This document shows, piece by piece, positions 1-64,000 of a stretch of 64,000 bases of DNA (its first letter is position 1; the number at the start of each line of letters is the position of its first letter). The notes below the pieces were generated by a model that was given only the letters and a program-made list of their open reading frames with translations, was not told the origin of the DNA and searched no databases. This DNA comes from Truepera sp. (GTDB lineage: Bacteria > Deinococcota > Deinococci > Deinococcales > Trueperaceae): positions 1,306,646 to 1,370,645 of the forward strand of contig JAVSMU010000001.1 in the NCBI GenBank assembly GCA_032027045.1, read 5' to 3'. The translations under genes were made by a program, and so were the position numbers.

Positions 1-1
1 T

Positions 2-334
2 CTCGCCCTCGCCGGTGCCAGGCGCGGGCTGGAGGACCTCGTGCTGGGCGAAGCCGCCCGCGACGTGGAGCCGCCCGGCGCAGGTGAGGGCGATCCGGCA
101 TCGGCGCGATCTGAGGCCCTGCCGGCAGGGAACAGCGCTCAGGCCGGCAACCGTCGGCTGACCGACCGGTACGCGGCTTTGGACCTTCTCACAGGAATGC
201 AAGTCGTAGTAGCCACGGCCGCAGGCGAGGTGGCTGGGGTGGCCCACGGCGTCGACGCTTCGGGCTCGCTTCTGGTCTTGGGCCCCACCGGGGTGCAACG
301 GATCATTAGCGGAAGTGTGGTTTCTTGGGGCTGA
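2..334 (+). CDS. birA: Biotin-[acetyl-CoA-carboxylase] ligase, C-terminal end (5' cut by window)
   Basis: The reading frame is already open at the window edge and runs about 110 codons to a stop. The last 50 residues read like the C-terminal SH3-like domain of biotin protein ligases: a GMQVVV strand, GEVAGVAHGVD, a GSLLVLGPTG turn and a final GSVVSW. In the family this domain follows the catalytic domain that makes biotinyl-AMP and biotinylates the carboxylase carrier protein in the cytoplasm. The catalytic part lies outside the window, so function rests on the tail alone. A low-complexity Ala/Gly/Pro linker precedes the recognisable domain. Confidence 0.7.
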   Translation, partial: LALAGARRGLEDLVLGEAARDVEPPGAGEGDPASARSEALPAGNSAQAGNRRLTDRYAALDLLTGMQVVVATAAGEVAGVAHGVDASGSLLVLGPTGVQRIISGSVVSWG

Positions 335-722
335 CGTCGTCGTCGGCGCACCGGGTCCGCCCGCGGGATCAGCCTGACTACACGCGGGTCTGCCCCTCGC
401 TGGCTCCACTGTGCCGGCTCCGCTAGCTTCGGCGGGAGACCCGGTTGCGGGCGCGCCGGCGAGCCTCGTTCGTCAGCGTTACGCCGCAGCCGCTGCGGGC
501 CGAAGTGTAATGTGCCGGTACTATTCGGCACACCGGAGCAACAGCGACATGCTAGCGCGCAGTACCCTCTCCGCTAATACTCCTTCTCAGCAAGAACTGC
601 ATTGGTTCGCACTCCGAGTGCGGGCCGCCAACTCCAAGAATGTGCGCACTGCGGCTGACTCGCAATGGGAAGGCGCTAGTCTTACTTAGCGCGCAAGACG
701 CGCAGATGGAGGGAACAACGAC
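335..722. other. Intergenic stretch, no convincing gene
   Basis: Open frames here have no family resemblance and no good ribosome binding site. The only structure I see is a palindrome at 511-532 (listed separately). The promoter of the following small-protein run is expected here, but I cannot fix its -35/-10 boxes by eye. Confidence 0.5.
511..532. promoter_or_regulatory. Palindrome TGTGCCG-N8-CGGCACA
   Basis: Perfect 7-bp inverted repeat with an 8-bp AT-richer spacer, about 190 bp upstream of the DUF1328 gene and 180 bp after birA. It could be an operator for the stress-protein run or part of a birA terminator. No T-tract follows, which favours an operator, but this is inference. Confidence 0.3.
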
Positions 723-890
723 ATGCTACGCTGGGCAGTCATCTTTCTGATCATCGCGATCATCGCGGCGCTGTTCGGATTTGGCGGCATCGCCGCCAGC
801 GCAGCCGGCATCGCCAAAGTCCTCTTCTACATCTTCGCCATCATCTTCGTGATCTCCCTGATCGCTGGATTACTGAGGCCAAAGGCCTGA
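723..890 (+). CDS. DUF1328 family small membrane protein (YtjA-like)
   Basis: A 55-residue protein starting [10 protein letters not shown] and ending LLRPKA. It is almost wholly two hydrophobic helices around a [17 protein letters not shown] turn, the hallmark of the DUF1328/YtjA family. GGAGGG at 708-713 sits 9 bases before the ATG. The family is found in inner membranes and is commonly stress-induced, but its biochemical role is unknown. It heads a run of five small genes (CsbD, DUF883, YqjE-like, YqjK-like) on the same strand, which suggests a shared envelope or osmotic stress function. Confidence 0.85.
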
Positions 891-945
891 ACGGACCGCC
901 GCAAGCAGCCGGTCCGTGCGCCACCGACCTCGGAAGGAGCTACGG

Positions 946-1143
946 ATGAACCGAGACCAAGTTGCGGGAAGATGGAAGCAGCTCAAGGGAACAGTACGTC
1001 AGCGTTGGGGCAAGCTCACCGACGACGACCTGGACAAGGCCGAAGGCAACCTGGAGCGGCTGGAAGGCCGCATTCAGGAGCGCTACGGCATTACCAAGGA
1101 ACAGGCAAAGCGCCAGGTCGACGATTGGCTCGACAAGCTCTAG
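946..1143 (+). CDS. CsbD family stress protein
   Basis: A 65-residue hydrophilic, highly charged protein. MNRDQVAGRWKQLKG followed by a W-G-K-L-T-DDDL motif and a GRIQERYG segment are characteristic of CsbD proteins (general-stress proteins, sigma-B controlled in Bacillus). The start at 946 is preferred over an in-frame ATG at 916 because GGAAGGAG lies just upstream and the family starts at this Met. No catalytic residues are known for the family. It lies between the DUF1328 and DUF883 genes in the same direction. Confidence 0.88.
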   Translation: MNRDQVAGRWKQLKGTVRQRWGKLTDDDLDKAEGNLERLEGRIQERYGITKEQAKRQVDDWLDKL

Positions 1144-1199
1144 CCGCCAGGCAGGCGAACGTGCTCGTCGCTGGTGGCTGAACCCAAGGAGGTAAGAAC

Positions 1200-1514
1200 A
1201 TGGCCGAGCGTGATGTTGCCAAGGAACTCGATGAACTCAAGAAAGCCTTGAAGGACCTGCAGAAGGACGTGCAAGACGTCGCCAAGAGCGGGGGTAGGCT
1301 CGCCGGTGACGAGGTCGATGCGCTCCGGAGCAAGCTTGAGAAGGAAGCCGAACGACTGATATCGAAGCTTCAGGGCGTGGCTAGCGGCGCGGTGGAGTCG
1401 GGGGAGAAAGTGCTCCATGGCGTCGAGAGCAAGATCGAGGAGCGCCCGGTAGCTTCCGTTCTCACGGTGTTCGGGGTCGGATTAGCGGTCGGCTGGTTAT
1501 TGGGCCGAAAATAG
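1200..1514 (+). CDS. DUF883 (ElaB/YqjD) family protein
   Basis: 104 residues: a long charged amphipathic coiled-coil region (about residues 3-75, rich in Lys/Glu/Asp heptads) followed by one C-terminal membrane helix ending GVGLAVGWLLGRK. That GWLLGRK tail is the signature of the YqjD/ElaB/YgaM group. In E. coli these are membrane-anchored, stationary-phase proteins reported to bind ribosomes. AAGGAGG precedes the start. With the next two genes it reproduces the E. coli yqjD-yqjE-yqjK order. Confidence 0.85.
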   Translation: MAERDVAKELDELKKALKDLQKDVQDVAKSGGRLAGDEVDALRSKLEKEAERLISKLQGVASGAVESGEKVLHGVESKIEERPVASVLTVFGVGLAVGWLLGRK

Positions 1515-1528
1515 GACTGCGGTAGCCG

Positions 1529-1813
1529 ATGCTTGAACGGTTCACCGACTACGCCATCGCTTTCTTGGGGCTGCTCGAAGCCGAAGGGCGCGCGGCCCGC
1601 AAGGGTCTCGTGGCCGCGGCCACGAAGCTCGCCCTTAGCGCGGGCGGCGCCCTCCTGCTCACACTGGCGTTCGCCCTCTTCGGCTGGGCGCTGTACCTGG
1701 CTCTTGCGCCGGTCTGGGGGCAGGCGTGGGCCACCGTGGCGTGCGGCGCACTGCTTCTCATTCTGGGAGGAGGTCTGCTGTGGTTCGCGAACAGGAAGAG
1801 CTCTCGGAAGTAG
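1529..1813 (+). CDS. YqjE-like / phage holin-type membrane protein
   Basis: 94 residues with a short amphipathic N-terminus (MLERFTDYAIAFLGLLEAEG) and two adjacent membrane helices (about residues 36-60 and 65-88) ending in a basic tail. Size and topology fit the YqjE / putative actinobacterial holin-X families. It follows the DUF883 gene by 14 bp, as yqjE follows yqjD, so the assignment rests on both topology and neighbourhood. Its 3' end overlaps the next gene by 34 bp, which suggests translational coupling. Function is unknown. Confidence 0.7.
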   Translation: MLERFTDYAIAFLGLLEAEGRAARKGLVAAATKLALSAGGALLLTLAFALFGWALYLALAPVWGQAWATVACGALLLILGGGLLWFANRKSSRK

Positions 1814-2058
1814 ATCGTGCGAAGGCGCGATTGCGTGCGGCGGCCGCGCCGGCGACCGGGACCGTTGCGGCCCTGAGGGCGACGTCGGGGCTTCTCCGAC
1901 TGCTACGCCCCACGACTCGCTCACGCGCTGGGGCCCAAGCAGGCGAACCTGCCGCCACTGAACGCGGTTCGTTGCGTCCGTTGGTCATACTGGCCGGTGC
2001 CGCCGTGGCCGCCTTGGCGGCCGGCGTACTTCTGCGCCGTTCGGGCACGAGCCGCTGA
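1780..2058 (+). CDS. Small YqjK-like membrane protein
   Basis: I place the start at the GTG at 1780 because GGGAGGAGG (1765-1773) is correctly spaced there, inside the upstream gene. The 92-residue product has a charged N-terminus (REQEELSEVDRAKARL), a basic middle and one C-terminal helix around residues 65-85 ending LLRRSGTSR. Position and size match the third gene of the yqjD-yqjE-yqjK order, but sequence similarity to YqjK is weak by eye. An in-frame extension to 1726 exists but lacks a ribosome binding site. Confidence 0.6.
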   Translation: MVREQEELSEVDRAKARLRAAAAPATGTVAALRATSGLLRLLRPTTRSRAGAQAGEPAATERGSLRPLVILAGAAVAALAAGVLLRRSGTSR

Positions 2059-2127
2059 CCTAGGCGGGGGAGAGGCCTTGTAAGTGGGGGAGATGCCTCT
2101 GAACGGCAGTTCGGGCTCGGACCCGGT

Positions 2128-3162
2128 TCACCAATCTTCGATGTCGTCGCTGATCGCTTCGGTGTCTATCTTCGCGTATATGCGCGTGGTTTGGATGTCT
2201 GCATGGCGCAAGTGCGCCGCCACGCGCCCAAGGTCATTCGTCTGTTGGTAATATCTTGTGCCGGCACTATGTCTCAATCCATGAACGGCTGCGCCTTGGT
2301 ACTTCACGCCGGCTCGCGCGCATAGCCTCCGGAAGCGCCTCCGGGCATGATCCGCAGCCCAAGGAAGTACGCGGTCGTGGGCACGTTGCCGATTGGGCGT
2401 CTCCGGGCTGTTCGCGAGCACCGCCAGCGCCTCGGCGAGGCGCCGCGTGACGCTGACGTCTGCGGCCTTTCCGCCCTTGCCGGACCGTACGCGCAGCGTG
2501 CCACGCTCCAGCTCGAGATCGGTCCACCGCAGGTCGCTCATCTCGCCGATACGCAGGCCGGCGTGCGCGCCCAAGAGGACCATGACGCGTTCGGCGGGTT
2601 CGGCCAGCTCTAGCAGGGCTTCGACCTCGGAGTCCCGGTAGGGTCGGCGTTTCTCCCAAGCAGGCGTCGGGTCCTTGCCCGCGCTGACGTCCTCGAATGG
2701 CCGCGCTTCGGTGGCCTGCGACCACCTGAGGGCCTTGTAGAGCGTCCGCGCGGCCGACAGCTTCACTTGTAACGTGGCCGGCGAGGGCACCTTGGCGCGC
2801 TTACCGCCTGGAGAGATGCCTGATTCTAGCCGCCTCAGGTACAAGACGCCCGCATCACGGCTCGGGCGCAACAGGTTTTCACCTTGCCACGCGGCCAGCA
2901 GGTCCAGTACGCCGCGCCTATAGGTGCGCAGCGTGTGTTGACTGACGCGCGCGCCCTTGGAGCCGTGCAGGAATAGGTACGCTTCGACGAGCGCCCACAG
3001 CTCGTCCGGATCCCGCTCGGCGGCGGCCTTGGATGCGCGGCGTTTGAGCTCGTCGGCCGGGAGCGTTGCCCAGCCTTCGGCCCGGGCCAACTGGTCGCCT
3101 GTGTAACGGTCGAGGGCGGTGCTGGGACCGGCGTCGCGGTCATCATCTGGGCTCATGCGCAC
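2128..3162 (-). CDS. Xer-type tyrosine recombinase / integrase
   Basis: 344 residues. An N-terminal SAM-like core-binding domain (about 48-150) precedes a C-terminal catalytic domain with the full tyrosine-recombinase set: R204 in AGLRIGE, K229 or K232 in the SGKGGK hairpin, H294-R297 in HGLRH, H320 in LRHADIQTT and nucleophile Y329. The length and two-domain layout match XerC/D/H/S-like enzymes with about 40 extra N-terminal residues, without the arm-binding domain of lambda-type integrases. Start is GTG 3162 or ATG 3156; neither has a clear Shine-Dalgarno. A symmetric 28-bp dif-like sequence begins 10 bp upstream of the start. That pairing suggests a self-contained recombinase/site module for dimer resolution or element exchange; no phage genes are nearby. 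Confidence 0.85.
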   Translation of the reverse strand: MRMSPDDDRDAGPSTALDRYTGDQLARAEGWATLPADELKRRASKAAAERDPDELWALVEAYLFLHGSKGARVSQHTLRTYRRGVLDLLAAWQGENLLRPSRDAGVLYLRRLESGISPGGKRAKVPSPATLQVKLSAARTLYKALRWSQATEARPFEDVSAGKDPTPAWEKRRPYRDSEVEALLELAEPAERVMVLLGAHAGLRIGEMSDLRWTDLELERGTLRVRSGKGGKAADVSVTRRLAEALAVLANSPETPNRQRAHDRVLPWAADHARRRFRRLCARAGVKYQGAAVHGLRHSAGTRYYQQTNDLGRVAAHLRHADIQTTRIYAKIDTEAISDDIEDW

Positions 3163-3172
3163 ACCATTGCAT

Positions 3173-3200
3173 AAGTCTGATAAGGCTAGTTATCAGACTT
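3173..3200. other. dif-like recombination site (11-6-11 bp)
   Basis: Two perfect 11-bp inverted arms, AAGTCTGATAA and TTATCAGACTT, flank a 6-bp centre GGCTAG, 28 bp in all. This is the exact geometry of Xer dif sites, and the arms meet the centre as ATAA-N6-TTAT, as in E. coli dif. Full arm symmetry would suit one recombinase acting as a homotetramer. It lies 10 bp upstream of the recombinase start, like the gene/site pairing of the XerS and XerH systems. Alternatives are an operator for the recombinase gene or a weak terminator. Confidence 0.55.
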
Positions 3201-3251
3201 TTCACTCCTTCGGTGCCTCGAAGCGCTATGCGGCCGCCACCTTGCTCGCCA

Positions 3252-3682
3252 TCAACGCGCGCGGTTCGCCCACCAGGTCCGGAACTCAGCTGGCGCCATC
3301 ACCCTGAGGTCGCCTTTGTCGGCCAAGGCCAGCAAGTGCGCGTCGCGCGACACGAGAACCTCGACCCGCGCGTGAACGGCAAGGTCCACGAACGGTTGGT
3401 CGTGAGGGTCAGCCACACGCATCGTCTCGCCCAACTGTTCCGGTGCTACTTGGCCAGGCACGATCTCCGCGAACGGCAAGTAGTCGCTCAGCAGCTCAGC
3501 GATCTCCGCTTCATCGAGCTGGAACTTCGGGTAGGCAAGCACCCGCATGAGTTCCGCGACCGTTTAGCGCGAAACGACAGGAACCACTTCTCCGGTGCGC
3601 CAAGCGGCTCTCGACCAGCTGAAGCGGTCATTTGGAACACCAACGTCGATACCACGACGTTCGTGTCGATGACGACCCTGAC
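3252..3682 (-). pseudogene. Decayed PIN-domain toxin gene
   Basis: Read across two frames, the reverse strand gives a near-complete PIN-domain ribonuclease. It starts RVVIDTNVVVSTLVF (active-site Asp) at about 3679, continues in another frame as DRFSWSRAAWRTGEVVPVVSR, then a TAA, then TVAELMRVLAYPKFQLDEAE and onward to the stop at 3252. Three lesions are visible. The expected start codon is GTC (3682-3680), one base is missing near 3640, and there is an in-frame TAA near 3565. The remaining open part from 3548 encodes only the C-terminal half. The upstream AbrB-type antitoxin gene is intact, so this is an antitoxin left after toxin loss. Confidence 0.75.
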
Positions 3683-3688
3683 TCCTAC

Positions 3689-3925
3689 CTACTGGCCCCG
3701 CGCCCATGCCACGGCGTTGGCGATATCGTCTTCGCCTATGTCTATACTGGCTAGCTTGCGACGCACCTCGTCAGCCCGGCTCTGCACGAACGGTTCCAAT
3801 ACGATGGTCCCATCTTCGGAACGTACTGCGAAGTAGTCGACGCCCGGGAACCTATCCACGATCTCCTTTGGGAGTGTGATCTGGTTCTTAGAGGTGTTCT
3901 TGGCTACGATCACTGGCTGCCTCAT
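3689..3925 (-). CDS. AbrB/MazE-type antitoxin (SpoVT-AbrB fold)
   Basis: 78 residues from the ATG at 3925. VAKNTSKNQITLPKEIVDRF is the classic swapped-hairpin AbrB DNA-binding motif, followed by FAVRSEDGTIVLEP and an acidic/basic helical tail that would bind a toxin. A longer in-frame start at 4006 adds 27 residues with no family match. The gene directly precedes the dead PIN toxin relic in the same direction with no space for another gene, so the two formed one operon. The antitoxin may still repress its own promoter. Confidence 0.75.
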   Translation of the reverse strand: MRQPVIVAKNTSKNQITLPKEIVDRFPGVDYFAVRSEDGTIVLEPFVQSRADEVRRKLASIDIGEDDIANAVAWARGQ

Positions 3926-4288
3926 AGCTGATTGATGATCCCTCTTTCGCTGGACTCCGTAAAGACGAACTTCGGTACCCGAGTTCTGCTTCAGCGGCTG
4001 GGCCACAGAGGGGCGTTCATGGCCGCTCTTCCGTCAGGTTCCATACGCCGTTCACTACCTTCAAGGCGTCTTCTCTGCCCAAGATCACGTAGAGCACGCG
4101 AGCTCCCTCGACTCAACCGAGCGGTTCTTCATAGATCCAAACGGACGGATAACACCGGCTCACCGGAAAAATTCGCCGTTGTGGGAGAAGGCAGGACAAG
4201 GGATCAGTTGGTATAAGCGCAAGACCGGTCACCTAAACGATTCTCGCAACGACCTCGGACCGAGCTGGCTGAGGCATTTGACCCCGCT
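3926..4288. other. Intergenic stretch, no gene seen
   Basis: About 360 bp between the antitoxin start and the TTACTCA repeats. Short open frames on both strands have no recognisable content or ribosome binding sites. It should hold the promoter of the antitoxin on the reverse strand. I see no repeats. Confidence 0.4.
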
Positions 4289-4328
4289 TTACTCAGTGTA
4301 TTGAGTAAAATTACTCAACGCAATGAGT
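4289..4328. promoter_or_regulatory. Tandem operator-like palindromes TTACTCA-N6-TGAGT(AA)
   Basis: Two copies of an inverted repeat start 22 bp apart. The first is TTACTCA-GTGTAT-TGAGTAA (4289-4308), the second TTACTCA-ACGCAA-TGAGT (4311-4328). Spacing of two helical turns suits cooperative repressor binding. The ATG of the ATPase relic (4323) lies in the right arm of the second copy, so binding would block initiation. This AT-rich island contrasts with its GC-rich surroundings. Confidence 0.5.
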
Positions 4329-4525
4329 GTTCCGAATGCCATCTACCAGCGCCCCCACGTCGCCGTTCTCACTCGACGGCTAGCGGAGCCGCGTCGCTTC
4401 ATACAGGCCGTTACCGGACCCCGGCAGGTAGGCAGACCACCTTGGTTAACCAGGCGACGAAGTCGCTCGACGTCCCTGTGCGGTTCGTCAGCGCCGACGA
4501 ACCAACCCTGAAAGGAGCCGGTCAT
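4323..4525 (+). pseudogene. AAA-type ATPase (DUF4143 family) relic, frameshifted in Walker A
   Basis: The first frame from ATG 4323 gives VAVLTRRLAEPRRFIQAVTG then PRQVG, the start of the P-loop of the DUF4143-associated ATPase family (usual P-loop GPRQVGKTT). Near 4430 the frame shifts: the continuation TTLVNQATKSLDVPVRFV then SADEPTLKGAG is in another frame. One base is therefore missing inside Walker A. After about 4525 no family sequence continues, although intact members have roughly 380-450 residues. The gene is both frameshifted and truncated. The TTACTCA repeats are the remains of its control region. Confidence 0.7.
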
Positions 4526-4657
4526 GCTGCTTCTCCCCTGCGGGTGTCGCCCCCGCTCTTGATGGCGAGAGGCTTCTGGCGCGTTGACAGTTGGTAAGCT
4601 TGTGCACCTCGTACACGGTTAGCGCCCGGTGGCCATGGGCGTATATGGGGAGGATGC

Positions 4658-5458
4658 GTGCCGCTATCAGAGGAACATCTGGCCGAGTTGAAGGACGCGA
4701 AGCGGCGCCTGGAGGACGTTCCGTTCGTCATCTCACTCTCGAATGCCGTCGGGCGACCCATTGAGTTCGCATATGACAAGTTGCCGAAAGCCGCGAGGGA
4801 GCGGATAGGTACGCTCATTGGTAAAGCGCTAGAGAAGGCGGTCGGGTTTGCCTTCACTGGGATGAAGAACGGTGCAGCCCGAGCCCGCAACCAGAGATAT
4901 AAGGGCGCAGTGGCGCTCTCTGGGGCGGCTGGTGGTCTATTCGGCTTGTCGGGTGTTGCGGTGGAGCTGCCTGCTTCGACCCTGACGATGATGCGTTCCA
5001 TCGGCGAGGTTGCACGCGAGAACGGCGAAGACATCACACTCATCGCCACACGCCTCGAGTGCTTGGCGGTCTTCTCGATGGGCGGGCGGTCGGCGGATGA
5101 TGACGCTGCTGACTCGGCGTACTTCGCGACCCGGGCCTGGCAGGCGCAAGTCATCAACAGCGCGGCTAAGTACGCGGAGAACGCCGCTCGCACTGGCGGT
5201 GCAAAAGCAACGGAGGAAGCCATTCCGGTGCTGGTCAAGATGATCCAGCGCATCACGACGCGCTTCGGGGTGAGGCTTACTCAAGCGCAGACCGCCAAGA
5301 TCGTGCCCGTTCTGGGGGCGTTCACTGGCGCCGGCATCAACACTTTGTTCCTCGACTACTATCAGAGCGTTGCGAAAGGACACTTCACGGTGCGGCGCCT
5401 GCAGCGCATTTACGGCGCTGAGATCGTCGAGGCGGCCTACATGGCAACGAAGACTTGA
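4658..5458 (+). CDS. EcsC family protein
   Basis: 266 residues from a GTG with GGGGAGGA just upstream. It has an amphipathic N-terminus, then a Gly/Ala-rich core around residues 85-105 (AVALSGAAGGLFGLSG), ELPASTLTMMRSIGEVAREN, and FSMGGRSADDDAADSAYFATR. This is the pattern of EcsC proteins named after the third gene of the Bacillus ecs locus. The C-terminal half carries a second glycine-rich hydrophobic segment (VPVLGAFTGAGINTLFLDYY). Members are thought to associate with membranes; the biochemical role is unknown. No ecsAB transporter genes adjoin it, so it acts alone here. Confidence 0.85.
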   Translation: MPLSEEHLAELKDAKRRLEDVPFVISLSNAVGRPIEFAYDKLPKAARERIGTLIGKALEKAVGFAFTGMKNGAARARNQRYKGAVALSGAAGGLFGLSGVAVELPASTLTMMRSIGEVARENGEDITLIATRLECLAVFSMGGRSADDDAADSAYFATRAWQAQVINSAAKYAENAARTGGAKATEEAIPVLVKMIQRITTRFGVRLTQAQTAKIVPVLGAFTGAGINTLFLDYYQSVAKGHFTVRRLQRIYGAEIVEAAYMATKT

Positions 5459-5618
5459 AAAAGTGCCCGAGCGCCTGCCGGCCCCGGGGGTTGGCCTCCG
5501 GGACGAAGGCCGCCTAGAGATGTAATCCCATGATCACCGGCCGCGTTGCAACCGGCCCGACTCACGAGGCCAGCTTGCACGATCGTTCCGCCATCCTTGC
5601 TGCTGTTCATCTGCGAGC

Positions 5619-5741
5619 ATGATCCGCATCGGCAAGTTGTTCACGATTCAGCAAGACTCGATCATCGGCGAGGTGGGGCGCGTCAAGGACGTGAAGCTTT
5701 CGGAGGTACTCGCCATACTCCGCCGATTCTTCAGCCTATAG
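5619..5741 (+). pseudogene. Possible PemK/MazF-type toxin C-terminal remnant
   Basis: A 40-residue frame, MIRIGKLFTIQQDS then IIGEVGRVKDVKLSEVLAIL and RRFFSL, resembles the end of MazF/PemK endoribonucleases, where a central strand leads to a GRL/GRV turn and a final helix ending near F/L. No N-terminal part is visible upstream in any frame and there is no ribosome binding site, so if the match is real this is a fragment. It could also be a chance frame. The rest of the 5459-5857 gap shows nothing else. Confidence 0.3.
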
Positions 5742-5857
5742 AGCGAGACTAGCCTTATCCATCAGGGGAGGAACGTCTAATAGCTCGACCATTTCATTCA
5801 CCTCTGATTGGTGCAAGAGTCTGGCGAAGGACGCGAGCCCCGTCTAGAATCGCCACC

Positions 5858-6217
5858 ATGACCGACTCCGACATGCTCGAACTCGAACGGCGCTTCTGGT
5901 TCGGCGACGCCGACTTCTACCGCCAGCTTCTTACCGCCGACTGCCGCATGGCCCTGCCGGGAATGGGCCTGGTCGATAGGAAAGCGGCCATCGACGGCAT
6001 CGCCGCCGGCCCACGCTGGGACGAGGTGGAGTTCGCTGAACCAGATGTACGGCGCCTCGGTGACGACGGCGTCGTCGTCTCGTACCGTGCACGCGCGCGC
6101 CGAGGCGCGGCGCAATACGAGGCTGTCGTCGCTAGCGTCTACGCGAACGAAGACGGGCACTGGAAGCTGGCGTACCACCAACAAACGGCACGATTCCAGA
6201 CGCAAGGTGAGGCATGA
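5858..6217 (+). CDS. NTF2-like (SnoaL/DUF4440) protein
   Basis: 119 residues with the NTF2-like cone layout. An N-terminal helix carries LERRFWFGDADFYRQLLTAD, followed by a CRMALPGMGLVDRKAAIDGI segment, two strands (VVVSYRARARR, YEAVVASVYAN) and the closing WKLAYHQQT strand. Such domains act as small-molecule enzymes or protein scaffolds, and the ligand cannot be inferred. The stop codon overlaps the ATG of the reductase relic at 6214 (ATGA), so the two were one translationally coupled operon before the second gene was deleted internally. Confidence 0.75.
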   Translation: MTDSDMLELERRFWFGDADFYRQLLTADCRMALPGMGLVDRKAAIDGIAAGPRWDEVEFAEPDVRRLGDDGVVVSYRARARRGAAQYEAVVASVYANEDGHWKLAYHQQTARFQTQGEA

Positions 6218-6429
6218 GAAGATTCATCGTCCAGGAGTTCCTCACCCTTGGCGGCGTGATGCAGGCGCCCGGCATCCTCGACGTAACCGAGTACGTGGTC
6301 AGCACGACCATGGAAGACGATGAGGTCGCTGGGTCCGGCTGGCAGAACTCGAAGCTGCTAAAGAGCATCGAAGGCGTCAAGGACCTCAAGAAGGAAAGCG
6401 GGGCCGAGCCGAAGCATCCAACTTCTTGA
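6214..6429 (+). pseudogene. Dihydrofolate reductase/RibD-type reductase relic with internal deletion
   Basis: The first 20 residues, MRRFIVQEFLTLGGVMQAPG, match the start of the RibD C-terminal / YwjB-type dihydrofolate-reductase family. The sequence then jumps directly to YVVSTTMEDDEVAGSGWQNS and LLKSIEGVKDLKKESGAE, normally found about 60 residues further on. The distal NADPH-binding part is absent and the reading frame ends with a short unrelated tail. A complete member is about 180-200 residues and this frame is 71. I infer one in-frame internal deletion plus 3' truncation. Confidence 0.7.
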
Positions 6430-6432
6430 CGC

Positions 6433-6684
6433 TCAATCGGAGGCGAAGTCCTCGCGCTCAGCCTCAGCCCGACGCCCGTCTAGGAGCTCACCGACGAGGT
6501 CGAGGCCGCTGAGGTCCGCCCGAACTCGCTGCAGAAGCTGCTCTCGCGACATGAGCACCAAACCGGCAGGAGTCTCGAACAGCGTGAGGACTGTACCGGC
6601 TACTAGTCCGGACCGCTCGCGCAACTCAGTCGGCAAGGCTACTCGACCTCGATCTTCCACCACGACTCGGTATGTACCATTCAT
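6433..6684 (-). CDS. Orphan AbrB-type antitoxin
   Basis: 83 residues from ATG 6684, which has GGGAGGGA about 8 bases upstream; an in-frame start at 6738 would add a non-family leader. TYRVVVEDRGRVALPTELRE is the SpoVT/AbrB motif, followed by VAGTVLTLFETPAGLVLMSR and an acidic tail. This is a MazE/VapB-like layout. The place where a cognate toxin gene would lie is taken by the truncated reductase gene on the opposite strand, whose stop is 3 bp away. The toxin gene was probably lost in the rearrangement that truncated that gene. Confidence 0.75.
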   Translation of the reverse strand: MNGTYRVVVEDRGRVALPTELRERSGLVAGTVLTLFETPAGLVLMSREQLLQRVRADLSGLDLVGELLDGRRAEAEREDFASD

Positions 6685-6863
6685 CCCAGGTCCCTCCCTG
6701 CACCAATGTGGCCACCCTCGTGCCTCGTCAGCAAGCAAGTCTCATCTAGCATCAGGGTCGGCTCCACGCAGAGCCCTCCCCTCCCTCGACCTTGCTGCTC
6801 ACGACGGAGCGCACGAAGCCGGCCGTCACACTTGATGAGTGTCTGTAGAGTCACCGATCACCC

Positions 6864-7322
6864 TCAACGGCCGCGACGGTCGATCCGAACCCAGGGCCAC
6901 CGCGCCTCGAGCCACCGTGCGACCGCGTCGGCAAGCGGCCCATCGAGGTCCGCGCGATCGGCCCGGACCCACGACCTGACGTCCACCTCATGGTCAGGGG
7001 ACTTCGCCGGATACAGGTAGACGCAACCGATGACGTCATCGGCTTCAGGGTCTAGAACGGTGAAGGTGAACCCCCGCCGGGCAGCGAAATCGGCCGCATG
7101 AAGGCGAAGGTCCGCGAGGTTGGCTTCGAGTGACATCCCTTCGCGAGGGGGCCAGTGGCTATTGCGAAAACCCGGCGTTGCGCCTATGTGGTCGACGCTC
7201 GAGGTCCACGCCGCATGGTCGGATTCGTTGTGCTGCGGGCCTAGGGGCTCCAGCCGGAACCGGTCCGTTACCAGGCTGAGAGGCGGCTCGAAATCGATCG
7301 GTACGAACGGGTGGCCGGGCAT
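6864..7322 (-). CDS. GNAT family N-acetyltransferase
   Basis: 152 residues. LSLVTDRFRLEPLGPQH is the typical first strand and helix of RimJ/RimL-like GNAT enzymes. The central strands include FTVLDPEADDVIGCVYLYP (acyl-CoA side), then VDVRSWVRADRADLDGPLAD leading into the terminal helix. It should transfer an acetyl group from acetyl-CoA to an unknown amine in the cytoplasm. The Q/R-x-x-G-x-G/A pyrophosphate loop is not clear: RADRADLDGPL sits in its place. The protein is short but complete for the family. The gene stands alone. Confidence 0.7.
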   Translation of the reverse strand: MPGHPFVPIDFEPPLSLVTDRFRLEPLGPQHNESDHAAWTSSVDHIGATPGFRNSHWPPREGMSLEANLADLRLHAADFAARRGFTFTVLDPEADDVIGCVYLYPAKSPDHEVDVRSWVRADRADLDGPLADAVARWLEARWPWVRIDRRGR

Positions 7323-7394
7323 GAAGTGACTCTAGAGCAGCGAGCCGCCAGGTGCATCCAGACCCTTGCAACCGTGCGCGTGGCGCAGCCCGCC

Positions 7395-8258
7395 TCACTC
7401 ACCCAGCGCCGACAACTCCTCGAACTCGTCGTCGCTCAGCTCGAGGGCGGCAGCGGCCACGTTCTCTCTCAAGTGCGTACGGCGCGACGTGCCTGGGATC
7501 GGGAGCATGACCGGGCTGCGCCTGAGCAGCCACGCCAAGGCCACCTGCATCTCGCTCGCTCCATGACGCTTCGCGATCTCACCGATGCGCGACGTCTTCC
7601 CCGCCAGGTGGCCCGCTTCGAGCGGACGCCACGGAAGAAACGCGATGCCATTCGCCTCGCAGTACTCGAGCACGGCCTCGTGTTTACGGTAGGTGATGCT
7701 GTAGCGGTTCTGAACCGACGCCACCGGGAAGAACCGGCGCGCCGCCTCGATCTCCTCCACCGTCACCTCGCTTAGGCCCAGGTGACGCACCCAACCGTTG
7801 TCCATCAAGGTCTTCATGGCTTCGAACTGCTCGTCGCGTGGCACGCGGTCATCGATGCGGTGCAGCTGCCACAGCGCGATCTGCTCCACGCCCAGCACAC
7901 GCATGCTTATCTGCGCCTGCTGGATCAGGTATTCCGGGCGGCCAAGCGGCACCCACTTGTGCGGTGCCGGCCGCACCTGGCCCGCCTTCGTGGCTATCAC
8001 GAGCCCAGGCGGGTATGGGTGCAGAGCCGCGCGGATGAGTTGCTCGGAGACGAGCGGGCCGTAGGAGTCTGCCGTGTCTATCAGGTTCACACCCAGCTCC
8101 GGCACCAACTTCAACGTCGCCAGGCACTCCTCACGGTCGGCGGGTTCACCCCAGATGCCCTCGCCGGTGACACGCATGGCACCGTAGCCGATGCGGTTGA
8201 CCTCGAGGTCGCCACCCAGCAGGAACGTCCCAGCGCGGCTCGCGTCTACGTCTGTCAT
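7395..8258 (-). CDS. Aldo/keto reductase
   Basis: 287 residues from ATG 8258, which is preceded by GGAGG; an upstream in-frame GTG/ATG adds a non-family leader. The NADPH-dependent AKR barrel is clear: [12 protein letters not shown] at the start, [10 protein letters not shown] with catalytic Asp and Tyr, VIATKAG with Lys, LWQLHRID with His, then ASVQNRYSI and [14 protein letters not shown], the cofactor-binding end. It reduces aldehydes or ketones in the cytoplasm; the substrate is unknown. It resembles the oxidoreductase YajO/YdbC-type subgroup. It is transcribed away from the LRR gene, with no obvious operon partner. Confidence 0.88.
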
Positions 8259-8408
8259 CTGACCGCCTCCACCGACCACCGTAACGCCTTTGGCGACGCC
8301 GCCGCACACTGGGCTGGCCGCGGCAGTGTACCGGCATGAACCGGTAGTAGGACCCGGCCACCATGGGGAACACCGAGTGTGACTGTCGTTCAGTGACCCT
8401 CGTTCAGC

Positions 8409-9866
8409 TCAGAAAACCTCGCCTAAACCGTTCACACGCTTCAAGCCCTCGGGCAGATCGAACTGGCCGGCGGCCGGCGCCACCGCGTCCACGCCGGTCA
8501 CTTCCGTCACCACGGTGTCGCCCGAGGCGGGCACGTACATGACGGCGCGCACGGGGAACCCGGCAGTCACAGCCATCCCATAATCCTGGCTGCCCGCCAG
8601 ACCGTAGAACCGTTGCGACGAGAAGGTGCCCTGGAGGAGCTGGAAAGTCTCGAGGAACGCGGCCACCTGATAACAGCCCGTCGCTTGGAGTTCGCTGCCC
8701 AGCTCCGGAGCCACCCACACTTCTTGCATCAGCGCCCAGTCGTGATCGGCGCCGCCCTCCTCCTCGTTCGGGCGCCACTCCACCCGGTAGTGCTGCGCGG
8801 TGTACCCGGCCACGTCTTCTTCGCCGGCCTCTTCGACGCGGACGTCGACGGCATACCTGACCTCCGGATCGTCCGGAAGGAGGTGAACGGCGATGAAGCT
8901 GGAGAGTTCCTGTGCGAGGTCCTGCATGAGTCCGTACCAGTAGACGCCGCGTTCCTCGTTGATGACGTACACCGGCTGCACGGTGCCCACGCACGAGACG
9001 ACCACGCGGGTCCCGTCGGGGTTCAGGCGGGCCAGGCGGCCACCAGCCACCAACACCGACTCCTCGTGCCCACCCGTTTCCACGGCTATCGTCACGGGAG
9101 CGGCGGAGGCATACTCAGCGCACGCCTCACCGCCGGCGCCGCGCTCCACGTAGGCTACGTCCACGCCACGGGCCGTGAGTTCATCGATCACCTGCCGCGG
9201 TGCCGAACCGGCGCAGGTGTCGAGGTTCGGGTTGCCCCACAGGGATACGCGCATCAGGTTCGGCAACTCCGTCAACACACTCAAGTCTGATAGTGCGTTG
9301 TCGTGCAGGAAGAGGGTCGAGAGTTGGTCCAGGCCCGCCAGGCCCGAGGCGTCGCGCAAGTGGTTGTCGCTCAGGTCCAAGAACTCGAGCTCGTTCAGGC
9401 CTGCTAAGCCACTGGCGTCCACGATCTGGTTCCTACTAAGAACCAGGCGGTCGAGCCTCTGGAGCCCGGCCAGCGGCTCCAGGTTGGTGATGCGGTTCCT
9501 ATCGAGAGACAGTGACTCCAGGTTGGTGAGGCCCGCTAGCGGTTGCAGGTCCTGAACGTCGTGATCGCGCAGGTTCAGGTAGGTCAGGCCCGTCAGGGCC
9601 TCGATGCCGGCCAGCGACTCGATGCGGTCTGCGTCGTCGGGCCACTCCACCCACAGCCGCTCGATCTGCGCTACGTCCGACGCTTGCAGGGGTTCACCCT
9701 CGTCCAGGACGACCTGGCCACGCACGGCGCGCTCCAGGGCGGGATCTTCGAAACGTACCGGACCGCCCTCCTGCGCAATGGCGCTTGCTGTCATGGCGAG
9801 CAGCAGCGTGAAAGCGGTGGCGATCAAGAATGACGCCCCGAGGCGAAAGGCGTTAGGGGTTCTCAT
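8409..9866 (-). CDS. Secreted leucine-rich-repeat protein
   Basis: 485 residues from ATG 9866 (GAGGAGGT upstream). A signal peptide (about residues 1-31, cleavage near ASAIA-QE) precedes an N-terminal cap. Roughly six internalin-type 22-residue LRRs follow at about 82-225 (for example LTGLTYLNLRDHDVQDLQPL), with a capping segment containing a Cys. The C-terminal 240 residues are not a family I recognise. They contain VSCVGTVQPVYVINEERGVY and SQRFYGLAGSQDYGMAVTAG and look beta-rich. It is probably exported and ligand-binding. No LPXTG or other anchor is visible, and it is a single-gene unit. Confidence 0.8.
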   Translation of the reverse strand: MRTPNAFRLGASFLIATAFTLLLAMTASAIAQEGGPVRFEDPALERAVRGQVVLDEGEPLQASDVAQIERLWVEWPDDADRIESLAGIEALTGLTYLNLRDHDVQDLQPLAGLTNLESLSLDRNRITNLEPLAGLQRLDRLVLSRNQIVDASGLAGLNELEFLDLSDNHLRDASGLAGLDQLSTLFLHDNALSDLSVLTELPNLMRVSLWGNPNLDTCAGSAPRQVIDELTARGVDVAYVERGAGGEACAEYASAAPVTIAVETGGHEESVLVAGGRLARLNPDGTRVVVSCVGTVQPVYVINEERGVYWYGLMQDLAQELSSFIAVHLLPDDPEVRYAVDVRVEEAGEEDVAGYTAQHYRVEWRPNEEEGGADHDWALMQEVWVAPELGSELQATGCYQVAAFLETFQLLQGTFSSQRFYGLAGSQDYGMAVTAGFPVRAVMYVPASGDTVVTEVTGVDAVAPAAGQFDLPEGLKRVNGLGEVF

Positions 9867-10147
9867 AGTTACCTCCTCGAGAGAGACTCGTTCCTTACGG
9901 CGGCTTACGTGGCACCCTAACGCGGATCGCGTCGGCGGGCCAAAGCGCAGGGACGGAGCCACGTAGCACCCCGACCCGAGTCTTGAGGAGCGACAAAGCG
10001 CCTTCAGGGGCACGGGTCTCCCCTGCCGCGCTATGCCCGAAAGGAGCCGCGAATGCGTTGGTTTCTGCCCGCCCTGTACACCACTAGCGGGAGGAGCGCT
10101 CAGTTAACAGTTATCGACCTGCTCACGCCCGAGGCGTCCTGGGTCGA
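9867..10147. other. Intergenic stretch, no gene seen
   Basis: 280 bp between the LRR gene start and the stop of the next small secreted-protein gene, both on the reverse strand. It should carry the LRR gene promoter. No repeat or strong hairpin found. Confidence 0.4.
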
Positions 10148-10552
10148 CTACCACCGAATCTCGGCGGCCAGTTGCCCATCGACCGCAACGTCGACGCCAT
10201 TGGGAAGGTGCGTTAGGAGGATCGGGGGGAGCCCCGCGGGCTCCACGGCGTCGCCCGACCACCAGGGCTCTGCCGGGAGTCCGAGGGCGGCTCCGATGTC
10301 GACGGCGTCGCCGCTGCTACCGGCGCTCGAAATCGAGAGCATCGGACCGTCCACGGCGACCGTGAACCATGGGTTCCCTTGTGCGTCATGAAGTAACCAG
10401 GTCGCGTCGTCGTTCTTGGTCATGAGGAGCGTGGTCGCGTCCGGGTAGATACCGACACCCTCCACGACGTAGTTGTCGATGGTGACCGACTGGCTGCCCC
10501 CGGGCGCCAGGTTCAACGAGATCACTAGGAAAAGGGCGAGCAGGGTTCCCAT
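10148..10552 (-). CDS. Small secreted protein of unknown function
   Basis: 134 residues from ATG 10552 (CGGAGG upstream, 7-base spacing). An N-terminal signal peptide MGTLLALFLVISLNLAPGG is followed by an acidic, beta-rich mature domain with IDNYVVEGVGIYPDATTLLM and NPWFTVAVDGPM and no cysteines. I recognise no family. It is most likely exported. The next gene upstream on the same strand is VapC, 130 bp away and unrelated. Confidence 0.6.
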   Translation of the reverse strand: MGTLLALFLVISLNLAPGGSQSVTIDNYVVEGVGIYPDATTLLMTKNDDATWLLHDAQGNPWFTVAVDGPMLSISSAGSSGDAVDIGAALGLPAEPWWSGDAVEPAGLPPILLTHLPNGVDVAVDGQLAAEIRW

Positions 10553-10682
10553 ACGAGTGCCTCCGGGCTTCCGCGTTCGGAATTGACGTTGCATTGTAAT
10601 GGAAGGCACGGAAGTGCGGAGCGAGAAGCGGCGAGGCGGTCAAGTCGTCAGCGGGCACCGACTTCGGGGGCGCCTCCGTTAC

Positions 10683-11108
10683 TTACGACGGTCGCCGCCA
10701 CTCGACGCCCGGGAAGCGCCCGAAGTCATTGTCGAAGGTCGTGACAGTCGCCCCCATCTCGAGCGCGAACGCGGCGACGTGAGCGTCAGTCACGAGGTTG
10801 CCACCAGCGCCACTGGTCTCGAGGAGGCGGCGGAGGATCCCCCAATGCTCACGCCCACCCGTTGCCGGCACCACGTTCGGGCGGCTCAACCAGGCATCGA
10901 CTACCTCGCTGGCTTCCTCGACCGTGAGCGGAGTCGGATAGATCCTAGGACTCGTCGAGATGCGTAGGAAGGCGAGCAGGGAAACCCATGGGAGCACCAC
11001 GGTCTCTCTGCTCCTGAGGCCGCCCAACAACCAGCTCCGCGCGAGCTCATGATTCTCCGCCTCCTCGTCTACGGCGTAGAGCAGCACGTTGGCATCGACT
11101 ACCGTCAC
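10683..11108 (-). CDS. vapC: VapC-type PIN toxin
   Basis: 141 residues. The N-terminus TVVDANVLLYAVD supplies the first acidic active-site residue. A conserved Glu lies in the helix after it (EEAENHELARSWL), and TDAHVAAFALEMGATVTTFDNDF provides the remaining Asp residues of the PIN Mg2+ site. This subgroup (TTFDNDFGRFPGVEW end) cleaves RNA, often tRNA. The start ATG overlaps the stop of the VapB gene by 4 bases (ATGA), giving a coupled operon. All PIN acidic residues are present, so the toxin looks functional. Confidence 0.88.
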   Translation of the reverse strand: MTVVDANVLLYAVDEEAENHELARSWLLGGLRSRETVVLPWVSLLAFLRISTSPRIYPTPLTVEEASEVVDAWLSRPNVVPATGGREHWGILRRLLETSGAGGNLVTDAHVAAFALEMGATVTTFDNDFGRFPGVEWRRPS

Positions 11109-11359
11109 TTGCGCAACTGCCGCTTGTGGAGCAGCTCCTCGTCCTCCATCGCGGCCGCCACCGCCAGGGACTTGTCGAGATGGATCCTGGCACGCCCCAT
11201 GCGGTGCGTCGGGAACGTGAACTGATCGCCGTGCCCGTCGCCGATCAGCCCTAGCCGGATAGCCGTGTTCACCGCCTCCTTGAAGCTCAGGCCGCGCTCG
11301 CGCATCAGTTGCTGGACGGCGCCATGAACGTCGGGATCGAGGGTTATCGTCGTTCGCAC
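11105..11359 (-). CDS. vapB: VapB-type antitoxin
   Basis: 84 residues. RTTITLDPDVHGAVQQLM then RERGLSFKEAVNTAIRLG is the ribbon-helix-helix / VapB pattern, here of the type with a long toxin-binding tail (GRARIHLDKSLAVAAAMEDE). It precedes and overlaps vapC. It should neutralise VapC and repress the operon through the promoter-proximal repeats. The upstream region is AT-richer and carries a tandem TTGATGC repeat. Confidence 0.85.
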   Translation of the reverse strand: MRTTITLDPDVHGAVQQLMRERGLSFKEAVNTAIRLGLIGDGHGDQFTFPTHRMGRARIHLDKSLAVAAAMEDEELLHKRQLRK

Positions 11360-11382
11360 GTCACATCATATCACCGCATAAC

Positions 11383-11397
11383 TTGATGCGTTGATGC
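11383..11397. promoter_or_regulatory. Direct repeat TTGATGC-G-TTGATGC upstream of vapBC
   Basis: Two 7-bp copies one base apart, about 25-40 bp upstream of the vapB start codon, in an AT-rich island. Such short repeats next to vapB starts are typical VapB operators, so this is a plausible autoregulatory site. Confidence 0.4.
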
Positions 11398-11511
11398 AAC
11401 ATAGCGATGTTCCGAAGGCATGTCGCTCCCACCGGCCATGGAAGTCCCTCTGTCTCTGCGGTGTGACCGCCACTCGAACGGGCGGCACTGGCGCAAATTA
11501 GGTGCACATTA

Positions 11512-13959
11512 ATGTGCTACCTCGTACGTTGCGGCATGCGCGAATCCAACCGCTCGGCCCACCTAAACATCACGTTCATCCTGGCTGCGTTTCTGCTGGC
11601 GGTGTTGACCGCCTGCGGCGGACCATCGAGCCCTAAGCAACCCGACCCGGCTAGGGTGCGCACGATAGCCGGCAAGATCTCGCTACCTACTGGCCACGGC
11701 GTCAACCTAGCGTCACTGACGGTCAGCAGCGCGAACGGCACGGCACCTGTCTCGGCCAACGGTGAGTTCACCATCAACGTGTTCGGCGGCGCTGCGGTCG
11801 AGATCGGCGTGGAGACCGCGGCAGGTCGCCTGCTCCTTCTCGGCGTCACCGACAGCGACGACGAGACCCGCGCCGGCAGCGACTCCATCGACATCTCGCT
11901 CGCCAGCACGGCAGACTCTCTCCTCTACTACCTGGTCGGTGGCATGTGGCTCCCTAGGGAGCAGCAGGACAAGGTGCGCTCGCTGTTGACTGGCGCACCC
12001 GCTGCCGCCAGGCTGGCCACCGAACTGGAGCGCCAGCTCCTGGCAGGCGGCAACGGTGTGGCCGACCCGGACGACGAGGTGCTGGCTGCCCTTCAGGCCG
12101 CTCACGGAGATGTTCTGGGCGCCGCGGGAGTAGCAGGCCTAGCGCCCCCCACCCCGCCAAACTTGGTGGCTTCAGCAGTCGGCGAACCGCAAGCGCTGGT
12201 TGGCTTCGAGCTGATCGTTCCGGCTGCCGTCGAGGGCGACAACATCGTCATCGAACCGAGCGCGGCTCAGGCCGGCGTCAAGGTGCTGCACAACCCCGCC
12301 GGCTCCGGAGTAGTCGCTCAGAACTCCTACCGCCGGCCTGCAGCGCTGCTCGCCTACGAGGTCGCCTGGGAGGACGCCGATCGCACGAAGCACCCGACCA
12401 ATCCACCGGTGCTGGTAGGCAGAGTGGAGGTGCCCGCTACCGGCCAGCTGGAGTTCTTTAACGCCTTGCTAGACGTGGTAACCGGCGCTTCGCCTTGGTC
12501 GCACGTACTCAGCACACCGCTGGCGTTGGTCGGCCACGACGGCGCCAGCCGCACGCACTACCAACTGATCCTCATCGGACCCAGCACAACCAACGCCGCT
12601 TGGCCCATAATGTCCGACGAGCGATTCACAGGTTTTCATGACGCCTGGGACGAGATCGTCGTGGAGAAGTCCGTCGAGCTGTTCCTCGACGACCTTCTCC
12701 TGCCCCTCATCGAGGTCTACGGTCTCGGGAGCATGGCCAAGCTGGACGCCGCGAAACTGAACAAGGCCCGTGAGCGGGTGCGGATCATCCACGATAAACA
12801 CCTCGCGCAACTCGGCGTCTACCTGACCCAGGGGCAGGCGGGCTACGGCAACGCCTTGAGGTTCCTGATGGCCGAGCTGATCGAGAACCGCACCTACAGG
12901 CTCGACATGCTGAACGTCGTGAAAGACGCCCTGGACGAGAGCACCAAGAACAAGGCCACCATCGACGCCATGGAGAAGCGCCTCAGTTCTCGGGCCGGTG
13001 CCACCGCCGTCGCGGCGGCGGTGCAAAGCGCGCTCGTCAGCGGAGACATCGCCAAGATCATGCACGACCTGGCGAGCTCGCCGAGCGTCATCGACTGGAC
13101 CGCCGTATCGGCCCCCGCCCTGTTCGCCCTCTCGCCTGCGTCCGCAATAGTCTCCCGCAACCAGTCATCGGCTCGGTTCACCGTCATCCCCAAGGGTTCG
13201 ACGACCGGCGACTACCTCTATCGTTGGACAACCAGTGGTCTTCACGGCGAGATCGACGACCTGCTGCAGAGCGGAACCACTTTCACGACGTCCTCGCGGG
13301 AGGTGTGGTACTTCCATGACTCCCCGAACGGCATCGAGGACAGTGACCGCGACACCGTCACGGTCGAGATCTTCGAGGTCGAGGAGGGCGCTGTCAGCAT
13401 CCCCGCGGGCGCGAGCCCCATCGCGCGCATGGCAGCCGAGGTCCGTGGTGATGATCGGTTCCTCGACCCTCGGCTGGAGGTCACGTACGGCTCCACTCAT
13501 CCGGATAGGCACATGGACGGCTTGAGCTTCCCGTGCGCCGAGATGAACCTCCGCTTCAAGGCCGAGGAAGGCGCCACGAGCTACACCATCTACCTTCGCG
13601 GTGTAGGCGGCCAGGGCGACGTACGCAACGGCAACCAGGACTTCCGCCTGCGCGGGCCGAACCACACGGTCGTCATCGATCCCAACGCCAAGTTCGTTGG
13701 AGGGTCAGCCGAGCCCGGCTGGGTAAACGACTACTACGGGTTGTGCAACTGGCGTGCACCTGGCGATCCCACGCTGATGGCTGCTTCACCGCCCTGGTTG
13801 GTAGCCTTCTTCGATCGCGGCAAGAACGAGTACTTGGTTACCCTGTTCGCCTTCGCGAACTGGGGGCGTGTCGACAACCCGTCGCCCGTCGAGCCACGAG
13901 TAGCACTCTGGTACGACTGGGTGGAGCACGCCCAGTTCGAGGTGGTGGTGAAGAGGTAG
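11512..13959 (+). CDS. Large lipoprotein of unknown function
   Basis: 815 residues. A signal peptide with lipobox LTAC (Cys35) predicts lipidation and an extracytoplasmic location. If the in-frame ATG at 11536 is used the signal is a more usual 26 residues. Residues about 50-120 look like a carboxypeptidase-regulatory/SdrD-like beta domain (GKISLPTGHGVNLASLTV, SANGEFTINVFGG). The centre is helical (about 390-520). Residues about 540-600 resemble an Ig-like/PKD fold (FALSPASAIVSRNQSSARFT). The C-terminal 170 residues contain TYGSTHPDRHMDGLSFPCAE and several tryptophans. I recognise no enzyme motif. It is a single gene, with no operon partner. Confidence 0.7.
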   Translation: MCYLVRCGMRESNRSAHLNITFILAAFLLAVLTACGGPSSPKQPDPARVRTIAGKISLPTGHGVNLASLTVSSANGTAPVSANGEFTINVFGGAAVEIGVETAAGRLLLLGVTDSDDETRAGSDSIDISLASTADSLLYYLVGGMWLPREQQDKVRSLLTGAPAAARLATELERQLLAGGNGVADPDDEVLAALQAAHGDVLGAAGVAGLAPPTPPNLVASAVGEPQALVGFELIVPAAVEGDNIVIEPSAAQAGVKVLHNPAGSGVVAQNSYRRPAALLAYEVAWEDADRTKHPTNPPVLVGRVEVPATGQLEFFNALLDVVTGASPWSHVLSTPLALVGHDGASRTHYQLILIGPSTTNAAWPIMSDERFTGFHDAWDEIVVEKSVELFLDDLLLPLIEVYGLGSMAKLDAAKLNKARERVRIIHDKHLAQLGVYLTQGQAGYGNALRFLMAELIENRTYRLDMLNVVKDALDESTKNKATIDAMEKRLSSRAGATAVAAAVQSALVSGDIAKIMHDLASSPSVIDWTAVSAPALFALSPASAIVSRNQSSARFTVIPKGSTTGDYLYRWTTSGLHGEIDDLLQSGTTFTTSSREVWYFHDSPNGIEDSDRDTVTVEIFEVEEGAVSIPAGASPIARMAAEVRGDDRFLDPRLEVTYGSTHPDRHMDGLSFPCAEMNLRFKAEEGATSYTIYLRGVGGQGDVRNGNQDFRLRGPNHTVVIDPNAKFVGGSAEPGWVNDYYGLCNWRAPGDPTLMAASPPWLVAFFDRGKNEYLVTLFAFANWGRVDNPSPVEPRVALWYDWVEHAQFEVVVKR

Positions 13960-14016
13960 CTGCCGGGCCAGGAGACCACGCGCGCAGGCCGCCGAAGCAC
14001 AGGGTTAGCATCGGGC

Positions 14017-15051
14017 ATGCGCGCTATCCTCGTTGACGCCCCCAACTCCGCTCCCGTCCTCACAACGGTGCCGGAACCCGACCTCCCGCCGCACGGCGCC
14101 CTGGTGGAGGTGCGCGCCACTGGCGTTTGCCGCAGCGACTGGCACGCCTGGGTGGGCCACGACCAGACAGTGGCCTTCCCCCACGTGCCAGGGCACGAGT
14201 TCGCCGGCGTGGTGCGCGCGGTCGGCGCGAGAGTGCAGCGGTTCCAGGGCGGCGAGCGCGTAACCGCACCGTTCTGCTGCGGCTGCGGCTCCTGCGTGGA
14301 GTGTGGGGCCGGGCACCAGAACCTCTGTGAGCACGAGTACCAGCCCGGCTTCGACGGCTGGGGCAGCTTCGCGGAGCTGGTGATGGTCCCGTGGGCCGAC
14401 GTCAACCTGGTCCCCTTGCCCGAAGAGTTGGGCTTCGACGTTGCCGCCAGCCTCGGTTGCCGCTTCACCACTTCGTATGCGGGGCTGACGGCGCACGCGC
14501 GCGTGAAGCCCGGTGAGTCGGTGGCGGTGTTCGGCTGCGGCGGCGTGGGCCTCTCCGCCGTCATGATCGCGTCACGCATGGGCGCTCGCGTGATAGCCGT
14601 CGACACGGTGCAGGAGAAGCTCGATCTCGCCCAGGAATTGGGGGGCCACGCCGTCGTGAACGTCTCCGAGACCGACCCCGTAGAGGCAATCCTCGAACTG
14701 ACAGGAGGCGGAGCCCACGTCAGCGTCGACGCACTGGGGAGCGCGTCGACGGCCGGCCAGGGGGTGCGCTCCTTGCGCAAGCGCGGCCGACACCTCCAGC
14801 TCGGTCTATTGCTGGGGCAAGACGCTACTCCCAACGTACCGCTCGAACTTGCAATCAAGCGCGAGCTCAGCATCTTGGGCACGCACGGCATGCAGGCAAG
14901 GCGCTACCCGGAGATGCTCGACTTCATAGCCAGTAGCCGCGCGCCGCTCGAGGCGTTGATAGGCGCGCGGCGGCCGCTGGGGGCAGCGGGCGAGGTGCTC
15001 GCGTCGATGGGGAGCTTCGCGCCAGTCGGCGTAACCATCCTCCACCCTTGA
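14017..15051 (+). CDS. Zinc-dependent alcohol dehydrogenase (MDR family)
   Basis: 344 residues of the medium-chain dehydrogenase fold. The catalytic zinc site is C38, H60 and E61 (GVCRSDWHAW, PGHEFAGVV). The structural zinc cysteines are C90, C93, C96 and C104 in a CGSCVECGAGHQNLC run. The Rossmann loop is VFGCGGVGLSAV, and AVDT suggests NAD(H) preference because Asp ends the second strand. It oxidises a primary or secondary alcohol, or polyol; substrate unknown. The HAD phosphatase gene follows 51 bp downstream on the same strand, so a sugar/polyol route is possible but speculative. Confidence 0.88.
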   Translation: MRAILVDAPNSAPVLTTVPEPDLPPHGALVEVRATGVCRSDWHAWVGHDQTVAFPHVPGHEFAGVVRAVGARVQRFQGGERVTAPFCCGCGSCVECGAGHQNLCEHEYQPGFDGWGSFAELVMVPWADVNLVPLPEELGFDVAASLGCRFTTSYAGLTAHARVKPGESVAVFGCGGVGLSAVMIASRMGARVIAVDTVQEKLDLAQELGGHAVVNVSETDPVEAILELTGGGAHVSVDALGSASTAGQGVRSLRKRGRHLQLGLLLGQDATPNVPLELAIKRELSILGTHGMQARRYPEMLDFIASSRAPLEALIGARRPLGAAGEVLASMGSFAPVGVTILHP

Positions 15052-15102
15052 GCGAGACTGGTCGCCTACCGAACAAATCGCTTAGCGACGTAGAGTAGGC
15101 CG

Positions 15103-15771
15103 ATGCTACAGGCAGTGATCTTCGATTTCGACGGCACGATCCTGGATACCGAAACGGCCGAGTTCCGCCATTGGCAAGGGTTCTACCGGGAGCACGGCCT
15201 GGAACTGAAGCTGAGCGACTGGCAGCGGGGCATCGGCACCTGGGGGGCGTTCGACCCGTGGGCCGCGTTGCCCGAGGAGGTCCGGCTCCGCCGCGACGAG
15301 CTCTACCCCGGCCTACGCGCGGGAATCTTGGCAGCGGTGAACGAACTGGATGTGCGCCCCGGCATCCCCCAGGTCATCCGCGAGGCGCAGGAGCGTGGTC
15401 TCAAGCTGGCGATAGCCACGAGCAGCGGCAGGGCCTGGGTTGAGGAGTGGCTGGAGAAGCACGACCTGCTGCGGCTCTTCCCCGTTCTCGCCACCCAGGA
15501 CGACGTACGCCGGGTCAAGCCCGATCCCGAGCTCTACAGCTTGGCCGTAGCGCAGCTGGGCGTAAGGCCCGAGGAGGCCCTTGCGCTGGAGGACTCCCTG
15601 AACGGCGCCACCGCAGCGGTGGCCGCCGGCGTGCCAGTGGTCGTGATCACCAACGACGTCACCCGGTCTCAGCCCTTCCCACCGGACTGGCCCCGGTTGG
15701 ACGATTTCGCCGGCGGCCTGGGGCGCATCCTCGAGCTTGCCGGCCGGGACGTGCCGGCAACGGGCGAATAG
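15103..15771 (+). CDS. HAD superfamily phosphatase (beta-phosphoglucomutase-like)
   Basis: 222 residues. Motif I is FDFDGTILDTE with nucleophile D8 and acid/base D10. A four-helix cap (about 18-80) follows. Motif II is AIATSSG, motif III Lys is in RRVKPDPELY, and motif IV is LALEDSLNG with the Mg2+ Asp. It is a subfamily I HAD, most like phosphoglycolate phosphatase or beta-phosphoglucomutase. The second-strand sequence and cap cannot fix the substrate. Complete length, cytoplasmic, likely co-transcribed with the dehydrogenase upstream. Confidence 0.88.
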   Translation: MLQAVIFDFDGTILDTETAEFRHWQGFYREHGLELKLSDWQRGIGTWGAFDPWAALPEEVRLRRDELYPGLRAGILAAVNELDVRPGIPQVIREAQERGLKLAIATSSGRAWVEEWLEKHDLLRLFPVLATQDDVRRVKPDPELYSLAVAQLGVRPEEALALEDSLNGATAAVAAGVPVVVITNDVTRSQPFPPDWPRLDDFAGGLGRILELAGRDVPATGE

Positions 15772-15872
15772 GTTTCGGCTTGCCAAGAGCTGCTTGACTC
15801 GAGGAGCGTTGGGCCGGTTCAGATCGGAGCCGATCGTCCGAGAAGAAGCTGCCTCAGGCCGACCTGCAGCGA

Positions 15873-16250
15873 TCACGCCTCCAACACGCCGGCGTCAGTG
15901 GCCGGGATGGCTAGGGCGCAGGCGCACTCGAGCAGCCTCCGGTCGAGCGTGTATAGCGTTTCTCCCTGCCGCTTCACTACCGCCAGATGCAAGGCGTCCG
16001 GGCCTCGGAGCCCGAGCCGGGGGTCGTGGAGCAGGAGTTCACGCGCACTCAGAAATCAGAAAGTCGTGCGAATCGGGGTTGAGAATCCTATAGACGTTGC
16101 GCGCATGACTCTCGAGGGTCGCGGCGATGACCCGCGGGTCGCCTTCCAGCCGGTTCGTTCGCTTGAGCCGAGTGAGGGCGCTCGCGAACTCGACCAGCGT
16201 CCATGTGCTGGTCACGAGCGTGCTCGCCGGCGCTAGACCATGGTTGCAGA
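15873..16250 (-). pseudogene. PIN-domain toxin relic
   Basis: On the reverse strand, STLVTSTWTLVEFASALTRL then KRTNRLEGDPRVIAATLESH reads as a PIN-domain middle. The frame hits a stop near 16045, but in a second frame the C-terminal part resumes: SARELLLHDPRLGLRGPDAL, HLAVVKRQGETLYTLDRRLL, ending GVLEA and a stop at 15873. The two halves are in different frames and the N-terminal Asp strand is missing, so the gene is dead. It lies 75 bp downstream of an intact VapBC pair on the same strand, from a different PIN subfamily. Confidence 0.7.
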
Positions 16251-16324
16251 TGCTGTGGCACGTCTTGGTGGCACCGTTATTAAGGCGCAGCCCTACCTAC
16301 TTGGCGACCCGGAAGTTGGCCCGG

Positions 16325-16741
16325 TCAGGTGAAAGGGTTCTCCACGATCAGGCTCGATATCGTCTGGCCGTGCTGCAGATCCTCGGAGAACAGCCGGGTT
16401 GCACTCGCTGCCAGAGCCGCCTCGACGATGAGGGCGTCCCAGAAGGAGACCATCTCGCGCGTGGTCCTCTCGCCCGCACTAACTATCAGGTCTGGGTCCA
16501 CTCGAACGATCGGGAATACTGCAAGTTTCCGGACTATCCCAAGGGCCTCCGAAAGGCCAAGCGGCGTCGACAGCCTGCGGGTCGTGGCTACGAAGAACTC
16601 CTGTAGCACCTGGGTGCTCAAGACGAGGCTGCCGTCCCTGCTGTGCCTGTCAAGAAGTTCCCGGGCCCGGGCTTGCTTCTCTGGCGCAGCCCGGTCGAAG
16701 AGATAGACGAGGACACTGGTATCGAAGAAGACGCGTCCCAT
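16325..16741 (-). CDS. vapC: VapC-type PIN toxin
   Basis: 138 residues. RVFFDTSVLVYLFDRA has the first Asp. QVLQEFFVATTRRL carries the conserved Glu, SFWDALIVEAALAASATRLF the third Asp, and SEDLQHG the last. All four PIN acidic residues are present, so it looks active. Its ATG directly follows the antitoxin stop with no gap, indicating translational coupling. Typical family length. Confidence 0.87.
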   Translation of the reverse strand: MGRVFFDTSVLVYLFDRAAPEKQARARELLDRHSRDGSLVLSTQVLQEFFVATTRRLSTPLGLSEALGIVRKLAVFPIVRVDPDLIVSAGERTTREMVSFWDALIVEAALAASATRLFSEDLQHGQTISSLIVENPFT

Positions 16742-16972
16742 CTAGCGTTGGTGAAGCTCGTCTCGTGTCCAACGAGGCCCTTCGTGGCGCGATTGGGCGG
16801 TTTCGGACAGTTCGAGGATGGCTCTAGCCGCTGCATTACGCTCGGCTGCTAGGCCCGCATAACTTTCCAGGTAGTCGCGCAACACTGCGTTGACGGAAGT
16901 GCCTTGTTCGAGCGCGCGCATCCTCGCCCGCTTGAGCAGTTCCTCGTCCACAGTGATCGTCAGGTTCGCCAT
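16742..16972 (-). CDS. Ribbon-helix-helix antitoxin
   Basis: 76 residues from ATG 16972. ANLTITVDEELLKRARMRAL then EQGTSVNAVLRDYLESYAG is a textbook CopG/RHH DNA-binding unit. The Arg/Glu-rich tail would bind the toxin. A longer start at 17056 has no family match. It sits immediately upstream of vapC, so it is its antitoxin and presumed autorepressor. Confidence 0.82.
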   Translation of the reverse strand: MANLTITVDEELLKRARMRALEQGTSVNAVLRDYLESYAGLAAERNAAARAILELSETAQSRHEGPRWTRDELHQR

Positions 16973-17074
16973 CTTCCAACCGCTCCTCGTGTAACCCGGG
17001 TTCAGTGTAGCACGAGATAGTGCGGCCTCCAGGAGTGCGACCTCGCGGCCAATCAACCAGGCGTCCGAGCCGGT

Positions 17075-18547
17075 TCAATCGGGCGAGGCTGCGCCGGTGT
17101 AGGCCACGCCGAGTCTGAACACGGCCCACAGCACACCGGTGATGGCGGAGGCAACGAAGGCCAGACCGAAATCGGGCTGGAAGTAGACCAGGGTCCGGAT
17201 CGGGGTACCGAACAGGCTCGGCACCAGAACGAGGAGAACCCACGCCGCGGCGCTGGTGGTGAGCAGCGGGAACCAGAGGCTGAACAGGCCGAAAGCGCCG
17301 GCCTTGGCGCGGCGCTTGGCGCGAACCTTGGCGCGGCCGACCCACGCCTTGAACATGCCGAAGACGTAGATGAACGGCAGGATCACAAGACTGATGAACA
17401 GAACCTTTCGGGACCAGCCGGACCCGTAACTGTCGTAGCTGAGACCGAGTGCCCTATCGGAGATGCCCACGCGCAGGTGCCCCGTCTCTCCGAAGCCCAT
17501 ACCACTGCCGCCGTTGACGAGCACTACGACCGCCCTCCGTTGGTCAGGGAGCATCGTCGCGAGCGTTTCGACGCCGGGGCTGACCCCGTCGTGCCACACC
17601 ACCCCGTCATCGGGATACACGTTCCAGCCAAAGCCGTACCCCGGCGATACGGCGCTGGCGGGTCGCATCATCAGCGCCTTGCCGGCGGCGCTCAGCACAT
17701 CGTCCTCGCCGTTCATCATCATTGCGAGATAGCGCGCCAGATCGTTCGCGCTCGCCACGATTCCGCCTTGCGGAGCCGTCGCGCGGCCTGTCGTGTTGTC
17801 GGCGAGCGGCTTTTTCCTGCCGAACCACGGTCGGTGCCCGGTCGCCATCGACGCATGGACCTTACCGTCAGAAACGAAGCTGTGGTCCATGCCGACAGGC
17901 TCCAGGATGTTGGTGGCTACGTAGGTCTGGTATTCCTGGCCGCTCACGACTTCGACAAGTCGACCAAGGATCTCGTAGTTCGCGTTCGAGTAGTCCCACT
18001 TCTCGCCGGGCCTGTAGGCAGGCGTCACCCCTGCCAGCCGTTCTACCCCGCGTGCAAGGTCATCCTTCCCACCGGTGGCCTCCGGATGGCCCGCGTTCCC
18101 CTGCACCGTGGAGAAGCCGCTCGTGTGACTGAGCAACTGCCGGACCGTGATCGCGCCTGCAGGTCGGCCCGAGAACTCGTCAAGGTAGAGCGAGAGCTCG
18201 CTGTCCAGGCCGACCTTGCCCGCCTCGACCAGTTGCATGATGGCGAGCGCCGTGAAGCTCTTGGAGATCGAGCCGATCACGAACGGCGTGTCCGGCGTGA
18301 CGGCCGTGTCGCCTCCGAGCTTGGCAACCCCGCGCGCACCGGCCGTCGTGATCTGACCGTCGGCCACCACGGCGTAGGCCACGCCGGGAACGCCGGAAGC
18401 AGGCATGGCGTCATCGATGAAGTCCTCTATCGGTCCTGAGGAGTTACCGGTAGCAGTAGCACTAGGAGCAGGGCCACCAGCGGCAGTGGCACTCGTAGGC
18501 AAGGCGGCGCTGAAGCAAAGCGCCAGTAGCATCAGAATTCGCTGCAC
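17075..18547 (-). CDS. Class C beta-lactamase-type serine hydrolase with C-terminal membrane helices
   Basis: 490 residues from GTG 18547, chosen because AAGGAGG lies 8 bases upstream and a clean signal peptide follows (cleavage near TSATA-AG). The hydrolase has the S93-x-x-K96 motif in GSISKSFTAL, Y186-S-N188 in DYSNANYEILG and an HDG motif in VVWHDGVSPG. Members include D-aminopeptidases, esterases and penicillin-binding-like enzymes; activity as a beta-lactamase should not be assumed. After about residue 375 there are four hydrophobic segments (ISLVILPFIYVFGMF onward) and a basic loop, so the enzyme domain is tethered to the membrane, facing outward. Confidence 0.85.
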   Translation of the reverse strand: MQRILMLLALCFSAALPTSATAAGGPAPSATATGNSSGPIEDFIDDAMPASGVPGVAYAVVADGQITTAGARGVAKLGGDTAVTPDTPFVIGSISKSFTALAIMQLVEAGKVGLDSELSLYLDEFSGRPAGAITVRQLLSHTSGFSTVQGNAGHPEATGGKDDLARGVERLAGVTPAYRPGEKWDYSNANYEILGRLVEVVSGQEYQTYVATNILEPVGMDHSFVSDGKVHASMATGHRPWFGRKKPLADNTTGRATAPQGGIVASANDLARYLAMMMNGEDDVLSAAGKALMMRPASAVSPGYGFGWNVYPDDGVVWHDGVSPGVETLATMLPDQRRAVVVLVNGGSGMGFGETGHLRVGISDRALGLSYDSYGSGWSRKVLFISLVILPFIYVFGMFKAWVGRAKVRAKRRAKAGAFGLFSLWFPLLTTSAAAWVLLVLVPSLFGTPIRTLVYFQPDFGLAFVASAITGVLWAVFRLGVAYTGAASPD

Positions 18548-18771
18548 CAGATCGGCCTCCTTCTGCCCAAGGACCTGCAGGCCATCAGAAAGTCCTTGCG
18601 CAATCTCGCAACCACGACCATGTCGGCTCGAGCGCCGCCCTGTCTGTCGCCAATGGCCCAATCGTGTCCTTCTCAAGTTTGTCCGTGCTTCAAGCTTTTC
18701 GGTCCCAATGGTCACGATAAGCGCTCACGAGGCCAAGCCGGGCAGGTGGCGTGGCCGCGGCAACGCGCCGG

Positions 18772-19626
18772 TCAGCCACGAAGGTCCTTGCGACGCGGGA
18801 AAATGGTGAAGGCAATCGCTCCAATGCCCACCGCGAGGCCGGCCATGATGGCGGCGTTGCCCCAGTCGAGACCTTCGGCCAGGGCCGGACTGGCCATGTA
18901 CGGATACCAGAAGTTGATCTTGGACAACCACACCAACGAATCGACGAGGCCCAGGAAGCTCGCGGCGATGAACGACACGCCCAGCAACGCTCCGGTGATC
19001 GACAGGGTGAGGCGCCTGTCGGCGGTTGTCGCGCCCAGCGTAAGGGCGATGGCGCCGTAGACCAAGGCGATGAGGATCATGTTGACCGTGGCTGCGAGCG
19101 AGTCGAGAACCGGGATGCCGAGGCCACCGACCCGCCCGGCGATCAACATGCCGACGAACAACGCGGCGGCAACGATGAGCACGTGCGTGACCATGGCCGC
19201 GGCCTTTGCGAAGAGGAAGGTGGTTCGCGTGACGCCGGTAGACAGCACCAGCCCCAGGGTGCGGTCCTGTTCCTCGCCGGCGGTGGCCGACACCGCAGAC
19301 ATCATGGCCATGGCGATGAGGAAACCAGGACCCATCAGCGACATCAGCTCGGCGTGCATCCAGCCCGCTGGCGTGGCGATGGACAGGCCGCCCAGAAGGG
19401 CGTCGAAGGCGGCCGGGAACTTCCCGGCTATGGCCGCGAAAGTCTCTTGTAGCGGCGGCCATAGCGCACCGACGCCCACGGCCATCGCAAGGCCGTAGAA
19501 CGCCAAGACGCTGACCAGGACGGTCTTGTCTGCCACGGCCCGGGTGTAGATGGTGCGCCACTTCGACGCGGTGGTGGCTGGCGCGGCGCGCGCCGGAGTC
19601 AGTGAAACGGAACTGGGGGTAGTCAT
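18772..19626 (-). CDS. ABC exporter permease (second permease of the operon)
   Basis: 284 residues with six predicted membrane helices, the ABC-2 / YhaP-like layout. SATAGEEQDRTLGLVLSTGV then TRTTFLFAKA is the cytoplasmic loop motif of this family. It ends HDFRG-like FPRRKDLRG, as does the partner permease (FPRRDLRG), so the two are paralogues. It forms the third gene of an operon with the ATPase at 20399-21373 and the permease at 19630-20409, spaced 3 bp from the latter. Substrate unknown; related systems export drugs or lipids. Confidence 0.82.
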   Translation of the reverse strand: MTTPSSVSLTPARAAPATTASKWRTIYTRAVADKTVLVSVLAFYGLAMAVGVGALWPPLQETFAAIAGKFPAAFDALLGGLSIATPAGWMHAELMSLMGPGFLIAMAMMSAVSATAGEEQDRTLGLVLSTGVTRTTFLFAKAAAMVTHVLIVAAALFVGMLIAGRVGGLGIPVLDSLAATVNMILIALVYGAIALTLGATTADRRLTLSITGALLGVSFIAASFLGLVDSLVWLSKINFWYPYMASPALAEGLDWGNAAIMAGLAVGIGAIAFTIFPRRKDLRG

Positions 19627-19629
19627 GGT

Positions 19630-20409
19630 TCAGCCCCTCAGGTCGCGCCGGGGAAAGGCGCCGGCCGCGACAGCCATCACGACCGCCGCGATGGCGGTGA
19701 AGATGCCTAGGTCAGCCAGGTTGATGCCGTACCTCAGCGGGTCGGAGTCGGCAAGGTAGTAGTACCAGGGGCTCACCTTCGCCCAAGCCTCGAGGCCGGC
19801 GAGTGGCAGCATGGTGGCCGCCAGGTAGGCGGCCACCGCGATCCCGCCGGCGACAGCCGAGCCAAGCGCGGGTAGGCCGGTTGCCGCGGCGCCCGCGAAG
19901 GCTACGGCACCGAACGCCAGGCCGAGGAACAGCAGGTGGATCGTGCCGCCGGTGAGGCCGACCAGCGTCAACTCGGTGGCGTCGGCCGCGATGAAGGTCG
20001 CCATCACCACCCAGTTCACGCTCACCACCACGACCAATGCCAGGGCGACTCCGGCGGCCTTGGTCCAGAGCAGCCTGGCGCGAGTAACGGGTTGGGCCGA
20101 GAGGATCGCCATGGTGCCGTCTCGCTCCTCCCCCGCCAGGGCGCCCGCCCCGCCGATGATGGCGAAGACCACCACGGCGATCGGGAAGACCAGGTTGAAC
20201 ATCTCACCTACGACGTAACCGCCCGGTACGTTGCTACCCACGAGGGCCGTGAGCACGTCCGGGAAGTTGGCGGTCATCTCCTCGATGAAGCCACCGAGCG
20301 CTTCGGCGATCGCCAGCGCCAGGGCACCGAAGGCGCCAAGTATGACGGCGAGGACGCCTGCCCCGACCGCGCGCCGGCGCACCTCGTGGCGTAGTAGTTC
20401 AGCGATCAT
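19630..20409 (-). CDS. ABC exporter permease (first permease of the operon)
   Basis: 259 residues from ATG 20409, whose start lies inside the ATPase gene (11-bp overlap), implying translational coupling. It has six membrane helices. The loop GALAGEERDGTMAILSAQPV then TRARLLWTKA parallels the partner permease and matches ABC-2 type exporters. It ends FPRRDLRG. With its paralogue it would form a heterodimeric channel powered by the adjoining ATPase. Confidence 0.84.
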   Translation of the reverse strand: MIAELLRHEVRRRAVGAGVLAVILGAFGALALAIAEALGGFIEEMTANFPDVLTALVGSNVPGGYVVGEMFNLVFPIAVVVFAIIGGAGALAGEERDGTMAILSAQPVTRARLLWTKAAGVALALVVVVSVNWVVMATFIAADATELTLVGLTGGTIHLLFLGLAFGAVAFAGAAATGLPALGSAVAGGIAVAAYLAATMLPLAGLEAWAKVSPWYYYLADSDPLRYGINLADLGIFTAIAAVVMAVAAGAFPRRDLRG

Positions 20410-21373
20410 GACCTGCCCCTTGGTCCCGCTGGACCGAGTTGCCAGACGGCGCACTCTCGTCGATGAACGTGGTGTCGTCGGGGCTATCGCGGTAGTAGGC
20501 CAGGAAGATCTCCTCTAGGTCCGCATCGCGCGAACGCAGGTTGACCACGTCGTACGCCATGGCGGCCTTCAGGACCGGGTTGACCGAACCCTCGTAAGTG
20601 ATGCGGGCGTGGGCGCCGTCGACCTCGACGTCGTGCACCAGGTCGACGTGGCTGAAGACGTCCGGCGGCACCGGCGTGGCGAACTCGAACTCCAGGCGGC
20701 GGATGGCCTTGCGCTTCAGCTCGTCGATCCGCTCGACCACCACGAGCTTGCCGTGACGGATGATGCCCACCCGATCGGCGACCCGCTCCACCTCCGAGAG
20801 GGTGTGAGACGACAGGAACACCGTGCGCCCCTCCTCGCGCACCTCACGTAGCATCGTCTGGAACGTTCGCTGCACCAGCGGGTCTAGCCCTGCGTTCGGC
20901 TCGTCCAGGATGAGCAGTTCGGGCTGGTGCATGAAAGCCTGGATGAGGCCGATCTTCTGCCGGTTGCCGGTGGAGTACTCACCGACCTTCCGGGACAGGT
21001 CGGCGTCCAGCCGCTCGGCAAGATCGCCTACGAAGGCCATGTCGACCCCGCCGCGGATGCCCGCGAAGTAGTCGATGGTCTGGCGGCCCGTCAGTTTCGG
21101 GTACAGGGCGAGGTCGCCGGGCACGTAACCGATGCGTCGCCGGATCTCGAGTGACTCCTCGCGTATGTCATGACCGAGCACCGTTGCGCTGCCGGACGTG
21201 GCGCGTAACTGGTTCAGCAACATCCGGATGGTGGTCGATTTGCCTGCGCCGTTGGGGCCGAGGAACCCGAAGATCTCCCCGGCGTGTACCTGCAGGTCCA
21301 GATCGTCGACGGCCACGAGGCTGCCGAACTTCTTGGTCAACCCTACGGTCCGGATCGCATCGGTCTTACTCAT
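20399..21373 (-). CDS. ABC transporter ATP-binding protein (exporter type)
   Basis: 324 residues. Walker A is GPNGAGKST, Walker B LLILDEPNAGLDP, then an H-loop in SSHTLSEVERV. The signature is EYSTGNRQKIGL rather than LSGGQ, as is common in drug/lipid ABC-2 ATPases. A C-terminal domain of about 90 residues (PVPPDVFSHVDLVHDVEVDG) is the DUF4162-type tail. It heads the operon. Its ATG overlaps the end of a gutted regulator gene (ATGAGTAA), so it was once coupled to that regulator. Confidence 0.9.
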   Translation of the reverse strand: MSKTDAIRTVGLTKKFGSLVAVDDLDLQVHAGEIFGFLGPNGAGKSTTIRMLLNQLRATSGSATVLGHDIREESLEIRRRIGYVPGDLALYPKLTGRQTIDYFAGIRGGVDMAFVGDLAERLDADLSRKVGEYSTGNRQKIGLIQAFMHQPELLILDEPNAGLDPLVQRTFQTMLREVREEGRTVFLSSHTLSEVERVADRVGIIRHGKLVVVERIDELKRKAIRRLEFEFATPVPPDVFSHVDLVHDVEVDGAHARITYEGSVNPVLKAAMAYDVVNLRSRDADLEEIFLAYYRDSPDDTTFIDESAPSGNSVQRDQGAGHDR

Positions 21374-21685
21374 GGTTTGCGTTCCTCTCGTCGTGGAACG
21401 GCCGCATCAGGGCCGGTAGTTCGCATTCCAGCAACGCGCAGAAGTCCGTCATCTCACTCAGCCGCTCCCGGCGGGCCGCAGCGTTGGCGCCCGATAGGGT
21501 CACCCTTCTCTCCCACCTCCCGCAGGCGGATCATATTGTCAAGTTCCCGGACCATCGCGGTGTCTCTGTCGGGCGGGTAACCCCGCCGTCGCCAGGGCGG
21601 GGCCCATCTCGACCACGAAGCCCACGAGGGCCCGGTCCGTCGGCGCCGCGCCGGACGGTTTCCCAACCCTGCCTTGGGATTTCAT
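21366..21685 (-). pseudogene. GbsR/MarR-type regulator relic lacking its DNA-binding domain
   Basis: From ATG 21685 the frame reads APTDRALVGFVVEMGPALAT then AGLP, like the N-terminal helix of GbsR/MarR-type regulators, then runs to a stop near 21550. In another frame close to the ABC gene comes AARRERLSEMTDFCALLECE then LPALM, their usual C-terminal dimer helix, ending in a stop at 21366 that overlaps the ATPase start. The winged-helix region between is missing (an intact gene has about 160-180 codons). The exporter operon has therefore lost its local regulator. Confidence 0.6.
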
Positions 21686-21800
21686 AGGGTTCAGGATAGA
21701 GGAATTCTCTGAATACATGCAGATGTGGGCCCGTGCGGGAGTCGCCGCACGCTCCGGTTTGACCTGGCACGTAGCTAGGCTGAATGACCGACCGTGCGGG

Positions 21801-22178
21801 TCAGTAAGGTGCCTTGAGTCCCTTTAGCATCGGGAAGTGCCCGACGTTCGTGGTCAACAGGTCGGCGTCCAAGAGCGCTGCGGTGGCCGCGATGACATAG
21901 TCAACCGTGTCGATACCCGCGTGCGCCGGTCGATGCTTCCGCGCGAGGGCACCGGCGGCCCGCACGACAACCTCGTCAACGGGAATCCACTTGAGCACAG
22001 TGAAGAACGCCTCGAGCGCGCCTGCCTCGGTAGCGCGGGCGCCAGCCAGCAACTCGAAGCGCACGAGTTCGCTGGCCGCGATCACCTCACCGGCGGCCAC
22101 CAAGCCCGACAGCAGATCCGTCGCTTCGTGCCTGCCTCTCAGATGGTCGATCGCAACGGAGCTGTCGATGATCTTCAC
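21801..22178 (-). CDS. vapC: VapC-type PIN toxin
   Basis: 125 residues from GTG 22178. KIIDSSVAIDHLRGRH has the first Asp. AASELVRFELLAGA has the conserved Glu. GIDTVDYVIAATAALLDADL and LTTNVGHFP complete the PIN site, with Asn in the last position as in several active VapCs. Typical VapC length. It lies 27 bp downstream of its antitoxin gene. Confidence 0.87.
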   Translation of the reverse strand: MKIIDSSVAIDHLRGRHEATDLLSGLVAAGEVIAASELVRFELLAGARATEAGALEAFFTVLKWIPVDEVVVRAAGALARKHRPAHAGIDTVDYVIAATAALLDADLLTTNVGHFPMLKGLKAPY

Positions 22179-22205
22179 GGGTTTGGCATCTCCCCCAGAC
22201 GGCTA

Positions 22206-22469
22206 TTAGTCAACCAGCCCTTGACGCCTCAGGCGTTCCGTCAACCCGCCCCTTACCTCATCTACATACTCAGCGCCAGTGAAGCGTCGGTCCTGCCACG
22301 ACCCGGCACTGAGCCGCAATGCCGCCAGCCTCTCGTCGAGACTCGGTTCGCCATACGTATTGCGCACGGCCCGACGGATCAACTCAGAACGCGAGGCTCC
22401 GGTCTCGCGTGTTGCTCGCTCGAGGAGCTCGACATCCTCCTTTTCCAGTAGAATCTGCGTGCGTAACAT
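22206..22469 (-). CDS. vapB: VapB-type ribbon-helix-helix antitoxin
   Basis: 87 residues from the ATG at 22469. [20 protein letters not shown] then [19 protein letters not shown] is a clear RHH motif. The tail ([20 protein letters not shown]) is the toxin-binding part. The sequence just upstream of the start is AT-rich (TGATGTAAGTATACATC), with a TGATGTATAC-like palindromic feel typical of autoregulated promoters. Confidence 0.83.
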
Positions 22470-22579
22470 GATGTAAGTATACATCTCATGATGTGCGTGC
22501 CGGTGGCACGGCTCGGCGACCCGGCGTGAGAGCCGACCGGGCTTCGTGACGTGCGCGCTCCTATCATGGCGGCGGAGGT

Positions 22580-23941
22580 TTGCGCACGACCAAGTCGACC
22601 GTCGAGCCCTGGTTCGTCGCCTATGCGCTGGTTGGCGCGGTAGCGGCCGGGCTGGCGCCGCTGCTGCTGCCCCTGTGGGTGAGCCGCGGCAGCACGGCGG
22701 CCCACGTCGGGTTGGTCATGGCCGCCCTCAGTTTCGGGCAGTTGAGCGCCCCCCTGTGGGGGCAACTCGCCGACAAGTGGCGTGCACACGCGCAGCTCTT
22801 CGTCGGCGGCCTCGCCCTAACGGGCCTGGCGCTGGCGAGCGTGTCCCTAACTCACGACCCCTACCTGTTGGTGGCCGAGAGCCTCGTGCTCGGGCTGGGC
22901 ATCGCGGCAACCACTACGGTGGCGAACCTCTTCATCGTCGAGCGCTACCCGCGCGAGAGTTGGAGCGTCCGGCTCGGCTCGCTGCAGACCGCGTACGCCC
23001 TCGGACAGGTCGGTGGCTTCGTGGTGGCGGGCCTGTTCAGCGGCCTGGGGCTCGGCCTCGCCATCGGCATCACGGCGTTGCTGCCGTTCATCGCCATGGC
23101 TTTCGGCCGAAGCCTGCCCCGGGTGCCGGGCTCGGGGAGCCGACCCCGGTTCCACTTGGCGCTACACCTGAACGTCGAGCCGCTCTTCGGCTCACTGGCG
23201 CACGCCTATCACCTCGTACACGTTGGCAAGGCGATACGTGCCCTTAGGCGCGCACCGGCGGCACTGCTGCGTTTCCAGCTGCTCTGGTTCGTGATCAACA
23301 CGGGTTCGTCGTTCATCTTCTCGTTCTACCCGCTACTCCTCGCCCGTCTGTACGGTGTCCCGACCGAACGTATCGCTTGGGCCTACGCCGCCGCGGCCGG
23401 AGTGGGGCTCCTGCTTTACGGCCCCGCCGGCGCCTGGGTCGAGAAAAGCGGCTGCGCTTTAGTGCTGCGCGCAGGCATCGCCTTCAGAGTGATCATGCTC
23501 GCCGGTCTCGCAGGAGTAGCGCTGCTTCCCCTGGCGGACCGGGGGCTCTTGGCACTGGCGCTCTTCGGGGGCATCGTGCTGGCGTGGTCGCTCATCAGCG
23601 TGGCGGGTACCACGCTCGCAGCCGACTCGGCGCTGTCGGAAGGCGAGGCCATGGGCCTCTTCAGCGCCAACGGCGCCTTGGCCGGCGTCAGCGGCGCGCT
23701 GTTGGGCGGCGTGCTGGTGCGTTACTTCGGCTACGTCTCGCTCCCACTGGCGGCCTTGGCACTCCTCATCGTCGGCATGGCCATCAGTCGGGCGGTGCCA
23801 GAGCCGTCGCCGCCAGAGGGTAGATCGGAAGGAGAGAGCGTGCACCTCGACCCGACCAAGCAGGGCGACCCCATAGCGGGCACCACGGTGGTGAGCGACG
23901 TCGCCATGGCCGCTCTCCCAAACCCGAAGCAAGGAGGTTGA
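22580..23941 (+). CDS. Major facilitator superfamily transporter
   Basis: 453 residues with 12 predicted membrane helices. [20 protein letters not shown] is the MFS loop 2-3 motif (G-x-x-x-D-x-x). A longer central loop sits near residues 185-225. The C-terminal tail after [14 protein letters not shown] is hydrophilic. The TTG start at 22580 is uncertain because GGAGG is almost touching it. Its stop is 1 bp before the GH15 gene start, so the two are an operon. An exporter or sugar-type importer is possible; the substrate cannot be read from sequence. Confidence 0.82.
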
Positions 23942-23942
23942 C

Positions 23943-26249
23943 ATGAACGCACCTGGCCAGCCGGGAATCGCGCCTACTTGGTCCTCGAGCGCTAAGGACC
24001 TCGTCACCACCTCACTGGGTCCGGCCCGCCTGTGGGCGACGCTCGGCCACGGGATCGTGAACGAGGTCTACTACCCCACGACCGGTCGGCCCCAGATCCG
24101 CGACCTCGGCTTCATCGTGGCGAAACCAGGTGCCTGGTTCGAGGTCAAGCGCGTGAACCGCTACACGCTCACGTTGCCCGAGCCGTACGTGCCTTTGCCC
24201 ACGGTCGTTCACGAGGGCGACGACTACCGGCTCACGCTAGAGGTCCTGTGCGACCCGTTGAGGGAGACCCTTCTCGTCAGGTACGCCCTGGAAGGCGCCG
24301 ACTTCACGCTCTATCCGCTCCTGGCGCCACACCTCGGACCGAAGAGCGGGGACGACACCGCCTGGAGCGAGGAGGGCGCCCTGCTTGCCGCGGGCGGTTC
24401 CGACTTCCTCTGCCTGCTGGCCAGCGCGGGCTTCGCGCGTAGCAGCGTGGGCTACGTGGGCGTATCGGATGGCTGGCAGGACTTCTCGCGCAACGGTGCC
24501 ATGACCTGGACGTACGGCCGCGCGGAGCACGGCAACGTCGCCCTCATGGGTGAGCTGAACGCGGCCGAGGGCGTTATCGCCCTGGGTTTCGCGGAGAGCC
24601 CGCAGGGCGCGAGGACCCGAGCGGTCTCCAGCCTCGTCGAAGGGTTCGGGCCTATCAGCAAGACGTTCATAGCAGGCTGGAAGGCTTGGGGCCAGGCGCT
24701 CAAGTTGCCCACCCGGAAGCCCGAGCTCAAACGCGAGGCCTACCTCTCCGCCATGACCCTCAAGGTGCACGAGGACAAGAGCTACCCTGGCGCGGTGGTA
24801 GCGAGCATGAGCATCCCGTGGGGCAGCAGCCACGACGACCTGGGCGGCTACCACCTCGTGTGGGCGCGCGACGCCGTCGAGGCCGGCCTCGGCCTCCTCG
24901 CCACGGGGCAGGTCGAAGACGCTCGCCGGATGCTCGCCTACCTCTGCGCCGTGCAGCAGCCCGACGGCCACTGGTACCAGAACAACTATCCGGACGGAGC
25001 GCCTTACTGGACCGGGATCCAGCTCGACGAGGTCGGCTTCCCCATCCTGCTGGCCGAGAAGCTGCGGGAACGAGGCGTACTGACGGACCTGCCGAGCGTG
25101 AAGGCGATGGTGAGGCGCGCAGCGGCGTACCTCGCCCAGCATGGGCCCATCAGTCCCGAGGACCGCTGGGAGGAGAACGCCGGCGCCAGCCCGTTCACGC
25201 TAGCGGTCGAGGTCGCTGCCCTCGTGGCGGCCGCCGGCTTCCTCGAACCCGGCGACGCCGCCTACGCCCTGTCGCTGGCCGATCATTGGAACGCGCGCAT
25301 AGAGGCCTGGACGTACGCCCGTGGCACCGACCTGGCCGCCCAGGCCGGAGTCGACGGCTACTACGTCCGCATCGTCCCGCCGCCCGCAGCCGGCGGCCTA
25401 CGGGGGCGCATCGAGGTGCGCAACCGCGTGAACGACAGCGTCGAGGCCAAAGAGCTGGTGAGCATCGATTTCTTGTACCTGAGCCGGCTCGGGCTGCGGG
25501 CAGCGGACGAGCCCAAGATGCGCGCCAGCCTGAAGGTGGCGGAGCACGTCCTGCGGGTCGACACCCCAAGCGGCGTCAGTTTCCACCGTTACAACGGGGA
25601 CGGTTACGGCGAGCACCCCGACGGTAGCCCCTTCGACGGCACCGGCGTGGGGCGCGCCTGGCCCCTTCTCACCGGCGAACGCGGTCACATGGCCCTGCAG
25701 CAGGGTGAGGACCCCACGCCCTACCTGATGGCGATGACCAAGATGACCGGCCCCGGCGGCCTGATCCCGGAGCAAGTGTGGGACACCGACCCGCTGCCCG
25801 AGAAGCTCCTCTTCCCCGGCAAACCATCGGGAAGCGCCATGCCGCTAGTGTGGGCGCATGCGGAGTTCCTCAAGCTCCTCCAGGCCACCAGCGACCGTCG
25901 CCCACTGGAACTGCTCGATGCGGTGGAGAAACGGTACGGCTTCAAGGCGCCGAAACCCAGGACCTGGCACTGGCGCCCGGACACCCCCTTCGGCACTATC
26001 CCAAAAGGCAAGGAGCTGGTCGTAGAGGCGCCAAGGATGTTCGAACTCGAATATCAACTCGACGGGGAAACACCGCAACGTCAAGCCGCCACGTTGCAGG
26101 GGCTCGGCGTGTACGGGGTCCGCTTCGCTCACGAGCTGCTCGCGGGTCACGCGCTATTGACGTTCACGTACCATTTTCAGGCCGGCCAGAGTACGGACGC
26201 TGGTCGCATCGAGCTGAACATGAAGCCGGCCCTCACAGTCCGGAGGTAG
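23943..26249 (+). CDS. GH15 glucoamylase/glucodextranase-type glycosidase
   Basis: 768 residues preceded by AAGGAGG. The N-terminal beta-sandwich (about 1-260: WSSSAKDLVTTSLGPARLWA, HGIVNEVYYPTTGRPQIRDL) is the glucodextranase N domain. The (alpha/alpha)6 barrel follows. GGYHLVWARDAVEAG and GHWYQNNYPDGAPYW line the pocket, EDRWEENAGASPFTLA holds the likely catalytic acid Glu, and GRAWPLLTGERGHMAL the base Glu. The enzyme releases glucose from alpha-glucans from the non-reducing end. No signal peptide is seen, so it should act in the cytoplasm on glycogen or imported oligosaccharides. It sits between an MFS gene and a potassium-channel gene. Confidence 0.9.
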   Translation: MNAPGQPGIAPTWSSSAKDLVTTSLGPARLWATLGHGIVNEVYYPTTGRPQIRDLGFIVAKPGAWFEVKRVNRYTLTLPEPYVPLPTVVHEGDDYRLTLEVLCDPLRETLLVRYALEGADFTLYPLLAPHLGPKSGDDTAWSEEGALLAAGGSDFLCLLASAGFARSSVGYVGVSDGWQDFSRNGAMTWTYGRAEHGNVALMGELNAAEGVIALGFAESPQGARTRAVSSLVEGFGPISKTFIAGWKAWGQALKLPTRKPELKREAYLSAMTLKVHEDKSYPGAVVASMSIPWGSSHDDLGGYHLVWARDAVEAGLGLLATGQVEDARRMLAYLCAVQQPDGHWYQNNYPDGAPYWTGIQLDEVGFPILLAEKLRERGVLTDLPSVKAMVRRAAAYLAQHGPISPEDRWEENAGASPFTLAVEVAALVAAAGFLEPGDAAYALSLADHWNARIEAWTYARGTDLAAQAGVDGYYVRIVPPPAAGGLRGRIEVRNRVNDSVEAKELVSIDFLYLSRLGLRAADEPKMRASLKVAEHVLRVDTPSGVSFHRYNGDGYGEHPDGSPFDGTGVGRAWPLLTGERGHMALQQGEDPTPYLMAMTKMTGPGGLIPEQVWDTDPLPEKLLFPGKPSGSAMPLVWAHAEFLKLLQATSDRRPLELLDAVEKRYGFKAPKPRTWHWRPDTPFGTIPKGKELVVEAPRMFELEYQLDGETPQRQAATLQGLGVYGVRFAHELLAGHALLTFTYHFQAGQSTDAGRIELNMKPALTVRR

Positions 26250-26251
26250 CA

Positions 26252-27400
26252 GTGCGACACATACGAGCGCTTCGCCGCCACGCCCATCTGCTGCTCGCCG
26301 CGCTGATTCTGGCCGTCGGAGGCGTGAACATCCTGTTCGGCCTGAACGTGTTGGGCGGCGGCCTGGTGGATGGGCCCCTCGCACAGTTCGACGAGGGTCT
26401 CACCGAGGGCTTCGCGGCCTTCGGGCGCAGTGGCCAGTTGGGCTTCGGGGTGGCGCTCGTGCTGCTGGCGGGTGGGCTGGCGTTACGCTTACGAAGCGCC
26501 TGGGCTTTCAGCACCTTGTGCCTCATCGCGCTGCTGGCCGCGAACCTACTGCGAGGCGACCGCCACGAGGCCCTGGTCCTCGGCGCCCCCGTGCTGCTCA
26601 TCTTGGCGGTCCTGGTGCTGTTCCGGAACGCCTTCGACCGCCAGGAGATCGGCGCCAACATCATCATCGCCGCAATCAGCCTTGCGGCGGTCCTGGGCTT
26701 CGCTACCCTGGGCACGTACCTGTTGGGCCAGGGTTTCACTCCGGTCGTCGCCGACCTGCCGACGGCCCTCTACTTCTCGGTCATGACGTTGGCAACCGTG
26801 GGCTACGGCGACATCGTGCCAGTCACCCCGACTACCCGCATGTTCACCGTGACGTTCCTCGTGTTCGGACTGGGCATCTTCGCCACCGCCCTCACTACTC
26901 TGTTCTCCAGCACCGTCGAGCCCAGATTGCAGCGAGTCCTGGCGCCCAAGTCGAGCGGCGCGGCGCGGCATGGCCGCGTGATCCTGGTGGGCCAAGGCCC
27001 ACTCGCGAACAGCACCGCCGCCGAGTTCGAGCGCCGCAAGCAGGAGTTCGTGAGGCTCTCGGCCGTCGGCCCTGGGGGGCCCGCGCCGGATGCAGCCTCG
27101 GGCCGCCCTTCGGAGGTGAGTGACCTACAACGCGCCGGCGTCGCGCGGGCGCGGCTGGTCATACTCGCGGGTGACGATGTTGCCGACAACGAGCGCGCCG
27201 TTGCGGCAGTCAAGCTCCTGGCCCCCGATGTACGGGTGTTGGCGCTGGCGGCGCCAGAGCACTTCGCGCGGCTGAGGCGGGCCAAGGCCGACCTGCTTTT
27301 CGCGCCAACCGCGGCGGCCGGGCGTCTGGTGGCGCAATTGGCCGAGGGCGAGCCGCTCGAGCCAAGTATGCGAGACCTGGTGGTGGGAGAGCTGCCGTGA
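26252..27400 (+). CDS. Potassium channel with RCK (TrkA-N) domain
   Basis: 382 residues from GTG 26252 (CGGAGG just upstream, 2 bp after the GH15 stop). Hydrophobic segments lie at about 11-35, 62-80, 84-100, 107-124 and 135-160, then the pore loop with selectivity filter TVGYGD (182-187) and a last helix (about 196-218). A cytoplasmic RCK domain starts at HGRVILVGQGPLANS (240-254) and includes LVILAGDDVADNERAVAAV. This resembles bacterial six-helix Kch-like channels but has no S4 arginine series, so strong voltage gating is unlikely. The RCK glycine motif is G-Q-G-P-L rather than G-x-G-x-x-G, so nucleotide binding may be weak. Confidence 0.88.
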   Translation: MRHIRALRRHAHLLLAALILAVGGVNILFGLNVLGGGLVDGPLAQFDEGLTEGFAAFGRSGQLGFGVALVLLAGGLALRLRSAWAFSTLCLIALLAANLLRGDRHEALVLGAPVLLILAVLVLFRNAFDRQEIGANIIIAAISLAAVLGFATLGTYLLGQGFTPVVADLPTALYFSVMTLATVGYGDIVPVTPTTRMFTVTFLVFGLGIFATALTTLFSSTVEPRLQRVLAPKSSGAARHGRVILVGQGPLANSTAAEFERRKQEFVRLSAVGPGGPAPDAASGRPSEVSDLQRAGVARARLVILAGDDVADNERAVAAVKLLAPDVRVLALAAPEHFARLRRAKADLLFAPTAAAGRLVAQLAEGEPLEPSMRDLVVGELP

Positions 27401-27507
27401 CCGCTGCGCGCACGTCGCCCGAACGCGTTGAGGGCGCGCGGTTCAGCGTGCTAGATTCCCTCCCAAGGTCCTTTCGACCCCACTTCGTGGTTGCCTGGAG
27501 GCGTACC

Positions 27508-28404
27508 GTGATCAAGTCCATCCGCAGCTTCTCGTTGTCCATCCTGGCGGCAGCCGCCCTGCTTCCGGTCGCCGCGGCGCAGGCCCCGATCACCGTGAGC
27601 ATCGGTTTCAACCCCACGCAGAACTCAGACCTCCTTACCTCCGCCGCCAACGGCATCGCCAGCTACATCGAGGCGCAGTTGGGCGGCGCCGTCGAGGTGA
27701 AGGTGTACATACCCACCGACTACCGTGGGCTCATCGAGGCCATGGGTTCGGGCAACCTCGACTTCGCGTTCTTCCCGCCCGACGGCTTCGTGGTGGCCAA
27801 CCAAGAGGTCGGCGCCATGGTGCTCCTCAAGTCGGTGCGTAACGGCAACCCGTTCTACTGGTCGGCCATCGTGGTGCGCAAGGACAGCGGCATCACCGAC
27901 ATAGGCGACCTCGAGGGCAAGTCGATCGCCTGGGTCGACCCCAACTCCGCCGCCGGTTACACCTTCCCGCGCGCCGAGCTGATCTCGGCCGGCATCAACC
28001 CTGACGACTTCTTCAGCAAGCAGGTGTTCGCCGGCGGCCACGACGCCGCCGTGCTGGCCGTGTTGAACGGCTCCGTCGATGCCGCTGCCACGTTCGCCAA
28101 CGACGACCAGAACATCTCGGGCGCCTGGACGCAGTTCCTCGATCCCGACCAGGCCAAGCAGCTCACGGCCATCTTCTACTCGCGGCCAATCCCGGGCGAC
28201 ACCTTCAGCGTCTCGAGGACGTTCGCCGACGAGCACCCGGCCCTCACGTACCAGATCGCGGCCGCCATCGCCACCATCAAGGCGCCCGAGAACAACTTGC
28301 TCGTGGACCTCTACCGCATCGATTACATGATCCCGGCCGACAGCTCCGACTACGCCGTGGTTCGAGACACCCGCCGGATCCTCGGACTCGACAAGGGTCA
28401 GTGA
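27508..28404 (+). CDS. phnD: Phosphonate/phosphite-type ABC substrate-binding protein
   Basis: 298 residues from GTG 27508, chosen for the GGAGG 6 bases upstream and the signal peptide that follows (cleavage near PVAAA-QA). The mature part is a PhnD/PtxB-type type II periplasmic binding fold: ITVSIGFNPTQNSD at the start, LDFAFFPPDGFVV, LKSVRNGNPFYWSAIVVRKD, LEGKSIAWVDPNSAAGYTFP. PhnD-family proteins bind phosphonate, phosphite or phosphate. The usual phosphate-binding S-T-S-G-Y is here N-S-A-A-G-Y, so a different ligand is possible. It heads the importer operon, with a strong hairpin before the ATPase gene. Confidence 0.85.
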   Translation: MIKSIRSFSLSILAAAALLPVAAAQAPITVSIGFNPTQNSDLLTSAANGIASYIEAQLGGAVEVKVYIPTDYRGLIEAMGSGNLDFAFFPPDGFVVANQEVGAMVLLKSVRNGNPFYWSAIVVRKDSGITDIGDLEGKSIAWVDPNSAAGYTFPRAELISAGINPDDFFSKQVFAGGHDAAVLAVLNGSVDAAATFANDDQNISGAWTQFLDPDQAKQLTAIFYSRPIPGDTFSVSRTFADEHPALTYQIAAAIATIKAPENNLLVDLYRIDYMIPADSSDYAVVRDTRRILGLDKGQ

Positions 28405-28411
28405 GGCAACT

Positions 28412-28453
28412 GGTGTGCGCCGTGCGCAAGCAAATGAGCGCGCGGCGCACACC
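28412..28453 (+). promoter_or_regulatory. Intercistronic hairpin after the phnD-like gene
   Basis: Perfect 11-bp stem GGTGTGCGCCG / CGGCGCACACC with a 20-base loop, 8 bp after the stop codon and 21 bp before the ATPase gene, no T-tract. Such hairpins after binding-protein genes usually stabilise the upstream message and give excess binding protein. Confidence 0.6.
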
Positions 28454-28473
28454 TCGGTGCACACGACAGCTCG

Positions 28474-29223
28474 ATGATCGAAGTCTCGAACCTCGGCAAG
28501 GTCTTCCCCGACGGCACCCGAGCCCTGTCGGACGTCAACGTGAGCGTTCCGGACGGCGACTTCATCGCCGTTCTCGGCCTCTCGGGCGCAGGGAAGTCGA
28601 CCTTCCTGCGCTGCCTCAACCGCCTGGTCGACCCGACCGAGGGCTCCATCTTAGTGGGCGACCGCGACGTCGCCAAGCTGCACGGGCGCGGACTGCAGCA
28701 CTACCGCCGCACCGTCGGCTTCATCTTCCAGCAGTTCAACCTGGTTCAGCGCCTGAGCGTGCTCGACAACGTCCTGACCGGCCGGCTCGGCTACCATCCC
28801 ACGTGGCGCGGGCTGCTCGGCCTCTTCACCGAGACTGACCGCGCCCTGGCGCTGTCCGCCATCCACGACGTTGGCCTGGCAGGCAGGGAGGACGCCCGCG
28901 TCGACCAACTGTCCGGCGGGCAGCAGCAGCGTGTCGCCATCGCGCGCGCCATGGCACAGGAGCCGCAGCTGATCCTCGCGGACGAGCCCATGGCCAGCCT
29001 CGATCCGCGCCTGTCCGACGTGATCCTGGGCATCTTGCGTGATTACAACGAGGCCAAGGGCGTAACCGTGCTCGTCAATATCCACGTCATCGACCTTGCC
29101 AAGCGCTACGCGAGAAGGGTGCTTGCCTTCAACAAGGGCAGGCTCATCTTCGACGGCCCCGTCAGCAGCCTCGACGACGAGCTGGAGACCCGGATCTACG
29201 CCGGTTCCCTCGAGGCGCTCTGA
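28474..29223 (+). CDS. phnC: Phosphonate-type ABC ATPase
   Basis: 249 residues. Walker A is [10 protein letters not shown]-loop FIFQQFNLV, signature LSGGQQQR and Walker [14 protein letters not shown], all intact. The motif order and [20 protein letters not shown] segment match PhnC. It energises import through the downstream permease. The stop and the next start share one base (TGATG at 29221-29225), so translation is coupled. Its H-loop reads VNIHVIDLA, as in PhnC proteins. Confidence 0.88.
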
Positions 29224-30854
29224 TGTGGGCCAGTGTCGTCATCGGCGCCGGCGTTTCGGTGCTGATCGGCCTCGCACGAGCCTCCATGCGGCGCCTGGTC
29301 ATCACGGCCGGGCTGGCGCTGCTGGTCGCGTACCTCGCCTTCCCGTTCTCGACGGCCGTGGGCTTCGTAAGCCGCAACTCGGTCAGGCCGACGCTGCTCG
29401 GCATGACGCCCTTCCAACCGCTGCTCGCGGTGGTGCTCATCGCCGCCCTTGCCGCCATCATCGTGCCTCTGTTGAACGCCCGCATCGGCGGTTTGGTGGC
29501 CGTGCTCGGCGCCGCGGGCAGTCTGGTGACCGTGCTGACGTGGCACTCCCAGGCCCCGGCGCTGGTGAAGCTCCTCCCCCTGAACGGGCTCATGGAGGTG
29601 CTCACCGGTGCCGTGCTGTTCGTGGCCATCGCCTTCGCCGGTTGGGGCTCGGGCCGCCTGCGTTGGCCCGTACTCGGGCTCGCCGCCGTGGCCGGCGTCC
29701 TCACCGCCGCGCTGCTGCTGTCGCCAGGTGGCCAACGCGTCTTCCCCAACGCCGTCGGCTACTACCGCCTGACCACGCCGGCCAGTGCCGAGAAGCAGCA
29801 CGAGATCGTCGAGGAGTACAACGCCAACCTGGAAACCACGAACTCGCAGCGCCAGAAGATCGGCCTCAAGCCCCTCCCGGCCATAGAGAGCGCCGCGGGG
29901 CTCGCCACTGAGCGCCTGCCCGAAGCGGCAGCGAACGCCGGCTACCGCATGTTGCGGCCGGCCGAGTCGGGCTACGGCGTGGGCGTCGTCCTCCTGTTGT
30001 GCGGTGTGCTCCTCGGCAGCGGCCTGATGTTGCTCGCCAAGCCCGCCTTGAAGAACTCGAACGATCTCGCCACCGCGGCGCTCTACGCCGGGGCGCTCGT
30101 CGTCCTGGCCCCGGCCTTCGCCTCCACCGAGTTCGGTTTCCGCAAACTCGTGGAGGGCTGGCCGTTCCTCCTCAACTTCCTAGACCGCGCCTGGCCGCCC
30201 CTCCTCGCCGACCCGACTTTCGGGCAGTTCGGCATCTTCCCGCTGCAGGAAGTCGCCAGCCAGATGCTCATCACGCTCGAGATCGCCCTCGTGGGCACGT
30301 TCCTCGGCGCGTTGTTCGCGGTGCCGTTGAGCTTCCCCGCCGCCCGCAACCTCACCGCCCGCAACCCGCTCATGCGCGCCGCTTTCGTGCTTACGCGGGG
30401 CTTCTTCAACCTCGACCGCGGCATCGACACGCTCATCCTCGCCCTCATCTTCGTCGCCACCGTCGGGCTCGGGCCGCTCGCGGGGGTCCTCGCCATGGCC
30501 ATCCACTCCATCGCGGACCTGGGCAAGCTCTACTCCGAGTCCATCGAGAACGTCGACAAGGGCCCCATCGAGGCCCTCGAGGCGGTCGGCGGGTCGGGCA
30601 GCAACGTGGTGCGGTGGGCCATTTTGCCGCAGGTGTCGCCCCTGTTCCTCGGCTGGACCCTCTACCGCTTCGAGATCAACTTCCGCGTCTCCATCGTGCT
30701 CGGGCTGGTGGGCGCGGGCGGCATCGGCTTCTTCATCCAAGACAAGATGGCGTCCGGCAAGTACGACCAGATGATCCTCGCCATCATCGCGATCGTCATC
30801 GTCGTCAACATCATCGACTTCGTGTCTTCGTGGTTACGCGGCAAACTCGTCTGA
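29223..30854 (+). CDS. phnE: Phosphonate-type ABC permease with a large N-terminal membrane extension
   Basis: 543 residues, about twice a usual PhnE. The last 205 residues are the permease: VASQMLITLEIALVGTFLGA onward, with the cytoplasmic EAA motif EALEAVGGSGSNVVRWAILP and a GAGGIGFFIQDKM end. The first 270-290 residues hold about seven further hydrophobic helices. A soluble, probably extracytoplasmic segment lies near 180-240 (VGYYRLTTPASAEKQHEIVE). I do not recognise the extension; it may be a fused accessory subunit. No frameshift is visible, so it seems one protein. It follows phnC with a 1-bp overlap. Confidence 0.82.
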   Translation: MWASVVIGAGVSVLIGLARASMRRLVITAGLALLVAYLAFPFSTAVGFVSRNSVRPTLLGMTPFQPLLAVVLIAALAAIIVPLLNARIGGLVAVLGAAGSLVTVLTWHSQAPALVKLLPLNGLMEVLTGAVLFVAIAFAGWGSGRLRWPVLGLAAVAGVLTAALLLSPGGQRVFPNAVGYYRLTTPASAEKQHEIVEEYNANLETTNSQRQKIGLKPLPAIESAAGLATERLPEAAANAGYRMLRPAESGYGVGVVLLLCGVLLGSGLMLLAKPALKNSNDLATAALYAGALVVLAPAFASTEFGFRKLVEGWPFLLNFLDRAWPPLLADPTFGQFGIFPLQEVASQMLITLEIALVGTFLGALFAVPLSFPAARNLTARNPLMRAAFVLTRGFFNLDRGIDTLILALIFVATVGLGPLAGVLAMAIHSIADLGKLYSESIENVDKGPIEALEAVGGSGSNVVRWAILPQVSPLFLGWTLYRFEINFRVSIVLGLVGAGGIGFFIQDKMASGKYDQMILAIIAIVIVVNIIDFVSSWLRGKLV

Positions 30855-30865
30855 ATGGTGGTGCG

Positions 30866-30878
30866 GGGGGCCGCCCCC
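30866..30878 (+). terminator. Possible G/C hairpin after the phosphonate operon
   Basis: A five-base GGGGG / CCCCC stem with a tight three-base loop, 12 bp past the permease stop. There is no T-tract, so it would be a weak or Rho-assisted terminator. It separates the two importer operons. Confidence 0.3.
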
Positions 30879-30953
30879 AAGCGGAGATATACACTGCCCT
30901 GACGGGAGAACCGTTCCCTCGCCGCGGAAAGTTGCGAGGCCGGGAGTTGAGTC

Positions 30954-31988
30954 ATGCACCAGACGATCAGACGACCTTCGGGAGCGTGGTGGCGTAACCG
31001 GATAGCCCTGCTGGCCCTGGCGATGAGCTTGGGCCTGCTCGCAACCGGACGGGCGACCGCCCAGGACGAAGTGCGCGTTTATGCCGTCATCAACGAGGAC
31101 GACGTGCGCATGTTGGCCGACATGTTCACGGCGGAAACGGGTATCAAGGTCAGTTACCTGCGGGCCTCCACCGGTGAGCTGGTCAGCCGCGTGATCGCGG
31201 AGGCCGGCGCGCCGCAGGCCGACGTGCTGTTGGGCGGCCCGAGCGCGCAGCACATCGCCATCGAGGAGACCGGTGCCCTGGCCGTCTACCACCCCGCGGC
31301 CGCCGCTGCCCTGCCCGCCTATGCAGTCAGCCCCGAGGGTTACTGGACGGGCTTCTACCTCACGGCCCTCGGGATAGGCGTCAACCTGGAGCGCTTCCAC
31401 CAGCTCTTCCCCGACACGCCGCTCCCCGCCACCTGGGACGACCTCCTCAACCCCGTGTTCAAGGGCGAGATCGTCATGACCGATCCGGTCTCTTCCTCGA
31501 CTGCCTACCTCTTCTTACAGGACCAGTTGCAGAGGCTGGGCTGGGACGCCGGGTGGGCTTACCTCGAGAAGCTCGCGCCGTTGGTGGGCCAGTTCCCCGC
31601 CAGTGGCGGAGCGCCGCCGCAGTTGGTCGGGACGGGTGAGTACGCACTGGGCGTTGCCTACGTGCACGCCCTGATCCGTTACCGTCACGACGGCTTCCCG
31701 ATTACCACCATCGTGCCGCCCGGCACCGCCGGCGAAGTTGGGGCCGTATCGATAATCAAGGGCGGCCCGAACCCCGACAACGCGCGGCGCTTCGTCGACT
31801 TCGTCCTCTCTGCCAAGGCCGAGGAGGCGTTCGCGGCGCAGTCGTTCACCACGCCCCTCAACCCCGACGCGCCCCTGCCCGAGGGGGCCACGAGCTTCGC
31901 CGACTACGACTACATCGACTACGACGCGGAGCTGGCGGGCGAGCAGCGCGACGAGGTGCTGCTCCGCTGGCAGCAAGTGGTCGATTGA
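30954..31988 (+). CDS. Iron/aminoethylphosphonate-type ABC substrate-binding protein
   Basis: 344 residues with a signal peptide (about 1-36, cleavage near GRATA-QD). The mature part VRVYAVINEDDVRMLADMFT then AETGIKVSYLRASTGELVSR is the type II fold of FbpA/PhnS-like binding proteins. The paired tyrosines that bind iron in FbpA are not evident, so an organic anion such as 2-aminoethylphosphonate, or another ligand, fits better than ferric iron. The next two genes encode a fused permease and an ATPase, giving a complete importer. A phosphonate-type importer lies just upstream. Confidence 0.83.
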   Translation: MHQTIRRPSGAWWRNRIALLALAMSLGLLATGRATAQDEVRVYAVINEDDVRMLADMFTAETGIKVSYLRASTGELVSRVIAEAGAPQADVLLGGPSAQHIAIEETGALAVYHPAAAAALPAYAVSPEGYWTGFYLTALGIGVNLERFHQLFPDTPLPATWDDLLNPVFKGEIVMTDPVSSSTAYLFLQDQLQRLGWDAGWAYLEKLAPLVGQFPASGGAPPQLVGTGEYALGVAYVHALIRYRHDGFPITTIVPPGTAGEVGAVSIIKGGPNPDNARRFVDFVLSAKAEEAFAAQSFTTPLNPDAPLPEGATSFADYDYIDYDAELAGEQRDEVLLRWQQVVD

Positions 31989-33739
31989 CGGCCGAAGACC
32001 GCCCCGCCATGGGCCTAGCGAGTGAAGGGGGGCGAGCGCCGGCCGGGACCTCGGCAAGGCGTACGCGGCCGCCGCCGGGTGGCTTCACCATGGGGTTGAG
32101 GTCATTCGGCCGTCTGTGGCGCTTCGACCGGGGTCTGCTGCTGGCTTACGGGCTGGTGGCGCTCTTCTTGCTGACGTTCGTGGTGGGGCCACTCGTGAGG
32201 GTGGCGCTCGAACCGACCCTCGCCGACTGGCGCTTGGTGATGACCACGCCCCGTTGGCAACGGGCGGCCCTCAACACCCTCATAACCCTCGGCCTGTCGA
32301 CCGTATCGTCGCTGCTGCTCGGAACCGTCTACGCCTACGCCGTCACGCGGGCGCGCGTGCCCGGCGCGCGCTTCTTCGGCGTCGTGCCCCTCTTCCTGCT
32401 CCTCACCCCGCCGTTCGTGGCGGGGCTGGCCTTCATCCTCCTGTTGGGGCGCCGCGGGCTGCTCACCTACCAGTTGCTGGGCCTCGAGACGAGCATCTAC
32501 GGCCTGCACGGCCTCTGGCTGGCACAGACGTTGTCGTTCTTCCCCGTGGCGTACCTGGTGCTGCGCAGCGCCTTCCTGGCCGTCGACCCGGGCCTGGAGC
32601 AGGCGGCCAGGGGCCTGGGCGCCGGCCGGGGCCAGGTGCTTCGGACCGTCACCTTGCCCCTCGTCACGCCCGGCCTGCTTGCCGCGGCGCTGTTCATCTC
32701 GATCGGGGTTCTCGGCGACTTCGGTAACCCGATGCTGGTGGGTGGTCGCTTCCAGGTCCTGGCCACCGCCGTCTACACCCAGCTCACCGGCTGGGCGAGC
32801 TTCGGCACCAGTGCCGCACTCGGTCTCGTCTTGTTGGTGCCGGCCGTCGTGCTGTTCGGCGCGCAGCAGTGGGTCCAGGCAGCCACACGACAACGCTTCG
32901 CCACGGTAGGCGGGCGCTCCTCGTCCCTGCCCGCGCCCACCGTGGCGCCGTGGCTCCGCTGGGCACTGTTCACCGTGTGCCTGCTCGTCACGCTCTTCGT
33001 TGCCGCGAGCCAAGGCGTGGTCCTCATGGGCGCCCTCACCAAGCTGTGGGGCGTCGACTTCACCCCCACGTTCGAGCACGCGAAGTACGTGCTTGGGCAC
33101 GTGGGCGGGCTCGGGAACAGCCTGCGCTTCGCGGCCACCGCCGCACTCGTCTGCACCGTCTTGTCGCTGCTGGCGGCATACCTCGTGCAGCGCGCCAAGG
33201 TGCCCCTAAGACGCGGCCTCGACCTGGCCACCCTGCTACCCGCCGCCATACCGGGCACCCTCATGGGGGTAGCGTTCGTGCTGGCGTTCAACACCCCGCC
33301 CTTCCAGCTCACGGGAACCGCCGCCATCATCGTCATCGGCATGGCCGTCTCGTACCTACCGGTGGGTTACCGGATCTGCGCCGCCGCCATCGATCAGTTG
33401 CGGCCGTCCCTCGACGAGAGCGCGGCGAACCTTGGAGCCTCGAGGTTGCGGGCCCTCACGAGCATCGTGGCGCCACTCGTGCGGCAGGCCCTGGTAGCCA
33501 CGTTCGTGTTCTGCTTCGTGCAGTCGGTAGGCACGTTGAGCACGGTCATCTTCCTGGTGTCGTTCGACACGCCGCTGGCGTCCGTCACCATCCTCAACCT
33601 TGCTGATCAGGGGCGCTGGGGCCGGGCCGCGGCCCTGGCATCCGCGCTCATCATCGTCACCATGCTGTCGCTCGCGCTTCTCTACCTCATCACCGGCAGG
33701 TCGCTCAAGCAACTGGAGTTCTCGCGTGCCGGCGGTTGA
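31985..33739 (+). CDS. Fused two-domain ABC permease (FbpB/AfuB-like)
   Basis: 584 residues with two homologous six-helix permease halves, each with an EAA-type loop: EQAARGLGAGRGQVLRTVTL in the first and DESAANLGASRLRALTSIVA in the second. The halves form both channel subunits in one chain, the usual layout for this importer family. The start at TTG 31985 overlaps the binding-protein stop; an in-frame ATG at 32090 gives a more usual short N-terminus, so the true start is uncertain. Its 3' end overlaps the ATPase gene by 14 bp. Confidence 0.85.
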   Translation: MTAEDRPAMGLASEGGRAPAGTSARRTRPPPGGFTMGLRSFGRLWRFDRGLLLAYGLVALFLLTFVVGPLVRVALEPTLADWRLVMTTPRWQRAALNTLITLGLSTVSSLLLGTVYAYAVTRARVPGARFFGVVPLFLLLTPPFVAGLAFILLLGRRGLLTYQLLGLETSIYGLHGLWLAQTLSFFPVAYLVLRSAFLAVDPGLEQAARGLGAGRGQVLRTVTLPLVTPGLLAAALFISIGVLGDFGNPMLVGGRFQVLATAVYTQLTGWASFGTSAALGLVLLVPAVVLFGAQQWVQAATRQRFATVGGRSSSLPAPTVAPWLRWALFTVCLLVTLFVAASQGVVLMGALTKLWGVDFTPTFEHAKYVLGHVGGLGNSLRFAATAALVCTVLSLLAAYLVQRAKVPLRRGLDLATLLPAAIPGTLMGVAFVLAFNTPPFQLTGTAAIIVIGMAVSYLPVGYRICAAAIDQLRPSLDESAANLGASRLRALTSIVAPLVRQALVATFVFCFVQSVGTLSTVIFLVSFDTPLASVTILNLADQGRWGRAAALASALIIVTMLSLALLYLITGRSLKQLEFSRAGG

Positions 33740-34856
33740 GGGAGCCGCCCACGTCGAGCTGACCGGGCTGTACAAGGCATTCGGCGCCACCACCGCGGTG
33801 GCCGACTTCTCGCTGAGCGTGCCGCGCGGCAGCTTCACCACTTTGCTTGGCCCTAGCGGGTGCGGCAAGACGACGGTGCTGCGCATCGTGGCCGGGTTCG
33901 TGGAGCCGGACGCGGGCAGCGTCGTCATAGCCGGCGTCGACCAGGTGGGACGGCCGCCCAACCTGCGCGGCGTTGGCCTGGTGTTCCAGGACTACGCCCT
34001 CTTCCCTCACATGAACGTGCGGGCCAACGTGGGCTACGGGCTGCGCATGCGGCGCATGGGGAAGGCCGAGAGGGTCGAGCGCGTGCAGCGAGCGCTGGAA
34101 CTACTGGGCCTCGACGCCCTCGGCCGGCGCTTCCCGCACGAGTTGTCGGGCGGCCAACAGCAGCGCGTGGCGCTGGGGCGGGTCATAGTGCTGGAGCCCG
34201 AGGTGCTGCTCATGGACGAGCCCCTCTCCAACCTCGACGCGAAGCTCCGGCTGCGGCTGCGCGCCGAACTCAAGGAGTTGCAACGGCAACTCGGCATAAC
34301 GACCATCTACGTCACCCACGATCAGGAGGAGGCGCTGTCGTTGTCGGACCAGGTGGTCGTCATGGACCATGGCCGCGGCCAACAGGTCGGCGCGCCGGAG
34401 GTCGTGTATCAGCGGCCCACCAACCGCTTCGTGGCGGAGTTCGTGGGGCAGGCAAACCTCTTGCCGGTCCAGGCCGTGAGCACCACCACGAACGGTTCCG
34501 TTACCGCGACGGCGGTGGGGCAGCCGCTGGTAGTGTGTCTGCCCGACGAGCGCCAACCCGCTGCCGGCAGCGCCGGCCTCGCCATGGTCCGCCCCGAACA
34601 CGTACTCGTGGGCCCCGCGGACACCTTCGCCGCGCCGGGAGCCTGGCAAGTGGAGGCGGAAGTAGTCTCGAGCGGCTTCTACGGCGCATTCCAGCGGTAC
34701 TGGTTGGCGCTCGAGGGCGTGCCCGAACCGTGGTTGGTGGACCTGCCGCTCGACCTGGCCGAGTACGTGGCGAGCGGGAGTACGGCCCCCACCTGGCAGC
34801 CGGGCGCCACCGTGGCAGTCGGCCTGCGGCCGGGCGGCGCCTGCTGGCTCTGGTGA
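33726..34856 (+). CDS. ABC ATPase of the iron/aminoethylphosphonate-type importer
   Basis: 376 residues from GTG 33726 inside the permease gene. Walker A is GPSGCGKTT, signature LSGGQQQR, Walker B LLMDEPLSNLDAKL, and H-loop YVTHDQEEAL. A C-terminal TOBE/OB domain (about 250-376: VAEFVGQANLLPVQAV, AMVRPEHVLVG) is typical of the FbpC/PotA/CysA group. It powers import by the two preceding products. The operon seems to end here; the next genes are on the other strand. Confidence 0.9.
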   Translation: MPAVEGAAHVELTGLYKAFGATTAVADFSLSVPRGSFTTLLGPSGCGKTTVLRIVAGFVEPDAGSVVIAGVDQVGRPPNLRGVGLVFQDYALFPHMNVRANVGYGLRMRRMGKAERVERVQRALELLGLDALGRRFPHELSGGQQQRVALGRVIVLEPEVLLMDEPLSNLDAKLRLRLRAELKELQRQLGITTIYVTHDQEEALSLSDQVVVMDHGRGQQVGAPEVVYQRPTNRFVAEFVGQANLLPVQAVSTTTNGSVTATAVGQPLVVCLPDERQPAAGSAGLAMVRPEHVLVGPADTFAAPGAWQVEAEVVSSGFYGAFQRYWLALEGVPEPWLVDLPLDLAEYVASGSTAPTWQPGATVAVGLRPGGACWLW

Positions 34857-34893
34857 GGCTTGCCCCGAACGAGGAACTGGAAACGAGTCGGGG

Positions 34894-35547
34894 TCACTCC
34901 GAAGCCCCATGATCGCGCAACACGGGGGTGGCGTCGGCATGGGTCAGCTGCCCGTAGGAGCTCCAGGCCAGGTACAGGGCCACGACCACGGAGCCGGCCA
35001 GGTCGATCACGTGCCCGACGGTGTTGTCGCCGAAGATCCACAATGAGCCCAACGCCACCAGCACGGCCACGTCGACGAAGGTCTTGGCGCGGTACAGCCG
35101 CGCCTGCGCGGTAACGATGGGCGAGCGCTCCTGGCGCTCGAAGCGCTCGTAGCGTGCCCAGAACCAGGCGTTGACCCCGGCCCCCAGCGCAGCGATCACG
35201 AAGCCGAGGACGACGTTGCCGGTCGGAGTGGGCTTGAGCCACTTGACGACGGCCAGCACCAAGATAGCCAGTGCCGATAACAGCAAGGCAACGCCCACGA
35301 CCACTCTCACAGACCTCTCGATCTGCCTGCGTTCGGCGTCAGAAACGCGCTGTACGCGCCGGAAGGCCAACCATGAGCCGAGTACGGCGCCGAACTCGAC
35401 AGTGCGTCGCACGAAGTCGGCAGCCTGGGTCGTGGAGCGCCCGAGCAACAGCGCCACGAAGGTCGCGAACGGCGCCCAAACGCTTAGAAGAACGGCAGCC
35501 CGCAGCGTCTTCTCGCGCGCGCGCGTCTCGCCGTCCAGCGGTCTCAA
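34894..35547 (-). CDS. CDF-like cation transporter / membrane protein
   Basis: 217 residues if translation starts at the TTG whose last base runs into the upstream stop (TTGA at 35547-35544); an earlier in-frame GTG at 35565 is possible. About five or six hydrophobic helices. The TFVDVAVLVALGSLWIFGDN then VGHVIDLAGSVVVALYLA segment resembles helices 5 and 6 of cation diffusion facilitators, where Asp residues bind Zn/Fe/Mn. The cytoplasmic C-terminal domain is missing, so it is either a short CDF member or another family. It is coupled to the lipid-kinase-like gene upstream. Confidence 0.6.
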   Translation of the reverse strand: MRPLDGETRAREKTLRAAVLLSVWAPFATFVALLLGRSTTQAADFVRRTVEFGAVLGSWLAFRRVQRVSDAERRQIERSVRVVVGVALLLSALAILVLAVVKWLKPTPTGNVVLGFVIAALGAGVNAWFWARYERFERQERSPIVTAQARLYRAKTFVDVAVLVALGSLWIFGDNTVGHVIDLAGSVVVALYLAWSSYGQLTHADATPVLRDHGASE

Positions 35548-36293
35548 GCGCGACCCGCAAACCACTCGAGCAGATTCAGGAGTGGATACAGCGCCGCGGC
35601 GCTCACGAGGGGCACCGTCACGGTGTCGGTGCCTGCCGGAGAGATCGCCTCGATACCGGTAGCCAACGGCGCCACCACGAGCGCCGCCACGCCGGAGGCC
35701 CACCAGGGCACGCCGCCGTAAAGCCAGAGTGTCAGGAAGATTGCAACGAAGGCGAAAGCAGTCATCGACGCGCTGCCCTCGTGGGTCTTGCCCTCATCGA
35801 CCAGTTGGTGTTCGATCCTGTTCTTACCGAAGGCCTTCCCGAACAGCGCCGCGGCCGCGTCGCCGAAGGTCCAAGCCATTACCGCCGCCGCCGCCAGGTA
35901 GCGGAACTCGGGCCCGAGAACACCCCAAGTCAAGGCCAGCAGCAGCGCGAAGGTGAGCTGCACGTGCACCATCTGCCGCCGGAAATCGCCCGGGTCACCC
36001 TTGCGATGCGCGAAGCTGCCCTCGAAGAACGGTTGCCGCTCGAGAACCCGCAGCACCGGGTACGCCACGACGATCAAGGTGCCGGCCGCGAGGACCGCCA
36101 GGTACCAGGTCCCGAAACCCTCGAGCAGGATGAAGATCGAGAACCCGTAGAAGACGTGGTGCAGCTTGCGGGCAAGCTCACGGGGAATAGACGTCAACGA
36201 CAACAACAAGACGGGCACCAGCCCGACCATCAGCAGGTAGTAGCCGAACAAGACGCCGGTGCCGGCGAGGAATGCCACCACTGGATTCGACAT
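35544..36293 (-). CDS. Polyprenol/phytol kinase-like CTP-dependent membrane kinase
   Basis: 249 residues, seven or so membrane helices. RKLHHVFYGFSIFIL, TFGDAAAALFGKAFGKNRIE and KTHEGSASMTAFAFVAIF then EAISPAGTDTVTVPL are the conserved motifs of the dolichol kinase / phytol kinase / diacylglycerol kinase (CTP) family. These phosphorylate a lipid alcohol in the membrane using CTP. The KTHEGSASM loop corresponds to the CTP-binding K-T-x-E-G motif. The substrate could be phytol, polyprenol or diacylglycerol. AAAGGG precedes the ATG. Confidence 0.8.
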   Translation of the reverse strand: MSNPVVAFLAGTGVLFGYYLLMVGLVPVLLLSLTSIPRELARKLHHVFYGFSIFILLEGFGTWYLAVLAAGTLIVVAYPVLRVLERQPFFEGSFAHRKGDPGDFRRQMVHVQLTFALLLALTWGVLGPEFRYLAAAAVMAWTFGDAAAALFGKAFGKNRIEHQLVDEGKTHEGSASMTAFAFVAIFLTLWLYGGVPWWASGVAALVVAPLATGIEAISPAGTDTVTVPLVSAAALYPLLNLLEWFAGRA

Positions 36294-36552
36294 GCAGCCC
36301 TTTCTCGTAACGGCGCTCTGCCGCGTCGCACCTTAGGGAGCCTGACGCCCCGATGGCTACCCCGGCAGCCTACCCGGCAACCGAACCACTTGCCACGGAA
36401 TAGTGTCCTGGGAGGAGAGATCGCAGTTGCAGGTTACCCCCGCCAGCGCACTCATCAGACGTCTCCAACCCACCGCCATTTAAGTTGCATTTAAACGCCC
36501 CGCAGCTACGGTGTGACCCGCAACAACGCAATGCTCGAGGAAAGGTGAACTG
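36294..36552. other. Divergent intergenic region with CATTTAA direct repeat
   Basis: 259 bp between two divergent genes. An AT-rich spot at 36477-36495 carries CATTTAA-N5-CATTTAA, repeat period 12 bp, about 58 bp before the lipoprotein start. It may be an operator or part of a promoter. Nothing else recognised. Confidence 0.3.
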
Positions 36553-37677
36553 ATGTCACGAGAAGAGGATTCACGCTCTATCAAACATATCTGGGCTTGG
36601 TGTATGGCCTTCGTCGTCGCCGGAAGCATCGCGTTAACTTCGTGCGGTGGGGCTGCCCCACAACCGGAGGCTCAGCACCTCTTCGTGCTGGTGGCCAACT
36701 CGTCGACCAACCGCGTGGAGGTACTGAGCGCGGCAGCCGACCCAGCCGATCTGGCTCGTAACACGACTGCCAGCTTCGCCATCGGGGCTGGTGGCTCCAT
36801 CGGAGCGGCGATTTTCGGCCCTGACGGCCGGATCTACGTCTCCGACTGGAGCGGCGGGAAGATCCTCGTCTACGACGCGGGCACCGCACTTGGTTCGGGC
36901 AACCCCTCGCCGGCAGCCGTCATCACCAGCCCCGCGTTGCTGGAGCCGCTGACCATGGCATTCGCGGCCAACGGTGACCTTTGGGTCGTCGACCGCCGCG
37001 GTACCATCCCGTCGAGCCCCGTTGCCAACCGCATGGTGAAGCTGGCCGGCGTCTCCAGCGCAGTAGGAGATACGGTGCTCGATGCGGCGGCCATCCTGGA
37101 CTTCCGCTCGTCGACGAGCACCATCTTTCGCTATAACTACTTGGACGGCCTCCTGCTGGACAAGCAAGGCAACCTCTGGGTAACGGACCTCTTCGATTGG
37201 ACGGTCAGCCGCATCGACGACCCCGCCGACCTCACGGGTACACATGCGGACTTCGTTCCCGACCAACAGTTCGCTTCCGTCAACTTCGGCGACGGCGACC
37301 TCAGCGCCGTGCGTAACCCCGCGAGTCTGGCCATGGACGCCGTGGGGCGGCTCTACGTTGGTAACCGCGGGCAGGTCAGCGTTGCGCGATTCGACGACCC
37401 GTACGCCATAACCACCGGCGACACCGTCGTCACCCCCTCCGCCGCAATCCACGTTGCCGGCGAAGCCATACCCAACACGTCGATGATCGGCTTCGACAGC
37501 TCGGGAAGCCTTTGGGTGGCGTCCGCCTCCGTGTTGGCGAACGTACCCTCCGTGATCGTGCGACTCCCTAACCCCGACGCTGCTGGGCCCGTACTCTCCA
37601 TCACCCCAACCGCGCGCTTCGCGTGGGCGCAGAATGCGGACACCCACGGCGGCTCGCTGACGTTCCACGAGCGCTAG
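36553..37677 (+). CDS. Lipoprotein with beta-propeller-like (NHL/SMP-30 type) repeats
   Basis: 374 residues. Signal peptide with lipobox LTSC (Cys31). From about residue 45 there are repeated blade-like units: a hydrophobic strand, then D-G-x-I/L-x-V/W/Y, for example IFGPDGRIYVSDWSGGKILV, MAFAANGDLWVVDRRG, LLLDKQGNLWVTDLFDWTVS and MDAVGRLYVGNRGQVSVARF. That fits a six-bladed propeller of the NHL / SMP-30 class. It is likely a surface lipoprotein that binds a ligand or partner; no catalytic metal site is clear. A perfect hairpin terminator follows its stop. Confidence 0.75.
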   Translation: MSREEDSRSIKHIWAWCMAFVVAGSIALTSCGGAAPQPEAQHLFVLVANSSTNRVEVLSAAADPADLARNTTASFAIGAGGSIGAAIFGPDGRIYVSDWSGGKILVYDAGTALGSGNPSPAAVITSPALLEPLTMAFAANGDLWVVDRRGTIPSSPVANRMVKLAGVSSAVGDTVLDAAAILDFRSSTSTIFRYNYLDGLLLDKQGNLWVTDLFDWTVSRIDDPADLTGTHADFVPDQQFASVNFGDGDLSAVRNPASLAMDAVGRLYVGNRGQVSVARFDDPYAITTGDTVVTPSAAIHVAGEAIPNTSMIGFDSSGSLWVASASVLANVPSVIVRLPNPDAAGPVLSITPTARFAWAQNADTHGGSLTFHER

Positions 37678-37705
37678 TAGCTAGAGCCAGCGGACAGATC
37701 GATTC

Positions 37706-37734
37706 GAGTTGGCGGCCCTTCCGGCCGCCAACTC
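37706..37734 (+). terminator. Hairpin terminator after the propeller lipoprotein gene
   Basis: A perfect 12-bp stem GAGTTGGCGGCC / GGCCGCCAACTC with a CTTCC loop, 29 bp after the stop codon. No T-run follows, but stability is high. It isolates this gene from the thioredoxin gene. Confidence 0.6.
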
Positions 37735-37832
37735 GCGGGTAGTGGCCGGTCTTGCTTACTTCTGGGGTGGCGTAACACCCAACGCAATCCCCGCTACTCG
37801 CCGAATACACCCCCGGGGGATATACTCCGCCC

Positions 37833-38249
37833 ATGGCTACGCGAGAGATCACAGCAGAGAACTTCAATACCACCATTTCCGAGAGCGACATCGTGTTCCT
37901 CGACTTCTGGGCCTCGTGGTGCGGTCCTTGCCGCATGTTCGAACCCATCTTCGAGAAGGCGTCGGAGAGTTACCCCGACGTCGTGTTCGGCAAAGTCGAC
38001 ACCGAGGCGCAGCAAGAGCTGGCAGGGGCCTTCCAGATTCGCTCTATCCCGACGCTCATGGCGTTCAGGGAGAACGTGCTGGTTTTCGCCCAACCCGGTG
38101 CCTTGAATGCGCGACAGCTGGACGAGGTCATCACCGCGGTTCGCGAGCTGGACATGCAGGAAGTGCACGCGGAGGTCGCCGCGCAAGCGGCGGCGGCCGA
38201 GGAAGCGGCTGCCAACGAGGCGGCTGCGAACGAGGCTCAAACGGCCTGA
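37833..38249 (+). CDS. Thioredoxin with an Ala/Glu-rich tail
   Basis: 138 residues. A single thioredoxin fold (1-105) has the redox motif W-C30-G-P-C33 in FWASWCGPCRMFEP and the cis-proline in SIPTLMAF. It reduces disulfides in the cytoplasm; no signal peptide. Beyond the normal 105-110 residues there is a 30-residue tail made of repeated AAAEEAAANEAAANEAQ, an acidic alanine helix that is unusual in thioredoxins. Start ATG 37833. It is a single gene. Confidence 0.9.
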   Translation: MATREITAENFNTTISESDIVFLDFWASWCGPCRMFEPIFEKASESYPDVVFGKVDTEAQQELAGAFQIRSIPTLMAFRENVLVFAQPGALNARQLDEVITAVRELDMQEVHAEVAAQAAAAEEAAANEAAANEAQTA

Positions 38250-38292
38250 TAGTCGCCGGGCCAACGCCAGAACGGCTGGCCACCCTCGGCCT

Positions 38293-38601
38293 CTACAGCA
38301 GCACCTTCCTCCAAGCCCTCCCGGCCCGGCGTCCCGCGGAGATGTCCAGGATGCCGCCGCCTTCCGAGGTAGGCCGCACGAAGCCCACTCGGTAACGCCT
38401 GCCCTCGACGGTGAAGTGGACGCCGCCGCCGAAGTAGTACCAGGGGAAGCGCACCTGCCGCACGGCCTCGAGTGTCGCGTCGAAGAGAACCTCGTCTGCC
38501 GACCGGAAAACCAGGCGCCCCCCACGGCTGACCAGTTCCCCGGCCACGCTGCCGCTCAGCCCCACCAGCAGCCAGGCGGGGGTGAGCAGGTGATCACCCA
38601 T
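38293..38601 (-). CDS. Small conserved-looking protein of unknown function
   Basis: 102 residues. A hydrophobic start (MGDHLLTPAWLLVGLSG) then SRGGRLVFRSADEVLFDATL and QVRFPWYYFGGGVHFTVEGR. The F-P-W-Y-Y-F-G-G-G stretch with alternating beta pattern suggests a GRAM/PH-like small barrel, but I cannot assign a family. No signal peptide cleavage is evident. It shares the strand of the BTAD regulator gene and lies downstream of it. Confidence 0.55.
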   Translation of the reverse strand: MGDHLLTPAWLLVGLSGSVAGELVSRGGRLVFRSADEVLFDATLEAVRQVRFPWYYFGGGVHFTVEGRRYRVGFVRPTSEGGGILDISAGRRAGRAWRKVLL

Positions 38602-38661
38602 TCGTGGCCGGCGTGCTCCTGAGCCGCAGTTTGCTCTCGCGCGGACCTCGCCGCGAGGGCG

Positions 38662-41600
38662 TCACTCCTGGGGCCCCTGCGTCATCAGGGTTCGGTACTG
38701 GCGCTCTGTCTCCGCAGTCGGGGCAACACCCATCTCTCGTTCCAACAGGTCGCGAAGCCGCCGATACGTCAACTCCGCTTCCACCAGGTCACCAAGCGCG
38801 TGTTGAACTCGAACGTTCAACAAGTGAGCGCGTTCGTCGAAAGGGTCGAGCCGGACGTACCGTTCAGATACGGCCCGAGCTACCTCGAGTTCACCGGCGG
38901 CGAGATGGAGTTCGCAGAGGCGCCGGAGGTTGCGGCTGATTGCGCGGGTGAGGTTGGAGCGAAACGGTGCGGCCCACGAGTAGTCCAACCCTGCCAGCAC
39001 TTCCCCGCTCACCAACCCGAGGGCCTGGGTCAGCAGCGCTTTCTGCCTCTCGGGCGGCGATTCACGGGCTTGTGCGCTGAGGCTCTCGAAGCGGTCGATG
39101 TCGATATCGAAACGAGCGGCGTCCAGTCGGTAACGGCCTGATTCGACGAACACGAAGCGCGTGCGGTCGTCCGAACCACACTTGAGTGCCTTCCTCAGAC
39201 GGTAGAGCGCCGTGTGGAGCGCGGTCTTCGCCCTGTTCGGCTCCTCGGGCCACAGGTCCGCCAGGGCGGAATCCAACGTGACCGTCTCACCCCGCCGCAC
39301 CACCAGGTAGGCAAGCAAGTCACGCGCCTTCGAGGATTCGAACGCGCGGGCGGGAACTTCTCTACCGTTGACCACCACGCGGAGTTCACCGAGCAACTCC
39401 ACCTCGACGTCAGCATGCAGCGAGTCCGCTTTGCTGGCGCGGACCCGCGAGTGAACCGCCGCTGGAGACTGGACAAGACCGATGGCGACGCGCTCGATGA
39501 AAGGGTCGGACGGTCTGATGGGCCGCAGGGCCTCGAGCACCCGCTGCGCGCGCTGCCCTTGGTCGACTATCAACTGCCAAGCGTGGCTGGGAGCAAGCAT
39601 GTCGAACGCGCGCTCCGCCAGTTCGATCCCGGCCTGCTCCGTTCCCCGCTCGAGTTCGATGTAGGCGAGCCCAAAGTAGACCATCGCCAGCGGAATCCGG
39701 TAATGCCGCTGCTCTCCGAGCACGGCCAGGTCCATGAAGATCTGCTTGGCCTCCTGCCAGCGTCCCGCGCCCAGGTGGGTGTCGGCGAGCACGCTGCGGC
39801 AGACGTAGGCCTCGTAACAGCCGGGTTCACCTTCGAACGCCCACAGCGCCTCGGTGGCGATCTGAGCCGCCTCCATGATCCGGCCCTGCAACTCGAGCAC
39901 GTGCGCGAGGTACCCGGCGGCCATCAGTCGGTCGTAACTGGCGCCGTCGATCTCATCGGCAAGGGCTATCGCGGAGCGCAGCAAAGCCTCGGCGCGGTCC
40001 AGGTCCCCCGCCCTCGTGTAGACGTTCCCGAGCACGGCGTAGGCGGCTGGGATCCTCTCTTTGGCTTCGTGGCTCTGATAGGTGCTGAGCGCGAATTCCG
40101 CATGCCTTCTAGCAGCGTCGGGGCCGTGGCGATACAGCGTCGGGACCGCAAGCGCGAGCTGCACATCCGCGGCGCGGAGGCCCGAGAGTTCGTCGAGCCC
40201 GCCGAGCGCCTCGTTCAGGTACGCGACGGCGGCCTCCATGTCGCCATGCCACCAGCAGATCTGGCCCAGTTCGCCGAGCATGGTCGCGCGCAGCCGGCTG
40301 TCTCCCGGCTGTGAGCGGCCGTTGGACCCGGCCTCCTCGAACTCTTCGAGCGCACGCTCGGCAACCTGACGGCCCACGCCCATACCCTTTAGGTGGCCCT
40401 CGCATTTGGCAAGCTCGATCATCGCTGCCGCCCTCGAACCCGGAAGGGTGTCGCCACCGGCAGCCGTGGCGGCCTGCCGGGCCCAGTCCGCGGCGCCGCG
40501 GTAGTTGCCTTGCGACCTGGCTATGGCGGCGAGCTCCGTACGCGCGGCGCTCAGCGTTCGAGGATCGGCCTCGTCCCCTACGCCCTTGAGTACCGAACTG
40601 GCGGCCTGGGGCCGGCCTAAACGCCTTAGGACACGGCCGAGAAGCAGCTGTAACCGCGGGGAAACTGCGACCTCATCACCTAACTGTTGGAGCCAGCGGT
40701 GCAGGGCCTCCGCCCGACCTTGGTTGAGTATGGCCATTCCCTCGTTCTCGAGTAGGTTCGCGGCGGCCACGCGGTCGTCTGCCTCGAGGTAGAAGCCGAC
40801 CGCCGCCACGAGCTGGCCCCTGGTTTCCGCCAGGTGGCCCGCAGCGACCCGCAGTTCGGCGGCGCGTTTTCCGGCTTGGCGCGTGAGCCGTCCGAGCAAG
40901 AACTCCTGGAACAGCGAGTGGTAGCGGTACCAGCGCCCCTCGGCATCGAGCGGCTGCAAGAAGGCCTGTTGCCGCTTGAGCTGGTCGATGAGTCGTTCGC
41001 AACGGGCGAGCGTGATGCCAAGCAGCTCGCTGCAGGAGGCGGCATCGAACTGGGGTAGCACCGCGCTCGAAAGCAGGAACTCTTGCAGCTCCTCGCTTTG
41101 CCGCACGAAGACTTCGTCCATCAGGTAACCACCCACCACGGGGTTGGAGCCCGTGAGGCGCTCAGCCAGGCTCTTGCCATCCGTGCCACCCGAGAGCAAC
41201 CCACTAGCCAGATAAAGCCCGGCACCCCAGCCTTCCGTGCGCTCGAGTAGCTGCCCTACAGCGTCGTCGCTCAGTCCAGGAAGGTCGCGGCGCAACCAGG
41301 CACGGGCCTCTTCGGGTGTGAAACGCAAGTCGTCGATGTCGAAGAGGCGTATGGCGCCTTGCGCAACCCAGCGGTGGAGTGGGAGTGACGGTTGGATACG
41401 CGAGGCGATGAGCAGTGCCAGACCGGGCGGAGGGAACTCGACGAGCTTGGCGACCAGAGCGAGGGTCCGCGGGTTGGCGATGAGGTGCAGGTCGTCTATC
41501 ACCATCGTCCAGGCGCCCACACCCACGTCTTCGAAGACGTTCATCACCATCGCCAGCAGACGCTCTCCATGCCCATTGGTGTCGGTGAAGTCGAGCCTCG

Positions 41601-41883
41601 CTAAACGCTCGGCAACCTCGGGGAAGCTGCGGCGCGTTCCCTCGGAGAGGGCGCTGACGAAGGCGATCGGATCGTTATCGTTCTCGTCCAACTGGAGCCA
41701 AACGAGCGGATCCGCGAGTTCCTCGACGACTTCTGCGAGCAGCACTGTCTTGCCGTACCCCGGCGGCGCGACGAGCAGAACGGCCGAGCGGCGTGCTTCC
41801 TTCGAGGCTGCTCGCGACAACCGCGGCCGCGGGACGCGGAATGCCGTATAACGAGGCACCCCATACTTGGTGGGCATGGCCAC
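38662..41883 (-). CDS. MalT-type ATPase regulator with C-terminal winged-helix and BTAD (SARP-like)
   Basis: 1073 residues. An N-terminal STAND/MalT-like NTPase has Walker A APPGYGKT (39-46) and a Walker B-like TMVIDDLHLI. A helical region and a long TPR superhelix (about 350-800) follow. An OmpR-type winged-helix (about 822-910: VELLGELRVVVNGREVPARA) comes next, then a bacterial transcriptional activation domain (about 915-1065, ending ELTYRRLRDLLEREMGVAPT). LuxR-type HTH, usual in MalT, is replaced by this SARP-type end. It should sense a ligand and switch on nearby genes. It diverges from the peptide-type ABC operon, with a repeated element between. Confidence 0.85.
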   Translation of the reverse strand: MAMPTKYGVPRYTAFRVPRPRLSRAASKEARRSAVLLVAPPGYGKTVLLAEVVEELADPLVWLQLDENDNDPIAFVSALSEGTRRSFPEVAERLARLDFTDTNGHGERLLAMVMNVFEDVGVGAWTMVIDDLHLIANPRTLALVAKLVEFPPPGLALLIASRIQPSLPLHRWVAQGAIRLFDIDDLRFTPEEARAWLRRDLPGLSDDAVGQLLERTEGWGAGLYLASGLLSGGTDGKSLAERLTGSNPVVGGYLMDEVFVRQSEELQEFLLSSAVLPQFDAASCSELLGITLARCERLIDQLKRQQAFLQPLDAEGRWYRYHSLFQEFLLGRLTRQAGKRAAELRVAAGHLAETRGQLVAAVGFYLEADDRVAAANLLENEGMAILNQGRAEALHRWLQQLGDEVAVSPRLQLLLGRVLRRLGRPQAASSVLKGVGDEADPRTLSAARTELAAIARSQGNYRGAADWARQAATAAGGDTLPGSRAAAMIELAKCEGHLKGMGVGRQVAERALEEFEEAGSNGRSQPGDSRLRATMLGELGQICWWHGDMEAAVAYLNEALGGLDELSGLRAADVQLALAVPTLYRHGPDAARRHAEFALSTYQSHEAKERIPAAYAVLGNVYTRAGDLDRAEALLRSAIALADEIDGASYDRLMAAGYLAHVLELQGRIMEAAQIATEALWAFEGEPGCYEAYVCRSVLADTHLGAGRWQEAKQIFMDLAVLGEQRHYRIPLAMVYFGLAYIELERGTEQAGIELAERAFDMLAPSHAWQLIVDQGQRAQRVLEALRPIRPSDPFIERVAIGLVQSPAAVHSRVRASKADSLHADVEVELLGELRVVVNGREVPARAFESSKARDLLAYLVVRRGETVTLDSALADLWPEEPNRAKTALHTALYRLRKALKCGSDDRTRFVFVESGRYRLDAARFDIDIDRFESLSAQARESPPERQKALLTQALGLVSGEVLAGLDYSWAAPFRSNLTRAISRNLRRLCELHLAAGELEVARAVSERYVRLDPFDERAHLLNVRVQHALGDLVEAELTYRRLRDLLEREMGVAPTAETERQYRTLMTQGPQE

Positions 41884-41940
41884 GCAGCAAGTCTAACGCG
41901 GCCCTCCACGCCAAGCTCAGGCTGCCTTCGCGGCCCGGTT

Positions 41941-41960
41941 TGCCAACGGTCTGCCAACGG
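41941..41960. promoter_or_regulatory. Direct repeat TGCCAACGG with 11-bp period
   Basis: Two perfect 9-bp copies, TGCCAACGG-TC-TGCCAACGG, 58 bp upstream of the regulator start and about 82 bp upstream of the ABC binding-protein ATG. SARP-family winged-helix/BTAD regulators bind direct repeats spaced by one helical turn, so this is a likely operator for the adjacent regulator. It is followed by a CTAAG-N5-CTTAG inverted repeat at 41967-41981. Confidence 0.5.
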
Positions 41961-42041
41961 GATTCTCTAAGGTGCGCTTAGCAGACAACCGAAGTTCGTA
42001 CGCCAGCTGCCCGCCGACAACGATGTCGCAGGAGGTTGTAT

Positions 42042-43610
42042 ATGAGGAAGCCGTCAACGCTCGTCCGCCTAGCATTACTGGTCTTCACTGCGGTGGTCGT
42101 GGGTGTCGTATCGGCACAGTCGAGCACCGTGCTCAGAGTCGCGTCTACTGCTGCCGTAACGACTTGGGACCCGAGCCTATCGTTCTCCACCGAGGCCTTC
42201 TACATGGCCAACCTCTACGAACCGCTGATCTGGGCCAACGCTGCCGGTTCTGACGAACAGTTCACGCCGGCGCTCGCTACGTCGTGGGAGCTATCCGACG
42301 ACGGTCTCTCGTGGACGTTCCACCTGCGTGACGGCGTGAAGTTCCACGACGGTGAGACCATGGATGCCGACGCGGTAGTCCGTTCGATCGAGCGCCACAA
42401 GGCCATCGGGGGCGCCGCGTTCATCTGGGAACCGGTCGACAAGATAGTGGCCGTCGATGACCTCACGGTCAGGTTCGACCTCAAGTATCCGACGCCCCTC
42501 GACCTGGTGGTCGCCTCTTCCAACGGAGCCTGGATCGTCAGTCCCGCCGCCCTCGACGCGGCCGAGGAGGACGACTCGTACTTCGAGGCCGGGATCGCGG
42601 CGGGAACCGGGCCTTACATGCTCGCCGAGTACCAGCCGGACGCCGAGGTCGTGCTGCGCGCCTTCCCCGACTACTGGGGCGGGTGGGGCGACGTCGAGCA
42701 TTTCGAGAACGTCGTCATCCGGATCGTCTCAGACGCCGTGCTCCAGGAACAGATGCTGCTGGCGGGTGAGGTAGACCTCGCCCTGAGCCTGCCCGTCACT
42801 TCCTACCAGTCCATCTTGGATAACCCCGCCTACAACGTGCAGACGGTCGTGACGCCTTACAGCTATCTCGGCTTCCTGAATACGCTTCGCGCTCCCCTGG
42901 ACGATGTGCGGGTCCGCCAAGCGATCGCCTACGCCGTGCCCTACCTCGACCTCATCGCCGTCGGTGCGGAGGGCTTCGCCAGTCAAGCCCGCGGTCCGGT
43001 ACCGCAAGGCATCTTCCCCTGGTCGGAGGAGATCCCGCAGTACCACCAAGACCTCGAGAAGGCCAGGGCGCTGCTCGCCGAGGCCGGTCACGAGGGCGGC
43101 GGCTTCACGCTGCACCTCACTTACTCCGCCGAGAACGCCATCGAGCGCGCCTTCGCCCCGGTGCTCGCGGACGGGTTGGCCGAGATCGGCATCAAGGTAG
43201 AGATCGAGCCGCTGCTTTGGAACCAGCAGTGGGCCGTAGCCAAGGACGATCCCGAGAACGCCCAGGACATCTTCCTCGTCCTCTACTGGCCGACCATCTC
43301 GGACGCCGGTTCGGATAACCTCTGGACCATGTTCCACAGCTCCGACGCCCCCTACTTCAACCTCAGTTACTGGAAGAACGACAAGTTCGACGACCTCGTA
43401 GACGAGGCCATCAAGCTCACCGGCACGGACCGTGACGCAGCCCAGGCGCTGTACTTAGACGCCATGGACATCCTCTACGACGAGGCTCCCGGCCTCTTCT
43501 TCTTCGACTACGGCGGCTGGTTCGCCATCCCCACCTACCTGGCGGGTTACGAGTACAACGTCAACTATCCGTTTGCGACGTTCTTCTACCCGCTGCACCT
43601 CGCCAACTGA
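42042..43610 (+). CDS. Peptide-type ABC substrate-binding protein (SBP family 5)
   Basis: 522 residues from ATG 42042, with GGAGG 7 bases upstream; an in-frame TTG at 42036 lies inside the ribosome binding site. Signal peptide about 1-27 (cleavage near VVSAQ). VLRVASTAAVTTWDPSLSFS, LATSWELSDDGLSWTFHLRD then GVKFHDGETM are the SBP_bac_5 hallmarks. Members bind oligopeptides, nickel, glutathione or related amides. The downstream amidase suggests an amide or peptide ligand. A very strong hairpin separates it from the permease genes, probably to raise its expression. Confidence 0.88.
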   Translation: MRKPSTLVRLALLVFTAVVVGVVSAQSSTVLRVASTAAVTTWDPSLSFSTEAFYMANLYEPLIWANAAGSDEQFTPALATSWELSDDGLSWTFHLRDGVKFHDGETMDADAVVRSIERHKAIGGAAFIWEPVDKIVAVDDLTVRFDLKYPTPLDLVVASSNGAWIVSPAALDAAEEDDSYFEAGIAAGTGPYMLAEYQPDAEVVLRAFPDYWGGWGDVEHFENVVIRIVSDAVLQEQMLLAGEVDLALSLPVTSYQSILDNPAYNVQTVVTPYSYLGFLNTLRAPLDDVRVRQAIAYAVPYLDLIAVGAEGFASQARGPVPQGIFPWSEEIPQYHQDLEKARALLAEAGHEGGGFTLHLTYSAENAIERAFAPVLADGLAEIGIKVEIEPLLWNQQWAVAKDDPENAQDIFLVLYWPTISDAGSDNLWTMFHSSDAPYFNLSYWKNDKFDDLVDEAIKLTGTDRDAAQALYLDAMDILYDEAPGLFFFDYGGWFAIPTYLAGYEYNVNYPFATFFYPLHLAN

Positions 43611-43616
43611 GAGGCA

Positions 43617-43664
43617 AAGGCGTGCGTCTCCTCCTGCAAGGAGCAACAGGGAGACGCACGCCTT
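43617..43664 (+). promoter_or_regulatory. Intercistronic hairpin, 15-bp perfect stem
   Basis: AAGGCGTGCGTCTCC pairs perfectly with GGAGACGCACGCCTT around an 18-base loop, 6 bp after the binding-protein stop and 14 bp before the permease ATG. There is no T-run. It would protect the binding-protein mRNA or attenuate the operon. The permease that follows has no clear Shine-Dalgarno. Confidence 0.7.
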
Positions 43665-43678
43665 CCACTGATTAACCG

Positions 43679-44701
43679 ATGGGTCTCCTCCAGTTCATCA
43701 CGCGGCGCCTGATGTTGTCACTCCTCGTCCTGTTCGGGGTGGCGACCATCGTCTTCATGCTCACTCGGATCATCCCGTCGAACCCGGCATCCTTGTACCT
43801 GGGTCCGCGGGCGCGTCCCGCCGAGATCGCAGAGATCAACGCAAAGTTCGGGTTCGACAAGCCCCTGATCGAGCAGTACGGCCAGTTCCTCAAGGGTCTG
43901 GCACGAGGCGACCTGGGTAACTCGCTCGCGACCAAGAGGCCCGTGACGAAAGAGCTCGGGTCGCGCCTGGCCGCCACCCTCGAACTGATGAGCGTCGCGA
44001 TGCTCCTGGCCGTGATCGTCGGCATCCCGCTTGGGGTGCTCTCTACCCGCATGCGGGGCAGGCTGGGTGAGGCAATCGTGCGGGTGGCAACCGTGGTGGG
44101 CGTCTCGCTGCCCCCCTTCTGGCTGGGCCTGCTTCTTCAACTCGTGTTCGTCCACGCTCTCGGCTGGCTTCCAGCGGCAGGAAGGGTCGACGGGAGCCTG
44201 CGGTTCACGGCGCCCATCACCTCCATCACCGGCCTCAACTTCTTCGACACTCTCGTGACCGGCAATTTCGTCGCCTTCTACGACGCCTTCCGCCACATCG
44301 TGCTGCCGGCTCTGACGTTGGCGGCCTACCCGATCGGGCTCATCACCCGCATGACGCGCGCGGCCATGATCGAGGTCGTTTCGCAGGACTACATCCGAAC
44401 CGCGCGAGCTTACGGGGTGGCCGAGAGGCGCGTCCTCAACCACTTCGCTTTGCGCAACGCCGTGGGCCCGACGCTGACGGTGATCGGCCTGACCCTGGCC
44501 TTCATGCTTACGGGCACGTTCTACGTCGAGGTCATCTTCGCCTGGCCCGGGCTGGGCTCGTTCACGGTGCGATCGTTCCTGAACGTCGATTACCCGTCGA
44601 TCCTCGGAATGACGTTGTTCGGGGCCGCTGGATACGTGCTGGCCAACTTGGTGGTCGACGCCTGTCAAGCCCTGATCGACCCGCGGATGCGGTTGGCGTG
44701 A
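43679..44701 (+). CDS. Peptide-type ABC permease (DppB-like)
   Basis: 340 residues. MGLLQFITRRLMLSLLVLFG is the typical N-terminal helix of DppB/OppB/NikB permeases, followed by six helices. The EAA loop reads YIRTARAYGVAERRVLNHFA then LRNAVGPTLTVIG. It pairs with the DppC-like subunit whose gene overlaps its stop by 4 bp (GTGA). Probably translated from the message downstream of the hairpin. Confidence 0.88.
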   Translation: MGLLQFITRRLMLSLLVLFGVATIVFMLTRIIPSNPASLYLGPRARPAEIAEINAKFGFDKPLIEQYGQFLKGLARGDLGNSLATKRPVTKELGSRLAATLELMSVAMLLAVIVGIPLGVLSTRMRGRLGEAIVRVATVVGVSLPPFWLGLLLQLVFVHALGWLPAAGRVDGSLRFTAPITSITGLNFFDTLVTGNFVAFYDAFRHIVLPALTLAAYPIGLITRMTRAAMIEVVSQDYIRTARAYGVAERRVLNHFALRNAVGPTLTVIGLTLAFMLTGTFYVEVIFAWPGLGSFTVRSFLNVDYPSILGMTLFGAAGYVLANLVVDACQALIDPRMRLA

Positions 44702-45729
44702 GGCGCCGACCGGTAGGCGTCACTGGCGCCTCGTGGCGCATGTTCGCGGGCAGCCTCGCAAGCGCCGCCACTGAAGCCATGCCCGAAGCGCGGGCGGGCG
44801 GAAACGAGTACGCCGGCGGGCCCGACTCCGGCAACGAGTACGCCGGTAGGCCCGAGCCCGGCAACGAGCTCGCGCCGCAACGCAGCACCTGGCAACGTGC
44901 CTTAGCGATCCTCAAGCGCGACTGGCTAGCCGTTTTCGGGATTTTCTTCGTGCTCCTTCTCCTGCTGGTCGCCGTTTTCGCGCCGCAGCTGGCCCCGTAC
45001 CCCACCATGGGTGAAGGCCGCTCGTCCGTCAGCACGCGCATGCAGCCTCCATCGGCGGAGTTCGTGATGGGCACGGACCGCCTTGGCCGCGACGTCTTGA
45101 GCCGCCTGATCTACGGCGCAAGGCCGGCACTCATAGCGCCGCTCATCGTGGTGTTGCTGGCAGTCCTCATCGGAGCACCCCTCGGTGCCATCGCCGGTCT
45201 GGCGGGGGGTTGGGTGGACGAAGTGATCATGCGGATCTGCGACCTCTTCCTCGCCTTCCCGTCACTGCTGCTTGCCATGGCGATCGTCGCCCTTCAGGGC
45301 CCAAGCCTCGTGAACGCAGTCATCGCCTTGGCGGTCTCCTGGTGGCCCTGGTACACGCGCCTGGTTCGTGGTGTGGCCCACTCCCTGAGCCGCCAGGCGT
45401 TCGTGGAGGCCGCCCGCGCTCTGGGCGCACGCGAGCCCAAGATAATGTTCCGGCACATCCTCCCCAATTCGGTAACGCCGATCCTGGTGCAGGCGTCTCT
45501 CGACATGGGGACGGTCATCCTCGCGACCACTGGCCTCGCCTTCATCGGCCTCGGCAGCCAGCCGCCGGCCGCCGACTGGGGTCTGATGATCGAGGACGGT
45601 AGGGCCCTCCTGCGCAACGCTTGGTGGACGAGCACGTTCCCCGGCATCGCGATCTTCTTGTCCGTGTTGAGCTTCAACCTCGTTGGTGACGCTCTCCGAG
45701 ACCTGTTCGACCCTAAGGAGTACAGATGA
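44698..45729 (+). CDS. Peptide-type ABC permease (DppC-like) with repeat-bearing N-terminus
   Basis: 343 residues from the GTG at 44698. The permease begins near residue 68 (RALAILKRDWLAVFGIFFVL), six helices follow, and the EAA loop is FVEAARALGAREPKIMFRHI then LPNSVTPILV. The first 60 residues are an added cytoplasmic tail containing two and a half copies of a decapeptide GNEYAGGPDS / GNEYAGRPEP (see the repeat entry). This is not a family feature. No ATPase genes follow; an amidase gene does. Confidence 0.87.
   Translation: MRRRPVGVTGASWRMFAGSLASAATEAMPEARAGGNEYAGGPDSGNEYAGRPEPGNELAPQRSTWQRALAILKRDWLAVFGIFFVLLLLLVAVFAPQLAPYPTMGEGRSSVSTRMQPPSAEFVMGTDRLGRDVLSRLIYGARPALIAPLIVVLLAVLIGAPLGAIAGLAGGWVDEVIMRICDLFLAFPSLLLAMAIVALQGPSLVNAVIALAVSWWPWYTRLVRGVAHSLSRQAFVEAARALGAREPKIMFRHILPNSVTPILVQASLDMGTVILATTGLAFIGLGSQPPAADWGLMIEDGRALLRNAWWTSTFPGIAIFLSVLSFNLVGDALRDLFDPKEYR
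44800..44874 (+). repeat. 30-bp coding minisatellite in the DppC-like gene
   Basis: Two full 30-bp units (44800-44829, 44830-44859) and a partial third (from 44860) encode GNEYAG(G/R)P(D/E)(S/P). The first two units differ at only four or five positions, suggesting recent duplication. It preserves the reading frame. Confidence 0.7.
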
Positions 45730-45754
45730 AAAGCGTTCTGAACGAGGCAAGTAG

Positions 45755-46648
45755 ATGAGTCGTCCGTTCGGCTTGGCTGCCGTGCAGATGGCCGTCGAGC
45801 CCTGGGACCCCAAGGCGACGGCCAAGAAGATGTCCGTAGTGGCTCACCAGATCGCCTACGCGTTCCCGTGGGTCGACATGATCGTCTACCCCGAACTGAC
45901 GCTCTCCGCGGCCGCGCAGTTCGGGCGTCCCCCTACCCCTAGAGAGATGTCAGCGTGCCGGGCCGACATCCCGGGGGCCCTCACGGACGACCTGTGCCAA
46001 CTGGCCAAGCGGCTCGGCCGCTGGCTGGTGCCGGGCTCCCTGTACGAGACCGACGGTGACGCCGTCTACAACACGGCCGTGGCCATCTCGCCGGACGGCG
46101 AGATCGTGGCTCGTTACCGCAAGATCTTCCCGTGGTACCCGTACGAGACGGAGTCCACGCCGGGCAACGAGTACACGGTCTTCGACGTGCCGAACGTGGG
46201 CCGCTTCGGCCTCTCGATCTGCTACGACATGTGGTTCCCCGAGACGGTCAGGACACTGGCCTGGATGGGGGCCGAGGTCATCCTCCACCCCACGCTGACC
46301 ACCACCCAGGACCGCGAGCTAGAGACGGTGCTGAGCCGGGCCCACGCGATCACCAACCAGGTCTTCTTCCTCGATGTGAACGCCGTGGGTTCATGGGGTG
46401 GCGGCAGGTCGTCACTCGTCCACCCGGACGGCCACGTGCTCCACCACGCAGGTGAGGGCGAGGCGTTCTTCGTTCAGCACATCGACCTGGACGACGTCAA
46501 ACGGACGCGAGAGGTAGGCACCCTCGGAGTCACGCAGACCTGGAAACAGCTGCGCGACCACGGCATGCGTTTCCCGCCGTACCAGGCGGGGTACGAGCAG
46601 GGTGCGGTGTTCGACGAACTTGGGGAGTTGAAGATCCCCTCTCGCTGA
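45755..46648 (+). CDS. Carbon-nitrogen hydrolase (nitrilase superfamily amidase)
   Basis: 297 residues. The catalytic triad is E47 in VYPELTLSAA, K123 in YRKIFPWYPYE and C156 in GLSICYDMWFPE. ILHPTLTTTQDRELETVLSR then AHAITNQVFFLDVNAVGSWG is the rest of the alpha-beta-beta-alpha fold. These enzymes hydrolyse amides, carbamoyl groups or nitriles in the cytoplasm. It is the last gene of the ABC operon (26 bp after the permease stop), so it probably acts on what the transporter imports. Substrate not determined. Confidence 0.87.
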   Translation: MSRPFGLAAVQMAVEPWDPKATAKKMSVVAHQIAYAFPWVDMIVYPELTLSAAAQFGRPPTPREMSACRADIPGALTDDLCQLAKRLGRWLVPGSLYETDGDAVYNTAVAISPDGEIVARYRKIFPWYPYETESTPGNEYTVFDVPNVGRFGLSICYDMWFPETVRTLAWMGAEVILHPTLTTTQDRELETVLSRAHAITNQVFFLDVNAVGSWGGGRSSLVHPDGHVLHHAGEGEAFFVQHIDLDDVKRTREVGTLGVTQTWKQLRDHGMRFPPYQAGYEQGAVFDELGELKIPSR

Positions 46649-46696
46649 CTAAGCCACTGGCCAGCAAGTGCAGTAGTGCTCCTACAGCGCGTCAGC

Positions 46697-46755
46697 GCGA
46701 CGGCACGTCGCCATGACGCCGCGACGGCACGTCGACACGACGACGCGACGGCACG
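46697..46755. repeat. 24-bp-period repeat GCGACGGCACG(TCG)
   Basis: GCGACGGCACG occurs at 46697, 46721 and 46745, exactly 24 bp apart, with degenerating copies continuing to about 46790. It fills the gap between the amidase gene and the convergent YihY-type gene. No coding frame is supported. It may be a bidirectional processing site or just slippage DNA. Confidence 0.65.
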
Positions 46756-46803
46756 AAGGCGCCAAGGCACGACGGCGACGGTGCGACGGTGAAGCTAGCC
46801 CCT

Positions 46804-47796
46804 TCAGCCGCCCCGACCATGGCCCTTGGGCGCGGGTGGGCCGTCCTCACCGACGCCGACTCCCTCGTCGCGGGCACCAACGGCGATCCAGGAAGCGGCA
46901 ATCAGGATGATCTGCGAGACGAGGTTGAACCAGATCATCAGGCCGACGATGGCTGCGAAAGAGGCGATTAGCGGGTTGCGGCCGGCGCCTATGAACAGGC
47001 GTCCGCCGAGGATCTTGAGCACGGCCAGGCCCGCGGCGCCGATGAGGACACCACCGATCAGACGCCTGGAGGAGATGCGGATGCCGGCTAGGACCCGGAA
47101 CAGCGTGGCGAGTGCGGCCGCGTCGAAGAGGAACATCACCAAGAGGCCGACCACGCGCGCCGCGAATTCGGCGATGGACGAATCGAGGTAATTGCGGAAC
47201 AGGCCTAGCGCCTGCGTAGCGACCAACGTCAGGCCGGCCGACACCAGGATCGCCAGGCCGAACCCCACGGCGAGTCCGACGTCTTTCAGCCTCAGGACGA
47301 GCGGATTCGCCTGCTGCCTGGGTAGGTTGAAGATCGTGCGTATGGCGGCACGGCTTGAGGCCAGCCACCCGAGTGCGGTGAGTAACAGCCCGACCAAGGC
47401 AACGGCCCCCGTCCAACTCAGCACTCGCCCCTCGAGCAGGACGCTGCGCCTGATGACACCAACGCCGGAGCCGGTGTCGATCAGGCCAGGCACGGCGCGG
47501 TCGATGAACTGGAACACGGCGTCCCGCAGCGCCGGTTGGGCCTCGAGAAGTAGGCCGCCGACCGAGAAGCCGATCCATAGGGAAGCGAAGGCCCCGAAGA
47601 TGGCATGAAACGAGAGCCCTGCAGCCAAGAGTGGTCCTCTGTTCTGGCTGTAGTTCTGCAGCACGCGCACGGGTTTTAGCCGCCGTGCCTTGGCCAACCA
47701 AGGTGCGGCCCAGCCCGTTGTGCCGCCAGACCGGCCGCCCGCGTCGGCCTCACCCCTGGGCAGATCGGCCTCGTGTTTCCGCGGGTCATGGGCCAT
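46804..47796 (-). CDS. YihY/virulence factor BrkB family membrane protein
   Basis: 330 residues from ATG 47796. A hydrophilic N-terminal region of about 45 residues, then six membrane helices: NRGPLLAAGLSFHAIFGAFA, TALGWLASSRAAIRTIFNLP and LIASFAAIVGLMIWFNLVSQ are conserved YihY/BrkB motifs. Family members were once annotated as ribonuclease BN in error; the true role is unknown. The C-terminal tail is Gly/Pro-rich. The gene is convergent with the amidase gene. Confidence 0.85.
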   Translation of the reverse strand: MAHDPRKHEADLPRGEADAGGRSGGTTGWAAPWLAKARRLKPVRVLQNYSQNRGPLLAAGLSFHAIFGAFASLWIGFSVGGLLLEAQPALRDAVFQFIDRAVPGLIDTGSGVGVIRRSVLLEGRVLSWTGAVALVGLLLTALGWLASSRAAIRTIFNLPRQQANPLVLRLKDVGLAVGFGLAILVSAGLTLVATQALGLFRNYLDSSIAEFAARVVGLLVMFLFDAAALATLFRVLAGIRISSRRLIGGVLIGAAGLAVLKILGGRLFIGAGRNPLIASFAAIVGLMIWFNLVSQIILIAASWIAVGARDEGVGVGEDGPPAPKGHGRGG

Positions 47797-47834
47797 GGGC
47801 GCAGGGTACACGGCCGGCGGGCGCCGAACTCCTG

Positions 47835-47917
47835 GCAGCGCGCACGTCGGCGTGTAGGTGTGAGCGCAGTAGTCGACGCCCAGTTGGTTCTCCTTGCAGC
47901 GCGCACGTCGGCGTGTA
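47835..47917. repeat. 22-bp direct repeat, two copies 61 bp apart
   Basis: GCAGCGCGCACGTCGGCGTGTA occurs at 47835-47856 and 47896-47917. It lies in the divergent region between the YihY-type gene and the NrfD-like gene. Could be paired operators or a relic of a small mobile repeat. Confidence 0.6.
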
Positions 47918-48033
47918 AGGCCTACTGAACATCGAAGTACGCGGCTTGGTTCGTCGCCCTGCTAAGGACCTTTTGCGGGGCGAGTGGCCCGAATCCCCAC
48001 CTGCACCTTCTGAACCCGCCGGCGTCAATATCA

Positions 48034-49602
48034 TTGAAGACCATGGCGCGGTTGAGCCGGGGGGAAGCTCTCTTAACGGGTAAGGCGACAAGGCTGGGGC
48101 AGGAAACGCGGCAGGAATCCGAAGCGCGGCAGGCATCCGACGCGCGGCGGTGGCCTGAAGGTGCGCAGGCATCTGCCTCGCGGCAGTGGCCTGAAGCAGC
48201 GCAGGGATCCCAAGCGCGGCAGCGCCAGCAACTCACGCCCGTCCTCGAGGCGGGGCCGGTGTTAGGAGCGGAACTCGGCTACCGCGACATAGACGACCTG
48301 ATCGACGGGCCGGTCCTCGATCCTCGCACCCCACGGTGGTGGTTCATCGGCATCGCCATCTCGGGCAGCCTGCTGGTACTCTTCCTGGTCGCCGTCGTCC
48401 AGACCATCACGGTCGGCGTCGGCTCCTTCGGCGACACCATCCCCTCTGCCTGGGGCTTCCCGATCATCAACCTGGTGTGGTGGATCGGCATCGCGCACGC
48501 CGGCACCCTCATCTCGGCCATCTTGCTACTCACGCGCCAGGAGTGGCGCAGCTCGATCAACCGCTTCGCGGAGGCGATGACGCTGTTCGCCGTAACGTGT
48601 GCGGGCATCTATCCGATCCTCCACATGGGTCGGCCCTGGGCGTTCTACTGGCTTGCGCCGTACCCGGATACCTTCGGGCTCTTCCCTCAGTTCCGCAGTC
48701 CGTTGGCTTGGGACTTCTTCGCCATTCCGACCTACGCCATCGTTTCGGCGCTCTTCTGGTACGTCGGCCTATTGCCGGACGTGGCAACGCTGCGCGATAG
48801 GGCCAGGTCGAACACCGCCAGGCTTGCCTACGGTCTCCTGTCGCTCGGTTGGTGCGGCTCGGCGAAACACTGGCAGCGCTACCGGCGCTCTTACCTCCTC
48901 TTGGCCGCCATCGGCACGGCCCTGGTGGTGTCGGTGGAAAGTACCGTCAACTTCGACTTCTCGTTCGCCGGCGTGCCCGGGTGGCACAACACGGCCGGGC
49001 CGCTCTACTTCGTTGCGGGCGCGATGTTCACGGGCTTCGCCATGGTCCTCATCCTCGCCATCCCGATCCGCCGCGCTTTCGGTCTCCAACAGGTCATAAC
49101 CAGCACCCACCTGAACAACTGCGCCAAGCTGATGCTCGCTCTTGGCCTGGTCGTCGTATACGGCCACGCCCTGGAGTTCTTCGACGCGGCTTACAGCGGG
49201 AGTGCCGCAGAGCAGTTCGTTGCCGCCAGTCGCGTGAGTGGGCCGTACGGCTTCGCCTTCTGGCTGGCCCTGCTGGCCTTCGTCGCCATCCAGCCACTCT
49301 GGTTCCGCCGCTTCCGGACGCAGCCAGGTGTCCTCCTCGTCATCTCGATAATCGTGCTCGTGGGTATGTGGTTCGACAGCTTCATGATCATCGTGGGCAG
49401 CCTCAGCCGCGACTATCTGCCGTCTTCGTGGCACATCTACGTGCCCACGTTCTGGGACTACGCGCTCTTCGCGGGCTCGTTCGGCCTGTTCTTCACGCTG
49501 TACCTCGTGTTCCTGCGCTTCTTGCCGGTCGTGAACCTGAGCGAGGTCAAGTCTTTGCTACACTATCGTCGTAGGTCCGCGGCAGAGCCCGATCGGCTCT
49601 AG
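48034..49602 (+). CDS. NrfD/PsrC-type (ActC-like) membrane protein
   Basis: 522 residues. From about residue 100, ten hydrophobic helices: [40 protein letters not shown] and [20 protein letters not shown] are NrfD/ActC motifs, including the conserved His and Glu/Asp near the quinol site. NrfD proteins exchange electrons between quinol and an iron-sulfur or cytochrome partner. No FeS, molybdopterin or cytochrome gene adjoins, so its partner is elsewhere. The first 75 residues form a hydrophilic repeat tail (see repeat entry). A GTG at 48257 could be the true start, giving the conventional N-terminus. ATG 48034 lacks a clear ribosome binding site. Confidence 0.82.
48107..48228 (+). repeat. 18-bp coding minisatellite in the NrfD-like gene
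   Basis: Almost seven units of 18 bp (starts 48107, 48125, 48143, 48161, 48179, 48197, 48215), consensus near CGCGGCAGTGGCCTGAAG. They encode hexapeptides such as [24 protein letters not shown] and AQGSQA. The unit is a multiple of three so the frame is kept. Confidence 0.75.
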
Positions 49603-50324
49603 GCTCCAGCTTGCGCGAGCCGGCGGCGTAGCTCGATGACGGTCTTGACGATGCGGTCGCACCTCTCGCCGTCGAACGCGAATGCGCCGTTCAGGCCGAC
49701 GTCCAACGTGCCCGCGAGGCTCGTTCGGAGAAGCTTGCGAGCGCGGAAGGCGCGGGTGCGCACCGTGCCCACCGGTATCCCGAGGGCCTCGGCGACGTCC
49801 CTGGCGCTGAGCCCCTCCACCTCCCTCAGCATGAAGACGGTGCGGAACTCATCGGGTAGTAAGTCGATCTGCTGCTCGATGAGGCCGCGAACCTGGGCTC
49901 GCTGGGCCGACTGCTCCGGGCCATCACCGGGTTCATCGGCCAGCGCCAACTGCATCTTCGGATCCTTTGAAGTCATGACATCTTCCAGGGGGATGGTGCG
50001 CACTTTGGCGCGGCGCAGCCGGCCCAAAGCCTCGTTGGTGACGATCCGCACCAGCCAGGTCGAGAGTTTGCTTTCCGCTCGGAACGAGTCTAGCGCCAAC
50101 CAGGCGCGCAAGAACGCATCCTGGACAGCCTCCTCGGCCCCCTCGTCGCTCTTGAGGATGCTGCGGGCCGTGCGGAACAATAGTTGGTTATGGCGGCGCA
50201 TGATCGTCTCGAACGCTGCCTCATCACCTGAAGCGGCGCGCGCGACGAGCTCCGCTTCAGGCTCTTCCGTGACGACAGGGGTTCGCAAGGCTTGCGTCTG
50301 AGAAACGATGGGCATGGCCTCCAT
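49599..50324 (-). CDS. RNA polymerase sigma-70 family factor (ECF/RpoE-like)
   Basis: 241 residues. Region 2 (about 24-100): FETIMRRHNQLLFRTARSIL and GAEEAVQDAFLRAWLALDSF then STWLVRIVTNEALGRLRR. Region 4 (about 150-200): IDLLPDEFRTVFMLREVEGL then SARDVAEALGIPVGTVRTRA. It has the ECF two-domain form with a longer acidic linker and a C-terminal extension of about 35 residues with FDGERCDRIV. It directs polymerase to a small regulon. It overlaps the last 4 bp of the convergent NrfD-like gene. No anti-sigma gene is adjacent; the upstream gene in the operon encodes a secreted helical protein. Confidence 0.86.
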   Translation of the reverse strand: MEAMPIVSQTQALRTPVVTEEPEAELVARAASGDEAAFETIMRRHNQLLFRTARSILKSDEGAEEAVQDAFLRAWLALDSFRAESKLSTWLVRIVTNEALGRLRRAKVRTIPLEDVMTSKDPKMQLALADEPGDGPEQSAQRAQVRGLIEQQIDLLPDEFRTVFMLREVEGLSARDVAEALGIPVGTVRTRAFRARKLLRTSLAGTLDVGLNGAFAFDGERCDRIVKTVIELRRRLAQAGA

Positions 50325-50383
50325 CCGAGCCTTGTTGCCACTCCAGCCCAGGCTCCGCGGTAGAACGGTACTCGCCCCCATTA

Positions 50384-51073
50384 TCAGCCCAGGAACCTCT
50401 CCGGAAACGCCGCGATGAGACCGTTCGTCAACGCGTCGGCCAGCATCATCATGTGCGCTTCGGCCTTGCCGTACTCGGCGATCCCCTCCGCGTAACGGCC
50501 CTCGAGCAGTGCCGTGGCGTAGACGAGTGTGGTGTCGATATGACCCTTGAGCATCTCACGCACGGTCGCCTGCGGCCAGTACGAGTTCGCTCCCGCCAGG
50601 AAGTCCGCGATCTCCTGAGCGTTGGCGTAAGCCACGGCGATGGCCGCGTCGGTTGCCGCCGCGTCTCCCGCCTTGGCCGCCTTCACTACTTCGACGGCGG
50701 CGCCTATGTGCGCCTGCAGCAGGTCGGTCAGGGAAGCGCCGGCATCTTCGCCGTAGAACGGCTTTATGGCGTTACCGATATCCACCTGGTTGTTCATCAG
50801 CCGCTCCGCCGTGGCCTCGAACGACGGCGACTCCGTCGCGAACGCAGTAACCGCGGCAAACGTCCACTCCATATGCTGCGCCCACAGTTCTCGCATGGCG
50901 TTGTTGAGCGAGAGCGCGCTGGCGCTGCCTATGACCGGGCTGGCATCAGCAGGATGATCGTTGTGAGCAAGGGCATGAGGGGCGCCGAACGCAAGAAAGA
51001 GGACGGCGACCGCTACGGCCGAGATGGCTAGGAACCGAGCGGGGAACCGCTCTAGGGTGAAAGTACGCAACAC
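50384..51073 (-). CDS. Secreted all-helical protein upstream of the sigma factor
   Basis: 229 residues from GTG 51073 (GGAGG 5 bases upstream). Signal peptide about 1-36 (cleavage near HALAH). The mature chain is helical: [80 protein letters not shown] and [20 protein letters not shown]. This is a four-helix-bundle family of secreted proteins in Bacilli and other bacteria that I recall but cannot name; some databases label members misleadingly as acetylglutamate kinase. Repeated His/Glu could bind metal ([20 protein letters not shown]). Function unknown. It lies 60 bp upstream of the sigma gene. Confidence 0.72.
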
Positions 51074-51503
51074 GACAACCTCCAGGGTCTAGGAATGACC
51101 AGTGAACGAAACTCCTGCACGAGGCCCTGATGCCTCGTTGCCGCTCGCTCTATTCCGTTAGATGCACCGAGCGGCCGAAGCGTTCCCGGAGGACGAAGGG
51201 GCGGGTGCGGGTAACATTGTCTACCCGCTCAGCAGCGCACGGTTTGCTCCGTTGAACGTCGGCCAGGTGGGCTGGAGGGGAGGTAACCGGTGCAGCCACG
51301 TGAAACGTGAGGCGCCGCATGTTCTCCGGAGTTGACCGGACCTCTATGTCTGATATCTTCGCTTACCACCGTTGTGTGCTCCGAACGCGAAATTGCACCG
51401 CCGATCAACGGCAAGATGAACTAACACACATGAGCAAGCTATGTAAGAAGACCGTCATCATGCTTCGCTACCATGGTCGCAAGATAGCGTTACGGAGGGC
51501 ACG
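51074..51503. other. Intergenic stretch with a small hairpin, no convincing gene
   Basis: 430 bp between two divergent genes. The only clear structure is ACGAGGC-N6-GCCTCGT at 51119-51138, in the leader of the secreted-protein/sigma operon. Short frames near 51307-51500 have no family resemblance. Confidence 0.4.
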
Positions 51504-51875
51504 ATGGACACTTTCAATCCTTTCAGGTTCGATGGCAGGATCGGGCGGCTTCAGTACTTCGGTTTCGGTGTGATCTGGGGCGTGATCTTCTTCGTCATCT
51601 CATTGTTCATTGGTATCGGGGCTGACGATTATGGGAATGTCGGCGCCGGCGGTTCACTCGCTATCGTTGGACTACTGCTCACCTATTCCATTGCCGTAGT
51701 CAGCTACGGCGTCCGGCGGTTGCACGACTTCGATAAGAGTGGCTGGTGGTACCTGCTGACGTTCGTGCCGCTCGCGAACGCCGTGATGGCGTTGGTCCTG
51801 TTGTTCGCTCCTGGAACCCCGGGGGAGAACCGCTACGGTTATCGGGACACCGAGCGGGCAGCTTCGACCGTTTGA
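51504..51875 (+). CDS. DUF805 family membrane protein
   Basis: 123 residues with GGAGGGC just before the ATG. FNPFRFDGRIGRLQYFGFGV is the F-x-G-R-x-x-R-x-x-Y/F-W start of DUF805. YGVRRLHDFDKSGWWYLLTF is its central R-R-L-H-D-x-x-x-S-G-W motif, and LVLLFAPGTPGENRYG is its usual end (P-G-x-x-G-x-N-x-Y/F-G). It has three or four membrane helices. The function is unknown. It is a single gene. Confidence 0.9.
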   Translation: MDTFNPFRFDGRIGRLQYFGFGVIWGVIFFVISLFIGIGADDYGNVGAGGSLAIVGLLLTYSIAVVSYGVRRLHDFDKSGWWYLLTFVPLANAVMALVLLFAPGTPGENRYGYRDTERAASTV

Positions 51876-52072
51876 CCGGAGATCTGAAGGCCCGCAAGTG
51901 CCTGGACGTGAACCGCTTGAAGGGCGAACTCGACGACAGCAGTCTTCGGACTCGCCGGCGCCCGCTAGAGCAACTCTTCGACGTCGCCGACCAATAGCAA
52001 CTCCTCCTCGCCGCGGCTTGCGCTGAGACACTGCCTAGCACGGATTGTGTCGTCACTTGATACCGTGTTCAC

Positions 52073-52330
52073 ATGGCGAGTTCGTCCGGCCGCGTCAATA
52101 TCGTCTTGGACGCTGAATACGCTGAGAAACTGCGCATTCTGGCGGCCAGAACTCACGTCAGCCCGGGCACGTTGGCGCGGGCTCTGCTCTCGTCGGCCCT
52201 GGACGAGGCAGATCCGTCGCCGCGAAACGTCTCCGCGTTGCTGGATGACATCGACGGCGCGTTCGCCAAAGCTCAAGCCGGCTTGGAAGACGTAGCGAAG
52301 GGGCGCATGGTCCCGCTCAGTGAGATCTAG
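52073..52330 (+). CDS. Orphan ribbon-helix-helix antitoxin-like protein
   Basis: 85 residues. GRVNIVLDAEYAEKLRILAA then RTHVSPGTLARALLSSALDE is an RHH DNA-binding unit. LLDDIDGAFAKAQAGLEDVA is an acidic toxin-binding-like tail. Downstream there is no RelE/ParE gene; instead the relic of an RCC1-repeat gene on the other strand begins 40 bp away. It is likely an antitoxin that has lost its toxin, or a lone RHH regulator. Confidence 0.65.
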   Translation: MASSSGRVNIVLDAEYAEKLRILAARTHVSPGTLARALLSSALDEADPSPRNVSALLDDIDGAFAKAQAGLEDVAKGRMVPLSEI

Positions 52331-52369
52331 GACTAGGACCTGTGTCAAACCGGTCTTGAGGCCGGTGGC

Positions 52370-52743
52370 CTAAAGTCCGCTCACTCGTACAGGCTTGGTT
52401 TCCCGTGGCGACACAGTGCCGTTCCCAACTTGCCCAAAGTCGTTTTCTCCCCAGCCCCACAGACTGCCGTCCTCCAGCAAAGCCAACGAATGGCCATAGC
52501 TGGTGTCATGCTCACGACGTTCGATATTCCGATAATCGGCGCCGGCCGGTACCGATCGGCAAGGTCTTCATCGGCCAACTGCCCCCAGTTGTTCCTTCCA
52601 CAGGCCTGTACGGTGCCGTCCGTCAGTACCGCCAAGGCGTGGTACCAACCAGAAGCGACGCTCTTCACATTCGACAACCCTGGAACCGGCTCCGATTCGT
52701 GCCCGTACCTTCGCGAGAAGAAGTATGGTCGGCCTCGACTCAA
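52370..52743 (-). pseudogene. RCC1-repeat protein relic
   Basis: The reverse strand reads GLSNVKSVASGWYHALAVLT then DGTVQACGRNNWGQLADEDL, a canonical RCC1 blade. It continues to ISNVVS, then shifts frame and resumes with SYGHSLALLEDGSLWGWGEN then DFGQVGNGTVSPRET, ending VRVSGL at a stop (52370). Two or so blades survive of a normal seven, with one frameshift near 52520 and no start. Secreted RCC1-repeat proteins are common in environmental bacteria; this one is dead. Confidence 0.72.
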
Positions 52744-52809
52744 CTCTTAAGCATGGCACCGCGAAGGACAGCGGTGGAACCTGAACTATCGCCGGTGAGA
52801 GCCACAGCG

Positions 52810-53079
52810 TCATCCATTAGCGGCCTCGCTAACGACCTCAGCCAAAGACCGATCTTCCGACCTCACTGGCCGCTGCAGCATGATGTAGAACTGCTCCCTA
52901 CCGAAGATCGCCTCAGCGTCGAAGTTGACCATGTTGAACCCCGCGGCCCCAAGCACCTCCAACACGCGGAAGAAGCTCCGCCCACGCTTTATGTCGACCT
53001 CATTCACGTACCCATGATCGACCTGAGCATGGCTCTCGCCCTTCAGGAATCCGATCCGTACCAGAACGAACTCGTTCAC
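52810..53079 (-). CDS. Small protein of unknown function
   Basis: 89 residues from GTG 53079, with AAGGAGGAG about 9 bases upstream. NEFVLVRIGFLKGESHAQVD then HGYVNEVDIKRGRSFFRVLE and FNMVNFDAEAIFGREQFYIM looks like a compact alpha/beta domain. The strong ribosome binding site and coherent composition support a real gene. I recognise no family. It lies between the RCC1 relic and the repeat-rich secreted protein gene. Confidence 0.55.
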   Translation of the reverse strand: MNEFVLVRIGFLKGESHAQVDHGYVNEVDIKRGRSFFRVLEVLGAAGFNMVNFDAEAIFGREQFYIMLQRPVRSEDRSLAEVVSEAANG

Positions 53080-53206
53080 TCGACAACTCCTCCTTGACCA
53101 AGACTGGCCTTTTCCACCAGGCTACCGGAGTTGCGGCGATCGGCGGGACTCGTTCAGAAGATGAGCGGGTGCAAAGAGCCCGGCGTCACGATGGACGCCC
53201 TGTTCT

Positions 53207-54679
53207 TTACATACCCGCCGGCCCGGCCCGCCGGTACGCGAGTCGTACCTCTTCACCGCGTGAGTTCTTACCGCTCGTCGTGAACGTATCGGGAGTCTGA
53301 AACGTGACTCGGAACGTGCGGATGATGTCCTCCGGCTTCGCGGGCTGGCAGCTACCCCGCACGCACATCTGGGGCGAGTGGTTCGTCACCTGCAACAGAA
53401 CCATGCCCTCCGGCGAGACGGTGAAAGTCCCCTCGTATAACGCCACCGGCTTGCCATCTTGGGAGAAGTCGTGGCGCCACGAGCCGTTCGCTCCGAAGGT
53501 AGAGAACACCGTGAACGTCAGGCTGGCATCGATCTTCTGTTCGGCCTGCCACACCCCCGTTAGGTTCGAGGCCGACACCGGTGCGGTCGGCGCACCTCCT
53601 CCTAGCGGATTTGCCCCCGGCACCGGCGGGAAACCACCACCGGCAGGCGGCACCGGCGGGAAACCACCACCAGCTGGCGGCGGCGGGAAACCACCACCGG
53701 TAGGCGGCATCGGCGGGAACCCACCACCAGCTGGCGGCGGCGGGAAGCCGTCCCCAGCTGGCGGCGCCATCGGCGGCACCGCACTCGGAACGCCGAATCC
53801 CGGGACCTGCGAGCTGCCGCCGGCAGCCGCGCTTCGGCGGTACACCGTCTGCTCGCCCGATTGAGTATCCGTGGCCACGATCGTGTCGGCGTCCTGAAAG
53901 TACACCTGATCAGCCCCGCTGCTATCGGCCATCAGGTTGTCCTGGCACTGACCTCTGAAACAGACTTGGGGAGAGCGACTCGTCTCCTGGTACTGCAAGA
54001 CCCCGTCTTGCGAGAAGGTGTAGGGCCCGCCGAAGTACGCGAGTGGTTGTCCCTCCGCCACGAAGTCCACCCGCCAAGTGCCGCTGGCGTCTAGCTTGAG
54101 TTCGATCGTGAACGGCGTACCGTCATCGAACTGGTCTTCGGTTCGCCAAGTGCCCGTTATGTCACCCTGCTGTTGCCCAAGCGGCCCGGGCATCGCCTGC
54201 TGGGGCGGGGCAGCTGGTTGCGGCAAACCCCCACCTCCTCCGGGCATCCCAGGTTGGTTGGCGTCCGGAGGCGCGGGCGGGTAAGGTACCCCGCCTCCCG
54301 CCGGAGGAGTTTGTATGCGGTGAGCCTGGTACTGCTCATACGAGCCTTGTTGCGGCTGACCCGTTGCATCGACCTGGAACAGCCAGATGAGGAGTGTGGT
54401 GTCGTCCGGCTGAAGCTGAGCCGCGAAGCCGTGCACCTCTCCGTCCAGGAAGAATGTGCCCTGGGCGTTCCGCTGGTCGCTGACGATATTGAGCGGCAAG
54501 GGCGCGGCCTGACCCTGCAACACTCCCGTAAGCCGGCCGTCAGCTTGTTGTTCGAAGATCACCCGGAAACCGATCTCCGTCTCCTGCCATGCACCGACGA
54601 GCGGATGTTGTGCCGCCGCAGCAAGCGGCAACGCCAGGATGGCTAGCAATATGAGCGTCCTACCAGGGGTCGTGCGCAT
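53207..54679 (-). CDS. Secreted three-domain protein with Gly/Pro repeat linkers
   Basis: 490 residues. Signal peptide about 1-23 (cleavage AAAAQ-H). Three similar beta domains each begin with a G-x-W strand: VGAWQETEIGFRVIFEQQ (about 27-120), ITGTWRTEDQFDDGTPFTIE (about 173-280) and LTGVWQAEQKIDASLTFTVF (about 370-485). Domains two and three share SPQ(V/M)C(F/V)RG(Q/S)CQ with two cysteines and a GxWRxDF strand. They are joined by linkers rich in Pro, Gly and Gln, the second made of PPAGGGFPP-type repeats. The fold resembles lipocalin-like small barrels. It is probably exported. Function unknown. Confidence 0.72.
   Translation of the reverse strand: MRTTPGRTLILLAILALPLAAAAQHPLVGAWQETEIGFRVIFEQQADGRLTGVLQGQAAPLPLNIVSDQRNAQGTFFLDGEVHGFAAQLQPDDTTLLIWLFQVDATGQPQQGSYEQYQAHRIQTPPAGGGVPYPPAPPDANQPGMPGGGGGLPQPAAPPQQAMPGPLGQQQGDITGTWRTEDQFDDGTPFTIELKLDASGTWRVDFVAEGQPLAYFGGPYTFSQDGVLQYQETSRSPQVCFRGQCQDNLMADSSGADQVYFQDADTIVATDTQSGEQTVYRRSAAAGGSSQVPGFGVPSAVPPMAPPAGDGFPPPPAGGGFPPMPPTGGGFPPPPAGGGFPPVPPAGGGFPPVPGANPLGGGAPTAPVSASNLTGVWQAEQKIDASLTFTVFSTFGANGSWRHDFSQDGKPVALYEGTFTVSPEGMVLLQVTNHSPQMCVRGSCQPAKPEDIIRTFRVTFQTPDTFTTSGKNSRGEEVRLAYRRAGPAGM
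53620..53765 (-). repeat. 27/30-bp coding repeats for Gly/Pro linker
   Basis: Five consecutive units encode FPPPPAGGG, FPPMPPTGGG, FPPPPAGGG, FPPVPPAGGG and FPPVPG. Lengths alternate between 27 and 30 bp, so the higher-order period is 57 bp. The frame is kept. Confidence 0.7.
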
Positions 54680-54715
54680 GGTCGCCTCCTGCCCTACAGA
54701 TAAGGCGAGAGCCCT

Positions 54716-54739
54716 TAAACCTGAGTTAAATCAGGTTTA
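54716..54739. promoter_or_regulatory. Palindrome TAAACCTGA-N6-TCAGGTTTA
   Basis: Perfect 9-bp arms around GTTAAA, centred about 50 bp upstream of the secreted three-domain gene start. The AT-rich palindrome in GC-rich DNA is a good operator candidate for a dimeric repressor or activator. Confidence 0.5.
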
Positions 54740-54828
54740 GCACCATCGCTGGTTGCAGCTTCTACCGGAGCCGCACCCAACTCGCTAATGGCATGCGGTT
54801 GGCCGCGTCCGAACACGTGCTCGGACGC

Positions 54829-55244
54829 TTACCCGAAGCGCAATTCGTCGGCCAACCGCTGCGCGTACCCCGGCTCGATCCACCACGACACCGCCACTTC
54901 CCACGCCAAACGTGCCCTCTCGACCCGGATTCGCTTCACGCGGCCGTCCAGGCCCGAGAGTGGCACCTCATCCAAGAGGGCAACGTCAGCCCGCCCGCTA
55001 GCAACTCACCACTCCTGCTAGGCACGAAGCCTGGCACCACGAAGCCCATCCTCCGGGCGACACCCTGCACCGCTCCAAGCCAGTTGATCGCTTCGCTGCT
55101 ACGGGGGCCCCGTTTGGCTACTAGCTTCTCACCGTCGCGCTCGACCAGTAAGGAGCCGTTTCGGTTCCCGCCGACAAGTTGTCTGATGATGCGACAGTCG
55201 CCCCATGGCCGCAGTCGGTGCTCCCAGGAGCCTGACGGGTTCAC
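54829..55244 (-). pseudogene. Phosphotransferase-like (APH fold) relic with internal deletion
   Basis: From GTG 55244 the frame reads WGDCRIIRQLVGGNRNGSLL then VERDGEKLVAKRGPRSSEAI, the N-terminal lobe of aminoglycoside-phosphotransferase-like kinases. After about 54960 the frame shifts and the sequence jumps to ERARLAWEVAVSWWIEPGYA then QRLADELRFG, the far C-terminal helices of the same family, ending at a stop (54829). The catalytic loop (HGDLHPxN) and metal site are missing. About 150 codons have been lost. The gene is dead. Confidence 0.65.
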
Positions 55245-55308
55245 GCGCCTCAAGGTACGTGCCTTCTCGAACACCGCCGGCCCAAGCCGGCCCTGACGGC
55301 TGTAACAC

Positions 55309-55803
55309 CTATGGCTGACGCCCACCCGTCAACCTGGCATCCAGCCGCACCCGCTCCTGCCTGATGACCTCGAGGCGTTCGGCCTTCGGATGTAGCGGGT
55401 TTATCAGCACGTTCAAGTCATAAGGCATCACGAAGCTGGGCGCGAGTAACGCCAGGCTCCGTTTCTCGCGTAACCACGCCGTGCCGTACTCACGCGTGAG
55501 AAGCTCGGGGTCGTCACCGGGGGCGTCTTCGCGAAGCCGCAGGAGCTGTTCCGCCGACACCGTCTCGACGTCGTCCGGCAGATCGATCTCGATAAGCGTG
55601 CGCTCGCCGAAGTCGCTGGGCTGAACCAAGTGGGCAATCGTCTCGAGCGCGGCCAGGCTGGCGTTGGCCGCCGCGTATAGCACGGGGTGGCCCGGTTCGT
55701 TCCAGCGGTTGGCGGCAACCCGGCCGCCCGCCCCGTCGAGCGGATCGAAGCCCGGCGCCCGGGCGTAAGGGGCACTATGCGGGTAAATCCGCCACGCCCG
55801 CAA
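55309..55803 (-). CDS. RES-domain toxin (NAD+-degrading type)
   Basis: 164 residues from the TTG at 55803. RAWRIYPHSAPYARAPGFDP then GRVAANRWNEPGHPVLYAAA carries the R, N-R-W and Y of the RES active site. NASLAALETIAHLV has the conserved Glu. It ends NVLINPLHPKAERLEVIRQE. RES toxins such as MbcT/ParT degrade or use NAD+. It follows its Xre/MbcA-type antitoxin gene with a 1-bp gap. The TTG start and weak ribosome binding site suggest low toxin translation. Confidence 0.88.
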   Translation of the reverse strand: MRAWRIYPHSAPYARAPGFDPLDGAGGRVAANRWNEPGHPVLYAAANASLAALETIAHLVQPSDFGERTLIEIDLPDDVETVSAEQLLRLREDAPGDDPELLTREYGTAWLREKRSLALLAPSFVMPYDLNVLINPLHPKAERLEVIRQERVRLDARLTGGRQP

Positions 55804-55804
55804 G

Positions 55805-56200
55805 CTAGTAGGTTCCGTACTCGATCTGCAGCAGCTTGTTCTTGACTCGCTCGTAGCCCTTGACGGTCTCGAGCAGGTCGATGGGACGCTCGCCGCCCAG
55901 CGAGAGAACGGGCGAGGTGAGCCACTCGCGCGCCTTGGCTTCGCTGCCGAGCACGCGTTCGCCCAGGTCGAGCAGGGAGTCGAGCATCTCGACCTTGGCC
56001 GACTCAGCGTCCTCGAGCCTGCCCCTTTGGGCCCGGCGCTGGTAGGTGCGGAAGCTGACGCCGATGTACTCGGCCATCTGCTCGTTGGTGGCGCCCAGGC
56101 GCTCGCGGACGCTCTCCGAGAACTCGAACGGCCGCTCGGCGAAGACGGTGGTCGCCCGCTTCGCCGCCGCGCTTCGTTGCCCGCTTGTGATGCTCGTCAT
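55805..56200 (-). CDS. Xre/MbcA/ParS-type antitoxin (DUF2384)
   Basis: 131 residues from ATG 56200. SESVRERLGATNEQMAEYIG then VSFRTYQRRAQRGRLEDAES is the HTH half. LLDLGERVLGSEAKAREWLT then SPVLSLGGERPIDLLETVKG is the C-terminal toxin-binding domain DUF2384. The conserved W-L-x-x-P-x-x-x-L-G-G-x-x-P-x-D-L motif is intact. It neutralises the RES toxin by blocking NAD+ access and probably represses the operon. Confidence 0.88.
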   Translation of the reverse strand: MTSITSGQRSAAAKRATTVFAERPFEFSESVRERLGATNEQMAEYIGVSFRTYQRRAQRGRLEDAESAKVEMLDSLLDLGERVLGSEAKAREWLTSPVLSLGGERPIDLLETVKGYERVKNKLLQIEYGTY

Positions 56201-56246
56201 GATCGTCGCCCGCCTCCCTTCCGTCAATGTGACGCATCATTATACG

Positions 56247-56924
56247 TCACTCTTGCACCGTAAACTCGGAGCGCCCGTCCAGCAACGCGCTGCCGCCATG
56301 GCTCGTCTCCACGCGCGACGGTTCGAGGCGCTCCAGGATCCGTTCGCTACGCGCCGCCTGGCCACGGTCGACGGAGTACAAGTGCCCCAGGTGATGAAGT
56401 TCGCCCTTCCGCGCTTTGAACAGGTCTCCTGCGAGCAACACGCCGTCCTGCTCGTGCTGGTACACGACGTGACCGGGTGTGTGCCCGGGCGCCAGCCACG
56501 GCGTCAGGCCGCCGAGAGGTTCGAGTGTCCCATCCGCGCGCTCGAGCAACGCCCGCGCGAGTCCCTTGTGGGAAGGCTGAAATAGGCGGCTTATGCGCGG
56601 GTAGGCGCGCTCCCCTTCCAGGAAAGGCAGCTCGAGGCGGTGCGCGTATACGGGCACGTGCCACTCACGCGCGATCAGCGGTGCGCCGCCGGCATGATCC
56701 GGGTGCCCGTGCGTCAGCAGGACGCGCTGCAAAGGGCCCGCCTCAACCGCCTCGACGGCCGTTAGCAGGTCGTGGGCCATGAACCAGAACCCGCTGTCGA
56801 CCAGGGTGAGTCCGCCCGCGTCAGCCACGAGCCACACGTGCACGGCGGTGAACCGCGACAACCGCACCTGCCAGATGTGCGGCGATATCTTCTCGAGCCT
56901 CGTTGGCCACGTCGTCAACGGCAT
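56247..56924 (-). CDS. Metallo-beta-lactamase-fold hydrolase
   Basis: 225 residues. VLLTHGHPDHAGG holds the H72-x-H74-x-D76-H77 dinuclear metal motif. APGHTPGHVVY has the third His and LLAGDLFKARKG the bridging Asp; SHGG near the end supplies the last His. It is a complete MBL enzyme of the glyoxalase II / lactonase-like group. The substrate is unknown. It stands between the RES/Xre and HicAB loci but is unrelated to them. No signal peptide. Confidence 0.88.
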   Translation of the reverse strand: MPLTTWPTRLEKISPHIWQVRLSRFTAVHVWLVADAGGLTLVDSGFWFMAHDLLTAVEAVEAGPLQRVLLTHGHPDHAGGAPLIAREWHVPVYAHRLELPFLEGERAYPRISRLFQPSHKGLARALLERADGTLEPLGGLTPWLAPGHTPGHVVYQHEQDGVLLAGDLFKARKGELHHLGHLYSVDRGQAARSERILERLEPSRVETSHGGSALLDGRSEFTVQE

Positions 56925-56999
56925 TCCCTAGAGCGTAATCGTCAAACGCGGCTTCGGACGTTCCGAACTGCCTTAAGAAACGCAAGACCGAGGATAGGG

Positions 57000-57395
57000 T
57001 CAAGCCGGGCAGGAACAACGCGCCCACGTCGAGTTGACGCTGGCGGCAGCATCTGACCACGAAAGTTCGAGGTACTCGTCGAGCGCCTCGTTGACGACCT
57101 GGTTCAGCGACTTGTCGTGGGTCATGGGGTAGACCGACGCGCGTCGATGATGCTCTTGGCCAACGCGAACGTTGAACGTACCCTTGAAGGGCTCGTCGGG
57201 CATCGTCCCAAGTTCTCGGCAAGTGGCGAGGTAATCGTCTACAGCTTCCTCGAAGGCTCCCTCGAGCGTCGCAACATCCGTACCTTCAAACGTGATCAGG
57301 CTGCGCACATGTTCGATCTTCCCGTAGAACAGGTGATCTTCGGCGCTGTATTGCACCGACCCGAGATAGCCTTTGTGCTCCATCATGTTCCTCAT
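57000..57395 (-). CDS. hicB: HicB-type antitoxin
   Basis: 131 residues. EHKGYLGSVQYSAEDHLFYG then KIEHVRSLITFEGTDVATLE and EEAVDDYLATCRELG is the partial RNase H-like HicB domain. FKGTFNVRVGQEHHRRASVY then DKSLNQVVNEALDEYLEL adds a C-terminal RHH DNA-binding domain. About 20 residues of low similarity (SWSDAAASVNSTWARCSCPA) follow the expected end. It follows hicA with a 4-bp overlap, the normal hicA-hicB order. Confidence 0.83.
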   Translation of the reverse strand: MRNMMEHKGYLGSVQYSAEDHLFYGKIEHVRSLITFEGTDVATLEGAFEEAVDDYLATCRELGTMPDEPFKGTFNVRVGQEHHRRASVYPMTHDKSLNQVVNEALDEYLELSWSDAAASVNSTWARCSCPA

Positions 57396-57580
57396 ATCAA
57401 TCCCTCCCTCGTAAGCGTGTCGAGTACAAGTTCGACTTGGTAGGCCTTCAGCTCATTGCCAGGATGTGGCTTGTGACGGCTGATCATCCCGGCGGCCTCG
57501 TGCATGAATCGCCACCTCGAGCCCCCTGTCTTGCCGCGCTTGATTTCGCTGTACCCAAGTCCCTTGAGCAGCGTCTCCAC
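57392..57580 (-). CDS. hicA: HicA-type toxin, start uncertain
   Basis: 62 residues from GTG 57580: ETLLKGLGYSEIKRGKTGGS then RWRFMHEAAGMISRHKPHPG. HicA mRNA interferases have a dsRNA-binding fold with an active-site His; here G-G-S-R replaces the usual G-S-H, so activity may be altered. Upstream of 57580 the same frame stays open to about 57690 and encodes family-like KNGKGQPRGELTWNEV, but offers no ATG, GTG or TTG. The original start may have mutated (TGG where ATG is expected near 57643). The gene could be weakened or silent. Confidence 0.7.
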   Translation of the reverse strand: METLLKGLGYSEIKRGKTGGSRWRFMHEAAGMISRHKPHPGNELKAYQVELVLDTLTREGLI

Positions 57581-57713
57581 CTCGTTCCACGTGAGCTCAC
57601 CACGAGGTTGTCCTTTACCGTTCTTAGCCCAACTCGCTTTCTTACTCGTCGACGGGAAACTCGCGCCTGTTCTCGCAAGAGCCAGATACTAACGACCCGA
57701 TTAGGATTCACGC

Positions 57714-58424
57714 TCACTCGCGCAAGTAAAGGGCGTTCAACGTGAAGTGGTAGCCGCGCGCCGTCTTCACGTGCACACGTTCGGTCGGGAGAAGCGTCTT
57801 CAGGCCGTGGCGCGCGAAGTCCGCGTCCAGATCTTCGGGTTTGGGCAGCGTCATGCGGCGGTCCTCGGAGCCGTAACCCTGCCACACGTCACGCTCTCCC
57901 GGCACGGGCGTCAGCGGACGGCCGGCGGGCTGGGAACCGGGCCCGAAGTTGGCTACCAGGCAGAGGCCGCCGACCCGGAGCACGCGAGCCGCTTCGGCCA
58001 GCGTGGCATGCCACTCCGCGGAATCCTGTGCGTCCTGGAACACGCCTAGTGCCAGGACCAGGTCGAAACTGGCGTCCGCTTCAGGGCGCAGGTCACGCAT
58101 CTCGCCGACGCGGACGCGCCGTGTGGCCTCCTGCGTGCCTAGCACCTCGCTCAAGAGTTCGCGCGTCTTCGCCACCATGGCCGCTGACGCGTCGACGGCC
58201 CAGACGTCGGCGCCCCAGCGCGCTAGCCACACTGTGTTGCGGCCGCCGGCGCAACCGATGTCCAGAACGCGTGGCGAGGCCGGCGGGGCCCACTCCCTAA
58301 GGACGTCGGCGTAAGGCCCCTCGCCCGCGAACAGGGCCAGCAGTCTACGGTCGGGCGGCCGTGCAGCGAAGCGCTCGACGACCTCGGCGCTCTCCCACAT
58401 GGATGCCGGGTTCATGAGGAACAT
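57714..58424 (-). CDS. SAM-dependent methyltransferase
   Basis: 236 residues. Class I Rossmann fold: motif I RVLDIGCAGGRNTVWLARWG, an acidic residue in VWAVDASAAM (motif II), FDLVLALGVFQD (motif post II/IV) and VLRVGGLCLVANFG (motif VI). The substrate-binding C-terminal part has YGSEDRRMTLPKPED. It resembles small-molecule methyltransferases of the UbiE/TehB type; substrate unknown. Start could also be ATG 58415. The gene stands alone. Confidence 0.83.
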   Translation of the reverse strand: MFLMNPASMWESAEVVERFAARPPDRRLLALFAGEGPYADVLREWAPPASPRVLDIGCAGGRNTVWLARWGADVWAVDASAAMVAKTRELLSEVLGTQEATRRVRVGEMRDLRPEADASFDLVLALGVFQDAQDSAEWHATLAEAARVLRVGGLCLVANFGPGSQPAGRPLTPVPGERDVWQGYGSEDRRMTLPKPEDLDADFARHGLKTLLPTERVHVKTARGYHFTLNALYLRE

Positions 58425-58485
58425 TGTGGCACCGCCCGTCAGATCGACCCGTGACGGTGCGGGTGTCGAGCGCTTGGGCGACGAG

Positions 58486-58635
58486 TCAAGCGGCGGCCTT
58501 CAGCCATCGGCTTACCCCTAACACGATCAGTCCCTGCCCAACCAGGTAGGTCAGCGTGATGAGCGAGTCCGGCAAGCGGACGACAGGATGGCCCGCCACG
58601 ACCGGGTCGGTTGCATTCGCTGGATAGCATTATCG
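58486..58635 (-). pseudogene. Possible C-terminal fragment of a membrane protein
   Basis: An open frame of about 48 codons without a start reads GHPVVRLPDSLITLTYLVGQ then GLIVLGVSRWLKAAA, a membrane helix with a basic end. It looks like the last helix of a longer integral membrane protein. The upstream part is not visible in any frame. The rest of 58425-58764 should hold the promoter of the next operon. Confidence 0.3.
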
Positions 58636-58764
58636 CGCTTAGGTCGTGCGGACTAGCGCGAGATCGCGTTGCCGGCCGAGCAGGCCGAGGGGTCCTATAC
58701 CAACGTGAAAGCTGAGCATGCAATTCCTGTAGACCGCTCCTACGATGGTCTTGAGGAGGTTTAT

Positions 58765-60174
58765 ATGACTCAAGTTCAGCAGCTAGCAACCTTCGTCGGT
58801 AAGGCGAATTACCACATGCTTTCGCCTCAAGCCGTTGCACAACTAAAAATCCGTGTCCTAGATAGCCTCGCATGTGCGATCGGTGCACTGGATGGACCGC
58901 CGGTGCGCGCCATCGCCGAGATGATCGACGAGTTCGGTGGCAAACCGCTCAGCACACTCATCGGCGGCGGCAAGACCGCCCCCGACCGGGCCGCGCTCTA
59001 TAACGGCGCCCTGGTGCGCTACCTCGACTTCAACGACAGCTTCCTGGCGCCGGGTGAAACGTGCCACCCGAGCGACAACGTCGCGCCGGTGCTGGCGGCC
59101 GCCGAGTACGCGGGCGCGAGCAGCAAGCAGTTCCTGACGGCCCTGGCCGTCGCGTATCAGGTGCAGACCCGCTTGTCCGAAGTGGCGCCGGTGCGCGACA
59201 AGGGCTTCGACCATACTGTCCAGGGTTCCTACGCCGCGGCAGCGGGCGTGGCCAAGGCGCTCGGGTTGGACGACGCCAGGACGGCCAACGCCATCGCCAT
59301 AGCCGGCACCGCCCTCAACGCCCTGCGCGTAACGCGCACCGGGGCGCTGTCGAACTGGAAGGGCCTGGCGTACCCGCACACCGCGTTCGGCGCCACTCAC
59401 GCGGCCTTCCTGGCGGCCCACGGCATCACCGGCCCCGCCGAGGTGTTCGAGGGCAACAAGGGCTTCATGGACTCCATCAGTGGGCCGTTCGAGATCGATT
59501 GGTCCAAGGAAGACCTCGAGATGGTGACGCGCACCATCATCAAGAAGTACAACGCCGAGATCCACTCCCAGGCGGCCATCGAGGGCGCCCTGGAGCTCAA
59601 GGAGAAGCACGGCTTCACGGCCGATCAGGTCGAGCGCATTGACATCGACATCTTCGACGTCGCCTTCAACATCATCGGCGGCGGCGAGGAGGGCGACAAG
59701 ACCATCGTTCGCAACAAGGAAGAGGCTGACCACAGCCTGCAGTACATGGTGGCAGCGGCGCTGCTCGACGATCAGGTGCTGCCACCGCAGTACGCGCCCG
59801 AACGCATCGTCGCCGACGACGTGCAGCAGCTCCTCCACCGCGTGAAGGTGCGGGCGACTGATGAAATGAGCAAGCGCTTCCCCGCCGAACACGCCTGTAA
59901 GGTAACGATCCACCTCACGGATGGGCGCCACTTCGTGGTCGACAAGCACGACTACGAGGGCTTCACCACCAACCCGATGAGTTGGGACACCGTGCGCAAC
60001 AAGTTCGACTACCTGAGCGCGCCCCACGCCGGCCAGGAGCTGCGTGACGCCATCGCGGCGGCAGTCTTCGACCTCGAGAACGTGCCGCTTCCCGACCTGA
60101 TGAAGCTTCTCGCGAGAGTCGGCGCCATCACCAACCGTAACGAGCGGCCGGCAGAGCCTGCCGCCGCCCGCTGA
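58765..60174 (+). CDS. MmgE/PrpD family protein
   Basis: 469 residues from ATG 58765, with GAGGAGG upstream. DSLACAIGALDGPPVRAIAE, LVRYLDFNDSFLAPGETCHP then SDNVAPVLAAAEYAG and NWKGLAYPHTAFGATHAAFL are MmgE/PrpD hallmarks (2-methylcitrate dehydratase, aconitate decarboxylase and relatives). The enzyme is a cofactor-free dehydratase, decarboxylase or isomerase on a hydroxy-tricarboxylate-like acid. LDFND, HPSDN and the K in SNWKG line the active site. It forms a pair with the ComA-like gene 28 bp downstream. The usual prpB/prpC partners are absent, so methylcitrate metabolism is not implied. Confidence 0.88.
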   Translation: MTQVQQLATFVGKANYHMLSPQAVAQLKIRVLDSLACAIGALDGPPVRAIAEMIDEFGGKPLSTLIGGGKTAPDRAALYNGALVRYLDFNDSFLAPGETCHPSDNVAPVLAAAEYAGASSKQFLTALAVAYQVQTRLSEVAPVRDKGFDHTVQGSYAAAAGVAKALGLDDARTANAIAIAGTALNALRVTRTGALSNWKGLAYPHTAFGATHAAFLAAHGITGPAEVFEGNKGFMDSISGPFEIDWSKEDLEMVTRTIIKKYNAEIHSQAAIEGALELKEKHGFTADQVERIDIDIFDVAFNIIGGGEEGDKTIVRNKEEADHSLQYMVAAALLDDQVLPPQYAPERIVADDVQQLLHRVKVRATDEMSKRFPAEHACKVTIHLTDGRHFVVDKHDYEGFTTNPMSWDTVRNKFDYLSAPHAGQELRDAIAAAVFDLENVPLPDLMKLLARVGAITNRNERPAEPAAAR

Positions 60175-60202
60175 GGACGAACGGAAGAACGAGGAGACCA
60201 GT

Positions 60203-61018
60203 ATGAACAGCAACTTCGCATTCCTCAACATGAACGAGCGCTCCGGCAAGCCACGCACCACCGGCCTCACCGAGATCCGCGGGGCGTACTACAGCCCCAT
60301 GGGCAAGCGCTACCTGGCCGACGTGCTGGAGACCATGCACCCCTACGTCGACTCGCTCAAGTTCGCGGGCGGGTCGTTCACCCTCTACCCCGACCAGGCC
60401 CTCGCGGACGTCGTCAAGACCGCCCATGACCATGACGTCATGGTCTCGACAGGCGGCTTCATGGAGTACGTGCTAACCCAGGGGAACGACGCGGTGGACG
60501 CGTACATCAAGGCGTGCAAGAAGGTGGGCTTCGACATCATCGAACTCTCCACCGGCTTCATAACGCTGCCGACCGACGACTGGCTGCGCCTGGTCGAGAA
60601 GGTACAGAAGGCCGGGCTCAAGGCCAAGCCGGAGGTGGGCGTCCTGTTCGGCGCCGGCGGTGACACGCCGGAAGAACAGATGGAGGAGAACCTCCAGGAC
60701 CCCGAATGGGCCATCAGCCAAGCCGAGCGCTTCATCGACGCGGGCGCCTACCTCATCATGATCGAGTCGGAGGGCATCACCGAGAACGTCACCCGGTGGC
60801 GCACCGACGTGGTGGCCAAGGTCATCAACCGCCTGGGCCTCGAGAAGGTGATGTTCGAGGCCGCCGACCCGCAGGTCTTCGCCTGGTACGTGCAGAACTA
60901 CGGCCCGGAGGTCAACCTGTTCGTCGACCACAGCCAGATCGTGCAGCTCGAGACGCTGCGGCGCGGCATCTGGGGTACCGACAAGCTGTGGGGGCGGGTC
61001 ATCACCTACAAGGGTTAG
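60203..61018 (+). CDS. comA: Phosphosulfolactate synthase-like protein (ComA family)
   Basis: 271 residues, AGGAG upstream. A TIM-barrel with the ComA pattern: LKFAGGSFTLYPDQALADVV, DVMVSTGGFMEYVLTQG, KKVGFDIIELSTGFITLPTD, AKPEVGVLFGAGGDTP, IDAGAYLIMIESEGITENVT, EKVMFEAADPQVFAWYVQNY and HSQIVQLETLRRGIWGTDKL. ComA adds sulfite to phosphoenolpyruvate in coenzyme M synthesis; bacterial homologues (YitD-like) are of uncertain role. The C-terminal LETLRRG motif and the E in MFEA are conserved. It is probably co-transcribed with the MmgE/PrpD-family gene and ends in a strong terminator. Whether the substrate is phosphoenolpyruvate is not shown. Confidence 0.85.
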   Translation: MNSNFAFLNMNERSGKPRTTGLTEIRGAYYSPMGKRYLADVLETMHPYVDSLKFAGGSFTLYPDQALADVVKTAHDHDVMVSTGGFMEYVLTQGNDAVDAYIKACKKVGFDIIELSTGFITLPTDDWLRLVEKVQKAGLKAKPEVGVLFGAGGDTPEEQMEENLQDPEWAISQAERFIDAGAYLIMIESEGITENVTRWRTDVVAKVINRLGLEKVMFEAADPQVFAWYVQNYGPEVNLFVDHSQIVQLETLRRGIWGTDKLWGRVITYKG

Positions 61019-61088
61019 TGGGAGGTCCGATCGGCGGGACCAGTACGAGTTTCGGTTCCGCCATCGGTCGAGTTTCGGCCCTACGCTC

Positions 61089-61125
61089 GTGCGCACCCGA
61101 GGAACCCTCTCGGGTGCGCACTTTT
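61089..61125. terminator. Strong intrinsic terminator after the ComA-like gene
   Basis: A perfect 13-bp stem GTGCGCACCCGAG / CTCGGGTGCGCAC, 7-base loop and TTTT. It lies between two convergent genes, and the T-run overlaps the stop of the methyltransferase gene. Confidence 0.9.
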
Positions 61126-61622
61126 CACTCGCCCTTCAAAGCAACTGCAGCGTATATGTCTTTACGGCCGTAGCGGGACGGGCGCCTCCCCAGAGCCCGC
61201 GGCTCGCCCAGGCCGGCCTTTCGCGCTATCTGCGAGAAGCGGCCCGGCGGTACCGGGAACGGCACCCACGGCGTGCCCTTGGTTTCGTCGTACTCCACGA
61301 GCAGGAACGAGCCACCGGGGCGCAGCCAGCGGGCTACCTGCCCGACCACTCGCTCCTGGTCGCCAGAGTCCACGAAGTGCAGCGAGTTGGCCATGATGAC
61401 CCCGTCGAGGTCCGAGAACGGCAGCGGCCGCGTGAAATCGGCAACGATGGGAACGATCCGAGCCCCTGCCGCCGGCGACGCACCCACGGCCGCCGGTAGC
61501 TCGGCGGCGACCCTGTCGACGGCGAAGACAACTCCGCCTGCCCCAAGTAGCCGGGCCAGTGCACGTGTGAACGTGCCGGAACCGGCACCCAGGTCGGCCC
61601 ACGTGCCATGCCTACCGGTCAC
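61125..61622 (-). CDS. SAM-dependent methyltransferase
   Basis: 165 residues from GTG 61622. Motif I WADLGAGSGTFTRALARLLG, motif II VVFAVDRVAA, then DFTRPLPFSDLDGVIMANSL and LRPGGSFLLVEYDETKG. It is a compact class I methyltransferase. The frame stays open upstream with plausible residues (SGTLDGIEISDAAQLIGGGV), so translation might begin earlier, although no ATG, GTG or TTG is seen in that stretch. Substrate unknown. It is convergent with the ComA-like gene. Confidence 0.8.
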   Translation of the reverse strand: MTGRHGTWADLGAGSGTFTRALARLLGAGGVVFAVDRVAAELPAAVGASPAAGARIVPIVADFTRPLPFSDLDGVIMANSLHFVDSGDQERVVGQVARWLRPGGSFLLVEYDETKGTPWVPFPVPPGRFSQIARKAGLGEPRALGRRPSRYGRKDIYAAVALKGE

Positions 61623-61740
61623 GCCACCCCCGATCAGCTGTGCCGCGTCCGAGATCTCGATGCCGTCAAGCGTACCCGAGAGCCATTGCAGGCCGAAGCG
61701 AACTACAATCGGCCATCTCTACCGGAGGTACGTGACATTG

Positions 61741-62118
61741 ATGGATGCTTCCCGACTGATCGACGAGCGGATCCAGGCCCTGGCCGATTGGCGAGGGGAT
61801 GCGTTGGCCACGGTCCGGCGCCTGATCCACGAGGCCGACGCTGCCATCACGGAGGACGTCAAGTGGGTCAAACCGAGCAACCCCTTGGGGGTGGCGGTCT
61901 GGTCGCACGACGGCCTCGTATGTACCGGCGAGGTCTACAAGGACAAGATCAAGCTGACGTTCGCGCACGGGGCAGCGCTGGCCGACCCACAACGGCTCTT
62001 CAACTCCAGCCTCGGCGGTGGCACGCGCCGCGCCATCGACATCCGGCAAGGTGAGGAGTTGAACGCCGAGGCGTTCAAGGCGCTCGTCGGGGCCGCGGTC
62101 GCGTACAACGTCGGCTGA
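61741..62118 (+). CDS. DUF1801 family protein
   Basis: 125 residues from ATG 61741, with GGAGG upstream. WRGDALATVRRLIHEADAAI then TEDVKWVKPSNPLGVAVWSH is the DUF1801 (YdhG/YjhX-like) pattern, with W-K/V-x-P-x-x. CTGEVYKDKIKLTFAHGAAL and SLGGGTRRAIDIRQGEELNA complete it. The family is small and cytoplasmic, sometimes linked to iron-sulfur or stress roles, but has no proven activity. It is divergent from the methyltransferase gene. Confidence 0.87.
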   Translation: MDASRLIDERIQALADWRGDALATVRRLIHEADAAITEDVKWVKPSNPLGVAVWSHDGLVCTGEVYKDKIKLTFAHGAALADPQRLFNSSLGGGTRRAIDIRQGEELNAEAFKALVGAAVAYNVG

Positions 62119-62216
62119 GCCGGCTGAAGTTCGATGACCACCGTTCTGCGCTGGCCGCACTTGACCGGCGGTGGACGACCGCGTCCGAGGCGGACCGGTA
62201 CTTCGCCCCGGTTCCG

Positions 62217-63416
62217 CTAACCCGCCCGTACCCTGGCATCCGGCAGGAACACGACGAACAGGCCGAGGATCGGCAACCAGGCGCAGACCCGGTACACGAG
62301 TTCTATGCCGTGGGTATCGGCAAGCCCCCCTAGTAACGCTGCTGCGATCCCGGCTGCGCCGAAGGCCAAGCCGTAAAGCAGGCCCGAGACCATGCCGACG
62401 CCGCCCGGCAACAAGTCTTGGGCATAGACCACGATAGCGGGGAAAGCCGACGCCATGATGACGCCGATGATGACGCTGAGAACGATCGTCCAAGGGAGGT
62501 TCACCCATGGCAGCAGCAGGGTGAACGGCAAAGCGCCGAGCACGCTGCCCCACAAGACCAGCTTGCGCCCGTAGCGGTCACCGAGCGGCCCGCCGATAAC
62601 GGTGCCCACGACCACCGCCGCCATGTAGACGAAGAGCAGTAACTGAGAGTCGCGGATCGTGACGTCGAAGCGCTCGATGAGGAAGAAGGTGTAATAGCTG
62701 CCGAGGGCGGCCCCGTATACGGCTTTGGAGAAGGTCAGAATCACTAGGATCAGGACGGATGCCCGGATGCGGCCGCGGCTGGCGCCGGCGAGGACCGCCC
62801 GGCTGCGGTTCAGGAGGTTCGCGAGGTGCCCGCGGTACCAGTTACCCACCCTGAACAGTACGAACATGGCCAGCACGGCCACCAGCGAGAACAGGCCGAT
62901 GCTGCGTTGCCCGAACGGCAGGACGATGAACGCCGCCAACAGCGGGCCCAGTGCGGAACCGAAGTTACCGCCGACCTGGAACACTGATTGGGCCAAGCCC
63001 GGCCGCATGCCGGCGGCCATCCTCGCGACCCGTGAGGCTTCCGGGTGAAAGACGGCGGAGCCCAGGCCCACCAGTGCCGCCGCCGTGACGAGCAGCGCGA
63101 AGTTGGTGGCCACGGCGAGCAACAGCAGGCCCGTCAGGGTCGAGCCCATGCCGATGGCCATGGAGTAGGGCAATGCGCGGCGGTCGGCGACGATACCGAC
63201 TACTGGCTGGAGCAACGACGCGGTGGACTGGAAGGTGAGCGTCAGGAGGCCGATCTGCCCGAAGCTGAGCCCGAAGTCGTCTTTCAACATCGGGTAGATG
63301 GCAGGCAGCAACGACTGCATGAGGTCGTTCAGGAAGTGCGAGAAGCTGATCGCCGCTATCACGGTGAAGACCGTGGCGGGTATGGCGCTGGTCCTGATGG
63401 CGTTATCGGTTGACAA
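62217..63416 (-). CDS. MFS transporter, fosmidomycin-resistance (Fsr) type
   Basis: 399 residues, 12 helices. FSHFLNDLMQSLLPAIYPML is the Fsr-family helix 1 motif, GIVADRRALPYSMAIGMGST the MFS loop 2-3 motif, GSAVFHPEASRVARMAAGMR is characteristic of Fsr, and PLGDRYGRKLVLWGSVLGAL the second-half loop motif. Members export drugs or other small molecules. It is followed downstream by a 100-bp gap and the DUF1801 gene (convergent). No local regulator gene is evident. Confidence 0.88.
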   Translation of the reverse strand: MSTDNAIRTSAIPATVFTVIAAISFSHFLNDLMQSLLPAIYPMLKDDFGLSFGQIGLLTLTFQSTASLLQPVVGIVADRRALPYSMAIGMGSTLTGLLLLAVATNFALLVTAAALVGLGSAVFHPEASRVARMAAGMRPGLAQSVFQVGGNFGSALGPLLAAFIVLPFGQRSIGLFSLVAVLAMFVLFRVGNWYRGHLANLLNRSRAVLAGASRGRIRASVLILVILTFSKAVYGAALGSYYTFFLIERFDVTIRDSQLLLFVYMAAVVVGTVIGGPLGDRYGRKLVLWGSVLGALPFTLLLPWVNLPWTIVLSVIIGVIMASAFPAIVVYAQDLLPGGVGMVSGLLYGLAFGAAGIAAALLGGLADTHGIELVYRVCAWLPILGLFVVFLPDARVRAG

Positions 63417-63481
63417 CCGGCACTCCAGTCCAAACCTCGGGGCGCGAGCTTCTCGTCGCGCCCCACTCTGCTCTCAGGAAT

Positions 63482-64000
63482 CTACCGCGCCGTCCACCCC
63501 AGATCGATACTATGAACGCTCCCCGTCACACCCCACGCGGCTTCCGATACCAGGTAGCTCACGAGGCCCGCAACGTCCTCGGGTTCCAACAGCCGCTTGA
63601 CCGCCACGTTCTCCAGGAAGACCTTGGCCTCGACCTCTTGGGGCGCGATGTTGCGGGTGCGTGCCTGATCGAGAATCTGTGCCTCCACCAGGGGCGTGCG
63701 CACGTATGCCGGCGCAACGACGTTGGCGGTTATGCCGTGCTGGCCGCCCTCCAATGCCGCCACGCGGGCAAGGCCGACCACGCCGTGCTTGGCGGAAACG
63801 TACGCTCCCTTGAAGGGGCTGGCCGTCAGGCTGTGCGCGCTGCCCATGTACACCAGGCGGCCGTTGCCGCTGCGTTTGAGCGCCTCCCAGGCGTACTTGG
63901 TAAGCAGGAAAGGGCCCGTGAGCATGAGGGCGAGCATGTCGTCCCAGCGGTCCTCCGGAAAGTCGGCAAGGGAGTCGATGTGCTGATACCCGGCGTTGAT
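63482..64000 (-). CDS. SDR family oxidoreductase, 3-hydroxybutyrate dehydrogenase-like (5' cut by window)
   Basis: 172 codons of a short-chain dehydrogenase, open to the window edge. [10 protein letters not shown] follows the N-A-G motif. [20 protein letters not shown] then [17 protein letters not shown] carries the catalytic Ser, Y-x-x-x-[19 protein letters not shown] follows. [14 protein letters not shown] and [19 protein letters not shown] are typical of 3-hydroxybutyrate dehydrogenases (NAD+). The Rossmann glycine motif lies beyond the window. It would link hydroxybutyrate with acetoacetate. Confidence 0.85.

Follow-up and report, generated by a model that had tools for sequence, protein, structure and literature searches.

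In the analysed window, a stretch of 64,000 nucleotides from a Truepera genome, a gene for a tyrosine recombinase stands next to a symmetric 28-bp palindrome. The locus raises the question whether gene and palindrome form a dif/Xer system that resolves chromosome dimers with one recombinase, whether they belong to a mobile module, or whether the palindrome is only an operator. The following features, given in window positions, were considered.

2128-3156, minus strand: xer gene, single tyrosine recombinase, 342 aa from ATG 3156, with PF00589 and PF02899
3163-3171, minus strand: probable extended -10 element, TGC-AATGGT, of a leaderless xer promoter, proposed from the upstream alignment
3173-3200, no strand: predicted dif-like recombination site, AAGTCTGATAA-GGCTAG-TTATCAGACTT, 11-6-11, with perfect arms and an asymmetric centre
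3173-3183, plus strand: gene-proximal arm, AAGTCTGATAA, read from the sequence
3184-3189, plus strand: central 6 bp GGCTAG, predicted strand-exchange region by analogy with Xer sites
3190-3200, plus strand: distal arm, TTATCAGACTT; about 4 bp beyond it, genomes of the genus cease to be homologous
3201-62200, no strand: variable block bordering on the site, with essentially no nucleotide homology at the corresponding place in G003 and G005 when G000 was compared with them by blastn

The recombinase and its gene

The mechanically called ORF spans 2128-3162 and begins at GTG 3162. The conserved ATG at 3156 is the more likely start, because the spacing between site and ATG is conserved in relatives. 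The original prediction had placed the palindrome 10 bp from the gene; the adjacency held, whereas the distance becomes 16 bp with ATG 3156, and a gap of about 16 bp is also found in Thermaceae and Marinithermaceae.

The xer product contains a catalytic domain (PF00589, E=4.7e-23) and a SAM-like core-binding domain (PF02899, E=3.9e-7), and residues R204, K229, H294, R297, H320 and Y329 were invariant in a 12-member alignment including it. On its R-K-H-R-H/W-Y residues and its SAM-like core-binding domain, the protein is a tyrosine recombinase of the Xer subgroup. It passed none of the known equivalog models XerA, XerC, XerD and XerS (NCBIfam bits against cut-off: 85.6/220, 79.2/335, 60.1/330 and 48.3/267, respectively). 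An AlphaFold model (mean pLDDT 80.7, pTM 0.57) matched the folds of archaeal XerA (PDB 5hxy, E 2.1e-11), of XerH bound to palindromic difH (5jjv, E 5.8e-9; 18% identity) and also of XerD. The TM-scores of these matches were moderate (0.42-0.53), perhaps because the domain orientation differs. In two other loci (L054 of G017 and L055, the second copy of G021), a Truepera-type Xer is extended at its N-terminus by about 100 aa or more; this extension holds a helix-turn-helix-like stretch (GVSRERV/GVSRERA) and appears to be fused to the recombinase.

A profile search with PF00589 found four proteins in the genome, including the xer product. The other three (377, 297 and 398 aa) are phage-type integrases that scored poorly against every Xer model and fell outside the Xer group in a tree in which they served as outgroup. 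No protein elsewhere in the genome passed the XerC or XerD model, in support of the earlier proposal that the system has one recombinase, and by these searches the number of Xer-type recombinases in the genome is one. The genome also encodes one FtsK gamma domain (E=1.4e-23).

Uniqueness and terminus position of the site

The 11-6-11 palindrome with ATAA-N6-TTAT junctions was found at 3173-3200 as had been described. No further match to the 28-mer was present in the 64-kb window at up to three mismatches (0 in 100 shuffles), and in the closed 2,919,400-bp genome, which the original prediction had proposed to search for other copies, the 28-mer is unique even with a free centre and up to three mismatches. 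About ten distinct perfect 11-N6-11 palindromes occur in 864 kb of this GC-rich genome, so that symmetry of this kind is by itself nothing unusual; only the site at 3173-3200 among them has an ATAA-N6-TTAT core. A search of the same genome for a second dif of the pattern TTTGATAA-N6-TTATCAAA, with up to two mismatches, returned this site alone.

With dnaA at 2,790,554, the site lies at 182.6 degrees, or 0.507 of the circle. The cumulative GC skew, calculated on 420 kb around the site, reaches its maximum at window position 2214, about 1 kb from the site. Both the expected position opposite the origin and the coincidence with the skew switch were thus borne out. Of seven genomes that are closed or nearly so, six have a gene-site pair 0.49-0.53 of the circle away from dnaA (among them G017 at 0.500, G038 at 0.530, G046 at 0.500, G056 at 0.513 and G077 at 0.524); G062 is the exception, at 0.63. 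If placement were uniform, and with shared ancestry ignored, six of the seven species would come this close to 0.5 (0.031 or less) with a probability of about 4e-7. G021 lies outside these seven: its closest orthologue maps to 0.25, but a second gene copy, of Truepera type and accompanied by a site, maps to 0.49.

Copies of the heptamer GGGGGAG that face the site outnumber those facing away by 70:11 within 200 kb; in held-out DNA the ratio is 28:9 (p = 0.003). The motif was picked from the count in the near region and ranks twelfth of 6,096 7-mers in the held-out DNA. Its polarity reverses within about 17 kb of the site, and it is tentatively put forward as a KOPS-like candidate. The E. coli-type KOPS GGGNAGGG showed no clear skew as a polarity marker, and the octamer GGGGAAGA, which ranked top in the near region, failed in the held-out DNA.

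Conservation of the gene-site pair and covariation of its arms

Homologues were gathered from 61 and then 94 genomes of the order and from a scan of GTDB genomes, which returned no Deinococcaceae chromosomes; for Deinococcus, D. radiodurans included, the analysis thus covered no chromosome, only plasmids of the genus. The pair recurs in Trueperaceae, Marinithermaceae and Meiothermus/Calidithermus and on plasmids of Deinococcus and Oceanithermus. In a tree of 82 proteins, made by a quick method with few outgroups and without XerH, XerS or XerA, the homologues formed two sister clades, one mostly of Trueperaceae and one mostly of Thermaceae and Marinithermaceae, apart from E. coli XerC and XerD.

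Perfect 11-N6-11 palindromes occurred upstream of the gene in 14 of 77 loci, whereas 385 shuffles and 76 downstream regions contained none; even spacers of 4, 8, 10 and 12 scored high too, because they share the same centre and not because of other sites. By reading, a dif-like site stands beside the gene in about 52 of 76 distinct loci. Examples are as follows.

Marinithermus-like site: ATTCCCGTTAA-N6-TTAACGGGAAT
Calidithermus roseus site: ATTTCCCTTAA-N6-TTAAGGGAAAT
Meiothermus luteus site: AAGTGCGTTTA-N6-TAAACGCACTT
M. granaticius site: ATTTCGCCTAA-N6-TTAGGCGAAAT

The arm sequence varies by lineage, and both arms shift jointly with retention of symmetry; the pair is thus kept in related genomes while its arm sequence drifts. 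Over 40 distinct sites, a set selected in part by symmetry, 89% of arm positions were paired, changes on both sides were seen at 10 of 11 pairs, and the covariation score was 0.632 as against 0.149 for shuffled sites. The 23 sites of Thermaceae and Marinithermaceae, which had been taken by their fixed distance from the ATG and not by symmetry, gave 90% paired positions and a covariation of 0.545 (0.180 shuffled). Identical arms that change jointly are what a single DNA-binding protein requires.

A second, undetected recombinase might nevertheless cooperate with the xer product, the symmetry being coincidental and the system a variant of XerC/D. The arms of some relatives are indeed less symmetric (8/11), as would be expected with two binding proteins. 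Symmetric changes on both arms are, however, the rule, and the PF00589 search left only phage-type proteins beside the xer product, so that this explanation is extremely improbable.

No recognisable adjacent site was found in the Trueperaceae loci L014-L016, L021, L023-L028 and L030-L035, nor in family f5, where relatives of the gene are present. Loci L021, L023-L028 and L030-L035 make up a subclade of the recombinase within Trueperaceae that shares about 46-50% identity with the xer product of the window, and several genomes carry a gene of this siteless subclade on top of the paired form. Two further palindromic arrangements were noted. One, GATTTGATAAG-N5-TTATCAAAC, is a second dif-like palindrome in two Trueperaceae genomes (L203, G004:C21:18563-18587; L202, G019:C54:47399-47423); an ORF for a GntR-like regulator follows it in G004, and the palindrome is a candidate operator or second recombination site. 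The other, CGTTCGCGAAA-GGTACA-TTTCGCGCATG, 9/11 symmetric, lies in L046 and L047 (G039 and G058) upstream of a distinct Xer-like gene; this gene is shorter (303 aa in L046) and groups weakly with E. coli XerC/D.

The site and the probable xer promoter

In relatives the site usually has its start at -43 to -45, which leaves about 16 bp up to an ATG, and in most of them a TATACT-like -10 element stands in this gap. In the Truepera site the outer end overlaps a TTGACA. Since ATG 3156 gives the same 16-bp gap, and since TGC-AATGGT replaces, at equal spacing, the TGC-TAAACT of the sister species in the upstream alignment, xer is probably leaderless, with the site over the -35/spacer region. This overlap with the xer promoter makes autoregulation likely besides recombination.

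Homology breaks at the outer edge of the site

The gene-side DNA is collinear core in the species of the genus that were compared (blastn of G000 against G003 and G005). G002 and G003, compared over 2.6 kb, are 98% identical from the site across the gene and past it, whereas the other side shares nothing. The break in homology, about 4 bp outside the distal arm, was repeated in the pairs G002/G005, G003/G005 and G004/G005. Before the conserved arm of the chromosome resumes, the variable block takes up about 59 kb in the genome of the window, as against some 16 kb in G003. The first 2 kb past the site have a GC content of 0.54-0.60 in four genomes, as against about 0.66-0.70 on the gene side. 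An element integrated at the site with a second site copy at its far end was considered and rejected, as none was found at up to three mismatches in the genome or in the flanks examined in G002-G005. The DNA to the left of the G002 site was absent elsewhere in congeners.

Directly beyond the site lie a gene for a Gabija GajB helicase-like protein in G002 (L098:3-1628) and one with a weak TIR-like match in G005 (L108:1923-2789). From these two genes, the position next to dif may be a hot spot for defence genes. Within the variable block of the window, 4658-5458 encodes a protein of the EcsC family (PF12787), which also matches PDC-S29, a candidate defence model, weakly. On the conserved side, 949-2058 holds small genes (a CsbD-like gene, a 104-aa ORF, a 94-aa ORF with a weak holin-superfamily match and a 110-aa ORF), which together look like a stress operon.

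The overlap with the promoter and the broken homology bear in opposite ways on the explanation that the palindrome is an operator only, through which the recombinase-like protein or another regulator controls the promoter without any recombination. Such a role would suit a site directly upstream of the -10 element in most relatives and, in Truepera, one overlapping TTGACA. An operator, however, would not hold the gene opposite oriC across families with different site sequences, nor would it end homology at the outer edge of the site, and the exact breakpoint fits a recombination site better. Moreover, the 11-6-11 arrangement with AT-rich inner ends is recombinase geometry, and in L051 and on two Deinococcus plasmids the site stands 156-249 bp away from the gene. 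An operator-only role is therefore improbable: conservation of the palindrome solely as an operator, which had been named as evidence against the original prediction, is not what was seen, even with the site overlapping a promoter.

Plasmid-borne pairs and the question of a mobile module

Related genes with their own symmetric sites were found on the following plasmids.

Oceanithermus profundus pOCEPR01: ATGTCCACTAA-N6-TTAGTGAACAT
Meiothermus taiwanensis pMtWR-220: ATTTCCCATAA-N6-TTATGCGAAAT
Deinococcus aetherius pDAETH-1: ACTTACGTTTA-N6-TAAACGTAAGT
Deinococcus sp. D7000 p_2: ACTGTTGCTTA-N6-TAAGCAACAGT
D. peraridilitoris pDEIPE01: TTTTACGCTAA-N6-TTAGCGTAAAA

The remaining Deinococcus plasmids examined had weaker sites or none. 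A plasmid contig of G046 matches Oceanithermus pOCEPR01. M. taiwanensis DSM 14542 carries both a chromosomal-type and a plasmid-type pair (L120, L126), whose arms differ, each resembling its own gene lineage, and this difference suggests private site specificities for each replicon.

Just past the site in the window lie a PIN-domain ORF (3252-3548; PF13470, matched in its C-terminal part only) and a MazE/AbrB-like ORF (3689-3916). A PIN/VapC and AbrB pair also adjoins the Xer gene on the Deinococcus plasmids pDEIPE01 and pDrdB. The pair in the window is possibly the remnant of a replicon-stability module.

These observations could point to a mobile or plasmid-derived module, serving plasmid multimer resolution or being the recombinase of an integrated element, and having no role for the chromosome: related pairs sit on pOCEPR01, pMtWR-220 and Deinococcus megaplasmids, the PIN/AbrB genes accompany the recombinase both here and on two plasmids, and a 59-kb variable block abuts the site. 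Against it stand the collinear gene-side DNA within the genus, the terminus position in closed genomes of several families and the lack of a second flanking site copy in the variable block. Such a module is highly improbable, and of the two roles that the original prediction had offered, chromosome dimer resolver and mobile module, the former is favoured, although related copies sit on plasmids.

Proposed mechanism

The gene-site pair is thus very probably a one-recombinase dif/Xer system that resolves chromosome dimers. It shows the sequence traits of this kind of system: one Xer-type recombinase, a unique site at the terminus, and a linkage of site and gene over 16 bp. The sequence evidence consists of the uniqueness and geometry of the site, its terminus position, the conservation of the pair, the concerted change of the arms, the absence of XerC/D and the presence of an FtsK gamma domain; from it we infer binding and cleavage by the xer product, activation by FtsK and autorepression.

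Each site would take up two copies of the one Xer protein on its two identical 11-bp arms, and two sites would synapse in a tetramer. Cleavage and strand exchange would take place at the borders of the asymmetric 6-bp centre, the only part that would give the site a direction. FtsK would pump toward the terminus, bring the sites together and probably activate the reaction. Since the DNA upstream of the xer -10 element is taken up by the site, bound recombinase would probably also repress its own gene.

A broader proposal is offered tentatively, as possible rather than probable, for Deinococcota: that dimer resolution is replicon-autonomous, with each chromosome or large plasmid having its own recombinase and a private, perfectly symmetric dif inside the promoter of that gene. 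Arm specificity would diversify fast, so that co-resident replicons avoid cross-recombination, and the site would double as operator for autorepression and as entry point for defence-like islands.

Comparison with known systems

A dif site and its recombinase were previously unidentified for the Deinococcus-Thermus phylum. In the main text of a dif survey of 641 organisms, the phylum is unmentioned under the names searched (PMC3025954). A 2022 study of D. radiodurans FtsK left the recombinase partner among six candidates (PMC9764985), and in a 2026 study neither a canonical dif nor KOPS polarity could be recognised with confidence in that species (PMC13342612). No description of dif or its recombinase for Truepera, Meiothermus or the whole phylum was found in the open-access literature, subscription papers being outside the scope of the search. 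With the linked pair, concrete dif sites become open to test in Truepera, Meiothermus, Marinithermus, Oceanithermus and Deinococcus plasmids.

Modules of gene and site have already been described as XerS/difSL and XerH/difH (PMC5357621; PMC2731167). XerS/difSL of streptococci and lactococci shares with the Truepera system one recombinase of about 350 aa, a site immediately beside the gene and the terminus location (PMC5357621), but difSL is longer (31 bp), its arms are unequal and its centre measures 11 bp, whereas the Truepera site has 28 bp, a 6-bp centre and identical arms. The Truepera protein reaches 48 of the 267 bits that mark XerS. XerH/difH of Helicobacter and Campylobacter likewise has one recombinase and a site next to its gene and is FtsK-dependent; as described there, the difH arms are imperfect and of another sequence than the Truepera arms, and the phylum is different (PMC5357621). 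Archaeal XerA/dif shares the one recombinase and the 28-bp site, while adjacency of gene and site is not described in the available part of that source (PMC5357621). XerA is the best NCBIfam and PDB-fold match of the Truepera protein, yet at 85.6 bits against a cut-off of 220 (NF040815). XerL/dif of Legionellales, compared by its description, has one recombinase, a location near the terminus and perfectly symmetric arms of 10 bp, and Coxiella has a plasmid-borne XerL copy with an adjacent site; unlike the Truepera pair, gene and site of Legionella XerL are more than 400 kb apart (PMC9765430).

In the Truepera site 22 of 28 bases are palindromic, and the mean for the present system is 21 of 28, as against 16.3 +/- 3.0 in proteobacterial dif (PMC2731167). 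XerCD/dif shares with the Truepera system the length of 28 bp, the 11-6-11 arrangement, the ATAA-N6-TTAT inner ends, the terminus position and the FtsK gamma domain, but Truepera is without a XerC/XerD pair. Cre/loxP of phage P1 resembles it in having one recombinase, identical arms and a direction given solely by the asymmetric centre; it differs in its 13-8-13 site, in working without FtsK and in belonging to a plasmid prophage. The natural series of symmetric arms with cognate recombinases described here, several of them from thermophiles, could supply orthogonal tools of the Cre/loxP kind.
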